A DNA stretch of 64,000 bases from Botrimarina colliarenosi (lineage in GTDB: Bacteria > Planctomycetota > Planctomycetia > Pirellulales > Lacipirellulaceae), in the NCBI RefSeq assembly GCF_007859955.1, contig NZ_SJPR01000003.1, positions 1-64,000 on the forward strand. Direction: 5' to 3'. The position numbers were made by a program, and so were the translations under genes. The notes beneath the pieces are model-generated. The model saw nothing but the letters and a program-made list of their open reading frames with translations, was not told the origin of the DNA and did no database searches. Of this stretch, positions 1 to 64,000 are shown one piece after another. Position 1 is the stretch's first letter; each line of letters opens with the position of its first letter.

Positions 1-110
1 CACCCGTCGGCCGCCCCGGACGTAGTCCTGCACGACCGCGACTCGCTGGCCGAACCAAGGATGCCAGCGGTAATGCACCTCACGACAATCGGTGCTGTGG
101 GTCTTGTCTC
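1..110 (-). pseudogene. fragment of a small IS-associated ORF
   Basis: On the minus strand an open frame runs off the left edge and encodes HYRWHPWFGQRVAV followed by a basic RGGRR stretch. I recall this kind of sequence from small accessory proteins beside insertion sequences, but the family is not certain. It has no clear start codon and abuts the truncated transposase end at 117 on the other strand. It reads as one piece of a mosaic of broken mobile elements. Confidence 0.4.
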
Positions 111-116
111 GTTGGG

Positions 117-278
117 TTGTACAACCACTACCGGCCGCACAGATCGCTGGTGTACGTCACCCCGGTCGAGTTCGCGGACCGCTGCCCCGCTCCCGCTCCG
201 GAGTCGCTTTCGGCTACGCCTCAAGCGACTCCTCCGCTCCAGCAGGGCAGCGACCTTACCCAACCCGTACCTTCATAA
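117..278 (+). pseudogene. 3' end of an IS3-type transposase
   Basis: The frame reads LYNHYRPHRSLVYVTPVEFA and then a Pro/Ser/Gln-rich tail to TAA at 276-278. YNxxRPHxSLxYxTPxEF is the typical C-terminal end of the rve integrase domain of IS3-family OrfB proteins. Upstream of about 117 the frame no longer reads as transposase, so the gene is cut at its 5' side. The rest of the element is absent to the right, so it is a dead remnant. Confidence 0.7.
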
Positions 279-442
279 CGGGTGGTACAGAAAATCAATG
301 CTGGTCACCCCCGAGGCGAGCAGCGGCTTACTGATTCTTGTCCGTGAATTATCCAAGCAGATTTCCCTCCTAGGTACCCCCGGTGTAGCCTACACCGGCA
401 CGTTCTATAACGCGTGCAAATCACCGAGTATTGGCTAATTGG
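279..442. other. gene-free spacer with a short palindrome
   Basis: No gene is seen between the transposase remnant and the IS5-type element. Positions 380-398 hold a perfect palindrome, CCGGTGTAG-C-CTACACCGG. It may be a remnant IS end or a hairpin; nothing decides between these. Confidence 0.5.
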
Positions 443-448
443 CTAGGC

Positions 449-1015
449 TCAGTCTGAGAATCCCGATTCTGTCATCAATCGTAGGTAGCGTTTGAGACAG
501 GCCCATTTAACCATGGCGAGGAAGTTAACGGCCGTCTTCTCGAAGCGGGTGAGAACGCGACGGCTCTCCTTGAGCCAGCCAATCAGTCGCTCGACAATGT
601 TGCGTTCACGGTAGGCTTCACGGTCGAACTCAACGGGCCGCGCGTCGCGGTCTTCGTTGGCCTTCGAGGGGATCACCGGCTCGATCTCATTCTCCAAGAG
701 CCAATCGTCGATCCAGTCGGCTCGGTACGCCTTGTCTCCCGCCAACCTCGCCGGATAAGCCAAGGGTTCGCCATCGTGATCCTCGCAGTCGATCCCTTCT
801 AAGAGCGCTTCAAGCTCTTGCGATTCGTGCGTCTGCCCCGGCGAGAGCCGCACGCCCAGCGGGTGGCCGTGGCGATCGCACACGAGGTGGAACTTTGTTG
901 AGAAGCCGCCGCGAGAGCGGCCTAACGCATGCTCAGCTGGCTCTTGGGGGTCCCCTTTTTGCCGCCACCCGCCGCGCACCGCGCCGCGCGGACGTGCGGG
1001 CCATCGACGCACCAC
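449..1015 (-). CDS. IS5-type transposase, C-terminal frame (OrfB)
   Basis: This frame carries the catalytic DDE part. It reads HALGRSRGGFSTKFHLVCD, then AGDKAYRADWIDDWL with the second Asp, then REAYRERNIVERLIGWLKE with the Glu, and ends about 5 bp from the left inverted repeat. The conserved part begins at the overlap with OrfA near 955. The ATG upstream of the overlap is probably not used, and expression is expected as an OrfA-OrfB frameshift product. No stop or deletion is seen in the DDE region. Confidence 0.8.
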   Translation of the reverse strand: MVRRWPARPRGAVRGGWRQKGDPQEPAEHALGRSRGGFSTKFHLVCDRHGHPLGVRLSPGQTHESQELEALLEGIDCEDHDGEPLAYPARLAGDKAYRADWIDDWLLENEIEPVIPSKANEDRDARPVEFDREAYRERNIVERLIGWLKESRRVLTRFEKTAVNFLAMVKWACLKRYLRLMTESGFSD

Positions 1016-1299
1016 AGGTCTTCATCGATCTCACCAACTTCGACGTGCGCCGCTACCAATCGACCGAGCGCCTCATCGAGTGTGCCGTCGCTGGCCCACT
1101 TGTTGAAGTGGTGGTAGACCGACTGCCACGGGCCGAACTCCTCGTGCAGGTCCCGCCACGGGCAGCCCGTGCGGAGCACGTAGAGGATGCCGTCCACCAC
1201 GTCGCGCGGGTCCTTCCGCTTCCGGCCCACCGCCGCCGGCGGAGGGAATACGTCCGCGATCTGCTCCCACGCGTCGTCGCTCAATCGATCTCGCACCAT
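922..1299 (-). CDS. IS5-type transposase, N-terminal frame (OrfA)
   Basis: From the chosen ATG at 1299 the protein begins MVRDRLSDDAWE, the usual start of the DUF4096 DNA-binding domain of this IS group. It continues through GCPWRDLHEEFGPW and the first catalytic region CVDGPHVRA. The frame then ends out of register. The conserved continuation GDPQEPAEHALGRSRGG lies in the -1 frame. A run CAAAAAGGGG on the coding strand (about 952-961) at the junction is a plausible -1 slippage site producing the full transposase. Confidence 0.8.
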   Translation of the reverse strand: MVRDRLSDDAWEQIADVFPPPAAVGRKRKDPRDVVDGILYVLRTGCPWRDLHEEFGPWQSVYHHFNKWASDGTLDEALGRLVAAHVEVGEIDEDLWCVDGPHVRAARCAAGGGKKGTPKSQLSMR

Positions 1300-1420
1300 C
1301 GCTAAGCCCTCCATGGTCGAACCGAAACGTACGACCTCAGCTTGCGATATCGCTACCCTACACCGCAAGATCAGTTCTCAGACAGAGCCTAGTAGTTACG
1401 CAATAAGCTAACCTTCATTT

Positions 1421-2365
1421 TTAGTCGCAAACCCTTGCACCACTTGGCGGCGCGTAACGCGCCAGCACCTCGACGGTCGTTGCGTAGATCGCTGCGACGG
1501 CGTCGACGTCTCGGGCGTAGCCACCCCCCATCGCGGCGACCACCGGCAGGCCGCGCTCACGGCACGCGGCGGCGACTCGTTCGTCACGCTCTCGGAGGCC
1601 GGCCATCGTGAGCTTCATGCGGCCGTAGCGGTCGTGCTCGTAGGGGTCGGCGCCGGCGATGTAGAAAACCGCCTGGGGGTCGAACCGCCGCCACGTCTCG
1701 GCGAGAGTCTCGTCGAGACGCCCCAGGTACTCCGCATCCTCGCAGGCGTCCGGCAGGGGGACGTCGAGGTCGCTCGTTTCTTTCAGGCGGGGGTAGTTCT
1801 TGCCGCCGTGGAGGCTCACCGTGAACGTCATCGGGTCGTCGGCGAAGATCGCGGCGGTGCCGTTCCCTTGGTGGACGTCGAGGTCGAGCACGAGGGCGCG
1901 CTCGAAGCGGCCCTCGGCGCGGAGGTTGCGAACCGCGACCGCCATGTCGTTGAAGACACAGAACCCTTGCCCCCGGTCGGGGAAGGCGTGGTGCGTCCCC
2001 CCCGCGAGGTGGCAGCCCCACGCGTCGCGGCCGGCGTCGCGCTCGGCGAACACGGCCCGCCCCGCCGCAAGCGTCGCCCCGTTGGAATGGAGCGACCGTT
2101 GCACAAACCCTTCCGACCAAGGAAAGCCGATCTCACGCTGCTCGACTTCGGTCAGCGTTCCCGAACGGACGCGGCGGACGTACTCGGCGGTGTGGACCCG
2201 GAGCAATTCGGCGTCGGTGGCCGGCGGCGCGGGGCGGAGTTCGATCGACAGCTCCGCAGCGAACGCCGTGACCCGCTGCCGCGTCAGCGCGTACTTGTTC
2301 CGTGGGAAGGCGTGCTTCTCCGGCAGCGGCAACGCGACGTGGTCGCTGTAGTAAGCGAAGAGCAT
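1421..2365 (-). CDS. histone deacetylase-superfamily hydrolase
   Basis: This 314-residue protein belongs to the arginase/deacetylase fold used by bacterial acetoin-utilisation-type and other zinc amidohydrolases. Signature pieces are GGTHHAFPDRGQGFCVFND (catalytic His125-His126), DLDVHQGNGT (zinc ligands Asp163 and His165) and GADPYEHDRYGRMKLT (third zinc ligand). Its length is normal. In bacteria such enzymes act on small acetylated amines or protein lysines; the substrate cannot be read here. It is the last gene of a leftward series, 97 bp after corC. Confidence 0.85.
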   Translation of the reverse strand: MLFAYYSDHVALPLPEKHAFPRNKYALTRQRVTAFAAELSIELRPAPPATDAELLRVHTAEYVRRVRSGTLTEVEQREIGFPWSEGFVQRSLHSNGATLAAGRAVFAERDAGRDAWGCHLAGGTHHAFPDRGQGFCVFNDMAVAVRNLRAEGRFERALVLDLDVHQGNGTAAIFADDPMTFTVSLHGGKNYPRLKETSDLDVPLPDACEDAEYLGRLDETLAETWRRFDPQAVFYIAGADPYEHDRYGRMKLTMAGLRERDERVAAACRERGLPVVAAMGGGYARDVDAVAAIYATTVEVLARYAPPSGARVCD

Positions 2366-2462
2366 GGCGGGGCGGGGCGGCTGGTTCGAGGCCTGAGTCC
2401 GTGGGGGGCGTCGGCCCCGGATCGGCTCTCAGCCCAACCGGCGTCCAACGCGGCCCTTCACC

Positions 2463-3746
2463 TCAGGCGCTCTCGGCCGTGGCGGTTTCGATCCGCTCGA
2501 CGAGGACCCGTTCCACGCGGCGCTCGCTGACTTCCAACACGGTGACCCGGACCGAACCGTTGTGCACGACCTCTTCCCCCTGCCTGGGGACGCGGCCCAA
2601 TTGCGAGAAGACAAAGCCGCCGATCGTGTCGAAGTCGCCGTCTTCGGGCAGCTCGAGCCCGAGACGCGAGTTGATCTCGTCGACGTGCGTCCGGCCGATC
2701 GCCTCGCAGACCCCGTCGCCGACCGAGCGGATCTCGTCCTCGACCTCGTCGTCGTACTCGTCGACGATCTCGCCGACAATCTCTTCAAGGACGTCCTCGA
2801 TGGTCACGAGGCCCGCCACGCCGCCATACTCGTCGAGCACCAGCGCGATGTGGGTCCTTTCCTGCTGGAACATCTCGAGCAGGTCGTCGACCGCCTTGGT
2901 CTGGGGGACGAAGAGCGGTTTGCGGACGAGCTCGCGGACCGTCCGGCGATTGGCCGGGTCGTCTTTCGCCAGCTCGGGGATCAGGTCCTTGACGTAGATC
3001 ACGCCCACGATGTCGTCGCGCGAGTCTTCGTAGGCGGGGATCCGGGTGTGTCCCATGCGGATGACGTCGGCGAGCAAACCGTCCCAAGTCTGATCGACGT
3101 GCACCATGTGCATCTCGGTGCGGGGGGTCATGATCTCCGAGACGTCGGCGTCGCCGAGTTCGATCACCCCTTCGATCATCTCGCGGGCGTCCTCTTCGAG
3201 GAGTCCCTCGCGGTGCCCCTCGGTGACGATGGTGCGGATCTCTTCGCCGATGGTCTCCTCGTCGGGGACCGACGGGTCGCGGCCGGCGAGGCGGTGGAGG
3301 ATGGCGTCGAGCAGTCGGACCGCGGCGCGCAGCGGGGCCGAGAGCGATCCCATCGCTCGCCACACGGGCCAGGTGTGAAACAGAAACGGCTCGGCGAAGA
3401 CGCGGCTGAACGCCCACGCCGCCGCGACACGGAGCATCGCGAGCGTCAGCCCCACCACCGCGGCGACGGCGAACAGCGCCAGTTCCTGGTCGTAACGCCC
3501 CAGCGTCCAGGCGAACGTCGCGATGGCGAACAACGCCACCGCGAACGCCCCGAGAAGGTCGATCCCGAGGGCGGTTGTCTCGTGCTGCCGGAGGATCTCG
3601 CCGAAGCGGTCGAGCCGGTCGCGCCGACGGCAGATCTCTTGGAGGTCGGTGCGGGAGAACTCACGCAGCGCGCGGGAGCTGATCGCGGTCAGGCTGGTCG
3701 CGACGAGCGATGCGGCGGCGGTCCAGAAGAGGGTCGATTGGCTCAC
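2463..3746 (-). CDS. CorC/HlyC-type CBS-domain membrane protein
   Basis: This 427-residue protein has an N-terminal membrane part (hydrophobic segments near residues 5-25 and 60-105). Next comes a CBS pair (from IMTPRTEMHMVHVDQTW through THIALVLDEYGGVAGLVTIED) and a C-terminal CorC/HlyC domain (DTIGGFVFSQLGRVPRQGEE). Relatives take part in Mg2+/Co2+ export or homeostasis. The GTG start overlaps the ybeY stop in a GTGA junction (3743-3746), indicating translational coupling. The pairing with ybeY, the HD hydrolase and phoH is a conserved arrangement. Confidence 0.85.
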   Translation of the reverse strand: MSQSTLFWTAAASLVATSLTAISSRALREFSRTDLQEICRRRDRLDRFGEILRQHETTALGIDLLGAFAVALFAIATFAWTLGRYDQELALFAVAAVVGLTLAMLRVAAAWAFSRVFAEPFLFHTWPVWRAMGSLSAPLRAAVRLLDAILHRLAGRDPSVPDEETIGEEIRTIVTEGHREGLLEEDAREMIEGVIELGDADVSEIMTPRTEMHMVHVDQTWDGLLADVIRMGHTRIPAYEDSRDDIVGVIYVKDLIPELAKDDPANRRTVRELVRKPLFVPQTKAVDDLLEMFQQERTHIALVLDEYGGVAGLVTIEDVLEEIVGEIVDEYDDEVEDEIRSVGDGVCEAIGRTHVDEINSRLGLELPEDGDFDTIGGFVFSQLGRVPRQGEEVVHNGSVRVTVLEVSERRVERVLVERIETATAESA

Positions 3747-4210
3747 CGGGGCGCCACCTCCGGGGCGGCGGTCGTCGGCGTGGCGGGAGGTTCGACGCCC
3801 GCCAGACGCAGGTACTGCGTTTCGGCGGCCCGCATCGCGGCGACCTCGTCGTCCGCCTTGTCGCGGTGGCCGGCCAGGTGCAGAACGCCGTGGACGACGT
3901 AGAGCAACAACTCGTTCTCGGGCGGCCAGCCGTAGTCGGCGGCGTTCTCGATCGCGGTGTCGGCGCTGACGATCACCTCGCCTTCCAGCCGCGGCGGCTC
4001 GTCCGTCAGGGCGAAGCTGAGCACGTCGGTCGGGTAATCGTGGGCCAGGTGCCGGACGTTCAGTTCGTGGATCGTCGGGTCATCGACGACGGCGACGCTG
4101 AGGTCCCCCTCGTGATAGCCGGCGTCGCCCAGGATGGCCGTGGCGACCCGGCGTATTCGATCCTCGTCGACCGCGAGGGCCGACTGCTGATTCGCAATTT
4201 CGATGTTCAT
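3743..4210 (-). CDS. ybeY: endoribonuclease / rRNA maturation factor YbeY
   Basis: This 155-residue protein matches YbeY in length and in the motifs HDYPTDVLSFAL, GEVIVSADTA and the zinc signature HGVLHLAGHRDK. YbeY is a metal-dependent RNase for 16S rRNA 3'-end maturation and late 30S quality control. The usual ligand pattern is H-x3-H-x5-H. Here His107 and His111 are kept, but position 117 is Asp and an extra His lies at 115. The start is ATG at 4210, 61 bp after the HD hydrolase gene. It overlaps corC by 4 bp. Confidence 0.85.
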   Translation of the reverse strand: MNIEIANQQSALAVDEDRIRRVATAILGDAGYHEGDLSVAVVDDPTIHELNVRHLAHDYPTDVLSFALTDEPPRLEGEVIVSADTAIENAADYGWPPENELLLYVVHGVLHLAGHRDKADDEVAAMRAAETQYLRLAGVEPPATPTTAAPEVAPR

Positions 4211-4271
4211 CGGGGGGGTGAGGGCGTCAGTTTTGGAGGGCCGTGACGGCCTGTCCAGACAACCTGCCTTT

Positions 4272-6536
4272 CTAAGCGGTCTCCTGATCGGGGTATTTGA
4301 CGCGTCCGTGGTACACTGCGGTTAGCGACTTTATCAAGCTTTCGCCGATGGTGTGAAGCTCTTGAAGCGTGACGCCGCACTCGTCGAACTGGCCGTCGTC
4401 GAGCCGCTTGCGGGTCAGTTCCTCGACGAGGTTCTCGATCCGCGAAGGGGTCGGTTCGACCAGCGCGCGGCTGGCGCTCTCGACCGCGTCGGCCATCATC
4501 AGAACGGCGGCCTCCTTGGTCTGCGGCTTCGGGCCGGGGTAGCGGAAACGGCTCTCGTCGACCTTGGCGTCGTCGTCCTGATCGAGGCTCTTCTTCTGCG
4601 CTTGGCGGTAGAAGTACTCGACGAGCGTCGTGCCGTGGTGCTGTTCGATGAAATCGATGATGCACTGCGGCAGCTTGTTTTGGCGAGCCAAGTCGGAGCC
4701 GTCTTTGACGTGGGCGATGATCACCAGCGTGCTCATCGCCGGCACGAGGGTGTCGTGTTGATTAACGCCTCGGCTCTGGTTCTCGATGAAGTACCCCGGC
4801 TTCAGCATCTTGCCGATGTCGTGGAAGTAGGCCCCCACGCGCACCAACAGGCCGCGGGCCCCGATCGACTCGGCGGCCGCTTCGGCGATCGAGGCGACCG
4901 TGATCGAGTGGTTATAGGTGCCCGGCGCGCGGCGGACGAGCTCTTGCAGGAGCGGGTGGGCGGGGTCGCCCAACTCGATCAGCGACAGGTCGGTCTGGAC
5001 GTTGAAGATCCTCTCAACCAACGGCAGCGAGACCGTCAGCAACGAACCGGCGATCACCGGCCACAGCCCGGTCGCCACGGCCAGCTTGAGCGTGGGCCAC
5101 AGCGGCTGGCTCTCGATGGAGCCGACGGCGAGCGTCGTGATGATCGCCACGACACCGGCCCAGAAGCCGACGACCAGTAGTTTGCTGCGGTGCCGCACCG
5201 AGTCGAGCAACGCGATCGAAGCCGCGGCCGGCGCCACCGCGACGATGGTCTCGCCGACGGACCAGCCAAGCCCGATCGCCGCGACCAGACCCGCGGTCGC
5301 AGTGACGAGCAACGCCGACTGGTGCCGGTACGCGACCGCGATGGTCATCCCAAGCAGCAGCAGCGGGATCATCTCGAGTCGCCAAGCCGAACCCGCCGCC
5401 AACAGCGTTCCGAGCATCCCGGCGCAGGCGAGCAGAAAGGCGATCAACAGCGTGGCGTAGCGCGACAGTTCGGCGACCGCCTCACGATCGGTCCGGTAGA
5501 GGCCGAGGCCACACAGGGCGAGCATCGCCGCGTAGACCCAGAAGACCGAGATCGCCCGGCGGATCCGTTCCCCCGTCGAGAGGTCGCTCAGCATCTGCTG
5601 GTAGTCAAGTTCGAGCAGCGCGACGCGGGCGTCGGTGAGCGGCTCGCCCGCTTCGGCCAAGCGGTCGCCCGGCTGATAGACGCGGAACACGTCGGCGACC
5701 TCTTCCGCTTTGCGGTCGGACTGCACGCGGGTGGCGTTCTCGTTGATCTTCAGCGTGACCGGCAGGTCGAGCCGCAAGCGGGCGAAGACGTGTCGCGCCA
5801 CGTCAAGCGTCGGCATCAGCCGGCGGAGCGATTGGTCGAGGTCGTTGCGGACGTTGTCGATGAGGGCGTCGCGCACCGCGAGGTCGCGCTGCACCCCCTC
5901 GGCGCCCGCTCTTTGGACGAGGATCTGCTCGGCGTTGGCGTCCACCGGCTGCTGTTCAAGGATGCCACGGTCGGCGATCGGCCCGATCGCTTTCTCGAGC
6001 GCGGCGCCGAACAAGTCGCGGGACTCTTCGGTGGCCAGGGCGGTGCGGAACCGTTCGAACTCGGTCCGCTTCTCTTCGTCGGTCGGTTCGGGCGTCCCCT
6101 CGGCGAGCGTGGGCAGGTACGGCGACCAGACCGCCATGTCGACCGTCTCGAGCGACTCCGCCGCGGCCAGCTGGAGCACTTCGTTGCGCACCTGGGCCAC
6201 GAGCTGGGTCAACGGCGCGGGGTCGTTGTCGTAGACCGCCTCGGCGAAGCGGCGGGCCCGGCTGCGGGCCTCGCGCGTGGCGCGCTCGTCGGGTTGCTTG
6301 AACTCGACGCGGGCGGTCAGGTCACGCGACGGGATCTGCGTGGGGGCGAAGTCGCGCGGCGGCTGCCACCCTTGCATCATCACCATCAACAACGCCGCGG
6401 CGAGCGCAGCGATCGCCAGGCGGAGCACCACCACGCCACGGCGCAGCTGCCCGAGCAGCGTCGAGAACCTGCCCGGGGGCAGTTCGACGGTCGCAACGCG
6501 TTGGCTGCGAGTGCGCTTTGACGGGGGGCTGGCCAT
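4272..6536 (-). CDS. 7TM-HD cyclic-dinucleotide phosphodiesterase (PgpH/YqfF family)
   Basis: This 754-residue protein has one N-terminal membrane anchor (about 36-52) and a large extracytoplasmic 7TMR-HDED region (about 60-330). A cluster of hydrophobic helices (about 335-500) and a cytoplasmic HD domain follow. The HD domain shows GTYNHSITVASIAE, FHDIGKMLKPGYF (HD at 572-573) and EQHHGTTLVEYFY. PgpH-type proteins hydrolyse c-di-AMP; the substrate is inferred from the family. It lies between phoH (68 bp) and ybeY (61 bp), a cluster shared with many bacteria. Confidence 0.85.
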   Translation of the reverse strand: MASPPSKRTRSQRVATVELPPGRFSTLLGQLRRGVVVLRLAIAALAAALLMVMMQGWQPPRDFAPTQIPSRDLTARVEFKQPDERATREARSRARRFAEAVYDNDPAPLTQLVAQVRNEVLQLAAAESLETVDMAVWSPYLPTLAEGTPEPTDEEKRTEFERFRTALATEESRDLFGAALEKAIGPIADRGILEQQPVDANAEQILVQRAGAEGVQRDLAVRDALIDNVRNDLDQSLRRLMPTLDVARHVFARLRLDLPVTLKINENATRVQSDRKAEEVADVFRVYQPGDRLAEAGEPLTDARVALLELDYQQMLSDLSTGERIRRAISVFWVYAAMLALCGLGLYRTDREAVAELSRYATLLIAFLLACAGMLGTLLAAGSAWRLEMIPLLLLGMTIAVAYRHQSALLVTATAGLVAAIGLGWSVGETIVAVAPAAASIALLDSVRHRSKLLVVGFWAGVVAIITTLAVGSIESQPLWPTLKLAVATGLWPVIAGSLLTVSLPLVERIFNVQTDLSLIELGDPAHPLLQELVRRAPGTYNHSITVASIAEAAAESIGARGLLVRVGAYFHDIGKMLKPGYFIENQSRGVNQHDTLVPAMSTLVIIAHVKDGSDLARQNKLPQCIIDFIEQHHGTTLVEYFYRQAQKKSLDQDDDAKVDESRFRYPGPKPQTKEAAVLMMADAVESASRALVEPTPSRIENLVEELTRKRLDDGQFDECGVTLQELHTIGESLIKSLTAVYHGRVKYPDQETA

Positions 6537-6603
6537 CGGTCGGGCGAAACCATTGCGAGCGACGGCGGCGGCTCTTGGGGCCGCCCGGCGTCACGCCGCC
6601 GCG

Positions 6604-7545
6604 TTATCGCTTCTCCCCCTTCTCGTAGGCGTTGACGATGAGGCTCACCAAGCGGTGACGCACGATGTCTCGGTCGTCCAGTTGAACGCAGGCGATCTCC
6701 TCGATGCCCTCCAGCCGCTTCACCGCATCGGCGAGGCCACTCTGGGTGTGGGGCGGCAGGTCGACCTGCGTGGCGTCGCCGGTCACGACCACCTTGGAGC
6801 TCGCTCCCATCCGGGTCAGGAACATCTTCATCTGCGGGATGGTGGTGTTCTGCCCCTCGTCCATGATAATGAACGCGTTGTTGAGCGTCCGGCCCCGCAT
6901 GTAAGCGAGCGGCGCCACCTCGATGATGTCCTCGCTGGTGTAGCGCTTGAGCTGGTCGTAATCCATCATCTCGCCCAGCGCGTCGAGCAGCGGGCGGAGG
7001 TAGGGGTGGATCTTCGCTTGGAGGTCGCCGGGGAGGAAACCGAGGCTTTCTCCCGCCTCGACGGCGGGCCGCACGAGCACGATCTTGCGGATCTGCTTGT
7101 TGCGGAGCGCCTCAACCGCGGCGGCGACCGCCAGGTAGGTCTTGCCGGTTCCCGCGGGTCCGACACAGAAGACACAGTCGTGCTCTCGGATCGCCCGCAG
7201 GTAGTTGATCTGCCCCTCGGTACGGGGCCGAATTGTCACGCCCGGCTGCTGGATGACCACCTCGACGCCGCGAGTCGCGGGGCGTTCGCCCGTCACCTCG
7301 GCGAGAATCTGATCGACTTGTTCGGTGGTGAGCGCGCCCTGGCGGCTGACCGCGGCCTTCAGCCGCTCGAAGATGGCGGTCGCATGCATAACGGCCTGCT
7401 CGTCGCCCGACAGATGGACCCGCCCGTTGCGGGTGGCGATCTTTGCGGGGATGCGTTGGCGGACCTTTTTGAGGTGCTCGTCACCTACGCCGAACAAGAG
7501 GACGGTCTCTTCCGGGCCGCCAACGGGGATTGTCGCTTCGATCAT
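6604..7545 (-). CDS. PhoH-family P-loop ATPase
   Basis: From the ATG at 7545 the protein is 313 residues, starting MIEATIPVGG. An upstream extension to 7641 is possible but has no family support. It carries a small N-terminal nucleic-acid-binding region, then Walker A GPAGTGKT (129-136) and Walker B AFIIMDEGQNT (Asp229-Glu230). PhoH proteins are linked to RNA metabolism and often sit next to ybeY, as here. It is the third gene of the leftward uppS-cdsA-phoH-HD-ybeY-corC run. Confidence 0.9.
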   Translation of the reverse strand: MIEATIPVGGPEETVLLFGVGDEHLKKVRQRIPAKIATRNGRVHLSGDEQAVMHATAIFERLKAAVSRQGALTTEQVDQILAEVTGERPATRGVEVVIQQPGVTIRPRTEGQINYLRAIREHDCVFCVGPAGTGKTYLAVAAAVEALRNKQIRKIVLVRPAVEAGESLGFLPGDLQAKIHPYLRPLLDALGEMMDYDQLKRYTSEDIIEVAPLAYMRGRTLNNAFIIMDEGQNTTIPQMKMFLTRMGASSKVVVTGDATQVDLPPHTQSGLADAVKRLEGIEEIACVQLDDRDIVRHRLVSLIVNAYEKGEKR

Positions 7546-7744
7546 CCGGCGAGTATGGCCATCCGGTGAAAACGGCTGGGGAGGAGGTCGCCGAACCATG
7601 CGGCGTACGGCCTGCCGAGCCGCTGTAACTATACCCAACACGCCGGGTTACTGCCCAGCGGAGGGCGGACCGGGCGTCGCAAAGGTTGGCGCCGTCGCCG
7701 TTTATGCCGGAATTGCCGGCGGCAGGGCGCCCGAACCCCCTTGA

Positions 7745-8758
7745 TTAGGGGCCCACGCAGCGGGTTATCCACATCAGGAACGCCACCGGGGCGGCGAACA
7801 GGATCGAGTCGAGCAGATCGAGCACCCCCCCAAAGCCGGGCATCCAAGTGCTCGAGTTCTTCAGCTGGGCGTCGCGTTTGAGGAGCGAAACCGCCAAGTC
7901 CCCCGCGACCCCCGCCGCGCCGACGAGCGCCGCGTACGACAGACACCCGCCGAGCCAAGCGGCCGGCGTGCGGTGGCTGTCGCACCCCAGGAGGTCCGCC
8001 AGCGGGCCGAGCGTCGCCATCGTCGCCACCGTCGAGAGGGCGAAACCACCGGCGGCGCCCTCCCACGTCTTGCCGGGGCTGAGCACCGGCGCCAACTTGG
8101 TCCGGCCCCACATCCGGCCGGTGAAGTAGGCGCCGATGTCGTTCGACTTCACGACGACGATCAGCGACAGCAGCGCGAGCATCCCCCACCGGCCGTCTTG
8201 TCCCCACGGCCCCCCGGCGAGCAGACGGAGCTGGGCGACGAAACCCATCAGCCCGCCGGCGTAGGCGATGCCAAAGATGGCGAGCGCCAGACGGGTGGTC
8301 GCCGACCCCGGCTCGCGGTAGCGGCGCATCTCGGCGCAGAAGACGACAAAGCATGACGCCGCTAGCCCGATCGCGACCCAGCCGACGCGGCCGGTGAGCG
8401 CCGCGCCGGGCATCTCGCCGAACGGCCAGAACGACGGCGCGAGGCTCGCCAACACCGTGGCCACCGCGCCCGGGACCACCAGGTAGCGCGACGGCGCCGG
8501 TGTTTGGTGGTTGTTCTCGAAGAGTCGAACCAACTCACCTGCCGAGAGGAACGCCCCGGCGATCGCCAGTGGCGACATCATCAGCCCGGGCCGCGCCGAA
8601 CCGAAGTCGGCCCATGCGAGGCCCGCCAACAGCGCGACCAGCAGCACGCCGAGGATGAGTCGCCAGACAAGCACAGGGCGTATTGCGGTGGGGGGTGGGA
8701 GGGCAAGCCGCGGCGACTTAGCGGTTGAGCCCGCCGAAGCGTCGTTCTCGACCAGCAT
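7745..8758 (-). CDS. cdsA: phosphatidate cytidylyltransferase
   Basis: CdsA makes CDP-diacylglycerol from phosphatidic acid and CTP, the branch point to phospholipids. The protein is an integral membrane enzyme with about eight hydrophobic helices. It ends with the family signature region GDLAVSLLKRDAQLK, then PGFGGVLDLLDS. I chose the ATG at 8758; an in-frame ATG at 8794 also exists, and either start overlaps the end of uppS. The overlap suggests coupled expression with uppS, a classic pairing. The signature varies slightly from the usual PGHGGxxDRxDS (FGG and LDLLDS). Confidence 0.9.
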   Translation of the reverse strand: MLVENDASAGSTAKSPRLALPPPTAIRPVLVWRLILGVLLVALLAGLAWADFGSARPGLMMSPLAIAGAFLSAGELVRLFENNHQTPAPSRYLVVPGAVATVLASLAPSFWPFGEMPGAALTGRVGWVAIGLAASCFVVFCAEMRRYREPGSATTRLALAIFGIAYAGGLMGFVAQLRLLAGGPWGQDGRWGMLALLSLIVVVKSNDIGAYFTGRMWGRTKLAPVLSPGKTWEGAAGGFALSTVATMATLGPLADLLGCDSHRTPAAWLGGCLSYAALVGAAGVAGDLAVSLLKRDAQLKNSSTWMPGFGGVLDLLDSILFAAPVAFLMWITRCVGP

Positions 8759-9479
8759 AGTCAAGGATCGCTTCGTGGAGCGTCGCTTCGTCAAACTCGG
8801 GCCACGCTCGGTCGGTTACCCAGATCTCAGCGTAGCTAATCTGCCAGAGGAGAAAGTTGCTGATCCGCATCTCGCCCGCGGTGCGGATCAAGAGGTCGGG
8901 GTCGGGCCGCCCCTCGGTGTAGAGGTGCTTGCCGATCGCTTGCTCGTCGATGTCGGCCGGGTCGATCTGCCCCGCCATGACTTGGTAGGCGAGCGACCGG
9001 GCAGAATCGACGAGCTCGCCGCGGCCGCCGTAATTGATCGCCAGATTGAGTTGTAATCCGTCGTTGCCGGCGCTCATCGAGACCGTTTTGTCGAGCTCGT
9101 CCAGCACGCGGTCGGGGATCCCCTCGCGACGGCCGATCATGCGGACGCGGACGTTGTCCTCCATCATGATGGGCCGCTCGTTGACGAGGTACGCCTCGAG
9201 CAGCTGCATGAGGAACGCCAGCTCTTCGGCGGGACGCTTCCAGTTCTCGCTCGACAGGCAGTAGAGCGTCAGGTGCTCGATCGGGGCGAGGCGGGCGCAC
9301 TCGCGGGTGATCGCCCGCACGACGTGGCCCCCCCGGTCGTGGCCGGCGACCCGCGCCAGGCCCTGCCGCTCGGCCCAGCGGCCGTTGCCATCCATGATGA
9401 TGGCGATGTGCCGTGGCCAGCGCTCCGCCGGCACGTCCGCAAGCGGCTCGGGCAGATCGGCGGCGGTTTCGGCGGACAT
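8718..9479 (-). CDS. uppS: isoprenyl (undecaprenyl) diphosphate synthase
   Basis: UppS extends farnesyl-PP with cis-isoprene units to make the C55 lipid carrier for wall and surface glycans. The 253-residue protein shows IAIIMDGNGRWA (catalytic Asp30), LTLYCLSSENWKRP and the C-terminal RTAGEMRISNFLLWQ. The length is normal. The start is ATG at 9479. It overlaps cdsA at its 3' end. Upstream lies a 27-bp inverted repeat that separates it from purA. Confidence 0.95.
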   Translation of the reverse strand: MSAETAADLPEPLADVPAERWPRHIAIIMDGNGRWAERQGLARVAGHDRGGHVVRAITRECARLAPIEHLTLYCLSSENWKRPAEELAFLMQLLEAYLVNERPIMMEDNVRVRMIGRREGIPDRVLDELDKTVSMSAGNDGLQLNLAINYGGRGELVDSARSLAYQVMAGQIDPADIDEQAIGKHLYTEGRPDPDLLIRTAGEMRISNFLLWQISYAEIWVTDRAWPEFDEATLHEAILDYAGRERRFGGLNR

Positions 9480-9500
9480 CGGGCGGGAGAAACGATCGAT

Positions 9501-9587
9501 TGTGGGAGGCGTCTCCAGACGCCGATTGCGGTATCCAGTCCGTTTCGGATTGCAGCGCGAAATCGGCGTCTGGAGACGCCTCCCACA
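9501..9587. repeat. double-palindrome repeat, perfect copy
   Basis: Two 27-bp arms (9501-9527 and 9561-9587) are perfect inverse complements around a 33-bp centre. Each arm also contains its own palindrome, GGCGTCTCCAGACGCC. The sequence lies between purA and uppS. Related copies are at 15577-15734 and 31208-31292. The architecture is that of REP/BIME elements; a role as terminator or mRNA stabiliser is only inferred. Confidence 0.9.
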
Positions 9588-9613
9588 GGTGTTGGTTCTC
9601 TTGTGAGGGTTCC

Positions 9614-10930
9614 CTACGCCCCCGTCGCCAACAGCTCCGGCTTGCCGGCCAGGATCGTCTGTTCGCGTCCCGGTCCGACCGAAACGATCGACACGGGTCG
9701 GCCGACCAATTCGCTGACGCGTTCCAGATAAGCCAAGGCGTTGGCGGGCAGGTCGTCCATCGAGCGGACGCCGGTCAGGTCCTCGCTCCAGCCGGGGAGC
9801 GATTCGTAGACCGGCTTCACCCGACGGATGTCATCGACGTGGCTCGGGAAGACCTGCGTCGTCTTGCCGTCGAGCTCGTAGGCGTTGCAGATCTTCAACT
9901 CTTCGAAACCGCTGAGCACGTCGAGCAGCATGACGGCGATGGCGTCGACGCCGCCGAGGCGGGCCGTGTAGCGGACCGCCACCGCGTCGAGCCAGCCGCA
10001 GCGTCGGGGGCGCTTGGTGACGGTGCCGTACTCGTTGCCTTGGTCACGCAGCTTCTGGCCGTCGGCGTTGTCTTGCTCGGTGGGGAAGGGCCCGCCGCCG
10101 ACGCGCGTCGAGTACGCCTTCACGACGCCGAGGGTGTGGTTGATGTAGCGAGCCGGCAGGCCCGAGCCGTTCGAGATGCCGACGCCGCTGGAGTTGCTGC
10201 TGGTGACGAACGGGAAGGTGCCGTGGTCCACGTCGAGCAGCGCGCCTTGCGCGCCCTCGAAGAGGATCCGCTTGCCCGCCTCGGCCGCGGTGAGCAACAG
10301 TTCGTTGGTGTCGCACACGTGTGGCCGCAGCCGCTCGGCGTACGCCTTGTACTCGTCGTAGATCGCCTGCGGATCGAGCTCCGGCGACGCGCCGCCCGAC
10401 ATGGCCGCGATGACGGGCGTCTTCGCCGCGACGATGTGTTCGATGTGCTGGCGGAGCTCGTCGCGGTAGAGGTCGCCGATGCGGATTGCGTGCGAGCGGG
10501 CGACCTTGTCGCGGTAGCAGGGGCCGATGCCGCGCTGCGTGGTGCCGATGTTCTCGCCGTCGGTCGTGTTGGCGTCGAGCGCGCGGTCCTCGGCGAAGTG
10601 CCACGGCATGATGACGTGGGCGCGGTCGCTGATCTTGAGGTTCTTCTCAAGGCCCCGCACGTCGCGGCCGGCGAGCTCATCGAGCTCTTCGATCGCCTTG
10701 GCGGGGTTGATGACGACGCCGCCGGTGATGACGCTCGTCACCCCCTCGGTGAGCACGCCGCTGGGGAGGAGCGACAGCTTGTAGACCTCGCCGCCGACGA
10801 CGACGGTGTGGCCGGCGTTGGCGCCCCCCTGATAGCGGACGACGAAGTCGTGCCGGGGGGTGAGCAGGTCGACCAGCTTCCCCTTCGCCTCGTCACCCCA
10901 TTGCAGACCAATAACGCAAGTGCCGGGCAC
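9614..10930 (-). CDS. purA: adenylosuccinate synthetase
   Basis: PurA joins IMP and aspartate using GTP in AMP synthesis. The protein is about 438 residues, a normal length. It has the N-terminal GLQWGDEAKGK loop, RYQGGANAGHTVV, GIGPCYRDKVAR, ILFEGAQGALLDVDHGTFPFVTSSN and TKRPRRCGWLDAV. I prefer the GTG at 10930 (MPGTCVIGLQWGDE), with GAGAGAG just upstream; a TTG at 10945 is an alternative. The loop has Ala where most PurA proteins have Gly (GDEGKGK). It is the first gene of its leftward stretch. Confidence 0.93.
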   Translation of the reverse strand: MPGTCVIGLQWGDEAKGKLVDLLTPRHDFVVRYQGGANAGHTVVVGGEVYKLSLLPSGVLTEGVTSVITGGVVINPAKAIEELDELAGRDVRGLEKNLKISDRAHVIMPWHFAEDRALDANTTDGENIGTTQRGIGPCYRDKVARSHAIRIGDLYRDELRQHIEHIVAAKTPVIAAMSGGASPELDPQAIYDEYKAYAERLRPHVCDTNELLLTAAEAGKRILFEGAQGALLDVDHGTFPFVTSSNSSGVGISNGSGLPARYINHTLGVVKAYSTRVGGGPFPTEQDNADGQKLRDQGNEYGTVTKRPRRCGWLDAVAVRYTARLGGVDAIAVMLLDVLSGFEELKICNAYELDGKTTQVFPSHVDDIRRVKPVYESLPGWSEDLTGVRSMDDLPANALAYLERVSELVGRPVSIVSVGPGREQTILAGKPELLATGA

Positions 10931-11048
10931 GGGGGACTCTCTCAAAACAGCGGGCGGGGGAGGGCGAAAACCAGCCTGGTAGTTTCGACCCCCGACGACC
11001 CCGCGTCAACCAGCCGGAGCCACCGCGGCGGCTCACCGGGTCCGGTGG

Positions 11049-11303
11049 TCACTCGGTCTGATACCGAGGCCTTGGCCGGATAAGGCCCTGGTGCGGCGGC
11101 CGGAAGAGGCACCAGAGGATCAGCCCCAGGGGCCAACTCGGAAGCAACGCCACGACTAAGGCGACGAGAAGAGCGGGTTTCTGCCGGGCCAACGCATCTC
11201 GGTACGCCCAGACGATGCTGTAGACGTAGGCGATCGCCACTGCCGCGAGGATCAAGATGCCGAGGAAGAGGCTGATCGCTTGAACGAACGGTGGGTCCCC
11301 CAT
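11049..11303 (-). CDS. small two-helix membrane protein, unknown function
   Basis: This 84-residue protein is mostly membrane. The first helix is at about 9-32 (AISLFLGILILAAVAIAYVY), followed by a basic turn (RDALARQKP). The second helix is at about 43-66, with a charged tail RPRPRYQTE. No enzyme motif is seen. It stands alone between purA and the toxin gene. Coding is plausible because the frame is compact and hydrophobic in a GC-rich region, but no family is recognised. Confidence 0.55.
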   Translation of the reverse strand: MGDPPFVQAISLFLGILILAAVAIAYVYSIVWAYRDALARQKPALLVALVVALLPSWPLGLILWCLFRPPHQGLIRPRPRYQTE

Positions 11304-11366
11304 AGCCGACTCCTAGCAGTAGAAGCGTGGTGCGATGGTTTATCTATTTTTCGCGATAGCGGTTAA

Positions 11367-11702
11367 TCAATTGGGAGGTTCGTTGGGCAGGTCCTCGGGC
11401 TGCGGAAGCCTCGCGCCGTGGCGGAAGCTGAGGACCTTCACGATGAGGGCGGTCTCATCGACATGGTAGAGCGCGAGGTACTTCCCGATGAGGACCCGAC
11501 GAACCTCATAGTCGCAATAGACTTGTTCGGCGGCAATCTGAAACTTTGTCGGCGTCGTCTGGAGGGCTTCGATTGCCTTAAGCACCGATTCGCCCCAGCG
11601 TAGTCCGATCTCGATCGACCCTGACTGCCTTTGGATATAGCCGACGTAGTCTTCGATATCTTTCATCGCTCGGTCAGAGATCTCGATGCGATACCGAATC
11701 AT
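11367..11702 (-). CDS. RelE/ParE-type toxin
   Basis: The 111-residue protein starts MIRYRIEISDRAMKDIEDYVGYI and ends its core with VKVLSFRHGARLP, the layout of ParE/RelE plasmid-stabilisation toxins (mRNA interferase or gyrase inhibitor). R-R-V-L-I-G-K-Y-L-A-L-Y-H-V in the middle is also typical. Its ATG overlaps the stop of the upstream antitoxin gene (ATGA, 11699-11702), the usual toxin-antitoxin coupling. The specific target cannot be read from sequence. Confidence 0.8.
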   Translation of the reverse strand: MIRYRIEISDRAMKDIEDYVGYIQRQSGSIEIGLRWGESVLKAIEALQTTPTKFQIAAEQVYCDYEVRRVLIGKYLALYHVDETALIVKVLSFRHGARLPQPEDLPNEPPN

Positions 11703-11977
11703 GCCCGCAGCCTTCCCAGGCGGGCATGCAATCGTTGACGGGCTTGCTCGACGGACATGACTCGACCAGCAAGAACGTCTGCCATTCCCTCATCACAGCG
11801 AGCGGCGCTTTCGCGGAGCTCCTCGTCGGTGAGGCTAGCCGACTCGTCCGTATCAGCATGGATCAGCCCGACGACACAGTCCTTGATGTACTCGCGGACG
11901 TCATCGTAACCATATTCCTTAGCGACTAAGGTCAATCTATCCATCTCAAGATCAGGAATCTGGATCGTCAAATTCAT
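11699..11977 (-). CDS. type II antitoxin partner
   Basis: This 92-residue protein lies directly upstream of the toxin. It begins MNLTIQIPDLEMDRL, a strand plus helix pattern like ribbon-helix-helix or Phd-type DNA-binding antitoxins. The C-terminal half is acidic then helical (DEELRESAARCDEGMADVL, RQRLHARLGRL) and would wrap the toxin. Such antitoxins usually repress their own promoter. The DNA-binding class is inferred. Confidence 0.7.
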   Translation of the reverse strand: MNLTIQIPDLEMDRLTLVAKEYGYDDVREYIKDCVVGLIHADTDESASLTDEELRESAARCDEGMADVLAGRVMSVEQARQRLHARLGRLRA

Positions 11978-12015
11978 CGCGTTATCCTCCTGAGGCTTTA
12001 ACCGCTCCCCCGATT

Positions 12016-13974
12016 CTACTCGATCCGCAGGTCGTAAGGCATCACAAGCCCGATCGGCTCCTTCGCAAACAGCTGACGCACCCAGCCGGTGCGGCGCACC
12101 GCTTCTTCGAGCTCGGGGAGCACGCCCCCGAGGTCGAGGCGCACGCGGACTTCGCGTTGTTCGTCGTTGTCGCCGAAGAGCGACTCGAAGAAGTCTTCCG
12201 CCTCGGGGTAGGTGTCGATCGTCACCTCGTCGTCCTCGGCGAGGCCGGCGAGCGACTTCGCTTTGGAGACCGCCGAACGGAGGTCGCCCAATTCGTCGAT
12301 GAGCTCGAGCCGCTCGGCCTGGCGGCCCGTGTAGACACGGCCGCCGCCGAGCTCCTTGATGCGGTCTTGCGACAGGCCGCGGCCCTTGGCCGCCTTGGCC
12401 GTGAACTGCTCGTAGGTGTCGTCCATCAGCGACTGCAGCACGTCACGCTCCGACTCGGTGAACTTCTCGTTCACGCTGAACAGGCCGCTGTTCTTGCCGC
12501 GGGCGATCAGGTCGGTCGTCACGCCGAGCTTTTCGAGGAGTCCGCCGACCGCCATCTTGCCGCCGACGACGCCGATCGAACCGGTCACCGTCGCCGGCTC
12601 GGCAAACACATGGTCACAGCCCATCGAGATGTAGTAGCCGCCGCTCGCGGCGACGTTCCCCATGCTGGCGACGACCGGCTTCTCGATCCGTTGGATCTGG
12701 CTCCAGATCAGGTCGCTGGCGACCGCCGATCCGCCGGGGCTATCGACCCGCAGGACGATCGCCTTGACACGGTCATCGTCGGCCGCGTCGCGGAGCGCCT
12801 TGATCATCGTCGTCGAGCCGATCGAGTTGGCGCTGCCGAACAGGTCGCCCTTGCTCTCGCCGGTGGCGATCGGACCGACGGCGTAGACGACGGCGATCTT
12901 GTCTCCCCGGCCGGACGATTTCTTTCCGCCCGAGGCGATCATCCCCATCAGCTTGAAGAAACCGGCCGGGCCGCTGAAGTCGGTGTCGACCTTCTGTTTG
13001 CCGTAGTTCTCGACGAAGGCGAGCGTGTCGGTGTCATGCCGCTTCTTGAGGGCGTCGCGGAGGTCGCCTTCGTAGGCGAGGCGATCGACGAGACCCGCCT
13101 CGAGCGCCTGCGTTGCGGTCAGCAGCCCGCGGTCGATCGCCGCGACAACGGCGCCACGCTTCATCGGGCGGTCCATCGCGATGGTGTCGACCATCTGCTC
13201 GTACATATCGTCGATGAGCGACGTGATGTTCGCCTTGACCGGCTCGCTCCACTCGCGGCGGGTGTAAGGCTCGGCGGCGCCCTTGGCGTCGCCGACATGG
13301 ATGAAGTCCGCCTTCACGCCGGCCTTCGCCAAGAGGCCCTTGTAGAACATCGGCTCGGCCCGGACGCCCGGCAGCAGCAGAAAGCCCGACTCGGGCATGA
13401 CGATCTCGTCGCACGCGCAGGCGACCAGATAGCCAGCGGCCTCGGCCGCCTCGAGCACCGCGACCGCATGCTTGCCCTTAGCGCGGAACCGGGCGATCGC
13501 CTGCCGCACCTCGTTGCGTTGGCCGCTGCCAAGCGTGGGGCTGTCGATCCGCAGGACGAGGCCCTGGATCTTGTCGTCTGCAGCGGCCGCGTCGATGCGG
13601 GCGATCTGCTTGCGGAGATCGACCGACAGGTCGCCGAACGGCCCCGCGGCGCCGGGCGACTCGGGCAAGGCGCCGTCGAGCTTGAACCAGGCGTAACGGA
13701 CCTTCTCGGCTTCCTCGGCCCGCCGCTTGGCGCGGTCGGCGGCGCGTTTCTGGGCGGGGCTCAGTTCCTTCTCGGCTTCTTCCGCCTTCGTTTTGTCCGT
13801 GTCTGGTTCTTTGGAGCGGTCGTCGTCGGTCGCTTTGTCGTCCGACGTCTCCGTGGCTTCATTGGCGGTGGGGGCCGTGGTGGCGCCCCCCTCTTCCTGG
13901 GACCACGCCCGCGTCGGGGCGAGCGACAGGGCCGCGACCAACAACCAAACCGGTAGCGAGAATCGAGGGCTCAT
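12016..13974 (-). CDS. sppA: signal peptide peptidase SppA, long form
   Basis: This 652-residue protein begins with a signal/anchor segment, then a Glu/Asp/Lys-rich low-complexity linker (about 28-90). Two ClpP-like halves follow, as in the 67-kDa SppA. The catalytic dyad is readable: Lys231 in HVGDAKGAAEPYTRREW and Ser416 in VDSPGGSAVAS. SppA is a membrane-bound serine protease that degrades released signal peptides. The charged linker is longer than in E. coli. The gene is divergent from the secreted protein gene at 14301. Confidence 0.9.
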   Translation of the reverse strand: MSPRFSLPVWLLVAALSLAPTRAWSQEEGGATTAPTANEATETSDDKATDDDRSKEPDTDKTKAEEAEKELSPAQKRAADRAKRRAEEAEKVRYAWFKLDGALPESPGAAGPFGDLSVDLRKQIARIDAAAADDKIQGLVLRIDSPTLGSGQRNEVRQAIARFRAKGKHAVAVLEAAEAAGYLVACACDEIVMPESGFLLLPGVRAEPMFYKGLLAKAGVKADFIHVGDAKGAAEPYTRREWSEPVKANITSLIDDMYEQMVDTIAMDRPMKRGAVVAAIDRGLLTATQALEAGLVDRLAYEGDLRDALKKRHDTDTLAFVENYGKQKVDTDFSGPAGFFKLMGMIASGGKKSSGRGDKIAVVYAVGPIATGESKGDLFGSANSIGSTTMIKALRDAADDDRVKAIVLRVDSPGGSAVASDLIWSQIQRIEKPVVASMGNVAASGGYYISMGCDHVFAEPATVTGSIGVVGGKMAVGGLLEKLGVTTDLIARGKNSGLFSVNEKFTESERDVLQSLMDDTYEQFTAKAAKGRGLSQDRIKELGGGRVYTGRQAERLELIDELGDLRSAVSKAKSLAGLAEDDEVTIDTYPEAEDFFESLFGDNDEQREVRVRLDLGGVLPELEEAVRRTGWVRQLFAKEPIGLVMPYDLRIE

Positions 13975-14300
13975 GGCAGAGATCGTTATTTGAGGGAGAA
14001 CTGACCGCGACGCCCTCAGGACGCCGCGGACGGCTTGTAGGGGTTGGAGCGATTCGCCGGGGTGGGGCCGATCTTGGCAAAATCCCCGACTTGACCATCT
14101 TACCCCGCTGCGGCGCGACGGGGAGCTTCGGCGTGCCAGGCCCCCCGCGTGGCGAGGAGCCGTCGGTCCGCCGGCATGGGGGGCTTGAGGCGAAGTCCCA
14201 AGCCGGTGGCAATTCTCTCTGGCCCGCCCCGCGAGCCCCTGCTACGGTCCGGCCGCTCCTCGTTCGAGCCCCCGACCTCCCCGCGGAACGGAGTCCGCCC
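13975..14300. other. divergent intergenic region
   Basis: These 326 bp separate the divergent sppA gene and the secreted protein gene at 14301 and must hold both promoters. I see a TTGACC at 14092, but no convincing -10 at the right distance. No hairpin with a T-run and no repeat shared with other spacers is seen. Confidence 0.4.
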
Positions 14301-15548
14301 ATGGCCCTCGCCCGATCACTCGCCCTCCTGATGGCTGTCGCTCTCGCCACGCCGGCGGGCGCTCAGTTCTGGAACCCGTTCCGCTCGAAGCCTCAGGCCG
14401 AGCCCGCGGCCGCCCCGGTGCGGCAGGCGTCGGCCCAGGAGCCGCTTCGCTACAAGCTGACGGAGGAATCGGGCCCGTGGCTGATCCTGGCGACGACCTT
14501 CTCCGGCGAAGGCGCCGAGGCGCAGGCCCGCCAGCTCTGCGCCGAGCTGACCCAGACGCTCCGCCTGCCCGCCTATGTCCATGAGATGAACTTCGACCTG
14601 GCCGGCGACGAGCCGGTCGGCCGTGGCGTTGATCGCTACGGCGCCCCCGTGAAGATGCGTTATCGCTCGGGTGACGAACGCCGCGAGTGGGCCGTGCTGG
14701 TGGGCGACTACCCGTCGGTCGACGACACGATCGCCTCGCGCGACCTGCTGACGGTCAAAAGCGTAAAGCCCCAGGCGCTCGCGATCGACGCCGAGGGGCA
14801 GACGCGGCAAAACCTGGCCAACTACCGGGCGATGACCGCGATGATGACCGCCAAGGACGAAGGCGACGGCCCGATGCGGTCCGCCTTCATGACACGCAAC
14901 CCGCTCCTGCCGGACGAGTTCTTCGCCCCCAAGGGGGTCGACAAGTTCCTTGAGAAGATGAACAAGGACCTCGACTACACGGCCCTAGCGATCCCGGGCC
15001 GCAAGACGATCCGCGTCGCCACGTTCCGCGGCCGCGGCACGCTTGTGGGCGCCAGCCAGTCGCGTAGCAGCAAGAGCCGTCGCAAAGACAAAGAAATCGA
15101 CCCGCTGGTTGAAGCGGCCGAGAACGCGCACTTCCTCTGCGAGGAGATGCGCAGCAAGGGCTGGGAGGCTTACGAGTTCCACGACCGCACCGAGAGCTGG
15201 GTCAGTGTCGGCTCGTTCGACAAGGTGTTTAGTGACGACGGGCAACCGCTCGCCGAGGCGGTCGAGATCGTCCGCACGTTCGGCGCCGCCCACAACACGT
15301 CCTCGACGCCGCTCGATAAACAGCGCAACGCCCCCGTCGAGTCGGCCCGTGCCGCTCAGGTGAAGCAGCAGTTCAACAACCTCTTCACCAGCGAGATCGG
15401 TCAGGTCGCGACCGGCATGAACCCGAAGTACGCCCAAGTGACGTTCGAGAAGGGGCAGGCCCCCCGGCCGATCCCGTTCGACATCTACCCGGAGGCCGTC
15501 GACGCCCCAAAACGGAGCGTCAGCAGCGGCTTCGCCTGGCGTCGTTAA
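14301..15548 (+). CDS. secreted protein of unknown function
   Basis: The ATG at 14301 gives 415 residues with a clean signal peptide (MALARSLALLMAVALATPAGAQ). Upstream in-frame codons have no support. The mature part has two similar-looking alpha/beta stretches. The first, PWLILATTFSGEGAEAQARQL, and the second, near KTIRVATFRGRG with AENAHFLCEEMRSKGWEAYEF, both lead into reading-a-value motifs (WAVLVGDYPSVDD; WVSVGSFDK). This recalls SPOR-like repeats, but the match is loose. It is probably periplasmic. No enzymatic residues are evident. Confidence 0.75.
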   Translation: MALARSLALLMAVALATPAGAQFWNPFRSKPQAEPAAAPVRQASAQEPLRYKLTEESGPWLILATTFSGEGAEAQARQLCAELTQTLRLPAYVHEMNFDLAGDEPVGRGVDRYGAPVKMRYRSGDERREWAVLVGDYPSVDDTIASRDLLTVKSVKPQALAIDAEGQTRQNLANYRAMTAMMTAKDEGDGPMRSAFMTRNPLLPDEFFAPKGVDKFLEKMNKDLDYTALAIPGRKTIRVATFRGRGTLVGASQSRSSKSRRKDKEIDPLVEAAENAHFLCEEMRSKGWEAYEFHDRTESWVSVGSFDKVFSDDGQPLAEAVEIVRTFGAAHNTSSTPLDKQRNAPVESARAAQVKQQFNNLFTSEIGQVATGMNPKYAQVTFEKGQAPRPIPFDIYPEAVDAPKRSVSSGFAWRR

Positions 15549-15576
15549 TTCGTGGTGGCTTTGGGGCGGTGAGGGC

Positions 15577-15734
15577 GGTCTCCTGACCCCGATTTGTAGA
15601 AAGGGTCTCCTGACCAGACTTTTGGGAGGGGTCTCCTGACCGGATTTGTGGGAGGGGTCTCCTGACCCCGATTACGCGCCGCCGGCCGAGAAGGCTACGA
15701 TGCCGTCATCGGCGTCGGGAGACGCCTCCCACAG
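15577..15734. repeat. double-palindrome repeat with tandemly copied left arm
   Basis: The core GGTCTCCTGACC occurs four times, at 15577, 15604, 15630 and 15656, with 26-27 bp spacing. A single right arm at about 15706-15734 (ATCGGCGTCGGGAGACGCC, then TCCCACAG) closes the inverted repeat. It is the same family as 9501-9587. It lies between the secreted protein gene and rdgB and ends about 20 bp before the rdgB start. Confidence 0.85.
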
Positions 15735-15753
15735 TCGGAGCCGCCGGTTGACG

Positions 15754-16368
15754 ATGTCATTTCCCACGCTGGTTATCGGTTCCCGGAACGCCAAGAAGCG
15801 CGATGAACTCGTCGGCCTGCTCACGCCGCACGGCATCGCGGTAAAAACGCTCGCCGACTTCCCGGACCTCACGCATGAGGTCGACGAGGACGGCGACACC
15901 TTCGAGCACAACGCCCGCAAGAAGGCGACCGAGTACGCACGGGCGCTCGGCCAGTGGGTGCTCGCTGATGACAGCGGTGTCTGTATCGACGCCCTCGGCG
16001 GCGCGCCGGGCGTCTACTCGGCCCACTACGCCGGCAAGCACGGCGACGACGCCGCGAACAACGCCCTGGTGCTCGAGAAGCTCGCCGGCCTGCCGCCCGA
16101 GAAGCGGGGCGCTCACTACGTCGCGATGCTCGTGCTCGCCGACCCGACTGGCGAAGTCCGCGCCGAGACCCGCGGCGAGTGCCACGGCCGGATCCTCGCC
16201 GAGGCGCACGGCGCCGGGGGCTTCGGCTACGACCCGCTATTCGAGGTCCGTGAGTACCACCGCACCTTCGGCCAGATGGGCCCCGCGGTAAAACGCGCCA
16301 TCAGCCACCGCAGCCGCGCCATGCGGGCGATGCTGCCGCCGATCCTGAAGCTCCTGGCGACAACCTGA
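15754..16368 (+). CDS. rdgB: XTP/dITP pyrophosphatase (RdgB/HAM1)
   Basis: This enzyme removes dITP, ITP and XTP from the nucleotide pool. From the ATG at 15754 it has 204 residues, the normal size. Motifs are LVIGSRNAKKRDEL (substrate loop), ADDSGVCIDALGGAPGVYS (catalytic Asp region, 71-89) and GFGYDPLFEV with the C-terminal SHRSRA. The longer frame from 15646 would translate the repeat and is rejected. No Shine-Dalgarno sequence is obvious. Confidence 0.92.
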   Translation: MSFPTLVIGSRNAKKRDELVGLLTPHGIAVKTLADFPDLTHEVDEDGDTFEHNARKKATEYARALGQWVLADDSGVCIDALGGAPGVYSAHYAGKHGDDAANNALVLEKLAGLPPEKRGAHYVAMLVLADPTGEVRAETRGECHGRILAEAHGAGGFGYDPLFEVREYHRTFGQMGPAVKRAISHRSRAMRAMLPPILKLLATT

Positions 16369-16427
16369 GCCGCAGGCGCTAGCCTCGGGCAGCCTCACAA
16401 GCGACTCACCAACCATTTGCAGCCACG

Positions 16428-17549
16428 ATGCCGAATCCGTCGTCAAGCAACGCCCCGCTCCTCGTGCGATCGAGCCTCGCCCCCGCCTCGACGGTCTTCG
16501 TGCGCGAACTGCCCGGCCGCAACGACGTGTTCGTCGCTCAACTCGCCGCCATCTGCAAGCGAGTTGGCGCCGAACTGCATGTCGTCCCGGCCGGCGAGCC
16601 GTACGCCGAGAACCATGTCTGGATGCAAGACGCGGTCGAGTTTCTTGAGCGGTCCGACGGTTCCGGAACGGTCGCGTTGCTCGGCGTCCGCAATCAGGCG
16701 ATCGACGACTTCGCCAAGCACCGCCTGCCGGGCGTCGAGACGCACCGTGTCGGCGCGTACCGCGAGGCGTTCGCCAGCGGCGAGTCGACCGCGGGCGAGG
16801 CGGGCGACTCGTGGATCGACTGGTTCGGCAACCTCGAGGCGTCGCCGCCGACCGCCATGTGGCCTAACGGCCGGGTGCTGTACGGCGTGAATCCGGCGAC
16901 CGACGGGCAGCTGCATCCCGACGTCGTGGCGTTCCTCGCCGAGCAGGGCCTGCAAGAGCCGCTCGCGCTGGATGTCGGTTGGCTGACGGTGCGGCACGTC
17001 GACGAGATGTCGTCCTTCTTGCCCGCGAAGGATGGCGGCTTCTACGTCGCGGTCCCCGACCCGCTGGCGGCGCTGGCGTTGCTTGAGCGGCTCGATCAGG
17101 AAGGGCAGGGCGCCACGCCGCTGTTGTCGCCTTACGAAGAGGGGACGACGGTCGCGTCGATCCTCGCCGATGAGGATTTCGTGCGGCACAACGAGCGGCT
17201 TTGGCGAGAGCGGATCGAGCCCGCGGCCAGGACGCTCGTTGAGGGAATTGGCGCCGATGTCGACCGGCTAATCGGCCTGCCGGTGATGTTCCGCGCCAGC
17301 GGCGAGTCCCGCACGCCCAACGTGGTGAACTGCCTCGTCCTCCCTGGTCGCGACGGCGCCGCGGGCCAGATCGCTATGTCGGACCCCCACGGCCCAATGG
17401 TCGAGGGGGAAGACGTTTTCCAAGCCGATATCCGCAAGCGGCTCGCCGACGTCGACGCCGAGATTCACTTCGTCGACGACCGGCAGTATCACAAGTGGGC
17501 CGGCAACGTACACTGCGCGACCAACGCCATCCGTCCGCTGAAGCTTTGA
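16428..17549 (+). CDS. protein-arginine deiminase C-terminal-domain protein
   Basis: This 373-residue protein matches the catalytic domain of animal-type protein-arginine deiminases. It has WMQDAVEF (Asp68), FGNLEASPP (about 133-141), RHVDEMSSFLP (His190, Asp192) and the end GNVHCATN (Cys363). These align with Asp350, His471, Asp473 and Cys645 of human PAD4, so the active site looks complete. The N-terminal calcium-binding immunoglobulin-like domains of animal enzymes are absent. No signal peptide is seen, so a cytoplasmic location is likely. The substrate could be protein arginine or a small guanidino compound. Confidence 0.85.
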   Translation: MPNPSSSNAPLLVRSSLAPASTVFVRELPGRNDVFVAQLAAICKRVGAELHVVPAGEPYAENHVWMQDAVEFLERSDGSGTVALLGVRNQAIDDFAKHRLPGVETHRVGAYREAFASGESTAGEAGDSWIDWFGNLEASPPTAMWPNGRVLYGVNPATDGQLHPDVVAFLAEQGLQEPLALDVGWLTVRHVDEMSSFLPAKDGGFYVAVPDPLAALALLERLDQEGQGATPLLSPYEEGTTVASILADEDFVRHNERLWRERIEPAARTLVEGIGADVDRLIGLPVMFRASGESRTPNVVNCLVLPGRDGAAGQIAMSDPHGPMVEGEDVFQADIRKRLADVDAEIHFVDDRQYHKWAGNVHCATNAIRPLKL

Positions 17550-17561
17550 GCCTCGTGGACG

Positions 17562-18041
17562 CTACGCCGCGGCGTAGTCCTCGGCGTAGTCGAGCACCCA
17601 GCGGTCGATCAGCTGGCGGAATTCCTCTTCGTCGAAGTCGGCGATCGGTTTGTGGTGCGTCCGGCTGAAACTTTCCTTGTTGCGGATGGCGCCCTTGGCG
17701 GTCACGTCGATGACGTGGAACTCGTTGAAGGGCCCGACCAGCAGCTGCAGCCGGCTGTAGAAGTTCTGGCGCTTGCCGCGTACGACGATCAGGTCGTCAC
17801 GGTGGATGCCTGAGCCCCAGCCGCGATCCTCGACCAGCGACTCAAGCTTGAAGCCGGGCAGGTTGTCGGCCAATTCGCGCAGCCGTATCTCGATGTGCTC
17901 GGTCAGCAGCAGCCGGTGCTGCGAGTGGAGCCGGCGTTGCTCCTCTTCGCTGAGCGCGTCGGCGGCCGCCTCGAACTCTTTCTCGGCGCGGAGGCTGTGG
18001 CCACGCTGTGTGGCGCGTTTGAGTCGTTCGCTGAAATCCAT
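17562..18041 (-). CDS. conserved hypothetical protein
   Basis: The 159-residue protein has a helical, charged N-terminal half (RAEKEFEAAADALSEEEQRRLHSQHRLLLTEHI is one long predicted helix region). The C-terminal half is mixed alpha/beta with EDRGWGSGIHRDDL and a Trp-rich end. No signal peptide or catalytic signature is seen. I recognise the style as a planctomycete-conserved protein but know no function. It converges on the deiminase gene and lies just downstream of the Uma2 gene. Confidence 0.65.
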   Translation of the reverse strand: MDFSERLKRATQRGHSLRAEKEFEAAADALSEEEQRRLHSQHRLLLTEHIEIRLRELADNLPGFKLESLVEDRGWGSGIHRDDLIVVRGKRQNFYSRLQLLVGPFNEFHVIDVTAKGAIRNKESFSRTHHKPIADFDEEEFRQLIDRWVLDYAEDYAAA

Positions 18042-18046
18042 GCCGC

Positions 18047-18634
18047 TCAGTTTTCCTTGCCTTCGAACGAGACTTTGTCGTAAATGTCGCGGAGCGTCAG
18101 AACCACCTCGGCCGTCACGAGCCGGACCTCGCTGTCGAGGCCTTCGGTGGGGTTGAACCGCCAGGCGCCGTCATCGAGCCGAGTGAAGTGCTCGACCTGC
18201 GGGGCGTCTTGCGACACCAGCAGGTACTCTTTGAGCGACGGGAGGTTGCGGTAGCTGGCGAACTTGTCGCCCCGATCGTACTCGGCGGTTGACTTGCTGA
18301 GGATCTCGAAGATCGCGTTTGGATTTAGCAGCGTGTCGAGGACATCGTCCTCAAACTCAGGCCCGCCGCAGACTACCGATAGGTCGGGATAGGTATACCG
18401 GCCGCCCGAGGCCACTTTGACCCGCATGTCGGAGATGAAGTGCTCACACGGTTTCCCCTTGAGCCCGACACCTAGAAGCGTGCCGATATTTGCCGCTATC
18501 CGATTGTGATTCCTGCTAGCGCCGCTCATCAGGCGGATTTGGCCGTTGACGAACTCGTGCTTCTCTTCGCTCTTCCGTTCGAAGGCGAGATAGTCGGCGG
18601 CGGTGGTGGTCTTCGGAGCGGTCTGCGTGCTCAT
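18047..18634 (-). CDS. Uma2-family (DUF820) putative nuclease
   Basis: The 195-residue protein has the Uma2 layout: TAADYLAFE, EFVNGQIRLMSGAS, NRIAANIGTLL, YTYPDLSVVCG and AIFEILSKSTAEYDRGDKFASYR. Uma2 proteins have a PD-(D/E)XK-like fold and are spread in many copies in planctomycetes and cyanobacteria; their role is not established. Asp in YPDLSVV and Glu in FEILS are likely metal ligands. The gene is followed 5 bp later by the conserved hypothetical gene on the same strand. Confidence 0.85.
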   Translation of the reverse strand: MSTQTAPKTTTAADYLAFERKSEEKHEFVNGQIRLMSGASRNHNRIAANIGTLLGVGLKGKPCEHFISDMRVKVASGGRYTYPDLSVVCGGPEFEDDVLDTLLNPNAIFEILSKSTAEYDRGDKFASYRNLPSLKEYLLVSQDAPQVEHFTRLDDGAWRFNPTEGLDSEVRLVTAEVVLTLRDIYDKVSFEGKEN

Positions 18635-18708
18635 CGACGCGTCCTCGGCGGGCGGGGGAGTCCCCTCTATCGTAGCACGGTCGGGCGCCCCGGCGGTACG
18701 CTGGTTGG

Positions 18709-19740
18709 ATGGCCGAAGCCGTGACCCACGCCGACGTGCTGATCCTCGGCCAGGGGCTGGCCGGCTCGACGCTGGCGTGGCGGCTCGCTGAGCGGGGCGT
18801 CTCGGTCATCGTCATCGACCGCGGCGGGATCGACGAGGCCGGCCGCCCGAGCGCCTCGCGCGTCGCCGCCGGGTTGATCACACCGGTGACCGGCAAGCGG
18901 CTCACCGTGGGTCCCGACTACGTGGCGACTTGGGAGTCGGCCCGCTCGTTCTACCGCACGGTCGAGTCGTCGACCGGTGCGGCACTGCTGTGCGAGCAGC
19001 CGGCATGGCGATTGTTTCGCGACGCCGCCGAGCGAACCTCCTTCCTGTCTCGGTTAGAACAGCCCGGATTCGCGCGGCACGCCCGGTTGGCGGAGCACGA
19101 CGAACTGCCCCCAGTCGTGACGGCGCCGTGGGGGGGCTTCGTGATGCCGGGCGCTGCGCGGCTGAACGTGATCGGCTATCTCAACGCGACCCGTGATTGG
19201 CTGGCGGGCAAGGGAAGCTACCTCCGGGCGGATGTCACGCTCGACTCCGACGTAACAGTGAACGCCGCCGGCGTTCGGTTTGATCGCCTTGGCGTTACGG
19301 CTCGCTGCCTGGTGGAATGCCAAGGCTACGCCGCGACGCTGCCGCCGCTCTCCCCGGTGAAGGGCGAGGTCCTGTTGATCAATGCCCCCGCCCTACAAGT
19401 CGACCGTGTCCTCCACGCCGGCGTTTGGATCGCACCCGAAGGGGGTGGGGGGTATCGGGTCGGTTCAACTACGGACCACGAGCGGATCGACTCGACGCCG
19501 ACCGAAGCGGGGCGCCGCGAGCTTTCGGAGAAGCTACTGGCGTGTGGCGTCACGGGGTTCACGGTGGCCGAACACCTGGCCGCGGTGCGGCCCGCGACGT
19601 CGAAACGCGAGCCGACCTACGGTTTCCGCCGCGATCAGCCCCGGGTTGGCTGGTTCAACGGCCTCGGGGCCAAGGGCTCGCTCTGGGCGCCGGCCTACGC
19701 CGACCGGATGGCCGAATTGGTCGTGGGGTCGCTCTCCTGA
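18709..19740 (+). CDS. FAD-dependent oxidoreductase (DAO family)
   Basis: The 343-residue protein opens with the dinucleotide-binding fold ADVLILGQGLAGSTLAWRL (GxGxxG) and ends its first strand-helix-strand at VIVIDRGG. A C-terminal GLGAKGSLWAPAYADRMAE is typical of D-amino-acid oxidase-like and MnmC C-terminal enzymes. The substrate is unknown. There is no membrane segment. The gene runs toward gyrA with a 144-bp gap. Confidence 0.8.
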   Translation: MAEAVTHADVLILGQGLAGSTLAWRLAERGVSVIVIDRGGIDEAGRPSASRVAAGLITPVTGKRLTVGPDYVATWESARSFYRTVESSTGAALLCEQPAWRLFRDAAERTSFLSRLEQPGFARHARLAEHDELPPVVTAPWGGFVMPGAARLNVIGYLNATRDWLAGKGSYLRADVTLDSDVTVNAAGVRFDRLGVTARCLVECQGYAATLPPLSPVKGEVLLINAPALQVDRVLHAGVWIAPEGGGGYRVGSTTDHERIDSTPTEAGRRELSEKLLACGVTGFTVAEHLAAVRPATSKREPTYGFRRDQPRVGWFNGLGAKGSLWAPAYADRMAELVVGSLS

Positions 19741-19884
19741 CGGCCCCTTCTCGGTCGCTGTGAAATCGGGGGCGGAAAGGGTAAATTGCGGGGCCCAACG
19801 AGGCCCCCGGCCGGGACGCTGGAAGCGACGAGTTTTGCCCCGCGGCCGGCGGGCCCCGCACTGCGACACCGAAGGAACCTGCGC

Positions 19885-22644
19885 GTGGCCGACGACGAAG
19901 TGAACGGACCGGACGACATCGAAGAGGGCCCTGCCCCCTCCAGGAGGCCCGCCACCAACGACGACGTCCCCGAAGGGGGCGTCCTGCTCAAGCCCGGCTT
20001 CGACCCGGTCAACGAGGCGATCGCCCTGCGGCTGGTCGACCTGCCGATTGAGGACGAGCTCAAGCAGTCGTACCTGACCTACGCGATGAGCGTCATCGTC
20101 AGCCGCGCGCTGCCCGACGTGCGCGACGGGCTGAAGCCGTCACAGCGGCGGATCCTCGTCGCCATGAACGACCTGGGCCTCACCCCCGGCGGCAGCACCA
20201 GCAAGTGCGCCGGTATCGTCGGCGAGACGATGAAGCGTTACCACCCGCACGGCGACGGGGCGATCTACCCGACGCTCGTCCGGATGGCCCAAGAGTGGTC
20301 GACGCGGTGCCTGCTGATTTCTCCGCAGGGGAACTTCGGCAGCATCGCCGGTTTGCCGCCGGCCGCCATGCGGTACACGGAAGCCCGTCTTTCGAACGTC
20401 GCGGCGATGATGCTCGAGGACATGAAACTCGACACCGTCGACTTCATCCCGACCTACGACGAAAAGCTCACCGAGCCGACGGTCCTGCCGTCGAAGTTCC
20501 CCAACCTGATCGTTAACGGTTCGGGCGGCATCGCGGTCGGCATGGCCACGAGCATCCCGCCGCACAACCTGGGCGAGGTCTGCCGCGGCATCATCGCGTT
20601 GCTCGACAATCCGGAGATCGGCATCTTCGAATTGATGGAGCACATCCCGGGGCCCGACTTCCCGACCGGCGGCGTCCTCTGCGGCCGCAGCGGCATCGTC
20701 AAGGGCTACACCACCGGCCGCAGCACGGTGGTGCTCCGCGCGAAGACCACGATCGAGGACGACAAAAAGAAGAAGCGGATCCTCATCCACGAGATCCCCT
20801 ACCAGCAGTCGCGCGACGGCGTCATCAAGAAGATCGCCGGCCTGGTGAACGAGGGGCGGATCGCCGGCGTCAGCGCCGTCCGCGACGAGTCGGACCTCAA
20901 CGAGCCGGTCCGCGTCATCATCGAGCTGAAGCGCGACGCCGACCCCGACGTGGTGCTCAACCAGCTCTACAAGTTCTCGCCGCTGCAAGACTCGCAGAGC
21001 GTCATCTTCTTGGCCCTCGTCGACGGCAAGCCGCGGGTGCTGAACCTCAAGGAGATGCTCGAAGAGTTCGTCCGGCATCGGGTGGTCGTCATCCGTCGGC
21101 GGACCCAGTTCCTGCTGTCGCGCGCCCGCAAGCGGAAGCACACGGTGCAGGGCCTGTTGCTCGCGCACGCCAACATCGACGAGGTGATCCGCGTCATCCG
21201 GGCCAGCAAGACGCAGCCCGAGGCGAAGATCGCCCTCATGCAGATCAAGACGCCCGGCGCCTTGATGAAACGGGCCCTCGGAGACGACGGCTACGCCCAG
21301 TTCCAGTCCGAGCGCGGCGTCGCCGAGGAGTACACGCTGACGCCCGTCCAGGCCGACGCGATCCTCAAGATGACGCTCGGCCAGCTCGTCAACCTCGAGC
21401 AAGAGAAGCTCGCCGAAGAGCACGCCCAGCTGCTCATCGAGATCGGCGAGTACCTCGACATCCTCGGCGACGAGAAGCGGATCTTCGGCATCATCCGCGA
21501 AGACATGGAGCAGATCCTCGCCTCGCGTCTGATCGACGAGCGCCGCACGATCATCAGCAACGAGGAGGTCGGCAACGTCGACCTCGAGGACCTGATCGAA
21601 GAAGAGACGATGGTCGTCTCGATCACCCACAACGGCTACATCAAGCGCACCGCGGCCAGCACCTATCAGGCGCAGCGCCGCGGCGGCAAGGGGATCAAGG
21701 GCGCCAAGAGCGACGACGACGACCCGATCGAACACGTCTTCGTCACCAGCACGCACGACTACCTGATGTTCTTTACGAACCAAGGCAAGGTCTACTGGCA
21801 GAAGGTCTACAACCTGCCCGAGCTGGCCCGCGACGCGAAGGGCCGCGCCGTGGTGAATCTTCTGAACTTCGCCGAGGACGAGAAGATCGCCGGCTGCACC
21901 GCGGTCCGCGATTACTCGCTCCCCGACCATTACCTGATGATGGCCACCCGCAAGGGCTTGGTGAAGAAGACCGACCTAGCCGCCTACAGCCGCCCGATGA
22001 AGACCGGCATCATCGCCATCAAGCTCAAAGAGGGCGACGAGCTCATGGCGGTTGAGATCGTCAAAAAGGGGGACGAGGTCCTGCTCGCCACCGCCGACGG
22101 CATGGCGATCCGCTTCGACGAGTCGGACGCCCGCTCGATGGGCCGCAACTCCAGCGGCGTGAAGGGCGTCGGCCTCAGCAAGGGGGACGAACTCGTCGGC
22201 ATGGTCGTCGCCAATCCCGACGCGACGCTCCTCACCGCCACCGAGAACGGCTACGGCAAACGGACCCCGTTCGGCCCCAATGCGCCCGACCTGCTCCCAA
22301 CCGAAGGCGAAGCGAGCACGGAGGAAGAGGACACCAGCTCGAGCGCCCGCTACCGCACGCAGAACCGCGGCGGCAAGGGTCTCCGCGACATCAAGACGAC
22401 CGACCGCAACGGCAAGGTGATCGGCGTGACGAGCGTCACCGACGCCGACGAGCTGCTGCTGATGACCTCCCGCGGCAAGCTCCAGCGCATCCGCGCCGCC
22501 GAGGTGAGCACGATCGGCCGCAACACCCAGGGCGTGCGGATCATGGGCCTCGATAACGGCGACACGCTGATGGCGATCGTGAGGGTGCCGCTGGAGGAAG
22601 GGGGCGAGGCAGAGGCGGCGCCGGAGACGACGCCCCAAGAGTAG
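19885..22644 (+). CDS. gyrA: DNA gyrase subunit A
   Basis: I chose the GTG at 19885 (product starts [11 protein letters not shown]) because GAAGGA lies at 19871-19876. The product is 919 residues. It has a 40-residue acidic lead, then the breakage-reunion domain with [21 protein letters not shown] and the catalytic [11 protein letters not shown] (Tyr164). The C-terminal pinwheel carries the GyrA box QRRGGKG (597-603), which marks gyrase rather than topoisomerase IV. The quinolone-determining loop reads [11 protein letters not shown]: Gly125 and Pro129 replace the Ser83 and Asp87 of E. coli. Confidence 0.93.
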
Positions 22645-22710
22645 CACCGAACCGCGACCGTCAGGGAGTCGACCAACGCGGTAAGCGACCGTTATCGATA
22701 GGGGCGTTCG

Positions 22711-24399
22711 TTGAGACATCCTTCGGAAGACCAGTCGTTGAACCACCAATCGGCCGGTTGGCGCTGGTCGCTGTTGGGCGTGCTCTGGTGGGGTTTGAAG
22801 CGGTTGCTGGTGGCGGTCGTTGTGATCGTCGCCGTGGCGAACGTTTGGGCATGGGCCGACCCGCCCGAGCCGCTCCGCATCTCGGCTGAAACAACGCTGA
22901 TAACCGAGCCGATCGCCGAGGATGGGCTCCCGGACTTCGCCGGGGCGCTGCTTGACCGACTTGGCCGGGGGGTGAAGCCCGAGGACAACGGGGCGATCGA
23001 GTTTTGGCAGGCGATTGGGCCGGGCGAGTTCGACCCGGAACTTCATGCGCTGCTCTTTAGCGCAATTGGATGTGCCGCGCCGGACCCCGATCTGGCGATG
23101 ACGCCAATTCGTAGCGGGCAATCACTGGCTAACGTCGTAGCATGGTTGTCAGAGTCTCGGCCCGACCTCGACCCTAAGCAGATCAATATTCAAAGTGAGC
23201 AATTGCTCCACTTCGCACGCAAACGGCATGGCGCCGTCGAAGCTATTCCACCGCTCGTCTCTTGGTTCCAAGAAAACGCGAAGCAACTCGAATTGTTTCA
23301 CGACTCGGCTAGCAAACCCTTCTTCTACAGTCCACCGCCAAACCTGCTCACTGTGCCCCCGGCTCCTCTAGTCGAAGCTTTGCTCCCAGCCGAACAGGGG
23401 GTGCGAGAGCCCGCGTTTGGGCTTGCGACACGTGCCGCATGGCATATCGGTATGGCTGAGTACAACGCAGCCTGGAGGGATCTCAATACGATTCTTGTGT
23501 TCGGAGAACGTTTTACCTCGGAACCCTTAATTACTCCGCAACTTGTCGGCGTAGCAATACGAGCGATTGCTTTCGAGGAGCTTAACCTCCTGGTCGATCA
23601 TTGCGATGATGATGTGCTTCTACGGCAGGTAATCGACCGCCTGAACAGCTTGGGCGATCCCGATTGGATTGCCGATGCTCATGGGTTTGGGGAACCGCTC
23701 ACGCTTATTGATAACGTGGTCTGTTCGATGTACTCAACTCGACCCGCGACGGAGTTGGACTTGTCGAAGGATCGAAAGGCCATCGAGCCCAATCTCTTGC
23801 TAGGCGAAATCCGCAGGTGGCAAGTTCGTGCGGCGAGGATCGCCAACATGCCAGACCGCCGATCAAGACGCCTCGCGGCCGATGCGTTTGAGCGGTCGCT
23901 GGACGAGATGGCTGACGGCTTGTCCTCATGGACGTTGCTCACGACCGCCTTCTCGAGAGCAGCGGTGAATCGATCAGTTGCCAGGATACATGTCGCCTTG
24001 CTGACGCCCGCTGTTGTAGCGTCCTTCTCTGCGGAAGACCGATCCTGCGCCCAGCAGCGCCTCACGCTCCTCATCGCCGCGCTCAAGCTCCACCAACTCC
24101 AGCACGGCGAGTACCCTGAGACCCTCGATGCCTTGACGCCAGAGCCCCTCGCCGAGATCCCGCTCGATCCATTCACTAACGAGCCCTTCCGCTACGAACG
24201 CCGCGACGAGGGCTTTGCGATCTGGAGTCTTGGGCACAACGGCGTCGATGACGGTGGCAGCGACCGATCGGGCGAGTTCGTCGCGGGCGACTACGCCCCG
24301 ATCGATTGGACCGGCGAGCGTCCCAAGCCGGACGGACCTGACGACGTGGTCGTCCGGCTGCCGGTGCCGCGGTTGGAGCTGCCGGGTGTGGTGCGTTGA
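22711..24399 (+). CDS. membrane-anchored protein with a pseudopilin-like C-terminal part
   Basis: The 562-residue protein (TTG start with AGGGG upstream) has one N-terminal membrane helix (about 20-48) and a long helical middle without known motifs. The C-terminal segment (about 451-520) resembles the end of type II secretion major pseudopilins: ALKLHQLQHGEYPETLDAL, then DPFTNEPFRYERRDEGFAIW, then GHNGVDDGG. The middle has clearly lower GC than its neighbours. This layout recurs in planctomycete hypothetical proteins. The function is unknown. Confidence 0.7.
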   Translation: MRHPSEDQSLNHQSAGWRWSLLGVLWWGLKRLLVAVVVIVAVANVWAWADPPEPLRISAETTLITEPIAEDGLPDFAGALLDRLGRGVKPEDNGAIEFWQAIGPGEFDPELHALLFSAIGCAAPDPDLAMTPIRSGQSLANVVAWLSESRPDLDPKQINIQSEQLLHFARKRHGAVEAIPPLVSWFQENAKQLELFHDSASKPFFYSPPPNLLTVPPAPLVEALLPAEQGVREPAFGLATRAAWHIGMAEYNAAWRDLNTILVFGERFTSEPLITPQLVGVAIRAIAFEELNLLVDHCDDDVLLRQVIDRLNSLGDPDWIADAHGFGEPLTLIDNVVCSMYSTRPATELDLSKDRKAIEPNLLLGEIRRWQVRAARIANMPDRRSRRLAADAFERSLDEMADGLSSWTLLTTAFSRAAVNRSVARIHVALLTPAVVASFSAEDRSCAQQRLTLLIAALKLHQLQHGEYPETLDALTPEPLAEIPLDPFTNEPFRYERRDEGFAIWSLGHNGVDDGGSDRSGEFVAGDYAPIDWTGERPKPDGPDDVVVRLPVPRLELPGVVR

Positions 24400-24415
24400 G
24401 ATCGTTCGGCGGTTC

Positions 24416-24502
24416 ACTCCCCGGGCTCGCGCCCGGGGCTCAGGCCCAACGGAATGGCTGCCTGTCTAGTCGATCGGAGCCTCGGGCGCGAGCCCGGGGA
24501 GT
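24416..24502. repeat. 26-bp double-palindrome repeat between convergent genes
   Basis: Arms 24416-24441 and 24477-24502 are inverse complements with one mismatch. Each arm is itself a hairpin, CCCCGGGC-TCGC-GCCCGGGG. It sits between the stops of two convergent genes, where it could act as a bidirectional terminator, although no T-run follows. The architecture matches the 9501-9587 family but the sequence differs. Confidence 0.85.
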
Positions 24503-24519
24503 TGCGTCAGGCTCTGGCT

Positions 24520-25359
24520 TTAAGCCGCCGGGCGCCGGCGCTTCGCGGCAACGCTTGCGAACACCATCCCCATCGCCAGAAAACCCGACGCCTCGGGCAC
24601 GGGCGCCACGATTGTCGTGAAGCCGATGTCGATGAACGAGGCGATCGTCATGTCGCTGATAAAGGTCGGGCTGTTGAGCCAACCGGTCATGAGCTCGTTG
24701 CGGAGGTCGCCGTCAACGCTCGTGATGCCGACCAGGCCCGCGCCGCCGAGGTTTTCGTTCCAATGGCCGTTGGCCGTCCCGGGGCCGCCGTCGAGTTCGA
24801 CGTCGGGCGTGCCCGTCTGGCCGAACTCGCTCTGCCAGTAGGCGGTCGCGTTGGGGCCGGTGAACTCGCCCGTGCCGACCGAGGCGACGTTGTTGTTGGT
24901 CCAGAGCGTGCCGAAGCCCAGCACGTGGGCCATCTCGTGCAGCACGACGTTGCCGAATGAGCCGGCGGACACGAGGTTCGCCGCGTCGGCCGAGTCGAAC
25001 GTCATCTCCCCGTCGGTCGCCAGGATGTAGTTGGCGGCGTCGAGCGCCACCTCGGTGGGGCCGGCTGACCCGAGGATCATCCCAGGCCCGTCAATCGGCG
25101 AGACTTGGGCGGTGATATAGACGGTGGTCAGCGGGTCGCCGACGAAGCCGCCGATGTAGCTGCTGCCGCTCGAGACCGCCTGGATGGCGCCATCTTGGTA
25201 GCCGACGAGCAGGTTCTGCCACGTCGTCGCGGCCGCCGCGAAGTAGGGCTCAAACAGCGGATCGCCCGTGTAGCTGACGTCGATCGTCAACGTCGCACGG
25301 GCGGGCGCCGTCGTGAAACAGACGGCGGCGAAGACAACAAGAAGCGTCGGGCGGATCAT
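24520..25359 (-). CDS. secreted zinc metalloprotease-like PEP-CTERM protein
   Basis: From ATG at 25359 the 279-residue protein has a signal peptide (MIRPTLLVVFAAVCFTTAPARA). It carries a metzincin-like zinc site, VLHEMAHVLGFGTLW (HExxHxxGxxxxW), and a later ELMTGWLNSP turn like leishmanolysin-type proteases. It ends in a PEP-CTERM-like tail: VPEASGFLAMG, hydrophobic, then KRRR. The tail predicts sorting by an exosortase to the envelope. The target protein is unknown. Confidence 0.8.
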   Translation of the reverse strand: MIRPTLLVVFAAVCFTTAPARATLTIDVSYTGDPLFEPYFAAAATTWQNLLVGYQDGAIQAVSSGSSYIGGFVGDPLTTVYITAQVSPIDGPGMILGSAGPTEVALDAANYILATDGEMTFDSADAANLVSAGSFGNVVLHEMAHVLGFGTLWTNNNVASVGTGEFTGPNATAYWQSEFGQTGTPDVELDGGPGTANGHWNENLGGAGLVGITSVDGDLRNELMTGWLNSPTFISDMTIASFIDIGFTTIVAPVPEASGFLAMGMVFASVAAKRRRPAA

Positions 25360-25577
25360 CGGACGATTTTTCTTCAGTGTCGCAGTTAGACGAGAGGCTG
25401 AGAGCCGCAACGAACGGAAGTCTCGGTCAGCGTCCGGGTGTGTCGTTCGGCTTCGATTTCGATCATGGTAGGAGGCGAGTGGTGACTCAAGCAGAATCGC
25501 GCCGCAATTCCGCCTTTTCTAAGTCCGTCGCCGGCGATCGCGTTGGACGGACGCCCCGCAAGCGAAGTGGATGGCCC

Positions 25578-27029
25578 ATGCCGACCCGTATCTTTCTGGC
25601 CTTGTTGTTTGGCGTTCTGTTGACCGTCGCCACGGTCTGCCCGGGCGAGCCGCCGAACGTTGTTGTGATCTTCATCGACGACATGGGATACGCCGATATC
25701 GGTCCCTTCGGCTGCGAAGCGTACGCCACGCCGAACCTCGACCAGATGGCTTCGGCGGGGCGGATTTTCACCGACTTCCACGCGGCGACCGCCGTGTGCA
25801 GCGCGTCGCGCGCAGCTCTGTTGACGGGTTGCTATCCCGAGCGGGTGAGCGTCTTGGGCGCGCTGGGGCCCAACTCGCCCGTTGGCCTCGATCCCGACGA
25901 GGTGACGATCGCCGAGCTCTGCAAATCGCGGGGCTACGCGACCGCATGTTTCGGTAAGTGGCACCTGGGCGACCAGCCGAAGTTCCTGCCAACGCGGCAA
26001 GGTTTCGACGAGTACTACGGTCTCCCTTACTCGAATGACATGTGGCCTTACCCGGACGGCGAAGACACCCTCGAGAACGGCGTGAAGCGTGGGGGCGCCG
26101 AGCCCTACCCGCCGCTGCCACTCTACGAAGGCGAGCATATCGTTAACAAGAACGTCACTCCCCGGGACCAGAAGCAGCTCACTACGCAGTACACCGAGCA
26201 CGCCGTCGATTTTATCGACCGCCACGCGGGCAAGCAGCCGTTCTTCCTGTACGTGCCCCACTCGATGGTCCATGTGCCGCTGTACGTGTCGGACAAGTTC
26301 GCCGGCAAGAGCGGCGCGGGGCTGTTCGGCGACGTCGTCATGGAGATCGACTGGTCGGTCGGTCAGATCCTGGCCGCCTTGGAGCGTGGCGGCGTGGCGG
26401 ACGACACGCTGGTGATCTTCACGTCGGACAACGGCCCGTGGCTCAACTTCGGCGACCACGCCGGGTCGGCCGCGCCGCTGCGGGAAGGGAAGGGGACGAT
26501 GTGGGAAGGTGGCTACCGCGAGCCGTGCGTTATGCGCTGGCCCGGGCGGATCCCCGCCGGGACGGTGTGCGACGAGCTCTGCTTGACGATGGACCTACTG
26601 CCGACGATCGCGAGGCTGATCGGCGCCGCGCCGCCCGAGCGGGCCATCGATGGCAGGGACATCCTGCCCCTGATGACCGGCGACGCCCCCACGCCCCACG
26701 AGGTGTTCTATTGCTACTACTTCGGCGAGCTGCGGGCGGTCCGCGACGGGCGCTGGAAGCTGACGCTGCCGCACCGCTACCGGACCCTGGCGGGGCGCCC
26801 GGGCGGGGCGGGCGGCAAGCCGGTCGCCTACCGGCAGGCCGAGGTGGGAGTCGAGTTGTTCGACCTCGACGCGGACATCGGCGAGACGACCGATGTCGCC
26901 ACGGAGCACCCCGGCGTGGTGTCCCGGCTGCTAGCGTACGCCGAGCAGGCGCGAGGCGACCTGGGGGACCGATTGACCGGCCGAAAAGGGACCGGCGTGC
27001 GGCCGGCGGGCAAGGCGCCGACCCGGTAG
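25578..27029 (+). CDS. type I sulfatase
   Basis: From ATG at 25578 the 483-residue protein has a signal peptide (FLALLFGVLLTVATVCPGEP). It has the metal-binding IDDMGYADIG (Asp34-Asp35) and the formylglycine motif CSASR (74-78; consensus C-x-P/A-S-R). GKWHLG, FTSDNGPW and a C-terminal sulfatase subdomain follow. It needs a formylglycine-generating enzyme encoded elsewhere. Planctomycetes have many such enzymes for marine sulfated polysaccharides. The exact substrate is not readable. The longer frame from 25377 has no support. Confidence 0.92.
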   Translation: MPTRIFLALLFGVLLTVATVCPGEPPNVVVIFIDDMGYADIGPFGCEAYATPNLDQMASAGRIFTDFHAATAVCSASRAALLTGCYPERVSVLGALGPNSPVGLDPDEVTIAELCKSRGYATACFGKWHLGDQPKFLPTRQGFDEYYGLPYSNDMWPYPDGEDTLENGVKRGGAEPYPPLPLYEGEHIVNKNVTPRDQKQLTTQYTEHAVDFIDRHAGKQPFFLYVPHSMVHVPLYVSDKFAGKSGAGLFGDVVMEIDWSVGQILAALERGGVADDTLVIFTSDNGPWLNFGDHAGSAAPLREGKGTMWEGGYREPCVMRWPGRIPAGTVCDELCLTMDLLPTIARLIGAAPPERAIDGRDILPLMTGDAPTPHEVFYCYYFGELRAVRDGRWKLTLPHRYRTLAGRPGGAGGKPVAYRQAEVGVELFDLDADIGETTDVATEHPGVVSRLLAYAEQARGDLGDRLTGRKGTGVRPAGKAPTR

Positions 27030-27100
27030 GCCGCCGCTCGCCGCCGTGTTAGACTGCTCGGCTTCGCGCACGGCGTTCGCCGCTGTGCGCAGGCCGAACG

Positions 27101-28084
27101 ATGAACACCGTCCCTCCCTCCGCTATGATTACCCCCGACCAACTCCGCGGCGCCCACGTCGCCCTCGTCACGCCCATGAAGCCGGTCGGCTCCCTGATGG
27201 GGATCGACTTCGAGCGTGTCTACCAGCTGATCGACACCGTCCTCGAGGCGGGCGTCAGCGGCGTGCTGTTCGCCGGCACCACGGGCCAGTCGGCCATGCT
27301 GAGCCATGACGAGCAGGTCGATCTTTGCACCCGCGGCATCGAGTACGCCCGCGGCCGGGCCGCCGACCTGGGGCGTCCCGTGACGTGCCTCGCCAGCGCG
27401 GGGTCGAACTCGACCGACGAGGCGTTGCACCTCACCGAGCGGATCACGAAGGCGATCCGCCCCGACGCACTCCTGCACGTCACCGGCTACTACAACAACC
27501 CGCCCCAAGAGGGCCTGCGGGCGCACTTCGAGGCGGTCGGCGACCTGGCCGAGCGGCTCGACACCTCGATCATCCTCTACAATATCCCGGGCCGCACCGG
27601 CAGCCGGATCGAGGCCGAGACGATGATCCGCCTCGCCGAGCACCCGGCGATCGCCGCGGTGAAAGACGCCACGGGGGACCTCAAGTCGCTCGAGGTGATC
27701 CGCGCCGCGACCGACCCGGCCGAGTTCTCGCTCCTCTCGGGCGAAGACCACCTGGTGGTCGACGTCATGCAGCGTGGCGGTGTGGGGGTCATCAGCGCGT
27801 CGGCGAACCGCTGGCCGCGCGAGTTCCAACGCATCACCGAGTTGGCGGCCGCCGGCGACTGGGACGCGGCGATCGAGCTACAGAAGGCGCTGCAGCCGTG
27901 CATCGACGCGGTGTTCTGCGTCAAGAACCCGATCCCGCTGCACCACATGCTAAAGACCGGCCTACGGATGCCGATGATGACCGTCGGCCAGCTCGACCCG
28001 GCCAACCGCGACCGGGCGATCGCCAAGATCGAGGCGGCCGAAGCGATCGTCGAGTTCCCGCACGTCGAAGCAGCCGCCGTTTGA
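27101..28084 (+). CDS. dapA: 4-hydroxy-tetrahydrodipicolinate synthase
   Basis: DapA condenses pyruvate with aspartate semialdehyde, the first step of lysine/diaminopimelate synthesis. The 327-residue protein has GTTGQSAMLSHDEQ (Thr60-Thr61), HVTGYYNNPPQEG (Tyr130-Tyr131) and VKDATGDL with the Schiff-base Lys188. The start may be ATG 27101 or ATG 27125 (MITPDQLRGAHVALVTP); the latter fits the family N-terminus better. No clear Shine-Dalgarno sequence is seen. It is followed by a repeat element and then dapD. Confidence 0.88.
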   Translation: MNTVPPSAMITPDQLRGAHVALVTPMKPVGSLMGIDFERVYQLIDTVLEAGVSGVLFAGTTGQSAMLSHDEQVDLCTRGIEYARGRAADLGRPVTCLASAGSNSTDEALHLTERITKAIRPDALLHVTGYYNNPPQEGLRAHFEAVGDLAERLDTSIILYNIPGRTGSRIEAETMIRLAEHPAIAAVKDATGDLKSLEVIRAATDPAEFSLLSGEDHLVVDVMQRGGVGVISASANRWPREFQRITELAAAGDWDAAIELQKALQPCIDAVFCVKNPIPLHHMLKTGLRMPMMTVGQLDPANRDRAIAKIEAAEAIVEFPHVEAAAV

Positions 28085-28097
28085 GGCGACGTGAAGT

Positions 28098-28269
28098 AAG
28101 GGAGATGGGGAGATAGAGGGAGGGATAAGGTGATGGCCTATTGGCGGGGCAACGCGTAGCGGTTGCCACACGTCCTTTCTTTCTAAATAAGTCGGCGTGG
28201 TATCGAGTCGTTGTCGCCCCTCCGAACCGCCATCCCCCCATCTCCGTTCATCCCCAATATCTCCCTCCC
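28098..28269. mobile_element. short derivative of the GxxExxY element
   Basis: The left arm (28098-28137) is purine-rich with repeated GGGAGA and GGGATAAGG words. The right arm (28230-28269) is its approximate inverse. Both closely resemble the arms of the element at 51782-52254. Inside, GGCGGGGCAACGCGT matches the start region of that element (GGTGGGGCAAGCCGT). The in-frame tail FFLNKSAWYRVVV resembles the end of the GxxExxY protein. It reads as an internally deleted, non-coding copy between dapA and dapD. Confidence 0.65.
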
Positions 28270-28296
28270 AATAGTTCCCACTACGAGAGTTTCCCC

Positions 28297-29097
28297 ATGA
28301 CCGACTGCGCATCGCTTGCCCAGCGTATCGACAAGATCTGGGCAGGCGAAGAGGCGGCCGATGTCGGGCCCGTCGTCGTCAAGCAGGCGCTCGACCTGCT
28401 CGACTCCGGCGCTATCCGTGTCGCCGAGAAGCAGGGCGACGAGTGGAAGGTGAACGAGTGGGTCAAGAAGGCGGTGCTGCTGCACTTCCGCTACTCGGAC
28501 AACCGTGAGATGACGGCCGGACCGATCGAGTGGTTCGACAAGGTCGCCCTCAAGACCGGGTGGCGTGACGCGAAGGTCCGCAGCGTGCCGACGGCGATCG
28601 CGCGGTTCGGCTCGTTTATCGAAGAGGGCGCCGTGCTGATGCCGTGCTACATCAACATCGGGGCGCGGGTCGGCTCGGGGACGATGATCGACACCTGGAG
28701 CACCGTCGGCAGCTGCGCGCAGGTTGGCAAGAACTGTCATATTTCCGGCGGCGTCGGCATCGGCGGCGTCTTGGAGCCGCTGCAGGCGAGCCCCGTCATC
28801 ATTGAGGACGATGTCTTCTTTGGCGCCCGTGGCGAGGCGGCCGAGGGCGTGGTCATCGAGGAGGGCGCCGTGCTGGCGATGGGGTGCTACGTCGCCGGCT
28901 CGACGAAGATCTACAGCGTCCCCGAGGGCCGCGAGCTGCCGCCCGGCCGCATCCCCGCGCGCAGCGTCTGTGTCCCCGGCGCGCTGGCTTCGCGCGATGG
29001 GTCGCACCAGACGTACGCCCTGATCATCAAGAAGTACCGCGACGAGCGGACCGACGCCCGCACCGCGCTGACTTCGATCCTCCGCGAAGGCATCTAA
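28297..29097 (+). CDS. dapD: tetrahydrodipicolinate N-succinyltransferase
   Basis: DapD succinylates tetrahydrodipicolinate in the succinylase route to diaminopimelate. From ATG at 28297 it has 266 residues, near the E. coli length. It shows the left-handed beta-helix hexapeptide region NIGARVGSGTMIDTWSTVGS and ISGGVGIGGVLEPLQASPV, then EGAVLAMGCYV. The longer frame from 28141 translates the upstream repeat and is rejected. Together with dapA and dapB it forms a lysine gene group interrupted by two repeat elements. Confidence 0.92.
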   Translation: MTDCASLAQRIDKIWAGEEAADVGPVVVKQALDLLDSGAIRVAEKQGDEWKVNEWVKKAVLLHFRYSDNREMTAGPIEWFDKVALKTGWRDAKVRSVPTAIARFGSFIEEGAVLMPCYINIGARVGSGTMIDTWSTVGSCAQVGKNCHISGGVGIGGVLEPLQASPVIIEDDVFFGARGEAAEGVVIEEGAVLAMGCYVAGSTKIYSVPEGRELPPGRIPARSVCVPGALASRDGSHQTYALIIKKYRDERTDARTALTSILREGI

Positions 29098-29104
29098 CGG
29101 TTCG

Positions 29105-29250
29105 CCACAGAGCCACCGAGGGCACGGAGGAATGCACAGAGAAGTTGGACAGGATCAACAGGATTTACCGGATGGCGTTAGAGATAAGGCATCAAAACCT
29201 TATCCTGTCGATCCTGTGAATCCTGTCTAGTTTTCTCAGCGCCTCTGTGG
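29105..29250. repeat. nested inverted-repeat element between dapD and dapB
   Basis: The outer arms are CCACAGAG-type (29105 onward) and CCTCTGTGG (29242-29250). The inner arms are GACAGGATCAACAGGATTT (from 29148) and ATCCTGTCGATCCTGTGAAT (from 29202). The centre is a hairpin, GATAAGG/CCTTATC. All arms consist of short words repeated with slight changes. No ORF is present. The same ACAGGAT words occur in the element at 57906-58054. Confidence 0.85.
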
Positions 29251-29273
29251 TTAATAAGAGAGTAGCAAACCCG

Positions 29274-30086
29274 ATGCCGACTCCCGTCTTCATCGCCGGC
29301 CTGCCCGGCAAGATGGCCGCCGAGACGGCCGAGCTGGTCGCCGCCGCGGACGATCTCGAGTTGCTCGAGACCGGGCTCACGAGCCCCGTCCACGACGGCG
29401 AGACGCTCACCCTTGGCGGGCGAGTCGTTGCGTTGATTGCGGAAGACTCACTAACGAGCCTCGCCGTCCCGGCCGAGGCGATCGCGATCGACTACACAAC
29501 GCCCGACGCGGCTCTCGACAACGTCCGCTGGTACACGGCCAGCGACGTCCCATTCGTGATGGGCACCACGAGTTTTGATCTCGACGAAGCCAAACGCCTG
29601 GTCGCCGCGTCGGGCGTATCCGCGGTGATCGCCCCCAATATGGCGGCGCCGATCGTGCTGCTGCAGGCCGCCGCGCGCTGGCTGGCGGAAGAGTTCCCCG
29701 GCGCCTTGGCGGGAGCCGACCTATCGGTGACCGAGAGCCACCAAGCGACCAAGCGCGACACGAGCGGCACGGCCAAGGCGTTGGTCGCGTCGGTAAACGG
29801 ACTAGGCGTCCCCTACGGCGTCGACGCCATCCAGAAAATCCGCGATCCCGAGAGGCAAAAGAGCGAGGTCGGCGTCCCGGCCGAGCACCTCAACGGCCAC
29901 GCCTTCCACCGTTACGAACTAACGGCCGCCGCCGGCACGGTGCAGCTCGTGCTTGAGCACAACGTGCTCGGCCGCCGCGTCTACGCCGAAGGGACCTTGG
30001 CTGCGGTGCGGTTCCTGCGCGACAAGATCGCCGGCGGTTCGCGCGGCGAGGTCTTCACGATGGAAGACGTGCTGCGGGGGGACTAG
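29274..30086 (+). CDS. dapB: 4-hydroxy-tetrahydrodipicolinate reductase, plant-type
   Basis: This 270-residue enzyme reduces the DapA product with NAD(P)H. Its N-terminal loop is FIAGLPGKMA instead of GxxGxMG. The catalytic region reads ESHQATKRDTSGTAKA instead of the common EIHHxxKxDAPSGTA. The end (GVPAEHLNGHAFHRYEL, EHNVLGRRVYAEGT, MEDVLRGD) resembles the plant chloroplast form by my recollection. ATG 29274 is the start; the upstream frame reads the repeat arm. Confidence 0.85.
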   Translation: MPTPVFIAGLPGKMAAETAELVAAADDLELLETGLTSPVHDGETLTLGGRVVALIAEDSLTSLAVPAEAIAIDYTTPDAALDNVRWYTASDVPFVMGTTSFDLDEAKRLVAASGVSAVIAPNMAAPIVLLQAAARWLAEEFPGALAGADLSVTESHQATKRDTSGTAKALVASVNGLGVPYGVDAIQKIRDPERQKSEVGVPAEHLNGHAFHRYELTAAAGTVQLVLEHNVLGRRVYAEGTLAAVRFLRDKIAGGSRGEVFTMEDVLRGD

Positions 30087-30131
30087 AGTGTCTGGTGGCG
30101 CCAGCACCCCACCAAATCGGTATTTGCCATC

Positions 30132-30452
30132 GTGACGGAAAACCTTACACCACTAGTCGATCTGGCCCGAATACTCGGCGGATTCGGGCTAGTTACGGTA
30201 TTCCTTGCGGTTGCGAAGCGAATAGCAGAACGCCGGCGATGGCGTGCGTACAAATCGAAGGTTGCAGGTTGGCTCACCGATCTTGCTGAGGCGGAAACAC
30301 GCCATCCAAAAGAGTTGACAGATCACGAATGGCAAGCGGATTGCGAAGAGATGCTAGGAGAGGTCGGTTTTTCGCCGTTCGAATCACACGAATTGCTGGG
30401 CACAGCGGTTACGGTTGCGAAGAAAAAAGCCTCCGAACGCTTTTTTATGTAA
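30132..30452 (+). CDS. small membrane-anchored protein, unknown
   Basis: The GTG at 30132 gives 106 residues. One N-terminal hydrophobic helix (about 7-28) is followed by a basic stretch (AERRRWRAYKSK) and an acidic, helical remainder (WLTDLAEAETRHPKELTD). It has no known motif. GC content is visibly lower than in flanking genes, which suggests acquisition. It is 12 bp upstream of a second small membrane protein gene, probably co-transcribed. Confidence 0.5.
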   Translation: MTENLTPLVDLARILGGFGLVTVFLAVAKRIAERRRWRAYKSKVAGWLTDLAEAETRHPKELTDHEWQADCEEMLGEVGFSPFESHELLGTAVTVAKKKASERFFM

Positions 30453-30464
30453 AGGGACATCCCG

Positions 30465-30815
30465 GTGGCGAATACAACGACGCGATTGACGGAAGAGCAG
30501 ATTTCAAAGCGAGCTCAAGACCGGGTTCTGCAAAAGTTTACGACTCAACGCACTCGGTACTTATCCGTCGCGATCCTGACGATGATTGGAGGACTTGTTT
30601 GGTGCCTAGCCGGCGCCAATGTGAATGGTCTACTGACAATCCTTGTGGGGCTGATCTTCGTCGCGCTCTATTTGGACGCCAACGGCGTTGTCCATGAAGT
30701 CCGAAAACGGCCAGCAAAGAGACTCACTACCGACTTCTCAGTGCTTGGTGAAAAGAACACGATGGCCGGCCAGTCGGTTTCTGAAAAATTGATTCATCAG
30801 CCCAAGGCATCGTAA
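30465..30815 (+). CDS. small two-helix membrane protein, unknown
   Basis: The GTG at 30465 has AAGGGA at 30452-30457, one of the better Shine-Dalgarno sequences here. The 116-residue protein has a charged N-terminal part (EEQISKRAQDRVLQKF), a two-helix hairpin (about 33-70) and a polar tail. It has low GC like its upstream neighbour, and both look like one imported unit. Its end overlaps the convergent HExxH gene by 19 bp. Confidence 0.5.
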   Translation: MANTTTRLTEEQISKRAQDRVLQKFTTQRTRYLSVAILTMIGGLVWCLAGANVNGLLTILVGLIFVALYLDANGVVHEVRKRPAKRLTTDFSVLGEKNTMAGQSVSEKLIHQPKAS

Positions 30816-31207
30816 GCCTCTTTCTCAAACGGGTTGTCAAGATAGGCCCGCCCGCCGGCGAGCCACACCACGGCCGAGGCGCCGAGGTAGGCGGGGCCCA
30901 TCAGCGGGCCCCAGCGCTCGAACTGGCGGACGTGGACCATCTCGTGGTCGTGCGCCATGTCGACGTAGGCCTTGGTTTGCCCGAGAACCGTATGTCCGAG
31001 CGTGATCGCGGCGCACTGATCACCGAGTGGCGTGCGACGGACCGCCCAGCGCGTGAACCCACCGTAGAACTCCAGAACGCCTTCGCGCCGCTGGACGCCG
31101 CCGCCGGTGGCGAGGCCGATCGCACCGACGAGCACGCCGATCGCGGAGTAGGGTGACGCCCACACGATCCGGGCGAGGCGAATGAGTTGCTGCATAGGGA
31201 TGCTCAT
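30797..31207 (-). CDS. small membrane protein with HExxH motif
   Basis: This is 136 residues from ATG 31207; ATG 31195 (MQQLIRLARIV) is an equally good start, because the first codon touches the repeat at 31208. It has a hydrophobic N-terminal segment (about 13-35) and AHDHEMVHVRQFERWGP with an HExxH zinc-protease-like signature. A second hydrophobic stretch and the end NPFEKEAYDALG follow; the Glu there could be a third ligand. I know of similar short proteins but no characterised one. Confidence 0.6.
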   Translation of the reverse strand: MSIPMQQLIRLARIVWASPYSAIGVLVGAIGLATGGGVQRREGVLEFYGGFTRWAVRRTPLGDQCAAITLGHTVLGQTKAYVDMAHDHEMVHVRQFERWGPLMGPAYLGASAVVWLAGGRAYLDNPFEKEAYDALG

Positions 31208-31292
31208 TGTGGGAGGGGTCTCTGACCCCGATTACGGCTTCCATTCCTTATCGGCTAGTAGCGCGTAATCGGCGTCGGAGACGCCTCCTACA
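31208..31292. repeat. double-palindrome repeat, third copy
   Basis: Left arm TGTGGGAGGGGTCTCTGACC (from 31208) and right arm CGTAATCGGCGTCGGAGACG (from 31264) belong to the family at 9501 and 15577. The arms diverge in the CC/TG positions. It lies between two leftward genes and touches the annotated start codon of the downstream one. Confidence 0.85.
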
Positions 31293-31306
31293 GTTCTCGA
31301 TCCCTC

Positions 31307-31831
31307 TTAATTCGGCCAGAGCCAAGCGAACGCTGCGCCGGTCGCCAGTGCGTACGCCAAGCCGTCCAGCGAATCGAGCAACCACTTACGGCGGAACCAG
31401 ATGAGGTGCGGGACGCCCGCGGCGACGTGCGTCAGCACCCCGGCGGTCGCCGTGAATCGGAAGACATCGACGAGCGGCGTCTCTTTGTGCAGGCCAATCG
31501 TCGCCAGGTAGCCGATCGTGAAGGCGGCCGCCATGAAGAAGGCGAGCGTCATGCCGATGTTGGCGCCCATGCTCGGCTCGTGGGGCCAGTAGATGAGCAT
31601 GCCGCGGGCCTTCGACGGGTCTTTGCAGTTCGGGTCCGCGGTGAGGACGTACTGCCCGTCGGGCTGGGCGCCGAGCGACTTGGCGGCGTCGTCGATCGGC
31701 CCGAAGCCGAGGTGGCCCCACTCCGACCGGTGGTGCGGCAGAACCGTCCACGCTAGCGTGCTGAGAACGTGGGTGGCGAGCCCCGCGACAAGGATCGGCA
31801 GCCAGATGTCGGCGAGCGAGACAGGCGTCAT
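31307..31831 (-). CDS. multi-pass membrane protein, unknown
   Basis: The 174-residue protein has about four hydrophobic helices (9-30, 91-112, 124-140, 153-172) and a polar loop with HHRSEWGHLGFGP and ADPNCKDPSKARG. No transporter or enzyme motif is recognised. It is divergent from the nickel superoxide dismutase gene, with 147 bp between them, so the two could share control, but nothing proves it. Confidence 0.65.
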   Translation of the reverse strand: MTPVSLADIWLPILVAGLATHVLSTLAWTVLPHHRSEWGHLGFGPIDDAAKSLGAQPDGQYVLTADPNCKDPSKARGMLIYWPHEPSMGANIGMTLAFFMAAAFTIGYLATIGLHKETPLVDVFRFTATAGVLTHVAAGVPHLIWFRRKWLLDSLDGLAYALATGAAFAWLWPN

Positions 31832-31978
31832 AGCGGGGTTTTGGTAAGCGAAGAGGGGGCCGGGGAGTGGGTCGGCGGTGTTTGCCCCCGCCAGCCCGGC
31901 CCCCTAGATTGACTGACGGGGCGAAACGTCCCCAACGTAATAGAAATCGCCACCAACTCCCAACTAGGAACCACCCCG

Positions 31979-32443
31979 ATGACTTTCCGCGCCCCGCTTT
32001 TCGCCGTGATCGCCCTTGCCGGCTTCGCTTCGCAGGCCGCCGCCCATTGCCAGGTGCCATGCGGCATCTATGGCGATCAGCGTCGTTTCGATGAGATGCT
32101 CGAAGACACCGAGACGATCACCAAGGCGATCGACCAGATCGGCGAGCTGTCGGGCACGCACGATGCGACGGGTCACAACCAACTCGCTCGCTGGGTGGTG
32201 ACCAAGGAAGACCACGCCACGAATGTCCAGCGGATCATTGGCGACTACTTCATGGCCCAACGCATCAAGTCCGACGACTCGACCTACGGCAAGAAGCTGA
32301 TGGCGGCCCACAAGGTGATGGTCGACGCGATGAAGGCCAAGCAGGCCGCCGACCCGGCGACCGCCAAGGCGCTCGAGAAGTCGATCAAGGACTTCTACGA
32401 GGCGTACGAAGGCAAGGCCTACGAGGCCGCTCACACGCACTGA
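31979..32443 (+). CDS. sodN: nickel superoxide dismutase, exported
   Basis: The 154-residue precursor has a Sec-type signal peptide (MTFRAPLFAVIALAGFASQAAA). Cleavage after Ala22 would expose HCQVPCGIYGD, the nickel hook of Ni-SOD (His1, Cys2 and Cys6 of HCxxPCGxY). The remaining four-helix-bundle sequence has the normal spacing. In Streptomyces a short leader is removed by SodX; here the export peptide itself creates the required N-terminal His. The product would remove superoxide outside the cytoplasm. Confidence 0.9.
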   Translation: MTFRAPLFAVIALAGFASQAAAHCQVPCGIYGDQRRFDEMLEDTETITKAIDQIGELSGTHDATGHNQLARWVVTKEDHATNVQRIIGDYFMAQRIKSDDSTYGKKLMAAHKVMVDAMKAKQAADPATAKALEKSIKDFYEAYEGKAYEAAHTH

Positions 32444-32448
32444 TTGTC

Positions 32449-33219
32449 TTACTCGACGCGACGGCGTTCCGCCTGGAGCGCCGCGGCGATCCACCCCACG
32501 ACCCGGTCGGCAACGGCCGGGTCGTTGGCGTTGGCTGCGGAGGAAGGAGAGATGTCGAGCTCGCCTTCGAAAGGGACGCCGCTCGCCGCGAGCTTCATCC
32601 GCAACCGGTCGGCGCCCTCCCACCAAGGGTCGTCGGCGGGGCACCCGAGCCACTGCCGCCGGGGCCAGCCGAGCGGGTGGAGGTGCAGTAAGGCGGAGTC
32701 TTGGCGGCACGCCTCGGCGTCGCGGTAGCGGGCGGCCAGCGAGCGGACCGCCTCGGGCGACACGCCTGCCGGGGGAGGCATCCGCCGGTCGATAAGCAGG
32801 TGACAGTCCACCGCCGGACGCCAAGCCGCGACCACTGGGAACTGGCGGGCCCGCTTGTAGGCGATCCGCAGCGCCCCGTGCGCGCCGGCGCCGACGCCCG
32901 CCAGGGCCAGCGGAGTCGTGTCGCCCCAGCGGTCCCGTGCCCACGGGATGATGCCATCAAGGAGGAGCGACTCGGCCGAGGGGGCGTCATCGCCAGTAGC
33001 AGGGCGATCGGTCCACCACGGGTCGCCCGCCAGCGGCGCCACCGCTGCTAACTCGTGGGCGCCGAGGGCGGCGGCCCAGGCGGGGTCGTCGAGCGGCGTT
33101 AGCCCGTCGGCGTCGTGCAGCAGCACCACCACCCCGGCGACGGGCCCGGGAGGCTCGCGCCACAATCGATCCGTCTCACGGCGCCAGCCCCGGTTATTAA
33201 GCATGGAGTCGTTGGGCAT
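32449..33219 (-). CDS. alpha/beta-hydrolase-like protein without nucleophile Ser
   Basis: The 256-residue protein shows VVVLLHDADG, then GIIPWARDRWG, LALAGVGAGAHGALRIAYKR and FPVVAAWRPAVDC. This is the order of putative esterase (esterase D/antigen 85-like) proteins. The nucleophile elbow should read GxSxGGHGA; here it is GVGAGAHGA, so the Ser is Gly. It may be non-catalytic or use another residue. It converges on the Ni-SOD gene with 5 bp between stops. Confidence 0.65.
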   Translation of the reverse strand: MPNDSMLNNRGWRRETDRLWREPPGPVAGVVVLLHDADGLTPLDDPAWAAALGAHELAAVAPLAGDPWWTDRPATGDDAPSAESLLLDGIIPWARDRWGDTTPLALAGVGAGAHGALRIAYKRARQFPVVAAWRPAVDCHLLIDRRMPPPAGVSPEAVRSLAARYRDAEACRQDSALLHLHPLGWPRRQWLGCPADDPWWEGADRLRMKLAASGVPFEGELDISPSSAANANDPAVADRVVGWIAAALQAERRRVE

Positions 33220-33282
33220 CGCCGTATCGGAGACGGTCGGGTAGCCTCACGCCACCCCCTGTTAGATCCCCTTGGAAAGACC

Positions 33283-34392
33283 GTGCCCCGCCTGCTGCAT
33301 CTGATCAGCGACCTCGAACCCGGCGGCGCCGCAACCCAGTTGCGGCTGCAGATCGCCGCGCGTGGCGAGCAAGAGGACGCGTCGGTCGCGACGCTGCGGC
33401 GTCCTGGGCCACTGCGTGACACGCTCGCCCAGGCCGGGGCGCCCGTGGTCTGGACCCCCCGCCGATTCCGTGTCGACCCGTTCGCGCTGGCCGCTCTGGT
33501 CGGCGAGCTGCGGCGTCGGCGGCCCGATGTGGTGCAGAGTTGGGACAACGCGTCGGCGGCGTTCTGTCGCGCTGCGAAGCGGCTCCACCGGTTCGCCTGG
33601 GTCCATACGCACCGCGGGGGGCCGCTTGGGTCGCTCCAGGGCGTCGAGGCGGTCCTCGCCACCGACGCCCTCGCCGCGGCCTCGGCCGGTGAGCAGACGA
33701 CGGCGCCGGTCGTCGTGGTCCCGAATGCGTTCGACCCCGCCATCGCGCCGACGGATCGGGCCAACCGTTCGGCCGCCCGCGGGCGGATCCGGTCTGCCGG
33801 CTGGGACGTGTCCGACGACGCGCCGGTGCTGCTCTGCGTCACTCGGATCGACGACGCGGCCGCGGTGAAAGAGATTGCCTGGGCGAGCGACCTGATTCGG
33901 GTCGTCCGCCCCGGTTTGCGGCTGCTGGTCGCCGGCGACGGCCCGGGACGGCTGGCGTGTGAGCGCTTCGCCGCCAAGGCGACCGAGCGGGGGACCGTCC
34001 TCTGGATCGGCGCCACGAGCGGGCTAGCGACGCTCTATGCGGCGGCCGACATCGTCTGGGTGGGCCGCGGCGCCGGCGCCGCGCCGACGCCAGCCATCGA
34101 GGCGATGGCGGCGGGCAAGCCGCTGGTGATGGCCGAAGGCCCGGGCCGCGACCTGCTGCTACCAGACTGGCTGCTACCAAACGACACCTCGTCCGCCGCC
34201 GCGTCCGCGGGGCCGTGTTGTCGGCTCCCCTGGGACGACCGCGCCGCGTGGGCCCGCACCACCAAGCGACTCTTTGAAGAGCCCGACCGCGCGGCCGCTG
34301 TCGGCGCCGCTGGCGCGGACCGCGTCCGCAACGCCCACCGCATCGACGCCGTCATGGCGGCGCGCTCCGCGGCGTTGGCGCGCGTCGTGTAG
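33283..34392 (+). CDS. family 4-type glycosyltransferase
   Basis: From GTG 33283 the 369-residue protein begins MPRLLHLISDLEPGGAATQL, the usual N-terminal loop of GT-B family 4 enzymes. It has PVVVVPNAFDP, LLVAGDGPGRLACERFA and a C-terminal donor-site region TPAIEAMAAGKPLV (E-x7-E-like). It probably transfers a sugar to a cell-surface lipid or glycan. It stands alone, so the acceptor cannot be inferred. Confidence 0.82.
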   Translation: MPRLLHLISDLEPGGAATQLRLQIAARGEQEDASVATLRRPGPLRDTLAQAGAPVVWTPRRFRVDPFALAALVGELRRRRPDVVQSWDNASAAFCRAAKRLHRFAWVHTHRGGPLGSLQGVEAVLATDALAAASAGEQTTAPVVVVPNAFDPAIAPTDRANRSAARGRIRSAGWDVSDDAPVLLCVTRIDDAAAVKEIAWASDLIRVVRPGLRLLVAGDGPGRLACERFAAKATERGTVLWIGATSGLATLYAAADIVWVGRGAGAAPTPAIEAMAAGKPLVMAEGPGRDLLLPDWLLPNDTSSAAASAGPCCRLPWDDRAAWARTTKRLFEEPDRAAAVGAAGADRVRNAHRIDAVMAARSAALARVV

Positions 34393-34403
34393 CGGCTGCC
34401 GGG

Positions 34404-34661
34404 TCAAATCCCGGCGTCGACGCCGCGGGCGGAGACCAAGCGGAAATGCGACGTGTCGATCACCGGGGGCCGCCAAGCCGAATCGGGCTCGTCGGGCATC
34501 AGCTCGCCGACATAGCGGCGGCGTTTCTCGCTGAGCGTCCACTGGTTGCGAATCGACGCACAGGCGTCCGCAATCTCGTCGGGACTGGGGAGATAGTCGA
34601 TCCGCCGCACGTCGTCGGTGATCGGCTCGTGGTTCTCGAAATACTTGACGCTCGCTCGCAC
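34404..34661 (-). CDS. small planctomycete-type hypothetical protein
   Basis: The GTG at 34661 gives 85 residues (VRASVKYFENHEP). The core IDYLPSPDEIADACASIR, then NQWTLSEKRRRYVG, is a pattern I recall from many short planctomycete proteins of unknown role. The longer frame up to 34799 does not look protein-like and is left out. It is soluble, without cysteines in a zinc pattern. Confidence 0.5.
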   Translation of the reverse strand: MRASVKYFENHEPITDDVRRIDYLPSPDEIADACASIRNQWTLSEKRRRYVGELMPDEPDSAWRPPVIDTSHFRLVSARGVDAGI

Positions 34662-35102
34662 AGCAGGCCTCCGTATGTTCCGGTTCCTCGGCGCCGGCGA
34701 ACCCCCCACTAGGGGCCCCCGGCATGGGACGTCGAGTGCCCGTCGCTGCAAGTGACGGGCCGATCGAGTCGCTAGCACATGGCTGAGAAGATGCCCCACT
34801 CGTGTGTGGATCGTGTGTAGATATTACGGAGAAGACCGCGAAAGTCCTATGAAAAGAGAGCGTCTGACCGGACGGGCCGTCCGATGTCGAGACTTAGCGA
34901 CATGCGTCTGTCACGGGCGTCTGTCACGGGCGTCTGTCACGGGCGGTTCGGGAGAGCGCAACCGACGCCGGACTGTCCCACCGCTGTAACCGCGATAGAC
35001 TGTGGACACGCGGGTGACTGACGCCCGCCAGCAGGCGGGATCGATCTCCCGATGTTGTGCAACTCTCATCAAATCGCGGTTCCCAGGGAGCGGGGCGAAG
35101 TT
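34662..35102. other. gene-free region upstream of glgC
   Basis: These 441 bp hold the divergent control region of the small hypothetical gene and glgC. Seen in it are a perfect palindrome CGGACGG-G-CCGTCCG (34869-34883), three exact 13-bp tandem repeats (34905-34943) and a hairpin CCCGCC-AGCA-GGCGGG (35024-35039). No convincing promoter pair is found. Confidence 0.5.
34905..34943. repeat. three exact 13-bp tandem repeats
   Basis: CGTCTGTCACGGG occurs three times head to tail (34905, 34918, 34931). It is too short and unspaced to be a CRISPR. It could be a binding-site cluster or slipped-strand expansion upstream of glgC. Confidence 0.9.
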
Positions 35103-36350
35103 ATGAAGGATGTTCTTGCGGTCGTGCTGGCTGGCGGCAAAGGCGCTCGGCTCGAGCCCCTCACCCGTGACCGGGCCAAGCCGGCGGTCCCGTTCGGCGG
35201 GATCTACCGGATCATCGACTTCACGCTCTCGAACTGCCTCAACAGTGGGATGCGCCGCATCCTGGTGCTGACGCAGTACAAGGCGATGAGCCTCGACCGG
35301 CATATCAACCTGGGCTGGCGCGATTTCTTCTGCCGCGAACTGGGCGAGTTTGTCGATGTCGTGCCGCCCCAGCAGCGGATCGACGAGCAGTGGTACCAAG
35401 GGACCGCCGACGCGGTGTACCAGAACATTTACACGCTCGAGAAGGAGCGGCCGAGCCACGTCGTCATCCTCGCCGGCGACCATATTTACAAGATGGATTA
35501 CGCCAAGCTCGTGCAGTATCACGAGCAGCAGAAGGCCGACCTCACCATCGCCGCCCTGACGGTGAGCAAGGAAGAGGCGACCGCCTTCGGCGTCATGCAG
35601 GTCGACAGCGAGCAACGTGTCATCGGGTTCGAGGAGAAGCCGAAAGACCCCAAAACGGTTCCGGGGGAGCCCGACGACTGCTTGGCGTCGATGGGGATTT
35701 ATGTCTTCAACGCCCCGTTCCTCTTCGACGAGTTGTGTCGCGACGCGACGCTGCCCGAGTCGGCCCACGATTTCGGCAAGAACATCATCCCATCGATCAT
35801 CGATTCGCGGCGGGTGTTTGCGTTCCCGTTCCGCGACGAGAACAAAGGGACCCAGGCGTACTGGCGCGATGTCGGCACGATCGATTCGTATTACGACGCC
35901 AACCTCGAGCTCACGAACGTCGAGCCGCAGCTGAATCTGTACGACGATCGCTGGCCGATCCGCACGCACCAGCCGAACCTGCCCCCCGCGAAGACGGTGT
36001 TCGCCGCCTGGGAGGCGGGGGATGACGACACGGTGCGTCGGGGCGAAGCCCTCGACAGCATCGTCTGCCAAGGCGCCATCCTGTCGGGGGGCGTGGCGCG
36101 GAAGTGTGTGATCGGCCCGCGGGCGCGGATCAACAGCTACGCCCTGGTCGAGGAATCGATCCTATTCGCCGGGGTCAACATCGGCCGCCGTTGCCGGATC
36201 CGCAAAGCGATCATCGACAAGGGGGTCCACGTCCCCGAAGGGACCGAGATCGGCTACGACCACGACGCGGACCGCGCGCGGGGTTTCACCGTCTCGCCCG
36301 GCGGGGTGGTGGTGATCGCCAAGGCCGACGGCGTGCTGCCGATCAACTAA
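35103..36350 (+). CDS. glgC: glucose-1-phosphate adenylyltransferase
   Basis: GlgC makes ADP-glucose for glycogen synthesis. From ATG 35103 it has 415 residues, the usual size. Motifs are VVLAGGKGARLEPLT, RAKPAVPFGG, WYQGTADAVYQN, AGDHIYKMDY, GFEEKPKDP and YWRDVGTIDSYYDAN, followed by a C-terminal beta-helix. Bacterial GlgC is allosteric; Arg/Lys sites near the N-terminus are present. No other glg gene is adjacent. Confidence 0.93.
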   Translation: MKDVLAVVLAGGKGARLEPLTRDRAKPAVPFGGIYRIIDFTLSNCLNSGMRRILVLTQYKAMSLDRHINLGWRDFFCRELGEFVDVVPPQQRIDEQWYQGTADAVYQNIYTLEKERPSHVVILAGDHIYKMDYAKLVQYHEQQKADLTIAALTVSKEEATAFGVMQVDSEQRVIGFEEKPKDPKTVPGEPDDCLASMGIYVFNAPFLFDELCRDATLPESAHDFGKNIIPSIIDSRRVFAFPFRDENKGTQAYWRDVGTIDSYYDANLELTNVEPQLNLYDDRWPIRTHQPNLPPAKTVFAAWEAGDDDTVRRGEALDSIVCQGAILSGGVARKCVIGPRARINSYALVEESILFAGVNIGRRCRIRKAIIDKGVHVPEGTEIGYDHDADRARGFTVSPGGVVVIAKADGVLPIN

Positions 36351-36520
36351 CGCCGCCTCGTGCTAGCGGTTGGTGATTAACACGTTTTCCACCGTCGTCG
36401 TCAGACCGACCGCTTGCCGGCTTTTCCACGGCGCGTAAAAAAGAAGGCTGCGATGGCGACGGGCCGGTCGGAACGACCCACGCCACGGCGCCTCAGAACC
36501 TCTCAAAAAGAGCAACCACT

Positions 36521-37312
36521 ATGTCTCGCACAAGCGTCGCCGTAGCCCTCTCGGTCGCCCTTATCACCCCCACTGCCGGGGCGTTCTCGCTGTCGTCGGT
36601 GTCAAGTTTCTTGTCGGATCGCGGCATCCATGTCACGCTGCCCGAAACGAGCATCAACTTGCCACCCCGGGCGGAAGCGGCGATTCAAAAAGCCCTGTCC
36701 AAGGCGGAGTCGACCTTCGACCACCTCTTCGGTGAGGGCGGAATCCTTGACGGCGTTGACCTGCCGGACATCGACTTGCCGAACTTCGATCTCCCGGATG
36801 TCAACATCCCCGACGTCGATCAGATCGTCAGCGACGCGTTGGCCCGTGTCGAAGAGCGTGCCGCCGCGGCCCGTTCGCGCGCCCGCTCGGCGCTCGAAGA
36901 CGCGTTGAGCCGAGCAGAGAGTGTCCTCGACGGCCTTGATCTGCCACAGATCGATCTGCCCGAATGGAATCTGCCCAACGGGGACCTCCAGGAGATCGTC
37001 GACAACGCCCTTGGCAAGGCTCAGTCCAGGGTCGAGGACGTCATCGGTCGTGTTGAGGACAAGCTCGACCACATTGACGGCCTGCTCGATGACCTGTTCG
37101 GCAACGCCACTCCCGAGGTCGCGACGGTTCTCGCCAGCCTGCCCGTCGCCAACATCCCACCCGCTGCGCTGCAGTCGATCGAGTCGTCACTCGCTTCGAT
37201 CAGCTATCGGGCGCTGCCGCTAACGGCCGCCGTCGCTGTCCCCGAGCCGACCGCCGTCGTGGCGGCGATTGGTTGCGTGGTCCTCGGCGTGGCGGGTCGC
37301 CGCCGCCGCTAG
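36521..37312 (+). CDS. PEP-CTERM protein with repeated LPD/IPD motifs
   Basis: The 263-residue protein has a signal peptide (MSRTSVAVALSVALITPTAGA). Two acidic clusters are built from DLPDIDLPNFDLPDVNIPD (about 77-98) and LPQIDLPEWNLPN (about 143-157), alternating with long Ala/Arg/Glu helices (about 100-140 and 160-190). It ends VPEPTAVVAAIG, hydrophobic, GRRRR, a clear PEP-CTERM sorting signal. The repeats look like a beta/helix structural element. The function is unknown, probably in the envelope or extracellular matrix. Confidence 0.8.
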   Translation: MSRTSVAVALSVALITPTAGAFSLSSVSSFLSDRGIHVTLPETSINLPPRAEAAIQKALSKAESTFDHLFGEGGILDGVDLPDIDLPNFDLPDVNIPDVDQIVSDALARVEERAAAARSRARSALEDALSRAESVLDGLDLPQIDLPEWNLPNGDLQEIVDNALGKAQSRVEDVIGRVEDKLDHIDGLLDDLFGNATPEVATVLASLPVANIPPAALQSIESSLASISYRALPLTAAVAVPEPTAVVAAIGCVVLGVAGRRRR

Positions 37313-38616
37313 CGTCGCACGGCGGGCGCCCGTGCGTCGGCCGTTTCACTCGGGGCGGACGCGGGCCGAATCGACTCGACGAGCCGGCGTACGGCTGCGT
37401 CGTCGGCCTTGCCGTCGGCGACCGGCAGGGTCGTGGTCGCGGCGAGGGCCTCGTGCGGGCCCGCCAAGTGGTGGTGTCGCCACTCGACCGGCTGCTCCTC
37501 CGCCTTGCCGACCGACGCGACCATCAGGCGACGTACGCCCTTGTCGTCGGGGGTTTCTTGCGATTTGACCACCTGTTGCAGTCCCTCGCCGAGGGCGTAG
37601 CGGACCTCGCGCTCAAACTGCCCGAGCGGCAGCTTCCGCTGGGGGGTCGAGGCGAGGGTCGTCACGGCGGCGACCTGACCTCCCTCGACGCGGCGGAGCG
37701 TTGTGGCCTGGTGGTCGTCGGCGACCACGAACCAGTCGCGTCCAGCGAGCAGGGTCCATGCCCCCCCGCCGGCGGTGACCAGCAAGCGGTCGTCAGACGA
37801 CGCCGCGGCCGCCTGCGACAGCAAGTCGGCGCCCAGCCGTTCTTCCTCGTCGGCGGGGTCAATTGTCACGTTCAGCTTGGCGATGGCCTCGACCGCCGGA
37901 GTCGCAGGGCCAACGGCGCGCGACTCCTTCCAGGCGAGGTTCAGCCGCGACACCCGGCCGAGCTGGCGATCGAACAACGCCACGCCCCGCAAGTCGATTT
38001 CAACGCGGGCGCCATCCACCTCGCCATGCACCGGGCCGGCGAAACGGAGGCGGGCGTGCGTCGACGTGATGTCACTAACGACTCCGACCACCTCGCAGAC
38101 TTCGCCCTTCTTTAGCCGCAGCAACCGTTCGACCGCCCCGGACGGCACCTTCCAGGTCCCGCCGTCACGGACATTGCCGAGCGGCAGCAGGCCGTCGATA
38201 TCGAGCGGGTCGGCCGCCAGCTGCACGAGGTCCAGTTCGCCGCGGGTCAGCGGCCCGCTTGCCGCCGTGATCTTGGCGCCTCGTTCGCCCGGCCGGGCTA
38301 ACAGCAGTCGGGCGTCGTCGCGGAGCGCTGCGGCGGATTGATCGACCCGACGGGCGAAGACGGGCTGGGGGCCGCTGTCGGGCAGCTCTTCCTGCACGTA
38401 GGCGAGCCGGTAGTCGCCGCGCGTCGGGACCGCGTCGGCAGCTCCCTCGGCGGTGACCGACCCGGCGAAGCGGAGCGACGCCTCGACGGCGAGGGGCCCA
38501 CTTCCGAGGTCGGCCCACGGAGTGAGATCGACCGATTCGGCCGCGATTGCCCCGCCGACCAGCAGCAGAAGACTGGCAAGACAGGTCGAGACGCAGCGAA
38601 GCGAGGATCGGGTCAT
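37309..38616 (-). CDS. secreted protein of unknown function
   Basis: The 435-residue protein has a signal peptide (CLASLLLLVGGAIAAES) and a soluble remainder with beta-rich stretches (ARLRFAGPVHGEVDGARVEIDLRG is one region). A C-terminal part matches no family I know. Its stop overlaps the stop of the convergent PEP-CTERM gene by 4 bp. Composition is like its neighbours. Confidence 0.65.
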   Translation of the reverse strand: MTRSSLRCVSTCLASLLLLVGGAIAAESVDLTPWADLGSGPLAVEASLRFAGSVTAEGAADAVPTRGDYRLAYVQEELPDSGPQPVFARRVDQSAAALRDDARLLLARPGERGAKITAASGPLTRGELDLVQLAADPLDIDGLLPLGNVRDGGTWKVPSGAVERLLRLKKGEVCEVVGVVSDITSTHARLRFAGPVHGEVDGARVEIDLRGVALFDRQLGRVSRLNLAWKESRAVGPATPAVEAIAKLNVTIDPADEEERLGADLLSQAAAASSDDRLLVTAGGGAWTLLAGRDWFVVADDHQATTLRRVEGGQVAAVTTLASTPQRKLPLGQFEREVRYALGEGLQQVVKSQETPDDKGVRRLMVASVGKAEEQPVEWRHHHLAGPHEALAATTTLPVADGKADDAAVRRLVESIRPASAPSETADARAPAVRR

Positions 38617-39012
38617 GGCGCGACGGCGTTTTGCAGGGAGGTCCTAGGGGCCGCGCCGGTGAACCTTCGGGCCGGACGGCACGTCTCCTTTACATGATCG
38701 ACCTGTCGACGAGTCGGCATGACGCCATCCGTCCCCCCAGAAGTGGCGCAGCGGCGACGCGGTGTTCTTTTCCGCTTCGCGTCGGCGGGGTTTGGGTAAG
38801 CGAGGGGGACAGTAGGGCCCCGATTTCTGCCTGGTCGGCCCCAGGAAACGAAGTTTCCCTCGACCAAACGTAAAAAACCCGCGTACAACAAGAGCCGCTC
38901 AAGTCGGGGAACCGGCGCGTAAACCCATGCGGCTCTTCGGCTAACGTCGCGCTGCTAGCAAACGCTGGGACGACGCCGCTGAACTTTCTGACCGCTGTCC
39001 GTTTGAAAAAAC
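38617..39012. other. divergent spacer before the sigma factor gene
   Basis: These 396 bp lie between two divergent genes. A small hairpin GGAAAC-GAA-GTTTCC lies at 38844-38858, followed by an A-rich stretch. AGAGCCGC and GCGGCTCT form another possible stem near 38889-38937. No promoter can be assigned with confidence. Confidence 0.4.
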
Positions 39013-40668
39013 ATGCAACGCTCCTATCGCATCGACACCATCAACGAGCTTCGCCGGCAGCAAATCCGCCGAGCGAGCACCGATGAGCGTCTACGCCGGC
39101 TCGAAGAAGTCGAGCGGGCGGTGGCGGAGCTCGACCCGGCCCGCGATTACGCGGTCGATCGGGTCGTCACCCGGATCGGCTGCCGCGGATGGGTCCGCCC
39201 CGACCGCGACAAGGCGCCCGGCGCCGACCTCATCCACGACCTTCGGCTGCTCGTTGAGGACCTCAGCGACTCGGTCGATCTGCCGGCGGACGCCGTCGGT
39301 GAGCAGGTCTTGACGGTCGAGGACCTGGCGAAGCAGTTCAATGTCTCGACCAAGACGATCGCCCGTTGGCGCGAAGCGGGGCTCGTGAGCCGTAAGCTGT
39401 TGTTCGACGGACGCAAGCGGGTCGGCTTCTTGCGTAGCAGCGTCGATCGGTTTGTCCGCGCCAATCAAGACCGTGTCGAACGGGGGGCCCGCTTCCGCCA
39501 GCTGACCGATACCGAGCGGCTGGAACTGATCGCCGACGCCCGCCGTTTGGCGGAAGAGGGCTACGGCCGCGCCGAGGCGATCCGGCTGTTGGTGGGCCGG
39601 ACGGGCCGGACCGCCGACACGGTGCGGGCCATTTTGGCCGCCCATGAGCAGAGCGAGGCGATCTTCGCCGAGACCGCCGGCGTGCTCTCCGACCGCCAGA
39701 AAGAGCAGATCTACGCCGAGCACCTGGCTGGCGCGTCGGTCGAGAAGCTGATGAAGCGGTACGGCCGGTCGAAGACAACGGTTTATCGGCTGATTTCCGA
39801 GGCCCGTTTCGAGCGGATCCAGCGGATGCCGTTGGACCTGATCCCCAACGACCGGTTTAGCCGGAAGGGGGCCGATGCGGCCTGCCTGGGGCCGATGCCC
39901 GAGCCAGAAACCGCTCCGCGGAAGGCGCGGCGGCCGAGCGATCTGCCCGCCTACTTGGCGAGCCTGTACGAGGTGCCGCTGCTCACCCGCGAGCAGGAGG
40001 GGCACCTCTTCAGGAAGTACAACTACCTGAAATACAAGGCGGCCAAGCTACGCGACTCGTTGGACCCCAAGCGGCCCCAGTCGGTCGTCATGGACGAGAT
40101 CGAGTCGCTCTACGCCGAGGCGGTGGAGGTCAAAAACTACCTTTCGCGGGCCAACCTGCGGCTGGTGGTGTCGATCGCGAAGAAGCGGATGACCCCCAAT
40201 CAGAGCTTCTTCGAGCTGGTCAGTGACGGCAACGTGTCGCTCATGAAGGCGATTGAGAAGTTCGATTTCGCCCGTGGCAACAAGTTCAGCACCTACGCCA
40301 CCTGGGCGATCGTGAAGAACTACGCCCGGACGATTCCGGGCGAGTACAAGCACCAGGACCGGTTCCGGACCAGCTACGACGAGCTGTTCGACAGCACCGA
40401 AGAGCACCGGGCCAACCCGACGTTGCGGGAAGCGGCTCAGAAGGACCGGGTGGAGAAAATCCGCAAGATCCTCGGCCGCCTCGACGACCGCGAGCAGCAG
40501 ATCGTGATCTCTCGGTTCGGCTTGGACCACAACCGCGAGCCGCTGACGCTCAAGGAAGTGGGGGCCGAGATGGGGGTCACCAAGGAGCGTGTCCGCCAGA
40601 TCGAGGCCCGCGCCTTGACGAAGCTCCGGGCCGCGGCGGCAGAAGACCGCATTGCGCTGGAGCTGTAG
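39013..40668 (+). CDS. sigma-70 family factor fused to extra helix-turn-helix domains
   Basis: The 551-residue protein has an unusual N-terminal half. A MerR/excisionase-like HTH (LTVEDLAKQFNVSTKTIARW, 100-119) runs on to a DNA-binding wing. A second HTH is at about 241-262 (ASVEKLMKRYGRSKTTVYRL). The second half is a sigma factor: region 1.2 (DLPAYLASLYEVPLLTREQE, 310-329), region 2 (FSTYATWAIVKNYAR, 425-439) and region 4 (LTLKEVGAEMGVTKERVRQI). Region 3 is short. It may recognise an extra DNA site through the N-terminal HTHs. Confidence 0.85.
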   Translation: MQRSYRIDTINELRRQQIRRASTDERLRRLEEVERAVAELDPARDYAVDRVVTRIGCRGWVRPDRDKAPGADLIHDLRLLVEDLSDSVDLPADAVGEQVLTVEDLAKQFNVSTKTIARWREAGLVSRKLLFDGRKRVGFLRSSVDRFVRANQDRVERGARFRQLTDTERLELIADARRLAEEGYGRAEAIRLLVGRTGRTADTVRAILAAHEQSEAIFAETAGVLSDRQKEQIYAEHLAGASVEKLMKRYGRSKTTVYRLISEARFERIQRMPLDLIPNDRFSRKGADAACLGPMPEPETAPRKARRPSDLPAYLASLYEVPLLTREQEGHLFRKYNYLKYKAAKLRDSLDPKRPQSVVMDEIESLYAEAVEVKNYLSRANLRLVVSIAKKRMTPNQSFFELVSDGNVSLMKAIEKFDFARGNKFSTYATWAIVKNYARTIPGEYKHQDRFRTSYDELFDSTEEHRANPTLREAAQKDRVEKIRKILGRLDDREQQIVISRFGLDHNREPLTLKEVGAEMGVTKERVRQIEARALTKLRAAAAEDRIALEL

Positions 40669-40693
40669 CGGCCCATTTGCCGATGGTTCCAGT

Positions 40694-40779
40694 CCGAGCC
40701 GCGGCCACCACGGAGCGTCTCACCTTCCGCCTTCGAGGCAGGGGGGGCCGCTCGCTGGCGGCCGCGGCTCGGGCTTTTT
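40694..40779 (+). terminator. rho-independent terminator after the sigma factor gene
   Basis: Perfect 13-bp arms CCGAGCCGCGGCC (40694-40706) and GGCCGCGGCTCGG (40760-40772) are followed by GCTTTTT. The loop is long (53 nt), but the stem is very strong and the T-run is well placed. Confidence 0.75.
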
Positions 40780-40903
40780 ATAGGCGAAGCGCGGCTGAGT
40801 TCCTGGTGAGGGTTGAGCGTGAGGCGAGTCGGGGAGGCCCCCCAGTCGCCGGTTGGAGGAGCGATCGATCGGCTTTTGCGAGCGAAAGCCTGAAGTTGTG
40901 GGG

Positions 40904-40931
40904 TTGCGGGGGTCGGGTCCCCCGCTATATT
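40904..40931 (+). promoter_or_regulatory. putative promoter of the tRNA-tuf transcript
   Basis: TTGCGG (40904-40909), 16 bp, TATATT (40926-40931). It lies about 170 bp upstream of the first tRNA, after the terminator, in a gene-free stretch of 430 bp (40669-41098). The match to sigma-70 consensus is moderate. Confidence 0.45.
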
Positions 40932-41098
40932 GGGCGATTCCCGCGACTTTCCGGCTTCCGGTACGGGGTGACCTTCCTCAACGCGGCTCGTGTTTCGGGC
41001 CCGCGCCGAGTGGAATCACCCTTCCTCTGGCGGCTGGTTGATCTGAGAGGTGAGTTCGTCGAGCGAGGTGGCGGAGCGGAGAGATCGCCGCGATTCGT

Positions 41099-41171
41099 GC
41101 TAGCGTAGCTCAATTGGCAGAGCAGCTGATTTGTAATCAGCAGGTTGTGGGTTCAAGTCCCTCCGCTAGCT
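41099..41171 (+). tRNA. tRNA-Thr (TGT)
   Basis: A 73-nt cloverleaf: acceptor GCTAGCG/CGCTAGC, D arm GCTC-GAGC, anticodon loop TTTGTAA (TGT), T arm GTGGG-TTCAAGT-CCCTC. CCA is not encoded. Confidence 0.93.
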
Positions 41172-41340
41172 CTCGGGCAGCGACGGGCGGTGCGGCCAGC
41201 GGGCCGCCTGCCGGTGGCTGTCGGTGTGGCGGCGGAGGGCAGGGCGAGGGCGGCCGCCTCGGCGGGCCGGCCTTGGTCGGCCGTCGGTTCTTGTCGGCGA
41301 CGCTTTGGCGTCGAGGGCAGGGGGCGGCGACGCCGGAAAA

Positions 41341-41422
41341 GGTGGGTTACCGAAGCGGTCAAACGGGTCTGACTGTAAATCAGATGGCTATGCCTTCGCA
41401 GGTTCGAATCCTGCACCCACCA
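41341..41422 (+). tRNA. tRNA-Tyr (GTA)
   Basis: An 82-nt class II tRNA with acceptor GGTGGGT/ACCCACC, anticodon loop CTGTAAA (GTA), a long variable arm and T loop TTCGAAT. It starts directly after an A-run and is followed by a repeat element. Confidence 0.93.
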
Positions 41423-41426
41423 CTGG

Positions 41427-41525
41427 TTCGAATGCGGAGTGACGAATGCGGAATGCGGAATAGACCCTAGGAGGGCGTTGCCAGGCATCATTCCGCATTC
41501 CGAAATCCAAATTCCGGATTTCATC
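41427..41525. repeat. short-word inverted repeat between tRNA-Tyr and tRNA-Gly
   Basis: The left arm repeats GAATGCGGAATGCGGAAT; the right arm has ATTCCGCATTCC and ATTCCGGATTTC. It fills the whole gap, ending exactly where tRNA-Gly begins. It is of the same style as the elements at 29105 and 57906 but uses different words. Confidence 0.85.
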
Positions 41526-41596
41526 GCGGGTGTAGCTCAATGGTAGAGCAACAGCCTTCCAAGCTGATGACGAGGGTTCGATTCCCTTCACCCGCT
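41526..41596 (+). tRNA. tRNA-Gly (TCC)
   Basis: A 71-nt cloverleaf: acceptor GCGGGTG/CACCCGC, anticodon loop CTTCCAA (TCC), T loop TTCGATT. CCA is not encoded. Confidence 0.93.
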
Positions 41597-41690
41597 TGCA
41601 GAGTTGATAAAGCGTTTTCGAGGCGACGGTTTTGAGTTATTGAGTTGCGGAGCTGGCGGCGGACCGCTGACAGCCCAACGCTCTTTACCT

Positions 41691-41763
<73 letters not shown>

Positions 41764-41826
41764 CTGCGGCGCCGGCTCGCCGGCCAGAGAGATGCGGCCA
41801 GAGGGAGTGAGGCGTCGGTTTGAAGT

Positions 41827-41873
41827 GAAACAGAGTCGATCGAAACACAGAGTCGATTGAAACAGCGTCGATT
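41827..41873. repeat. three imperfect tandem repeats in the tuf leader
   Basis: GAAACAGAGTCGATC (41827), GAAACACAGAGTCGATT (41842) and GAAACAGCGTCGATT (41859) follow one another between tRNA-Thr(GGT) and tuf. They may be a leader RNA feature or simple expansion. Confidence 0.8.
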
Positions 41874-42013
41874 TGAGAACAGAGGCGGCAGAGAAGAAAT
41901 TTGACGGCCTTGGCCCCCGGGTGGGCTGGGGCTCTTGGGAGAGTTAGGATCAAGAGCGTGGCTCTTTAACACCAGCACCCTTTCAGCAACTACCAGCGAG
42001 TTCAGAGAAAAAG

Positions 42014-43213
42014 ATGGCCAAGGACACCTTCGCGCGTACGAAGCCGCACGTCAACGTCGGCACCATCGGTCACATCGACCACGGCAAGACCACGACCACC
42101 GGCGCGATTGTCGCGGTGCAGGCGGCTAAGGGGCTCGCCAAATTCAAGTCGTACGCCGACATCGCCAAGGGCGGCACGGTGCGTGACGCGACCAAGACGG
42201 TCACGATCGCCGCGGCTCACGTCGAGTACGAGACCCCCAACCGGCACTACGCCCACATCGATTGCCCGGGCCACGCCGACTTCGTCAAGAACATGATCAC
42301 TGGCGCCGCCCAGATGGACGGCGCGATCCTGGTCGTGTCGGCGCCGGACGGCCCGATGCCGCAGACCCGCGAGCACATCCTGCTCGCCCGCCAGGTCGGC
42401 GTGCCCAAGATCGTGGTTTACCTCAACAAGTGCGACCTCGTCGATGACGAGGAGCTGCTGGAGCTGGTCGAGCTCGAGGTCCGTGAGCTGCTGTCGGCCC
42501 AGGGCTTCCCTGGCGACGACGTGCCGCTGATCCGTGGCAACTCGAAGGCCGCTTACGAGAACCCGTCGGACCCGGCGGCTCAGAAGTGCATCGACGAGCT
42601 GATGGAAGCGATCGACACCTACATCCCCGAGCCGACTCGCGAGACCGACAAGCCGTTCCTGATGGCGATCGAAGACGTCTTCTCGATCGAAGGCCGTGGC
42701 ACCGTGGCCACCGGTCGTATCGAGCGCGGCACCGTCAAGGTGGGCGAGGAAGTCGAGATCGTTGGACTGACGGAAGTCCCGGTCAAGACGACCTGCACCG
42801 GCGTCGAGGCGTTCAACAAGACGATGGACCAGGGCCTGGCTGGCGACAACGTCGGCTGCCTGCTCCGCGGCGTGAAGCGTGAGGACATCCAGCGTGGCCA
42901 GTGTCTGGCCAAGCCGGGTTCGATCAAGCCGCACACCAAGTTCGAGTGCGAGGTCTATATCCTCAGCAAGGAAGAGGGTGGTCGCCACACGCCGTTCTTC
43001 AGCGGCTACCGTCCGCAGTTCTACTTCCGTACGACCGACGTGACCGGCGCCGCCAACCTGGCCGGCGACGCCGAGATGTGCATGCCTGGCGACAACGCCA
43101 AGCTGATCGTCGAGCTGTCGAAGCCGATCGCCATGGACGATGGCGCCCGTTTCGCTATCCGCGAGGGTGGCAAGACGGTCGGTTCGGGCGTCGTGTCGAA
43201 GATCCTTGAGTAA
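42014..43213 (+). CDS. tuf: elongation factor Tu
   Basis: The 399-residue GTPase brings aminoacyl-tRNA to the ribosome. P-loop GHIDHGKTT (19-27), [12 protein letters not shown] and the two beta-barrel domains are all present; the length is normal. GAGAAAAAG lies just before the ATG. It follows four tRNAs and precedes tRNA-Trp and secE, the usual tRNA-tuf-secE-nusG order. No rpmG gene is found between tuf and secE. No second tuf is seen after fusA in the window. Confidence 0.97.
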
Positions 43214-43274
43214 GTGACGAAGCACAGGTGGCGAAGCAAGCCGGCGACGGCCCTTCGCCATTTGTGCTTGATTT

Positions 43275-43347
43275 AGGGGCGTAGCTCAATTGGCAGAGCA
43301 CCGGTCTCCAAAACCGGGGGTTGTGAGTTCGAGTCCCACCGCCCCTG
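43275..43347 (+). tRNA. tRNA-Trp (CCA)
   Basis: A 73-nt cloverleaf: acceptor AGGGGCG/CGCCCCT, anticodon loop CTCCAAA (CCA), T loop TTCGAGT, discriminator G. Its place between tuf and secE is conserved in bacteria. Confidence 0.95.
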
Positions 43348-43471
43348 CTGATCGGTGGCGCAGGCGAAGAGCCAAAGCGAACGACGAGCGAAGCCAAACT
43401 TCCGGCCAATGGATGGCCGGGGCTGAAAGACAGGGCGGCGGCGCCGCCATCGCGACTAGGGCGAATTAACG

Positions 43472-43903
43472 GTGACCGCTTACCTTCAAGAACTGTTTCA
43501 GCTGCGGCTGTTCAAGCCAAAGCAGGGGCGCAACGCCCGTCAGGTGACGCTGATTGCGATCGGCGTCGTGTTGGCGGTCGGGGCGTGGTCCTTGAAGGGC
43601 TGGCTCGAGGCGGAGGGAGCTTCCAGCGGCGTCGCGCTTGGCGCGCCTCTGGCGCTGCTGGCCGTGACTGGCTGGGCCGCTTTCCGCCTCATCCAGCTGC
43701 CGAAGTTCGCTGAGTTTCTCATCGCCGTCGAGGCGGAGATGGGCAAGGTCAGCTGGCCGACGCAGTCGGAACTGTTCAAGGCTTCGGCGGTCGTGATCTT
43801 CGTGATCTTCGGCCTCGCCGGGCTGCTGTTTATGTACGACTGGATCCTGAAATACGTGCTGTCGGGTCAACTGCTCACCGACCTTTTCGGCCTGTTTGGC
43901 TGA
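43472..43903 (+). CDS. secE: preprotein translocase subunit SecE
   Basis: From GTG 43472 the protein has 143 residues. The conserved essential part is EMGKVSWPTQSELFKASAVV followed by the last membrane helix (about 106-128). Two further helices lie upstream (about 22-42 and 53-72), so this is a three-helix SecE as in E. coli rather than the short single-helix form. It clamps SecY in the translocon. nusG follows. Confidence 0.9.
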   Translation: MTAYLQELFQLRLFKPKQGRNARQVTLIAIGVVLAVGAWSLKGWLEAEGASSGVALGAPLALLAVTGWAAFRLIQLPKFAEFLIAVEAEMGKVSWPTQSELFKASAVVIFVIFGLAGLLFMYDWILKYVLSGQLLTDLFGLFG

Positions 43904-43978
43904 GCGGTTGATTGACAGTTAGCCCCGCCGCGACCAACCCGTCGCAGCCGTGCGGGCGCCCACAGCGAAGAGGTTACG

Positions 43979-44788
43979 TTGAGCGACGAAACGTTAGAGA
44001 GCGAAGTCAAGCCGCAAGACGCCACGGACACCCCGTCCGCGGCGCCGGTCGATGATGTGTCGGATGACGCCGCCGAGGCGACGCCGGTAGAGCCGACGGC
44101 CGAGGAAGTGGCGGAGACGGCGCGGCTGGCGGTCGAGGCCGCCGAGCTCGACGCGGCCGAAGCCGCGATGGACGACGAGGAAGAGACCATCGCGCTCGCC
44201 CCCACGGGCCCGATCGAAGAGCTGAGCGAGGAGGAGCTGGCCGAGGATATCCAAATCAATTGGTACATCCTCAAGGTTCAGAGCAACCGCGAGCGGACCT
44301 CCTCCGAAGCGCTGAAGCGGAAGGTGGCGATCGAGGGGATCGAGCGGTATTTCGGCGAGATCATCGTCCCGACCGAGAAGGTTACCGAGTTCAAGAACGG
44401 TAAGAAGAAAACCGTCGAACGCAAGATCTGGCCGGGTTACATCGCCGTTCAGATGCACGTGAACGACGACACCTGGTTTGCGATCCGCGAGACGTCGGGC
44501 ATCGGCGACTTCACCGGGGCGTCCGGCAAGCCGATCCCGATGAGCCAAGCGGACATCGAGAAGATTCTCCCTAAGGAAGAGGGCGAAGAGGGCGAGGACG
44601 ACAGCCCGAAGCTGAACATCAAGTTCGCGGAAGGGGACAAGGTCAAGGTCACCGACGGCAACTTCGAGAATTTCGAAGGGGACGTCGACGCGATCGACCA
44701 CCAAAGCGGCAAGATTACGGTCATGATCAGCATCTTCGGGCGGAGTACGCCGGTCGAGCTGGAATACTGGCAGGTAGAAAAGCTTTGA
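43979..44788 (+). CDS. nusG: transcription factor NusG with acidic N-terminal extension
   Basis: From TTG 43979 (GAAGAGG upstream) the protein has 269 residues, about 90 more than E. coli. Residues 1-92 are very acidic and Ala-rich (AEEVAETARLAVEAAELDAA). The NGN domain starts near 93 (INWYILKVQSNRERT), with IWPGYIAVQMH and TSGIGDFTGASGKP. An acidic insert EEGEEGEDD precedes the KOW end (KFAEGDKVKVTDG; STPVELEYWQVEKL). It binds RNA polymerase and links to Rho or ribosomes. Confidence 0.93.
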   Translation: MSDETLESEVKPQDATDTPSAAPVDDVSDDAAEATPVEPTAEEVAETARLAVEAAELDAAEAAMDDEEETIALAPTGPIEELSEEELAEDIQINWYILKVQSNRERTSSEALKRKVAIEGIERYFGEIIVPTEKVTEFKNGKKKTVERKIWPGYIAVQMHVNDDTWFAIRETSGIGDFTGASGKPIPMSQADIEKILPKEEGEEGEDDSPKLNIKFAEGDKVKVTDGNFENFEGDVDAIDHQSGKITVMISIFGRSTPVELEYWQVEKL

Positions 44789-44817
44789 GGCCTTAGGTCT
44801 CAGGCCCCAGGCCTTCG
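44787..44817. repeat. AGGCCT-word spacer before rplK
   Basis: AGGCCTTAGGTCTCAGGCC followed by CCAGGCCTT forms short overlapping palindromes in the 44-bp nusG-rplK gap. The same words occur at 61477-61530 before rplC. Confidence 0.6.
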
Positions 44818-44832
44818 AGAAGAGTAATACAG

Positions 44833-45258
44833 ATGGCGAAGCAATTAGTCGGACAGGCGCGGTTCCAGATCCCGGGCGGCCAAGCGACACCGGCCCCCCC
44901 GGTCGGCACGGCGCTGGGTAAGTACGGCATCAACCTCGGCCAATTCGTGCAGGCGTTCAACGACGCCACGCGGGAAGCCAACGGGATGATGATCCCGGTG
45001 GTGGTGAGCCTGTACAACGACCGTTCGTTCGAGTTCATCACGAAGAGCCCCCCGGCGGCCGTCCTTCTCAAGAAGGCGGTTGGCTTGGCGAAGGGCTCGG
45101 GCGTGCCGAACAAGACGAAGGTGGGCAAGGTGACCCAGGCCCAGCTGGAAGAGATCGCGACGATGAAGATGAACGACCTGAACGCCCGCGATGTCGAGCA
45201 CGCCTCGCGGATGATCGCCGGCACGGCCCGCAGCATGGGCTTAGTCGTTGAGGGTTGA
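44833..45258 (+). CDS. rplK: 50S ribosomal protein L11
   Basis: The 141-residue protein is full length: [20 protein letters not shown] (typically KLQIxAGxAxPxPPVGPALG), the C-terminal RNA-binding half [14 protein letters not shown] and [11 protein letters not shown]. It binds 23S rRNA in the GTPase-associated centre. It is followed by an unusually long 234-bp gap before rplA, with which it is usually tightly coupled. Confidence 0.95.
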
Positions 45259-45492
45259 GTGGTCGATGGCTGGCTGGGTCGAGGGATGAAAGCGAAGCCG
45301 GTCGCCCAAGGTGCCCAGTGACCCAAGGCGGCTGGTGAACGCTGAGTTAACGAAAGATCAAGCGACAACGCATGAAGGTGGGACGCCAAGCAAGTTTGCA
45401 CGGCGGTTTGGACCACACTTCCCCAAATAACAGCCGGACCGGTCCCCTCAGGGGGGCGAGGCTCTGGCGAACCTACCAAGGGTGAAGCAGCG

Positions 45493-46170
45493 ATGCCAAA
45501 ACTAAGCAAGCGGCTCAAATCCGCCACCAAGAAGCGTCCGAGCGATCCGCTCCCGCTGAAGGACGCGGTCGTCGCCCTCAAGGGGTTTGACGCGGCCAAG
45601 TTCGACCAGTCGGTCGAGGTGGCGATGCGGCTCGGCGTTGATCACACGCAGGCCGACCAGATCGTCCGCGGTTCGATCGTCCTGCCCAACGGCATCGGTA
45701 AGGTCCAGCGGATCGTGGTCTTCGCCAAGGGTCCCGCGGCCAAGGCGGCCGAGGTCGCTGGCGCCGACGAGGTTGGTGACGACGAGCTGGCGAAGAAGAT
45801 CCTCGGCGGCTGGACCGATTTCGATGTCTGCATCGCGACGCCCGACATGATGAAGGTTGTCGGTCCATTGGGCCGTGTCCTTGGCCCTCGTGGCTTGATG
45901 CCGTCGCCCCGTGCCGGCACCGTGACGCCCGACCCGGCGTCGGTCGTTGAAGAGTATAAGGCCGGTAAGGTCGAGTTCCGCAACGACAAGGGCGGCAACG
46001 TCCAGGCGATTGTCGGCAAGCTGAGCTTCGACGCCGACAAGCTGTCGGAGAACATTCAGGCCTTCGTCGACAAGGTGGTCGGCATGAAGCCATCGGCGGT
46101 GAAGGGTATTTACGTCAAGAGCGTTTACATCTCGGCCACAATGAGCCCCAGCGTTCGGCTGGCGGTCTAA
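45493..46170 (+). CDS. rplA: 50S ribosomal protein L1
   Basis: The 225-residue protein (usual 230) has [52 protein letters not shown] and [21 protein letters not shown]1 forms the L1 stalk and often represses its own operon by binding its mRNA. A possible Shine-Dalgarno AAGGGTGAAG lies before the ATG. Confidence 0.95.
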
Positions 46171-46310
46171 AGCGGCTTGTGATGTTTCGCCTTCGTGATT
46201 CAATTCCTGGCCAGTTTCGGCCGGGCTCGCAAAGAGAAGAGGGCTAAGAGCGAGGAGCGGTCCTTCCCGTTGACCCTTCCGCCTTTAGTCTCCAGCCTAC
46301 GGCCTCCGTT

Positions 46311-46850
46311 ATGAGCAAGTACGTCAAAGAGATGATGACCGACGACCTCTCCACGAAGTGGGATGGGGTCGAGGAACTGATGCTGGTGAGCTTCGCCGGC
46401 ATGGAAGCCAACGACACCGTCGAGTTGCGTAAGCGGCTCCGCGGCAAGAACATCCACATGATGGTGGTCAAGAACAGCCTGGCCCGTCGGGCGACCGAAG
46501 GGACGGTGCTGGCGCCGGCCTTCGAGGGCGCCCAGGGCGCTCAGGCCGTCGTGTGGGGCGCCGAGGACGTGGTCGCGCTCGCGAAGGAAGTGATCGCGGT
46601 CGCCGAGACCCCCCAGTTCAAGCTCTTCGAGCCGACTGGCGGCGTGCTCGACGGTGCGAAGCTGTCTTCCGACGAAGTGAAGGCGGTCAGCAAGTGGCCG
46701 ACCCGTGGCGAGATGCTCAGCACGATCTCGGGCCAGATCATGGGCCCGGCGATGACGCTGTCGGCTCAGCTGCTCGGCCCGGCGAAGATGCTTGCCAGCC
46801 AGATCAAGCAGAAGAGCGAAGAGGAAGGTGGCGAGGACGCCGGCGAGTGA
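46311..46850 (+). CDS. rplJ: 50S ribosomal protein L10
   Basis: The 179-residue protein begins MSKYVKEMMTDDLSTKW and has RGKNIHMMVVKNSLARRA. It ends with the helix that docks L7/L12 dimers (AKMLASQIKQKSEEEGG). The 140-bp leader contains purine words AAGAGAAGAGGGCTAAGAGC and pyrimidine words CCTTTAGTCTCCAGCC. L10-L12 autoregulation is known in other bacteria; no conserved leader fold can be assigned here. Confidence 0.93.
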   Translation: MSKYVKEMMTDDLSTKWDGVEELMLVSFAGMEANDTVELRKRLRGKNIHMMVVKNSLARRATEGTVLAPAFEGAQGAQAVVWGAEDVVALAKEVIAVAETPQFKLFEPTGGVLDGAKLSSDEVKAVSKWPTRGEMLSTISGQIMGPAMTLSAQLLGPAKMLASQIKQKSEEEGGEDAGE

Positions 46851-47079
46851 TCGCCGCGGACTCGCCCAGGCGGCTCCTCCGCAGCGGAGCGGGCCCTCGC
46901 AACGGACTGCGAACAAGACGATAAGAATAGTAGACCACTCGGTTGTGGCGCAGCCTCAGCAGCGTTTGCCCGGCCGGTACCCCCGTAGAACGCGACGAAC
47001 CCCCGTTCGACCTTACAGGCCGATCTGACCAGTTTGGGCCGGCCGGCCCGTAGCAACGACTTTTAAGAGAGAAGCAAAG

Positions 47080-47499
47080 ATGAGCGAAGAAGCCGTGGCG
47101 GAAGCCCGTGAGTTTGCCAGCACGATCAAGGAAATGGGCGACAAGATTGTCGGCCTGACCCTGAAGGAAGCCAAGGAACTCAGCGACTACCTGAAGGAAG
47201 TGCACGGCATCGAGCCGGCCGCCGGCGGTGGCGCTGTGATGATGGCCGGTCCGGCCGACGGCGGCGGCGCCGCCGCTGTTGAGGAGCAGACCGAGTTCGA
47301 TGTCGTGCTCGAGTCGTTCGGCGACAACAAGATCAGCGTGATCAAGGTCGTCCGCACCGCGACCGGCCTGGGTCTCAAGGAGGCCAAGGACGCCGTCGAA
47401 GGCGCCCCGACGAAGCTCAAGGAAGGCGTTTCGAAGGAAGAGGCCGAGAAGCTCAAGACGGAACTCGAAGAAGCGGGCGCGAAAGTCTCGATCAAGTGA
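47080..47499 (+). CDS. rplL: 50S ribosomal protein L7/L12
   Basis: The 139-residue protein has the N-terminal dimerisation helices, a Gly/Ala hinge ([20 protein letters not shown]) and the C-terminal factor-binding domain ([33 protein letters not shown]). It is slightly long because of the hinge. It is separated from rplJ by 229 bp, unusual for this pair. AAGAGAGAAG precedes the ATG. Confidence 0.95.
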
Positions 47500-47563
47500 T
47501 CGAGGCGTCGCACCCCCGTCGTCATGGCGGGCCCGGTTGGGCTCGGCAAGCGGCGGGGTGTCG

Positions 47564-47616
47564 AGGCCCAACGACGCGTCGCGCCCGGCTCGGGCGCCCG
47601 CGTCGGTTGGGGCCTT
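47564..47616 (+). terminator. hairpin in the rplL-rpoB gap, possible attenuator
   Basis: AGGCCCAACGACGCG (47564-47578) pairs with CGCGTCGGTTGGGGCCTT (47599-47616) with small bulges, enclosing an inner hairpin GCGCCCG-GCT-CGGGCGC (47581-47597). A weak T-rich stretch follows. An attenuator between rplL and rpoB is known in E. coli; its presence here is inferred. Confidence 0.5.
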
Positions 47617-48042
47617 TCAGCCCCTGCTTCTTTTGTCGCCACGGATGAGTTTGGATTCTAGCACGTCACCTGCGCCAACCCCGCGCCGCGGGCCGGCAGA
47701 GCCGATCGCTGAAAAGCGAAAATCGGCCCTCCACCGGTCAGGGCTCGGGGTACGCGCTTTGGCGTCGCGCGCCTGATCGCTCGTTCCGGCTCTCGTCGCT
47801 CGGACTGGGCGTCGACGCCCGGTCCGCTCGGCAGGGCCCGCCCTTGATTCGCGTCGTTGTTACCACCCGCCTTCCCCGCGTGAACGCCCCGACGGGGTTC
47901 ATCACTTAAAAGGTTGCTCAGTACGGGATTCCCCGTCGCTGTGGTAGCCCGGTTGAGAAGTTCGGTTCCCGCCAGGGGGGGCCGTGATTCTCACCAAGGA
48001 TGAATCTTGAAGGCGCAGCCTGTTCCGCAAGGAGCCGCCACT
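47617..48042. other. rpoB leader region
   Basis: The last 426 bp of the 543-bp gap between rplL and rpoB contain no gene. No consensus promoter is found. AAGGAG at 48029-48034 is the rpoB ribosome-binding site. The length suggests a regulatory leader, but no fold is recognised. Confidence 0.4.
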
Positions 48043-51765
<3,723 letters not shown>

Positions 51766-51781
51766 GATCGCGGGCTGCAGG

Positions 51782-52254
51782 AAGGGAGAGGTGGAGATAA
51801 TTGGGGATAAGGGGATGGTCACCCGGTGGGGCAAGCCGTGACAGGCGATGCGGAAATCACCGAACAGATCATCCGGGCGGTCATCAAGGTGCACCGCACC
51901 TTGGGGCCGGGGTTCCTCGAATCGATTTACCACAACTCCTTATTGATCGAGCTAGAGAACCAAAGGCTGCTTGTTGAGTCCGAGAAACAAATCGTTGTGA
52001 TTTACGAGGGAAGGCCCGTGGGAAGCCACCGGCTCGACCTCCTCGTTGAAGGGCGAATTGTTGTAGAGCTGAAAGCCATCGACGACCTCTCGCAGGCCCA
52101 CTACGCCCAGCTGCGGTCCTACCTAAAAGCGAGCCGACTTGAGACGGGCTTGCTTATTAACTTCGCAAAAGAGAAAGCGGACTTTCGACGAGTAGAAGTC
52201 CGCGTCACCGAATAGCCATCTCCCTATCCCCCCTTTATCTCCCCCATCTCCCTT
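51782..52254. mobile_element. GxxExxY-carrying element between rpoB and rpoC
   Basis: A purine-rich left arm (51782-51819) and its approximate inverse (52216-52254) flank a single ORF. The right arm begins directly after the stop codon TAG. The arms are made of GGGAGA and GGGATAAGG words. The whole unit fills the rpoB-rpoC gap. A related, ORF-less copy is at 28098-28269. No target duplication is obvious. Confidence 0.75.
51826..52215 (+). CDS. GxxExxY protein
   Basis: The GTG-started 129-residue protein has the name motif GFLESIY (29-35) within LGPGFLESIYHNSLLIELE. A PD-(D/E)XK-like core RLDLLVEGRIVVELKA (Asp71, Glu81, Lys83) and a C-terminal INFAKEKADFRRV follow. Members are small, function unknown, and are often encoded in short elements inserted between genes; a nuclease-like fold is suggested by the core. 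GC is lower than in rpoB and rpoC. It interrupts an operon that is nearly always contiguous. Confidence 0.88.
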   Translation: MGQAVTGDAEITEQIIRAVIKVHRTLGPGFLESIYHNSLLIELENQRLLVESEKQIVVIYEGRPVGSHRLDLLVEGRIVVELKAIDDLSQAHYAQLRSYLKASRLETGLLINFAKEKADFRRVEVRVTE

Positions 52255-52285
52255 CAAAAACGTTTCCTAGAAAGGAGCGGTCGGC

Positions 52286-56620
<4,335 letters not shown>

Positions 56621-56660
56621 ACGGAAGGGACGATTTCAAGCAAGAGCTAACGACGGTGGG

Positions 56661-56689
56661 ATCGTGGCCCGAGAGAATCGGGCCACGAT
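56661..56689 (+). terminator. strong hairpin after rpoC
   Basis: A perfect 12-bp stem ATCGTGGCCCGA/TCGGGCCACGAT with a GAGAA loop lies 41 bp after the rpoC stop. There is no T-run, so it may be a pause or Rho-linked end, or an mRNA 3' stabiliser. A new promoter follows 8 bp later. Confidence 0.6.
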
Positions 56690-56696
56690 TCGCCGA

Positions 56697-56724
56697 TTGA
56701 CAATCCGACACGATCCCCTAAGAT
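56697..56724 (+). promoter_or_regulatory. promoter of the rpsL-rpsG-fusA genes
   Basis: TTGACA (56697-56702), 16 bp, TAAGAT (56719-56724): a good sigma-70-type promoter directly after the rpoC hairpin and 117 bp before rpsL. It suggests that the str genes start a new transcript. Confidence 0.65.
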
Positions 56725-56840
56725 GCGGGGCTCGCGGCGCGGTCCGGGGCGACCCGATGCGCCGTTTTCCCGCTGAAATAGCTGATCTTACGAGCGCCTA
56801 GCGCCCTCCAACTGCCTAGGCTTTCCAACTAGCGCCCGTT

Positions 56841-57233
56841 ATGCCCACGATCAACCAGCTCGTTAAAAAGAACCGCAAATCGAAGCGGTCCAAGAGCAAG
56901 TCGCCGGTCCTCGACCGCTGCCCGTTCAAGCGGGGCGTCTGCCTCCAGGTCCGGACGATGACGCCGAAGAAGCCGAACTCGGCTCTCCGGAAGATCACGC
57001 GTGTGCGGCTTTCCAACGGGAAGGAAGTCACCGTCTACATCCCGGGCGAAGGCCACACGCTGCAGGAGCACAGCATCGTGCTGGTCCGCGGCGGTCGTGT
57101 CCGCGACCTCCCGGGTGTGCGTTACCACGTCGTCCGCGGCGCCCTCGACTCGCTGGGTGTCAGCGGCCGTAAGCAGTCTCGCAGCCTTTACGGCGCGAAG
57201 AAGGACGGCGGCGGCCCCGCCAAGAAGAAGTAA
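56841..57233 (+). CDS. rpsL: 30S ribosomal protein S12
   Basis: The 130-residue protein aligns residue for residue with E. coli S12 through the conserved part: [11 protein letters not shown] (Lys43-Lys44) and [22 protein letters not shown]. Position 88, Lys in E. coli, is Arg88. K88R in E. coli gives streptomycin resistance, so intrinsic resistance is predicted. The basic C-terminal tail (GGGPAKKK) is normal. Confidence 0.97.
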
Positions 57234-57243
57234 AAATGCGTTC

Positions 57244-57317
57244 GGCTGTCAGCCATCAGCTGTCAGCTATTCCATCTCACTGCCTAGCTGATCGCTGCCA
57301 GCCGACCGCTGACAGCC
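57244..57317. repeat. GCTGTCAGC-word inverted repeat before rpsG
   Basis: Left arm GGCTGTCAGCCATCAGCTGT (from 57244) and right arm AGCTGATCGCTGCCAGCCG... GCTGACAGCC (57286-57317) are approximate inverses with 10-bp perfect ends. It ends 8 bp before the rpsG start and leaves no room for a Shine-Dalgarno sequence. The words recur at 62384-62457. Confidence 0.85.
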
Positions 57318-57325
57318 CCCGACCC

Positions 57326-57796
57326 ATGGCCCGCATCACCGCCAGCCGCAAAACGCTCAAGCCGGACCCCGTTCACGGGTCGCTCCTGGCGAGCAAGTTC
57401 ATCAATTGCCTGATGCACGACGGCAAGAAGAGCACCGCCCAGTCGGTGTTCTACGACGCCCTGGAGGTGATCCGCGGCCGGATCGCCGATCAGGAGCCGA
57501 TCGACGTCTTCACGCAGGCCCTTGAGAACGTCAAGCCGGCGATCGAAGTCCGCAGCAAGCGGGTTGGTGGCGCCGCCTACCAGGTCCCGATGCAGGTCAA
57601 CCGCAACCGGCAGCAGGCCTTGGCGATCCGCTGGATCCTGGCCGCGGTCCGCGACAAGAAGGGCCGCCCGACGCACCAGAAGCTGGCCGACGAGCTCGTC
57701 GCCGCCTTCAACCGCGAGGGCGCCGCGATGACCAAGCGAGAGAACGTCCACCGCATGGCCGACGCCAACAAGGCGTTCGCCCACTTTGCGTGGTGA
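57326..57796 (+). CDS. rpsG: 30S ribosomal protein S7
   Basis: The 156-residue protein begins [19 protein letters not shown] and has the family core [31 protein letters not shown] and [21 protein letters not shown]7 nucleates the 30S head and can repress the str operon. From ATG 57326; the longer frame reads through the repeat. Confidence 0.96.
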
Positions 57797-57828
57797 GATA
57801 GCTAAAGCCCACTCGCAAAAGACACAGA

Positions 57829-57892
57829 GGGGTCAGGCGTCAGGGGTCAGGATTCTGTGTAGAATCCCGGTCCCTGGCGCCTGACCCTTTTT
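57829..57892 (+). terminator. GGGTCAGG-word hairpin with T-run after rpsG
   Basis: Arm 57829-57856 (GGGGTCAGGCGTCAGGGGTC...) pairs with 57861-57887 around a GTGT loop, about 23 of 27 positions, and is followed by TTTTT. It resembles a rho-independent terminator, but is built of the repeated words of the spacer elements. The words reappear inverted at 58064-58088, just before fusA. Confidence 0.6.
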
Positions 57893-57905
57893 CCTGCGCT
57901 GACGA

Positions 57906-58054
57906 GAAGGGGAACCGCCAAGACGCCAGGAACGCGCCAGGAACGCCAAGAAGAGAAGATTAAGACTGGCTAGACAGGATCGACAGGATGCAAGCTTGCT
58001 AGTCATCCTGTAAATCCCGTCGAAGACTTTTTGGCGTCTAGGCGGTTCCCCTTT
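57906..58054. repeat. nested inverted-repeat element before fusA
   Basis: The outer arms are AAGGGGAACCGCCAAGACGC (57907 on) and GGCGGTTCCCCTTT (58041-58054). The inner arms are GACAGGATCGACAGGATG (57973-57990) and CATCCTGTAAATCCCGTC (58004-58021). There is no ORF. The inner ACAGGAT words match the element at 29105-29250. It lies between the hairpin at 57829 and its inverse words at 58064, so it may be nested. Confidence 0.85.
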
Positions 58055-58092
58055 CTGACTGCTGAAGCCTGATACCTGACCCCTGAAGTCCC

Positions 58093-60303
58093 GTGCCCGC
58101 TGACTTAACCAAGCTCCGCAACATCGGCGTCATTGCCCACATTGATGCGGGCAAGACGACCGTCACCGAGCGGATGCTCTACGTCAGCTCGGCCAAGCAC
58201 CGCGTGGGCGAGGTCGACAAGGGGACCACGACCACCGACGACGACGCCGAGGAAGCCGAGCGCGGCATCACCATCTACTCGGCCTGCGTGCAGTTCCCCT
58301 GGAAGGACGTGAAGGTCAATCTGATCGACACGCCCGGGCACGTCGACTTCACGGCCGAGGTCGAGCGGAGCCTGCGGGTGCTCGACGGGGCGGTTGTGGT
58401 CTTCAGCGCCCGCGAAGGGGTCGAGGCGCAGAGCGAGACGGTCTGGCGCCAAGCGAACCGCTACCACGTGCCGCGGATCGCGTTCATCAACAAGATGGAC
58501 CGCGAGGGGGCGAGCTGGGAGAACGTGCTCGGCGAGCTCGAGTCGCGGCTCGGCGCCAAGCCGGTGGCGCTGCAGATCCCCGCGGGCGAGGGCCCGCCGC
58601 ACGTCGCCAACCCGTTCCGGGGCGTCATCGACCTCGTGAAGCAGAAGCTGCTCACCTTCCCGGGTGGCAAGGAGGGTCGCGACATCGTCGAGGCGCCGAT
58701 TCCCGACGACCTAGCGGACGAGGCGGCCCTCTACCGCGAGCAGATGCTCGATCAGCTCTACGGCTACTCGGACGAGCTGATGGAGCTCGCGTTGGGGGGG
58801 GAAGCGATCCCCGAGGCGCTCATCCGCAAGGTGATCCGTTCGGCGACGGTGCACCTGCAGATCCAGCCGGTGCTGTGCGGCTCGGCGCTGCACGGCATGG
58901 GGGTCGAGCCGCTGCTCGACGCGGTGGCCGCTTATCTGCCGCACCCGCTCGAGATGCCGCCGGTCGAGGGGATTGATCCCACGGGGCGCGACGGGGCGAA
59001 GACCAAGGGAAAGCGGGCGGCGCGGCTGAAGTCCGAAGTGGGAAGTGGGAAGGCGGAAGACGCGGGCGAACCCGAGGCAAAGATTGCCCGCAAGCCCGAC
59101 GTGACCGAGCCGTTCTGTGGGCTGGTCTTCAAGATCCTGCCCTACAAGACGGGCGACCTCTACTGGGTCCGCGTCTATTCGGGCGAGCTGAAGCCCAACA
59201 GCCGGGTCCTCAATCCGGGCCGGGACCTCAAGGAGAACGTCGCCCAGATCTGGCGGATCCATGCGTCAAAGAAGGACGAGCAGCTCGACCACGCCCAGGC
59301 GGGCGAGATCATCGCGCTGTTGGGCCTCCGCGATTCGATCACCGGCGACACGCTCTGCGACACCCGCGCGCCGATCTTGCTGGAGTCGATCGAGTTCCCC
59401 GACACGGTGATCTCGATGGCGATCGAGGCGGAGAACTCGGAGGAGAAGAAGAAGCTGCTGGGCGTCCTCGACATGCTCCGCAAGCAGGACCCCACCTTCC
59501 GGGCGAGCGACAACGCCGAGACCGGCGAGACGATCATCTCGGGCATGGGCGAGCTGCACCTCGAGGTGATCCAGCACCGGCTGGCCCGCGATTTTGGCCT
59601 CAAGTTCCGCGCCCGCCAGCCGCGTGTCAGCTACCGCGAGTCGGTCGCCAAAAAGGTCGAAGTCACCGGCGAGTGCAACCGCAACATCAACGGCGTCCAG
59701 CACACGGCGGCCGTTCGGCTGCGGGTCGAGCCGTTCACGCCGACCGGCCCGCTGGCCCACGTGGCGCCGCCGGTGGTGGTGAGCGTCGATCCGAAGGCGG
59801 CGAAGCCGTCACTAGAAGGCGGCGGCGGCCTGACCGACGAGTGGGTCAACCTGGTTGTCGAGGAGCTGCAAGCCGCGGCGGAGGGGGGCGGCACGCTGGG
59901 CTTCCCGCTGCTGAGGCTGAAAGTGACGGTCCTTGGCGGCGAGGTCCATGAGACCGACGCGACCGACATCGGCTTCCGCACCGCGGCGTCGCTGGCGTTC
60001 GACAAGGGCCTCCGCGAGGCGGGCGTCGTCCTGCTCGAGCCGATCATGGCCCTGCAGATCACCACGCCCGAGGAGCACATGGGCGACCTGGTCGGCGACC
60101 TCCAGCAACGCCGGGCGATGATCGAGCAGACCGCCCAGCGGGGCGGGGCGACGGTGATTTACGCCCAGGCGCCGCTGGCGAACCTCTTTGGCTACTCCAG
60201 CGCGATGCGCTCGCTCAGCCAAGGCAGAGCGGGGTGCAGCATGACGCCGAGTGACTACGCCCCGGCGCCCGATGACGTGGTGCAGAAGTTTTTGGGGGAG
60301 TGA
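58093..60303 (+). CDS. fusA: elongation factor G
   Basis: From GTG 58093 the 736-residue GTPase has AHIDAGKTT (15-23), DTPGHVDFTAEVERSLRVLD, NKMDREGA and the C-terminal domains ending GRAGCSMTPSDYAPAP. It drives translocation and ribosome recycling. It is about 30 residues longer than usual. Part of this is a charged stretch near residues 300-335 (KTKGKRAARLKSEVGSGKAE) just before the second domain. The DNA for KSEVGSGKAE is a short-word repeat (59028-59059). Confidence 0.94.
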   Translation: MPADLTKLRNIGVIAHIDAGKTTVTERMLYVSSAKHRVGEVDKGTTTTDDDAEEAERGITIYSACVQFPWKDVKVNLIDTPGHVDFTAEVERSLRVLDGAVVVFSAREGVEAQSETVWRQANRYHVPRIAFINKMDREGASWENVLGELESRLGAKPVALQIPAGEGPPHVANPFRGVIDLVKQKLLTFPGGKEGRDIVEAPIPDDLADEAALYREQMLDQLYGYSDELMELALGGEAIPEALIRKVIRSATVHLQIQPVLCGSALHGMGVEPLLDAVAAYLPHPLEMPPVEGIDPTGRDGAKTKGKRAARLKSEVGSGKAEDAGEPEAKIARKPDVTEPFCGLVFKILPYKTGDLYWVRVYSGELKPNSRVLNPGRDLKENVAQIWRIHASKKDEQLDHAQAGEIIALLGLRDSITGDTLCDTRAPILLESIEFPDTVISMAIEAENSEEKKKLLGVLDMLRKQDPTFRASDNAETGETIISGMGELHLEVIQHRLARDFGLKFRARQPRVSYRESVAKKVEVTGECNRNINGVQHTAAVRLRVEPFTPTGPLAHVAPPVVVSVDPKAAKPSLEGGGGLTDEWVNLVVEELQAAAEGGGTLGFPLLRLKVTVLGGEVHETDATDIGFRTAASLAFDKGLREAGVVLLEPIMALQITTPEEHMGDLVGDLQQRRAMIEQTAQRGGATVIYAQAPLANLFGYSSAMRSLSQGRAGCSMTPSDYAPAPDDVVQKFLGE
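59028..59059. repeat. short-word repeat in frame inside fusA
   Basis: GAAGTCCGAAGTGGGAAGTG followed by GGAAGGCGGAAG encodes KSEVGSGKAE in a linker of EF-G. It has the look of one arm of the intergenic short-word repeats and keeps the reading frame. Confidence 0.6.
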
Positions 60304-60306
60304 TTG

Positions 60307-60657
60307 ATGAGTGACGCTGGTTTCTATGCGTTGGCTTACGCACCCGGTCTCATCACTCTCGGTGTGCTAATCGCGATGATGTTCAAGCAAGGGCGTGTCA
60401 GTTGGTCACTGGGCTGTGCGATGGTCGGTTGCTTGCTTGCTGCGTCGTCGCCGTGGATCCTCTTCTGGTTTACGTGGAATATCCTCGAAGTCCACACGGC
60501 CAACTTCGGCGCCGCAGCTCTTGAGTTTGCCCAACCTATTATCACCCCGATGGGGGCAGGTCTCGGCGCTCTCGTTGGTAGCGCAATTGGCTCGGCGATC
60601 GATGGTCCTAGTGACGCCAACGCGGACGAAAGGGGCGATTTGCCACCGATTATGTAA
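60307..60657 (+). CDS. small membrane protein, unknown
   Basis: The ATG at 60307 is 3 bp after the fusA stop. The 116-residue protein has hydrophobic helices at about 8-26 and 36-58 and a third Gly/Ala-rich one (about 80-97, MGAGLGALVGSAIGSAI). No motif is recognised. It is likely co-transcribed with fusA and stands where tuf or rpsJ would be expected. Confidence 0.55.
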   Translation: MSDAGFYALAYAPGLITLGVLIAMMFKQGRVSWSLGCAMVGCLLAASSPWILFWFTWNILEVHTANFGAAALEFAQPIITPMGAGLGALVGSAIGSAIDGPSDANADERGDLPPIM

Positions 60658-61148
60658 GTAGTGCTTCGGATGGAGAGCCCTAAGCGCCAGCGCCGGGAGT
60701 GAACCCGGTAATCAGCTCGCCAACAGTGTACCCGCGTTCACTGACGGCGATCGCGATTAGGGCTCCCGATTTGTCGGAGAATCAAATTTTGAAGTGGAAA
60801 CCCACTCTCGGAACGGAGGGGTGAGCCGGTGTTGCGGGGTTCCAAATGACGAATTCAGCCACCAATCCGGCTGGCCCGGTCACGGTGGGTTTGCCGGGGG
60901 CGCCGAGGATTCTTCGCCCCGGCGCGGATAACTTGCCGATTTCCACCTGACCCCGTTGACACCCGAGGCGAGGGCCCCTAACCTTTGCGATTCTCCGCCC
61001 AGCGCGGCGGGGACAGTAGGGGGGCGGCTCGCCGATCCCCTCGCTGAATCGCCAGCGGCCCGCCCTCGGTAGTTGCGACGGGCCTTCGAGAAGTCTGGCT
61101 CACAAATTAGCTAAGCAATCCCCGCCAGGGGTACGGAGAAGTGTCGTC
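60658..61148. other. control region of the S10 ribosomal genes
   Basis: This 491-bp spacer holds no gene. Its right part contains the promoter at 60956-60984. The 164-bp leader from there to rpsJ could hold an L4-type regulatory RNA, but no conserved fold is recognised. Confidence 0.45.
60956..60984 (+). promoter_or_regulatory. promoter of the rpsJ operon
   Basis: TTGACA (60956-60961), 17 bp, TAACCT (60979-60984): near-consensus -35 and optimal spacing, upstream of rpsJ and in a gene-free stretch. Confidence 0.65.
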
Positions 61149-61466
61149 GTGGCGAAAGAGGTAATCCGCATCCGCATGGAAGCGTACGACCACTCGGTCT
61201 TGGACCAGAGTGCCGCCGATATCGTCGACACCGCCAAGCGGACCAGCTCGGTCGTGCACGGCCCGATTCCCTTGCCGACGCGGATTGAGCGTTACACGGT
61301 CATCCGTGGACCGCACATCGATAAGAAGTCGCGTCAGCAGTTTGAGATCCGCACGCACAAGCGGCTCATCGACATTGTCGAGGCGACCGCCAAGACGATC
61401 GAGGCTCTCAACAAGCTCAGCTTGCCTGCCGGCGTCGATATCAAGATCAAAGCGACCGCCGGCTGA
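61149..61466 (+). CDS. rpsJ: 30S ribosomal protein S10
   Basis: The GTG-started 105-residue protein has [36 protein letters not shown] and [11 protein letters not shown], all family hallmarks. S10 is in the 30S head and, with NusB, acts in antitermination. It opens the S10 operon. Confidence 0.96.
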
Positions 61467-61476
61467 CGCTAGCGGT

Positions 61477-61530
61477 GGCTGAGGGCCGTGTGGCCCGAAG
61501 CCCTGAGGCCCGAGGCCTGAATCCTTAAGT
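61477..61530. repeat. AGGCC-word spacer before rplC
   Basis: GGCTGAGGGCCGTGTGGCCC followed by CCTGAGGCCCGAGGCCTGAA makes several short overlapping palindromes. The words match the nusG-rplK spacer at 44787. Confidence 0.6.
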
Positions 61531-61661
61531 ATGCCTGGAAGCAAGCCGGGTAAGCCGCCCTGAGGGGCGCGTCTCCCGGCTGCGACTGACCCCACATCGA
61601 ACCACCGGCCGACCGCCCCGTCGCATTGCGACTAGCGGAGGCCCTGCCGACTGACTTCCCT

Positions 61662-62378
61662 ATGTCTGTCAATGCTCCTACCGCCGGAATCCTGGGCCGC
61701 AAGGTCGGGATGACCCAGGTCTTTGACGAGTCCGGCTCCGTGGTTCCTGTGACGGTTGTTCAGGCCGGTCCTTGCCATGTCTTGCAGGTGAGGACGCTCG
61801 ACCGCGACGGTTACGAAGCGGTCCAGATCGGCTTTCTCGATAAGCCGCGTCGCCTGGCGAGCCGGAGCGAGCGGGGCCATGTCGCCAAGCTCGAGAGCAA
61901 GCGTTCTAAGAAGCGCGCCGAGGGCGGCGTTGAGTCGCCCGTGAAGGCGGGTTGCGAGCCCAAGCGGTTGGTCCGCGAGTTCCGTGCGACGGCTGCCGGT
62001 TTTGCCGGTGGCGTCGAGGTCGGCGGCGAGATCACCGTGGCGTCGCTCGAAGGGGTCGCCCGGGTCGATGTGACGTCGACGAGCAAGGGTCGCGGCTTCT
62101 CCGGCGCCATGCGGCGGCATAACTTTGCCGGCCAGCGTGCGACGCACGGTGTCAAGAAGTGCCACCGCCACATGGGCGGGACGGGCTGCAGCACCTACCC
62201 GGGCCGTGTCTTCAAGGGCAAGAAGATGGCGGGTCAGTACGGCGCCGCCCGGACGACCGTCCGCAATCAAAAGCTCGTTGCCGTCGACACCGAGAACAAT
62301 CTGCTGCTCGTCCGGGGCGCGATCCCGGGCCACAAGGGGACCTTCGTGGTCGTCCGCACCGCCAACATGTTGAAGTAG
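61662..62378 (+). CDS. rplC: 50S ribosomal protein L3
   Basis: From ATG 61662 the 238-residue protein has AGILGRKVGMTQVFDESG, the central extension GRGFSGAMRRHNFAGQRATH and KGKKMAGQYGAARTTVRN. It is about 30 residues longer than E. coli, with extra sequence around KRSKKRAEGGVESPVKAG. It lines the peptidyl transferase approach. There is a 195-bp gap after rpsJ. Confidence 0.95.
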   Translation: MSVNAPTAGILGRKVGMTQVFDESGSVVPVTVVQAGPCHVLQVRTLDRDGYEAVQIGFLDKPRRLASRSERGHVAKLESKRSKKRAEGGVESPVKAGCEPKRLVREFRATAAGFAGGVEVGGEITVASLEGVARVDVTSTSKGRGFSGAMRRHNFAGQRATHGVKKCHRHMGGTGCSTYPGRVFKGKKMAGQYGAARTTVRNQKLVAVDTENNLLLVRGAIPGHKGTFVVVRTANMLK

Positions 62379-62383
62379 TCGAG

Positions 62384-62457
62384 GAGCGATCGACTGCCAG
62401 CGGTCAGCTGGCGGTTGTCGTCGCTTGTTGATCGCTGACCGCTGATAGCTGACAGCT
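62384..62457. repeat. GCTGACCGCT-word inverted repeat before rplD
   Basis: AGCGGTCAGC (62399-62408) and GCTGACCGCT (62434-62443) are perfect inverses. AGCGATC and GATCGCT extend the arms. The right arm continues GATAGCTGACAGCT to 6 bp before the rplD ATG. Confidence 0.85.
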
Positions 62458-62462
62458 CTCCT

Positions 62463-63128
62463 ATGCCAAAACTCACCATTCACGACCGCAAAGGCGCCAA
62501 GGTCGGCACTTACAGTGTCGAGGCCGAAGACTTTGCTCCGTCGATCAACAAGCAGCTGCTGCACGACGCCGTGGTGATGTACCAGGCCAACCTGCGGCAG
62601 GGCACGCACCAGACCAAGACCCGTGGTCAGGTCGCCGGCTCGACCAAGAAGCTCTACCGCCAGAAGGGGACGGGCAACGCCCGCGCCGGTGGCAAGCGTT
62701 CGGGCACGCGTCGCGGTGGTGGTCACATTATGGCGATCAAGCCGCGTGACTACAGCTACCGCATGCCGCGGAAGGCCCTGCAGCTCGCGACGCGGATGGC
62801 CCTGGCGACAAAGGTGGCCGACGACGAGCTGGTGGTGATCGACGAGCTGTCGTTCGACTCCCCCAAGACCAGCGACATGGCGGGCCTCATCAAGGCTCTC
62901 GGTTGCGACGGCAGCTCGCTGCTGATCACGACGAGCGGCCTCGACGCAAACGTTTACAAGAGCGCCCGCAACCTGCCGCGAGTGGCGGTGTCGCCGGCGT
63001 CGGACCTCAACGCCCTGTGCCTTCTGAAGGCGAAGCGGCTGTTGATCACGAAGGCCGCCCTTGACCTGCTCAAGGAACAGGCCGCCAAGCACAAGAAGCC
63101 CGCGAAGGAAGAGGCGCCCGCCAGCTGA
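62463..63128 (+). CDS. rplD: 50S ribosomal protein L4
   Basis: The 221-residue protein has LLHDAVVMYQANLRQGTHQT, then RGQVAGSTKKLYRQKGTGNA, RAGGKRSGTRRGGG and a normal C-terminal domain ending in a basic, Ala-rich tail. L4 lines the exit tunnel and often represses the S10 operon. No Shine-Dalgarno: the start is preceded by CAGCTCTCCT from the repeat arm. Confidence 0.95.
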   Translation: MPKLTIHDRKGAKVGTYSVEAEDFAPSINKQLLHDAVVMYQANLRQGTHQTKTRGQVAGSTKKLYRQKGTGNARAGGKRSGTRRGGGHIMAIKPRDYSYRMPRKALQLATRMALATKVADDELVVIDELSFDSPKTSDMAGLIKALGCDGSSLLITTSGLDANVYKSARNLPRVAVSPASDLNALCLLKAKRLLITKAALDLLKEQAAKHKKPAKEEAPAS

Positions 63129-63168
63129 CGTCGCGACCAGCCCGCCGGCCCCGCCGACGGATCGTTCG

Positions 63169-63196
63169 ATTGCTAACGGCTAACCGCTCACAGCTC
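63169..63196. repeat. single short-word arm before rplW
   Basis: GATTGCTAACGGCTAACCGC and then TCACAGCTCC repeat the GCTAACCGC and CAGCTC words of the neighbouring spacers and end 2 bp before the rplW ATG. A similar AACCGCTACCAAGCTAACCG run lies before rplB (63565-63586). Confidence 0.6.
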
Positions 63197-63198
63197 CT

Positions 63199-63513
63199 AT
63201 GCCACGCCATATACCGCAGAAAACGTCGCTCACGCTCGAGCCGCACCAGGTGATCCTGAAGCCGTTGGTGACGGAGAAGGGCGTGCACCGCTCGACGCGT
63301 CACAACGCTTACGCGTTCGAAGTGAACAAGCTGGCGACCAAGATTGACGTCCGCAACGCGATCGAAAAGCTCTTCGACGTGAAGGTCGTGAAGGTCGCGA
63401 CGCAGAATCGCAAGGGCAAGACGCGTCGCACGCGTTTCCGGCTCGGCCAGACCTCCGACTGGAAGAAGGCGATTGTGACGCTGCACGACGACAACCGCAT
63501 CGATTTCTTCTGA
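63199..63513 (+). CDS. rplW: 50S ribosomal protein L23
   Basis: The 104-residue protein has LKPLVTEKGVHRSTRHNAYAF, IDVRNAIEKLFDVKVVKVAT and RKGKTRRTRFRLGQTSDWKK. It is at the tunnel exit, where signal recognition particle and trigger factor dock. The length is normal. Confidence 0.95.
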   Translation: MPRHIPQKTSLTLEPHQVILKPLVTEKGVHRSTRHNAYAFEVNKLATKIDVRNAIEKLFDVKVVKVATQNRKGKTRRTRFRLGQTSDWKKAIVTLHDDNRIDFF

Positions 63514-63598
63514 GATACGCCTGAACCGTCGATCGTGAGCCGCGTGCTGACGACTGCCAAGAGCCAACCGCTACCAAGCTAACCGCGAACAGATTGCC

Positions 63599-64000
63599 AT
63601 GGGCATTCGAGTCTACAAGCCGACCACCGCCGGGCGCCGCAACGCCTCGGTGAGTGACTTCAAGGAGCTGACTCCCGGCGCCAAGCCGGAGAAGTCGCTG
63701 CTGCGTCCGCTCCACAAGAAGGGTGGCCGCAACAACCAGGGCGTCATCACTTGCCGTCACCGCGGCGGCGGCCACAAGCGTCGTTACCGGCTGATCGACT
63801 TCCGCCGCAACAAAGACGGGATGGTCGCCGAGGTGGATTCGATCCAATACGACCCCAACCGGTCGGCGCGGATCGCCCTGCTGAAGTACGAGGACGGCGA
63901 GAAGCGTTACATCATCGCCCCGGTCGGCCTGACGGCTGGCGACAAGGTGGTGTCGGGTGAGGACGCTCCGCCGAAGGTGGGCAACTGCCTGCCGCTGTCG
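63599..64000 (+). CDS. rplB: 50S ribosomal protein L2, 5' part
   Basis: The frame starts ATG 63599 and runs off the window. It has [40 protein letters not shown] and [17 protein letters not shown], the conserved first half of L2. L2 is essential for peptidyl transfer and subunit joining. It is the fifth gene of the S10 operon in the standard order. Confidence 0.95.

Follow-up and report, generated by a model that had tools for sequence, protein, structure and literature searches.

The 64,000-nucleotide stretch of DNA analysed here (the window), from the genome of Botrimarina colliarenosi, contains rpoB (48007–51765, forward strand; located with the ORF list and by tblastn of its tail in relatives, the start codon being unrefined) and, downstream, rpoC (52286–56620, forward strand). 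The two genes are separated by a gap of 520 bp that holds a single open reading frame (ORF; 51826–52215, forward strand), which starts with GTG at 51826, has an alternative start at 51838 and encodes a 129-amino-acid protein of the GxxExxY family of PD-(D/E)XK nucleases. Two arms of about 40 bp enclose it. The left arm (51781–51818, forward strand; GAAGGGAGAGGTGGAGATAATTGGGGATAAGGGGATGG), which is of the GGGGAT class, forms an inverted repeat with positions 52216–52255 and is matched by our arm model R1 at 51780–51817; the right arm (52216–52255, reverse strand; reverse complement GAAGGGAGATGGGGGAGATAAAGGGGGGATAGGGAGATGG) begins at the base directly 3′ of the stop codon. The arms are imperfect, pairing through two overlapping inverted pairs of 24–26 nt at 75–77% and one of 14 nt at 86%, and each comprises about four units of approximately 9 nt (GGGAGATG, GGGGATGA, TGGGGATAA and GGGGATGG). 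An earlier note, made from the letters of this DNA, had placed a unit at 51782–52254; the unit stands, with its limits slightly shifted (about 51781 to 52255) and its arms less than perfect. The same note had remarked on a right arm in inverse orientation immediately after the stop codon, which is where we find it (52216), and on an ORF of lower GC content with GFLESIY and DLLV...ELKA motifs, and the ORF has both features (GC 0.554, compared with 0.655 for rpoB and 0.645 for rpoC; motifs GFLESIY and LDLLV...VELKA). Between the arms there is no ORF other than the PD-(D/E)XK one, and DDE and HUH transposases are absent from the unit. An Rfam search of the unit returned nothing beyond a sub-threshold chance match, and scanning it for promoters and terminators found nothing.

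The nuclease-like character that the earlier note had suggested for the protein is upheld at the level of family assignment: profile searches identify a full-length member of TIGR04256 (138.3 bits, cut-off of 35) and PF13366 PDDEXK_3 (135.7 bits, cut-off of 22), well above both thresholds, within a family that has been annotated by motif only. The motif residues are E32, Y35, D71, E81-x-K83 and Q95-x3-Y99; across 78 sequences E32, D71 and K83 are invariant and E81 and Q95 are conserved in more than 90%. The Q95-x3-Y99 pair is conserved among GxxExxY proteins, and the QxxxY motif typifies nucleases of the RecB/Cas4 type. The AlphaFold2 model of the protein has a pLDDT of 94.5, and the closest folds in the PDB according to Foldseek are Cas4 SSO0001 (TM 0.6) and lambda exonuclease. 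A sequence-based search of the PDB gave no match, and a search of defence and phage families gave weak matches only (Cas4b, E = 0.04, and a PHROG of unassigned function). Because the catalytic residues are conserved and the predicted Cas4-like fold is confident, the protein looks catalytically intact.

Arms are a general feature of GxxExxY genes. The B. colliarenosi genome has seven such ORFs, each between arms of its own class. In related genomes, inverted arms with a score of at least 20 flank 78% of 101 GxxExxY ORFs compared with 14% of random windows of the same size (55% compared with 4% at a score of at least 24), and arms recur elsewhere; the arm-flanked unit that the earlier note saw between rpoB and rpoC is therefore real. 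Across the phylum, 19 of 28 GxxExxY ORFs have arms (68%, null 5%), and around one-fifth of GxxExxY ORFs lack clear arms. Most arms are built from three to four degenerate units, each about 9 nt long, such as CACGAAGGACACGAAG, CGCAGAGGACGCAGAG, CGCCAAGGACGCCAAG, CACGAATTACACGAAT, CGCAGATGAACGCAGAT and GGGGATAAGGGGAT, and the left and right arms are of identical class in all 73 elements for which both could be classified. A few elements carry CACGAAT arms in reversed orientation, with ATTCGTG towards the ORF (L189 in genome G002 and L353 from the wider phylum). ORFs for four-helix-bundle proteins (TIGR02436) are also armed, with different units of 7–8 nt such as TCAGCTA.

Hairpins of the arm classes that surround the GxxExxY ORFs of B. 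colliarenosi are also dispersed in this genome without an ORF, as surveyed in a 464-kb sample and by pattern searches. Within the 464 kb there are 23 pairs of neighbouring arms, of which 20 are convergent; one of the 20 encloses a GxxExxY gene and the other 19 do not. The R1 model finds 35 GGGGAT arms in the genome, mostly as convergent ORF-less pairs, so that further copies with these arms, for which the earlier note had suggested a search, exist at many loci. Among close GGGGAT pairs, 31 of 33 are convergent (+− 31, −+ 1, ++ 1) and most are 135–260 bp apart. Arm searches and sequence inspection place several examples in the window: a GGGGAT hairpin at 28098–28268 (R1 match at 28231–28268), a CACAGAG hairpin at 29105–29255 with an AGGAT hairpin nested in its tip, and a CCGCCAAG hairpin at 57905–58053 in the rpsG–fusA gap, also with a nested AGGAT tip. 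This gap holds a stacked and nested arrangement (57829–58091), in which a GGGGTCAGG hairpin is followed by the CCGCCAAG hairpin with its AGGAT tip and then by an arm of the GGTCAGG type. An ORF-less TCAGC hairpin, of the arm class of the four-helix-bundle elements, lies in the rpsL–rpsG gap (57238–57317), and a similar TCAGC-class repeat occupies the rplC–rplD gap (62429–62501); hairpins of this kind seem to gather in the gaps of ribosomal operons.

The occurrence of other ORFs between the same arms raises the alternative that the hairpins are mobile through another factor and that GxxExxY is incidental cargo. Some of the longer GGGGAT pairs enclose unrelated ORFs, as at L308 (G000:C1:1484000-1485600), at which two adjacent GGGGAT elements with duplicated flanks have ORFs of 207 and 132 amino acids between their arms, as if hairpins were able to pick up cargo. 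We consider this alternative unlikely. It would not be expected to give hairpin numbers that follow the presence of the ORF, or a class-by-class coupling of arms to protein across sites, genera and the phylum, both of which are seen in the comparisons below.

Hairpin numbers were compared with the presence of the cognate ORF in 44 genomes of the family, all of which are related, so that the counts are not independent. GGGGAT arms (R1 model) number 35 in B. colliarenosi (G000), 43 in G008 and 31 in G009, all three of which have the rpoB–rpoC ORF; elsewhere there is 1 in G007 (same genus, without this ORF), 12 in G040 (which has a remnant) and 0 in the 39 others, a test that spans one genus plus G040. 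The co-occurrence of arms and ORF that the earlier note had proposed to test is seen across genomes, GGGGAT arms being abundant only in the three ORF-bearing genomes of the 44. For the AAGGAAC class, there are 34, 83, 16 and 17 matches in the four genomes that have an ORF of the cognate clade, one of these genomes being from another genus, and 0 in the remaining 40. The contrasts that carry most information are G007 and the AAGGAAC class, which covers two genera. No GxxExxY gene was found in G007, G016, G024 and G033; G007, G016 and G033 are almost free of CACGAAT, CGCCAAG, AAGGAAC and CACAGAG patterns, and G024 has some to moderate CGCCAAG (CCGCCAAG) and CACAGAG matches. Further genomes hold hairpins without a cognate ORF, which counts in favour of the cargo alternative: G035, with 178 unit matches, and G004, with 59, are rich in CCGCCAAG hairpins, and no intact cognate ORF was found in either. 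As the related genome G034 has this cognate ORF in frameshifted form (L323), ORF loss is suggested for these CGCCAAG exceptions, which nevertheless weaken the link between hairpins and ORF. G004 also contains many composite hairpins of about 270 bp that are 73–85% identical, with CCGCCAAG outside and CACGAAT inside (L258–L262), and the single GxxExxY gene found in this genome is of a different class from them.

The coupling of arm class to protein was examined in a tree of 99 proteins, on which arm class changes only 10 times. The classes were set by simple and coarse rules (the last three unit bases), and a similarity-based Mantel test served as a check: for elements at different sites and in different genera, arm similarity correlates with protein identity (Mantel r = 0.55, null maximum of 0.13). 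When each protein was compared with its nearest relative from another site and genus, arm class matched in 75% of cases (25% when permuted, maximum of 44%). The arm classes of loci fetched later were mostly as predicted from the nearest protein, and several loci from other classes of the phylum also fit this prediction. Gene junctions are reused across genera, a single junction holding as many as nine GxxExxY loci (the junction names gltB–gltD, queC–queE and lysC side were assigned by eye from the flanking sequence), and elements that share a site and differ in their arms belong to different protein clades, matching elements with those arms elsewhere. These patterns indicate that the arms go with protein phylogeny, not with insertion site. 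In several genera, a phosphoglycerate-mutase-like gene beside lysC (aspartokinase) has a GxxExxY element on either side, the two differing in arm class (L177, L182 and L325).

Within the family, only G000, G008 and G009, three species of one genus, were found to have GxxExxY between rpoB and rpoC; the contrary case named in the earlier note, that all relatives keep the ORF at this site, is therefore not what we find. Occupancy of the gap is variable, as the earlier note had supposed, and a full, precise empty site was not found among the relatives. In G007, of the same genus, the gap is 101 bp and contains a likely right-arm remnant (equalled by 3 of 2,000 shuffles in comparison with the G009 arm and by 54 of 2,000 with the G000 arm), because of which the element looks lost rather than cleanly absent. 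G040, from another genus (g13), has a left-arm remnant directly after the rpoB stop codon (17 of 2,000 shuffles as good), from which the ORF copy probably predates the split from that genus. Other element kinds share the gap: four-helix-bundle ORFs with ATTGCAAATTG arms in G014 and G022, a degenerate one in G040, and a bare CTCACGCAAAGGCGC hairpin in G003, G005, G006 and G043. Together with the two remnants, this sharing points to the gap as a hotspot in which the GxxExxY element is old. S23-like four-helix-bundle ORFs with ATTGCAAATTG arms are seen in rpoB–rpoC gaps of other genera (L111, L116 and L099), and the arm classes of these elements may be coupled to the protein as in GxxExxY. In ten more distant planctomycetes, an RpoB scan found short rpoB–rpoC gaps without GxxExxY. 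The dN/dS between the ORFs of G000, G008 and G009 is about 0.11 for the pairs for which it could be computed, which indicates an ORF that is vertically kept within the genus under strong purifying selection, and therefore no recent jumper. The earlier note's reading of the unit as a small selfish element is supported in part: the arms are shared, the protein is of a nuclease family and occupancy of the gap varies, and a simple jump into this site is too simple a picture.

This history also bears on whether the unit is an insertion sequence of the classical type, in which a PD-(D/E)XK transposase moves the whole element and hairpin derivatives (MITEs) are left behind. Such an element would account for the terminal inverted repeats, the ORF-less derivatives and the presence of one class at several sites. 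Insertion-sequence behaviour would not readily explain why the seven ORFs of the B. colliarenosi genome all differ in arm class, why elements keep to the same sites in different genera or why purifying selection is old. Target duplication is not seen either: inspection by eye of the sequence immediately outside about ten GGGGAT hairpins revealed no direct repeat, with no precise empty site for comparison. We regard this explanation as improbable.

A different possibility is that the arms act in RNA, pairing and being processed in the transcript and thereby insulating the rpoB and rpoC mRNA, in the manner of 23S rRNA intervening sequences, whose arms pair in RNA and are cut by RNase III. In those sequences, terminal inverted repeats of about 28 bp enclose a small ORF within a unit of about 430 bp (PMC4990558), an anatomy like that of the unit described here, and S23-like four-helix-bundle ORFs with their own arms occur in the rpoB–rpoC gap of related genera. 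The present unit differs in lying between protein genes, in encoding TIGR04256 instead of TIGR02436 and in lacking a sign of pairing at the RNA level. Arm mismatches that are G–U compatible do not exceed A–C mismatches (71 compared with 87 for GxxExxY elements, and 34 compared with 36 for four-helix-bundle elements). Selection on the arms as RNA stems is disfavoured by this lack of G–U bias, RNA pairing does not appear to be the constraint that keeps the arms alike, and action on DNA rather than RNA is likely. We therefore give the RNA explanation very little weight.

We think it rather probable that the 473-bp unit between rpoB and rpoC represents the 'master' copy, with its ORF, in a two-part system similar to REPIN–RAYT, composed of a near-single-copy, vertically inherited nuclease and a population of hairpins. 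In REPIN–RAYT systems, a single-copy vertical gene is associated with inverted repeats, ORF-less inverted doublets are dispersed, and doublets are more numerous in genomes that have the gene (PMC8049555). The GxxExxY elements share the flanking of the gene by inverted copies of the repeat, the dispersal of gene-less inverted doublets in intergenic DNA, the matching of repeat classes to protein, and one ORF per arm class (seven for seven in B. colliarenosi) that is vertical and holds the same sites across genera. They differ in that the protein is a PD-(D/E)XK nuclease, whereas RAYT is an HUH tyrosine transposase, in that the arms are three to four degenerate units of about 9 nt rather than GTAG/CGTC-tagged palindromes, and in having several classes per genome, each with its own nuclease. 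The arrangement fits better than an insertion sequence because the amplified part is the ORF-less hairpin. In this two-part system, a small Cas4/RecB-type nuclease would recognize its own arm sequence, probably binding the arms as DNA in hairpin or single-stranded form, and may nick or trim there. The second part would be the ORF-less hairpins of intergenic DNA, each with two arm copies that face each other across a spacer, which is short or contains cargo. Through the action of the nuclease, and with the help of replication or repair by the host, these hairpins would be copied to other places or maintained there, in the way that RAYT is thought to act on REPINs. The master copy would be inherited vertically in tolerant gaps (rpoB–rpoC, gltB–gltD and queC–queE) and only rarely re-established elsewhere. 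Co-occurrence and co-variation are what we observe, and from these we infer that the hairpins are spread or maintained by the nuclease.

The nearest published idea is the proposal that MITEs in hupL of Thiomargarita originated from YhgA-type PD-(D/E)XK_2 elements (PMC4853749). Both cases tie short inverted-repeat elements to a PD-(D/E)XK nuclease; the Thiomargarita nuclease is from another PD-(D/E)XK family, and the MITEs, with 10-bp direct and 19-bp inverted repeats, form one family for which class coupling is not described. Searches of the literature by arm sequence, by family name and for Planctomycetes with repeats found no description of these elements, and publications that name the GxxExxY family gave no account of arms or hairpins. 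More tentatively, it is possible that GxxExxY proteins in general are arm-specific hairpin nucleases that drive undescribed, genome-wide hairpin populations with many specificity classes per genome, and that S23-like four-helix-bundle proteins run a parallel system with its own arm grammar in the same niches.

If true, the two-part reading would provide a function for a large and widely annotated family that has so far been defined by motif alone, would mean that a lifestyle like that of REPIN–RAYT evolved independently with another nuclease fold, and would explain common intergenic repeats of the phylum (CACGAAGGACACGAAG, CGCAGAGGACGCAGAG and similar). On the broader and more tentative reading, thousands of genes annotated as 'GxxExxY' or 'four helix bundle' would have populations of selfish repeats as their partners. 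As every class of arm has a matching clade of proteins, a DNA-recognition code may be readable by comparison. An essential operon such as rpoBC can, it appears, carry such elements over long times. As the ORF-less repeats are scattered almost only where a matching nuclease exists, the widespread GxxExxY family appears to be the partner to a population of selfish repeats.
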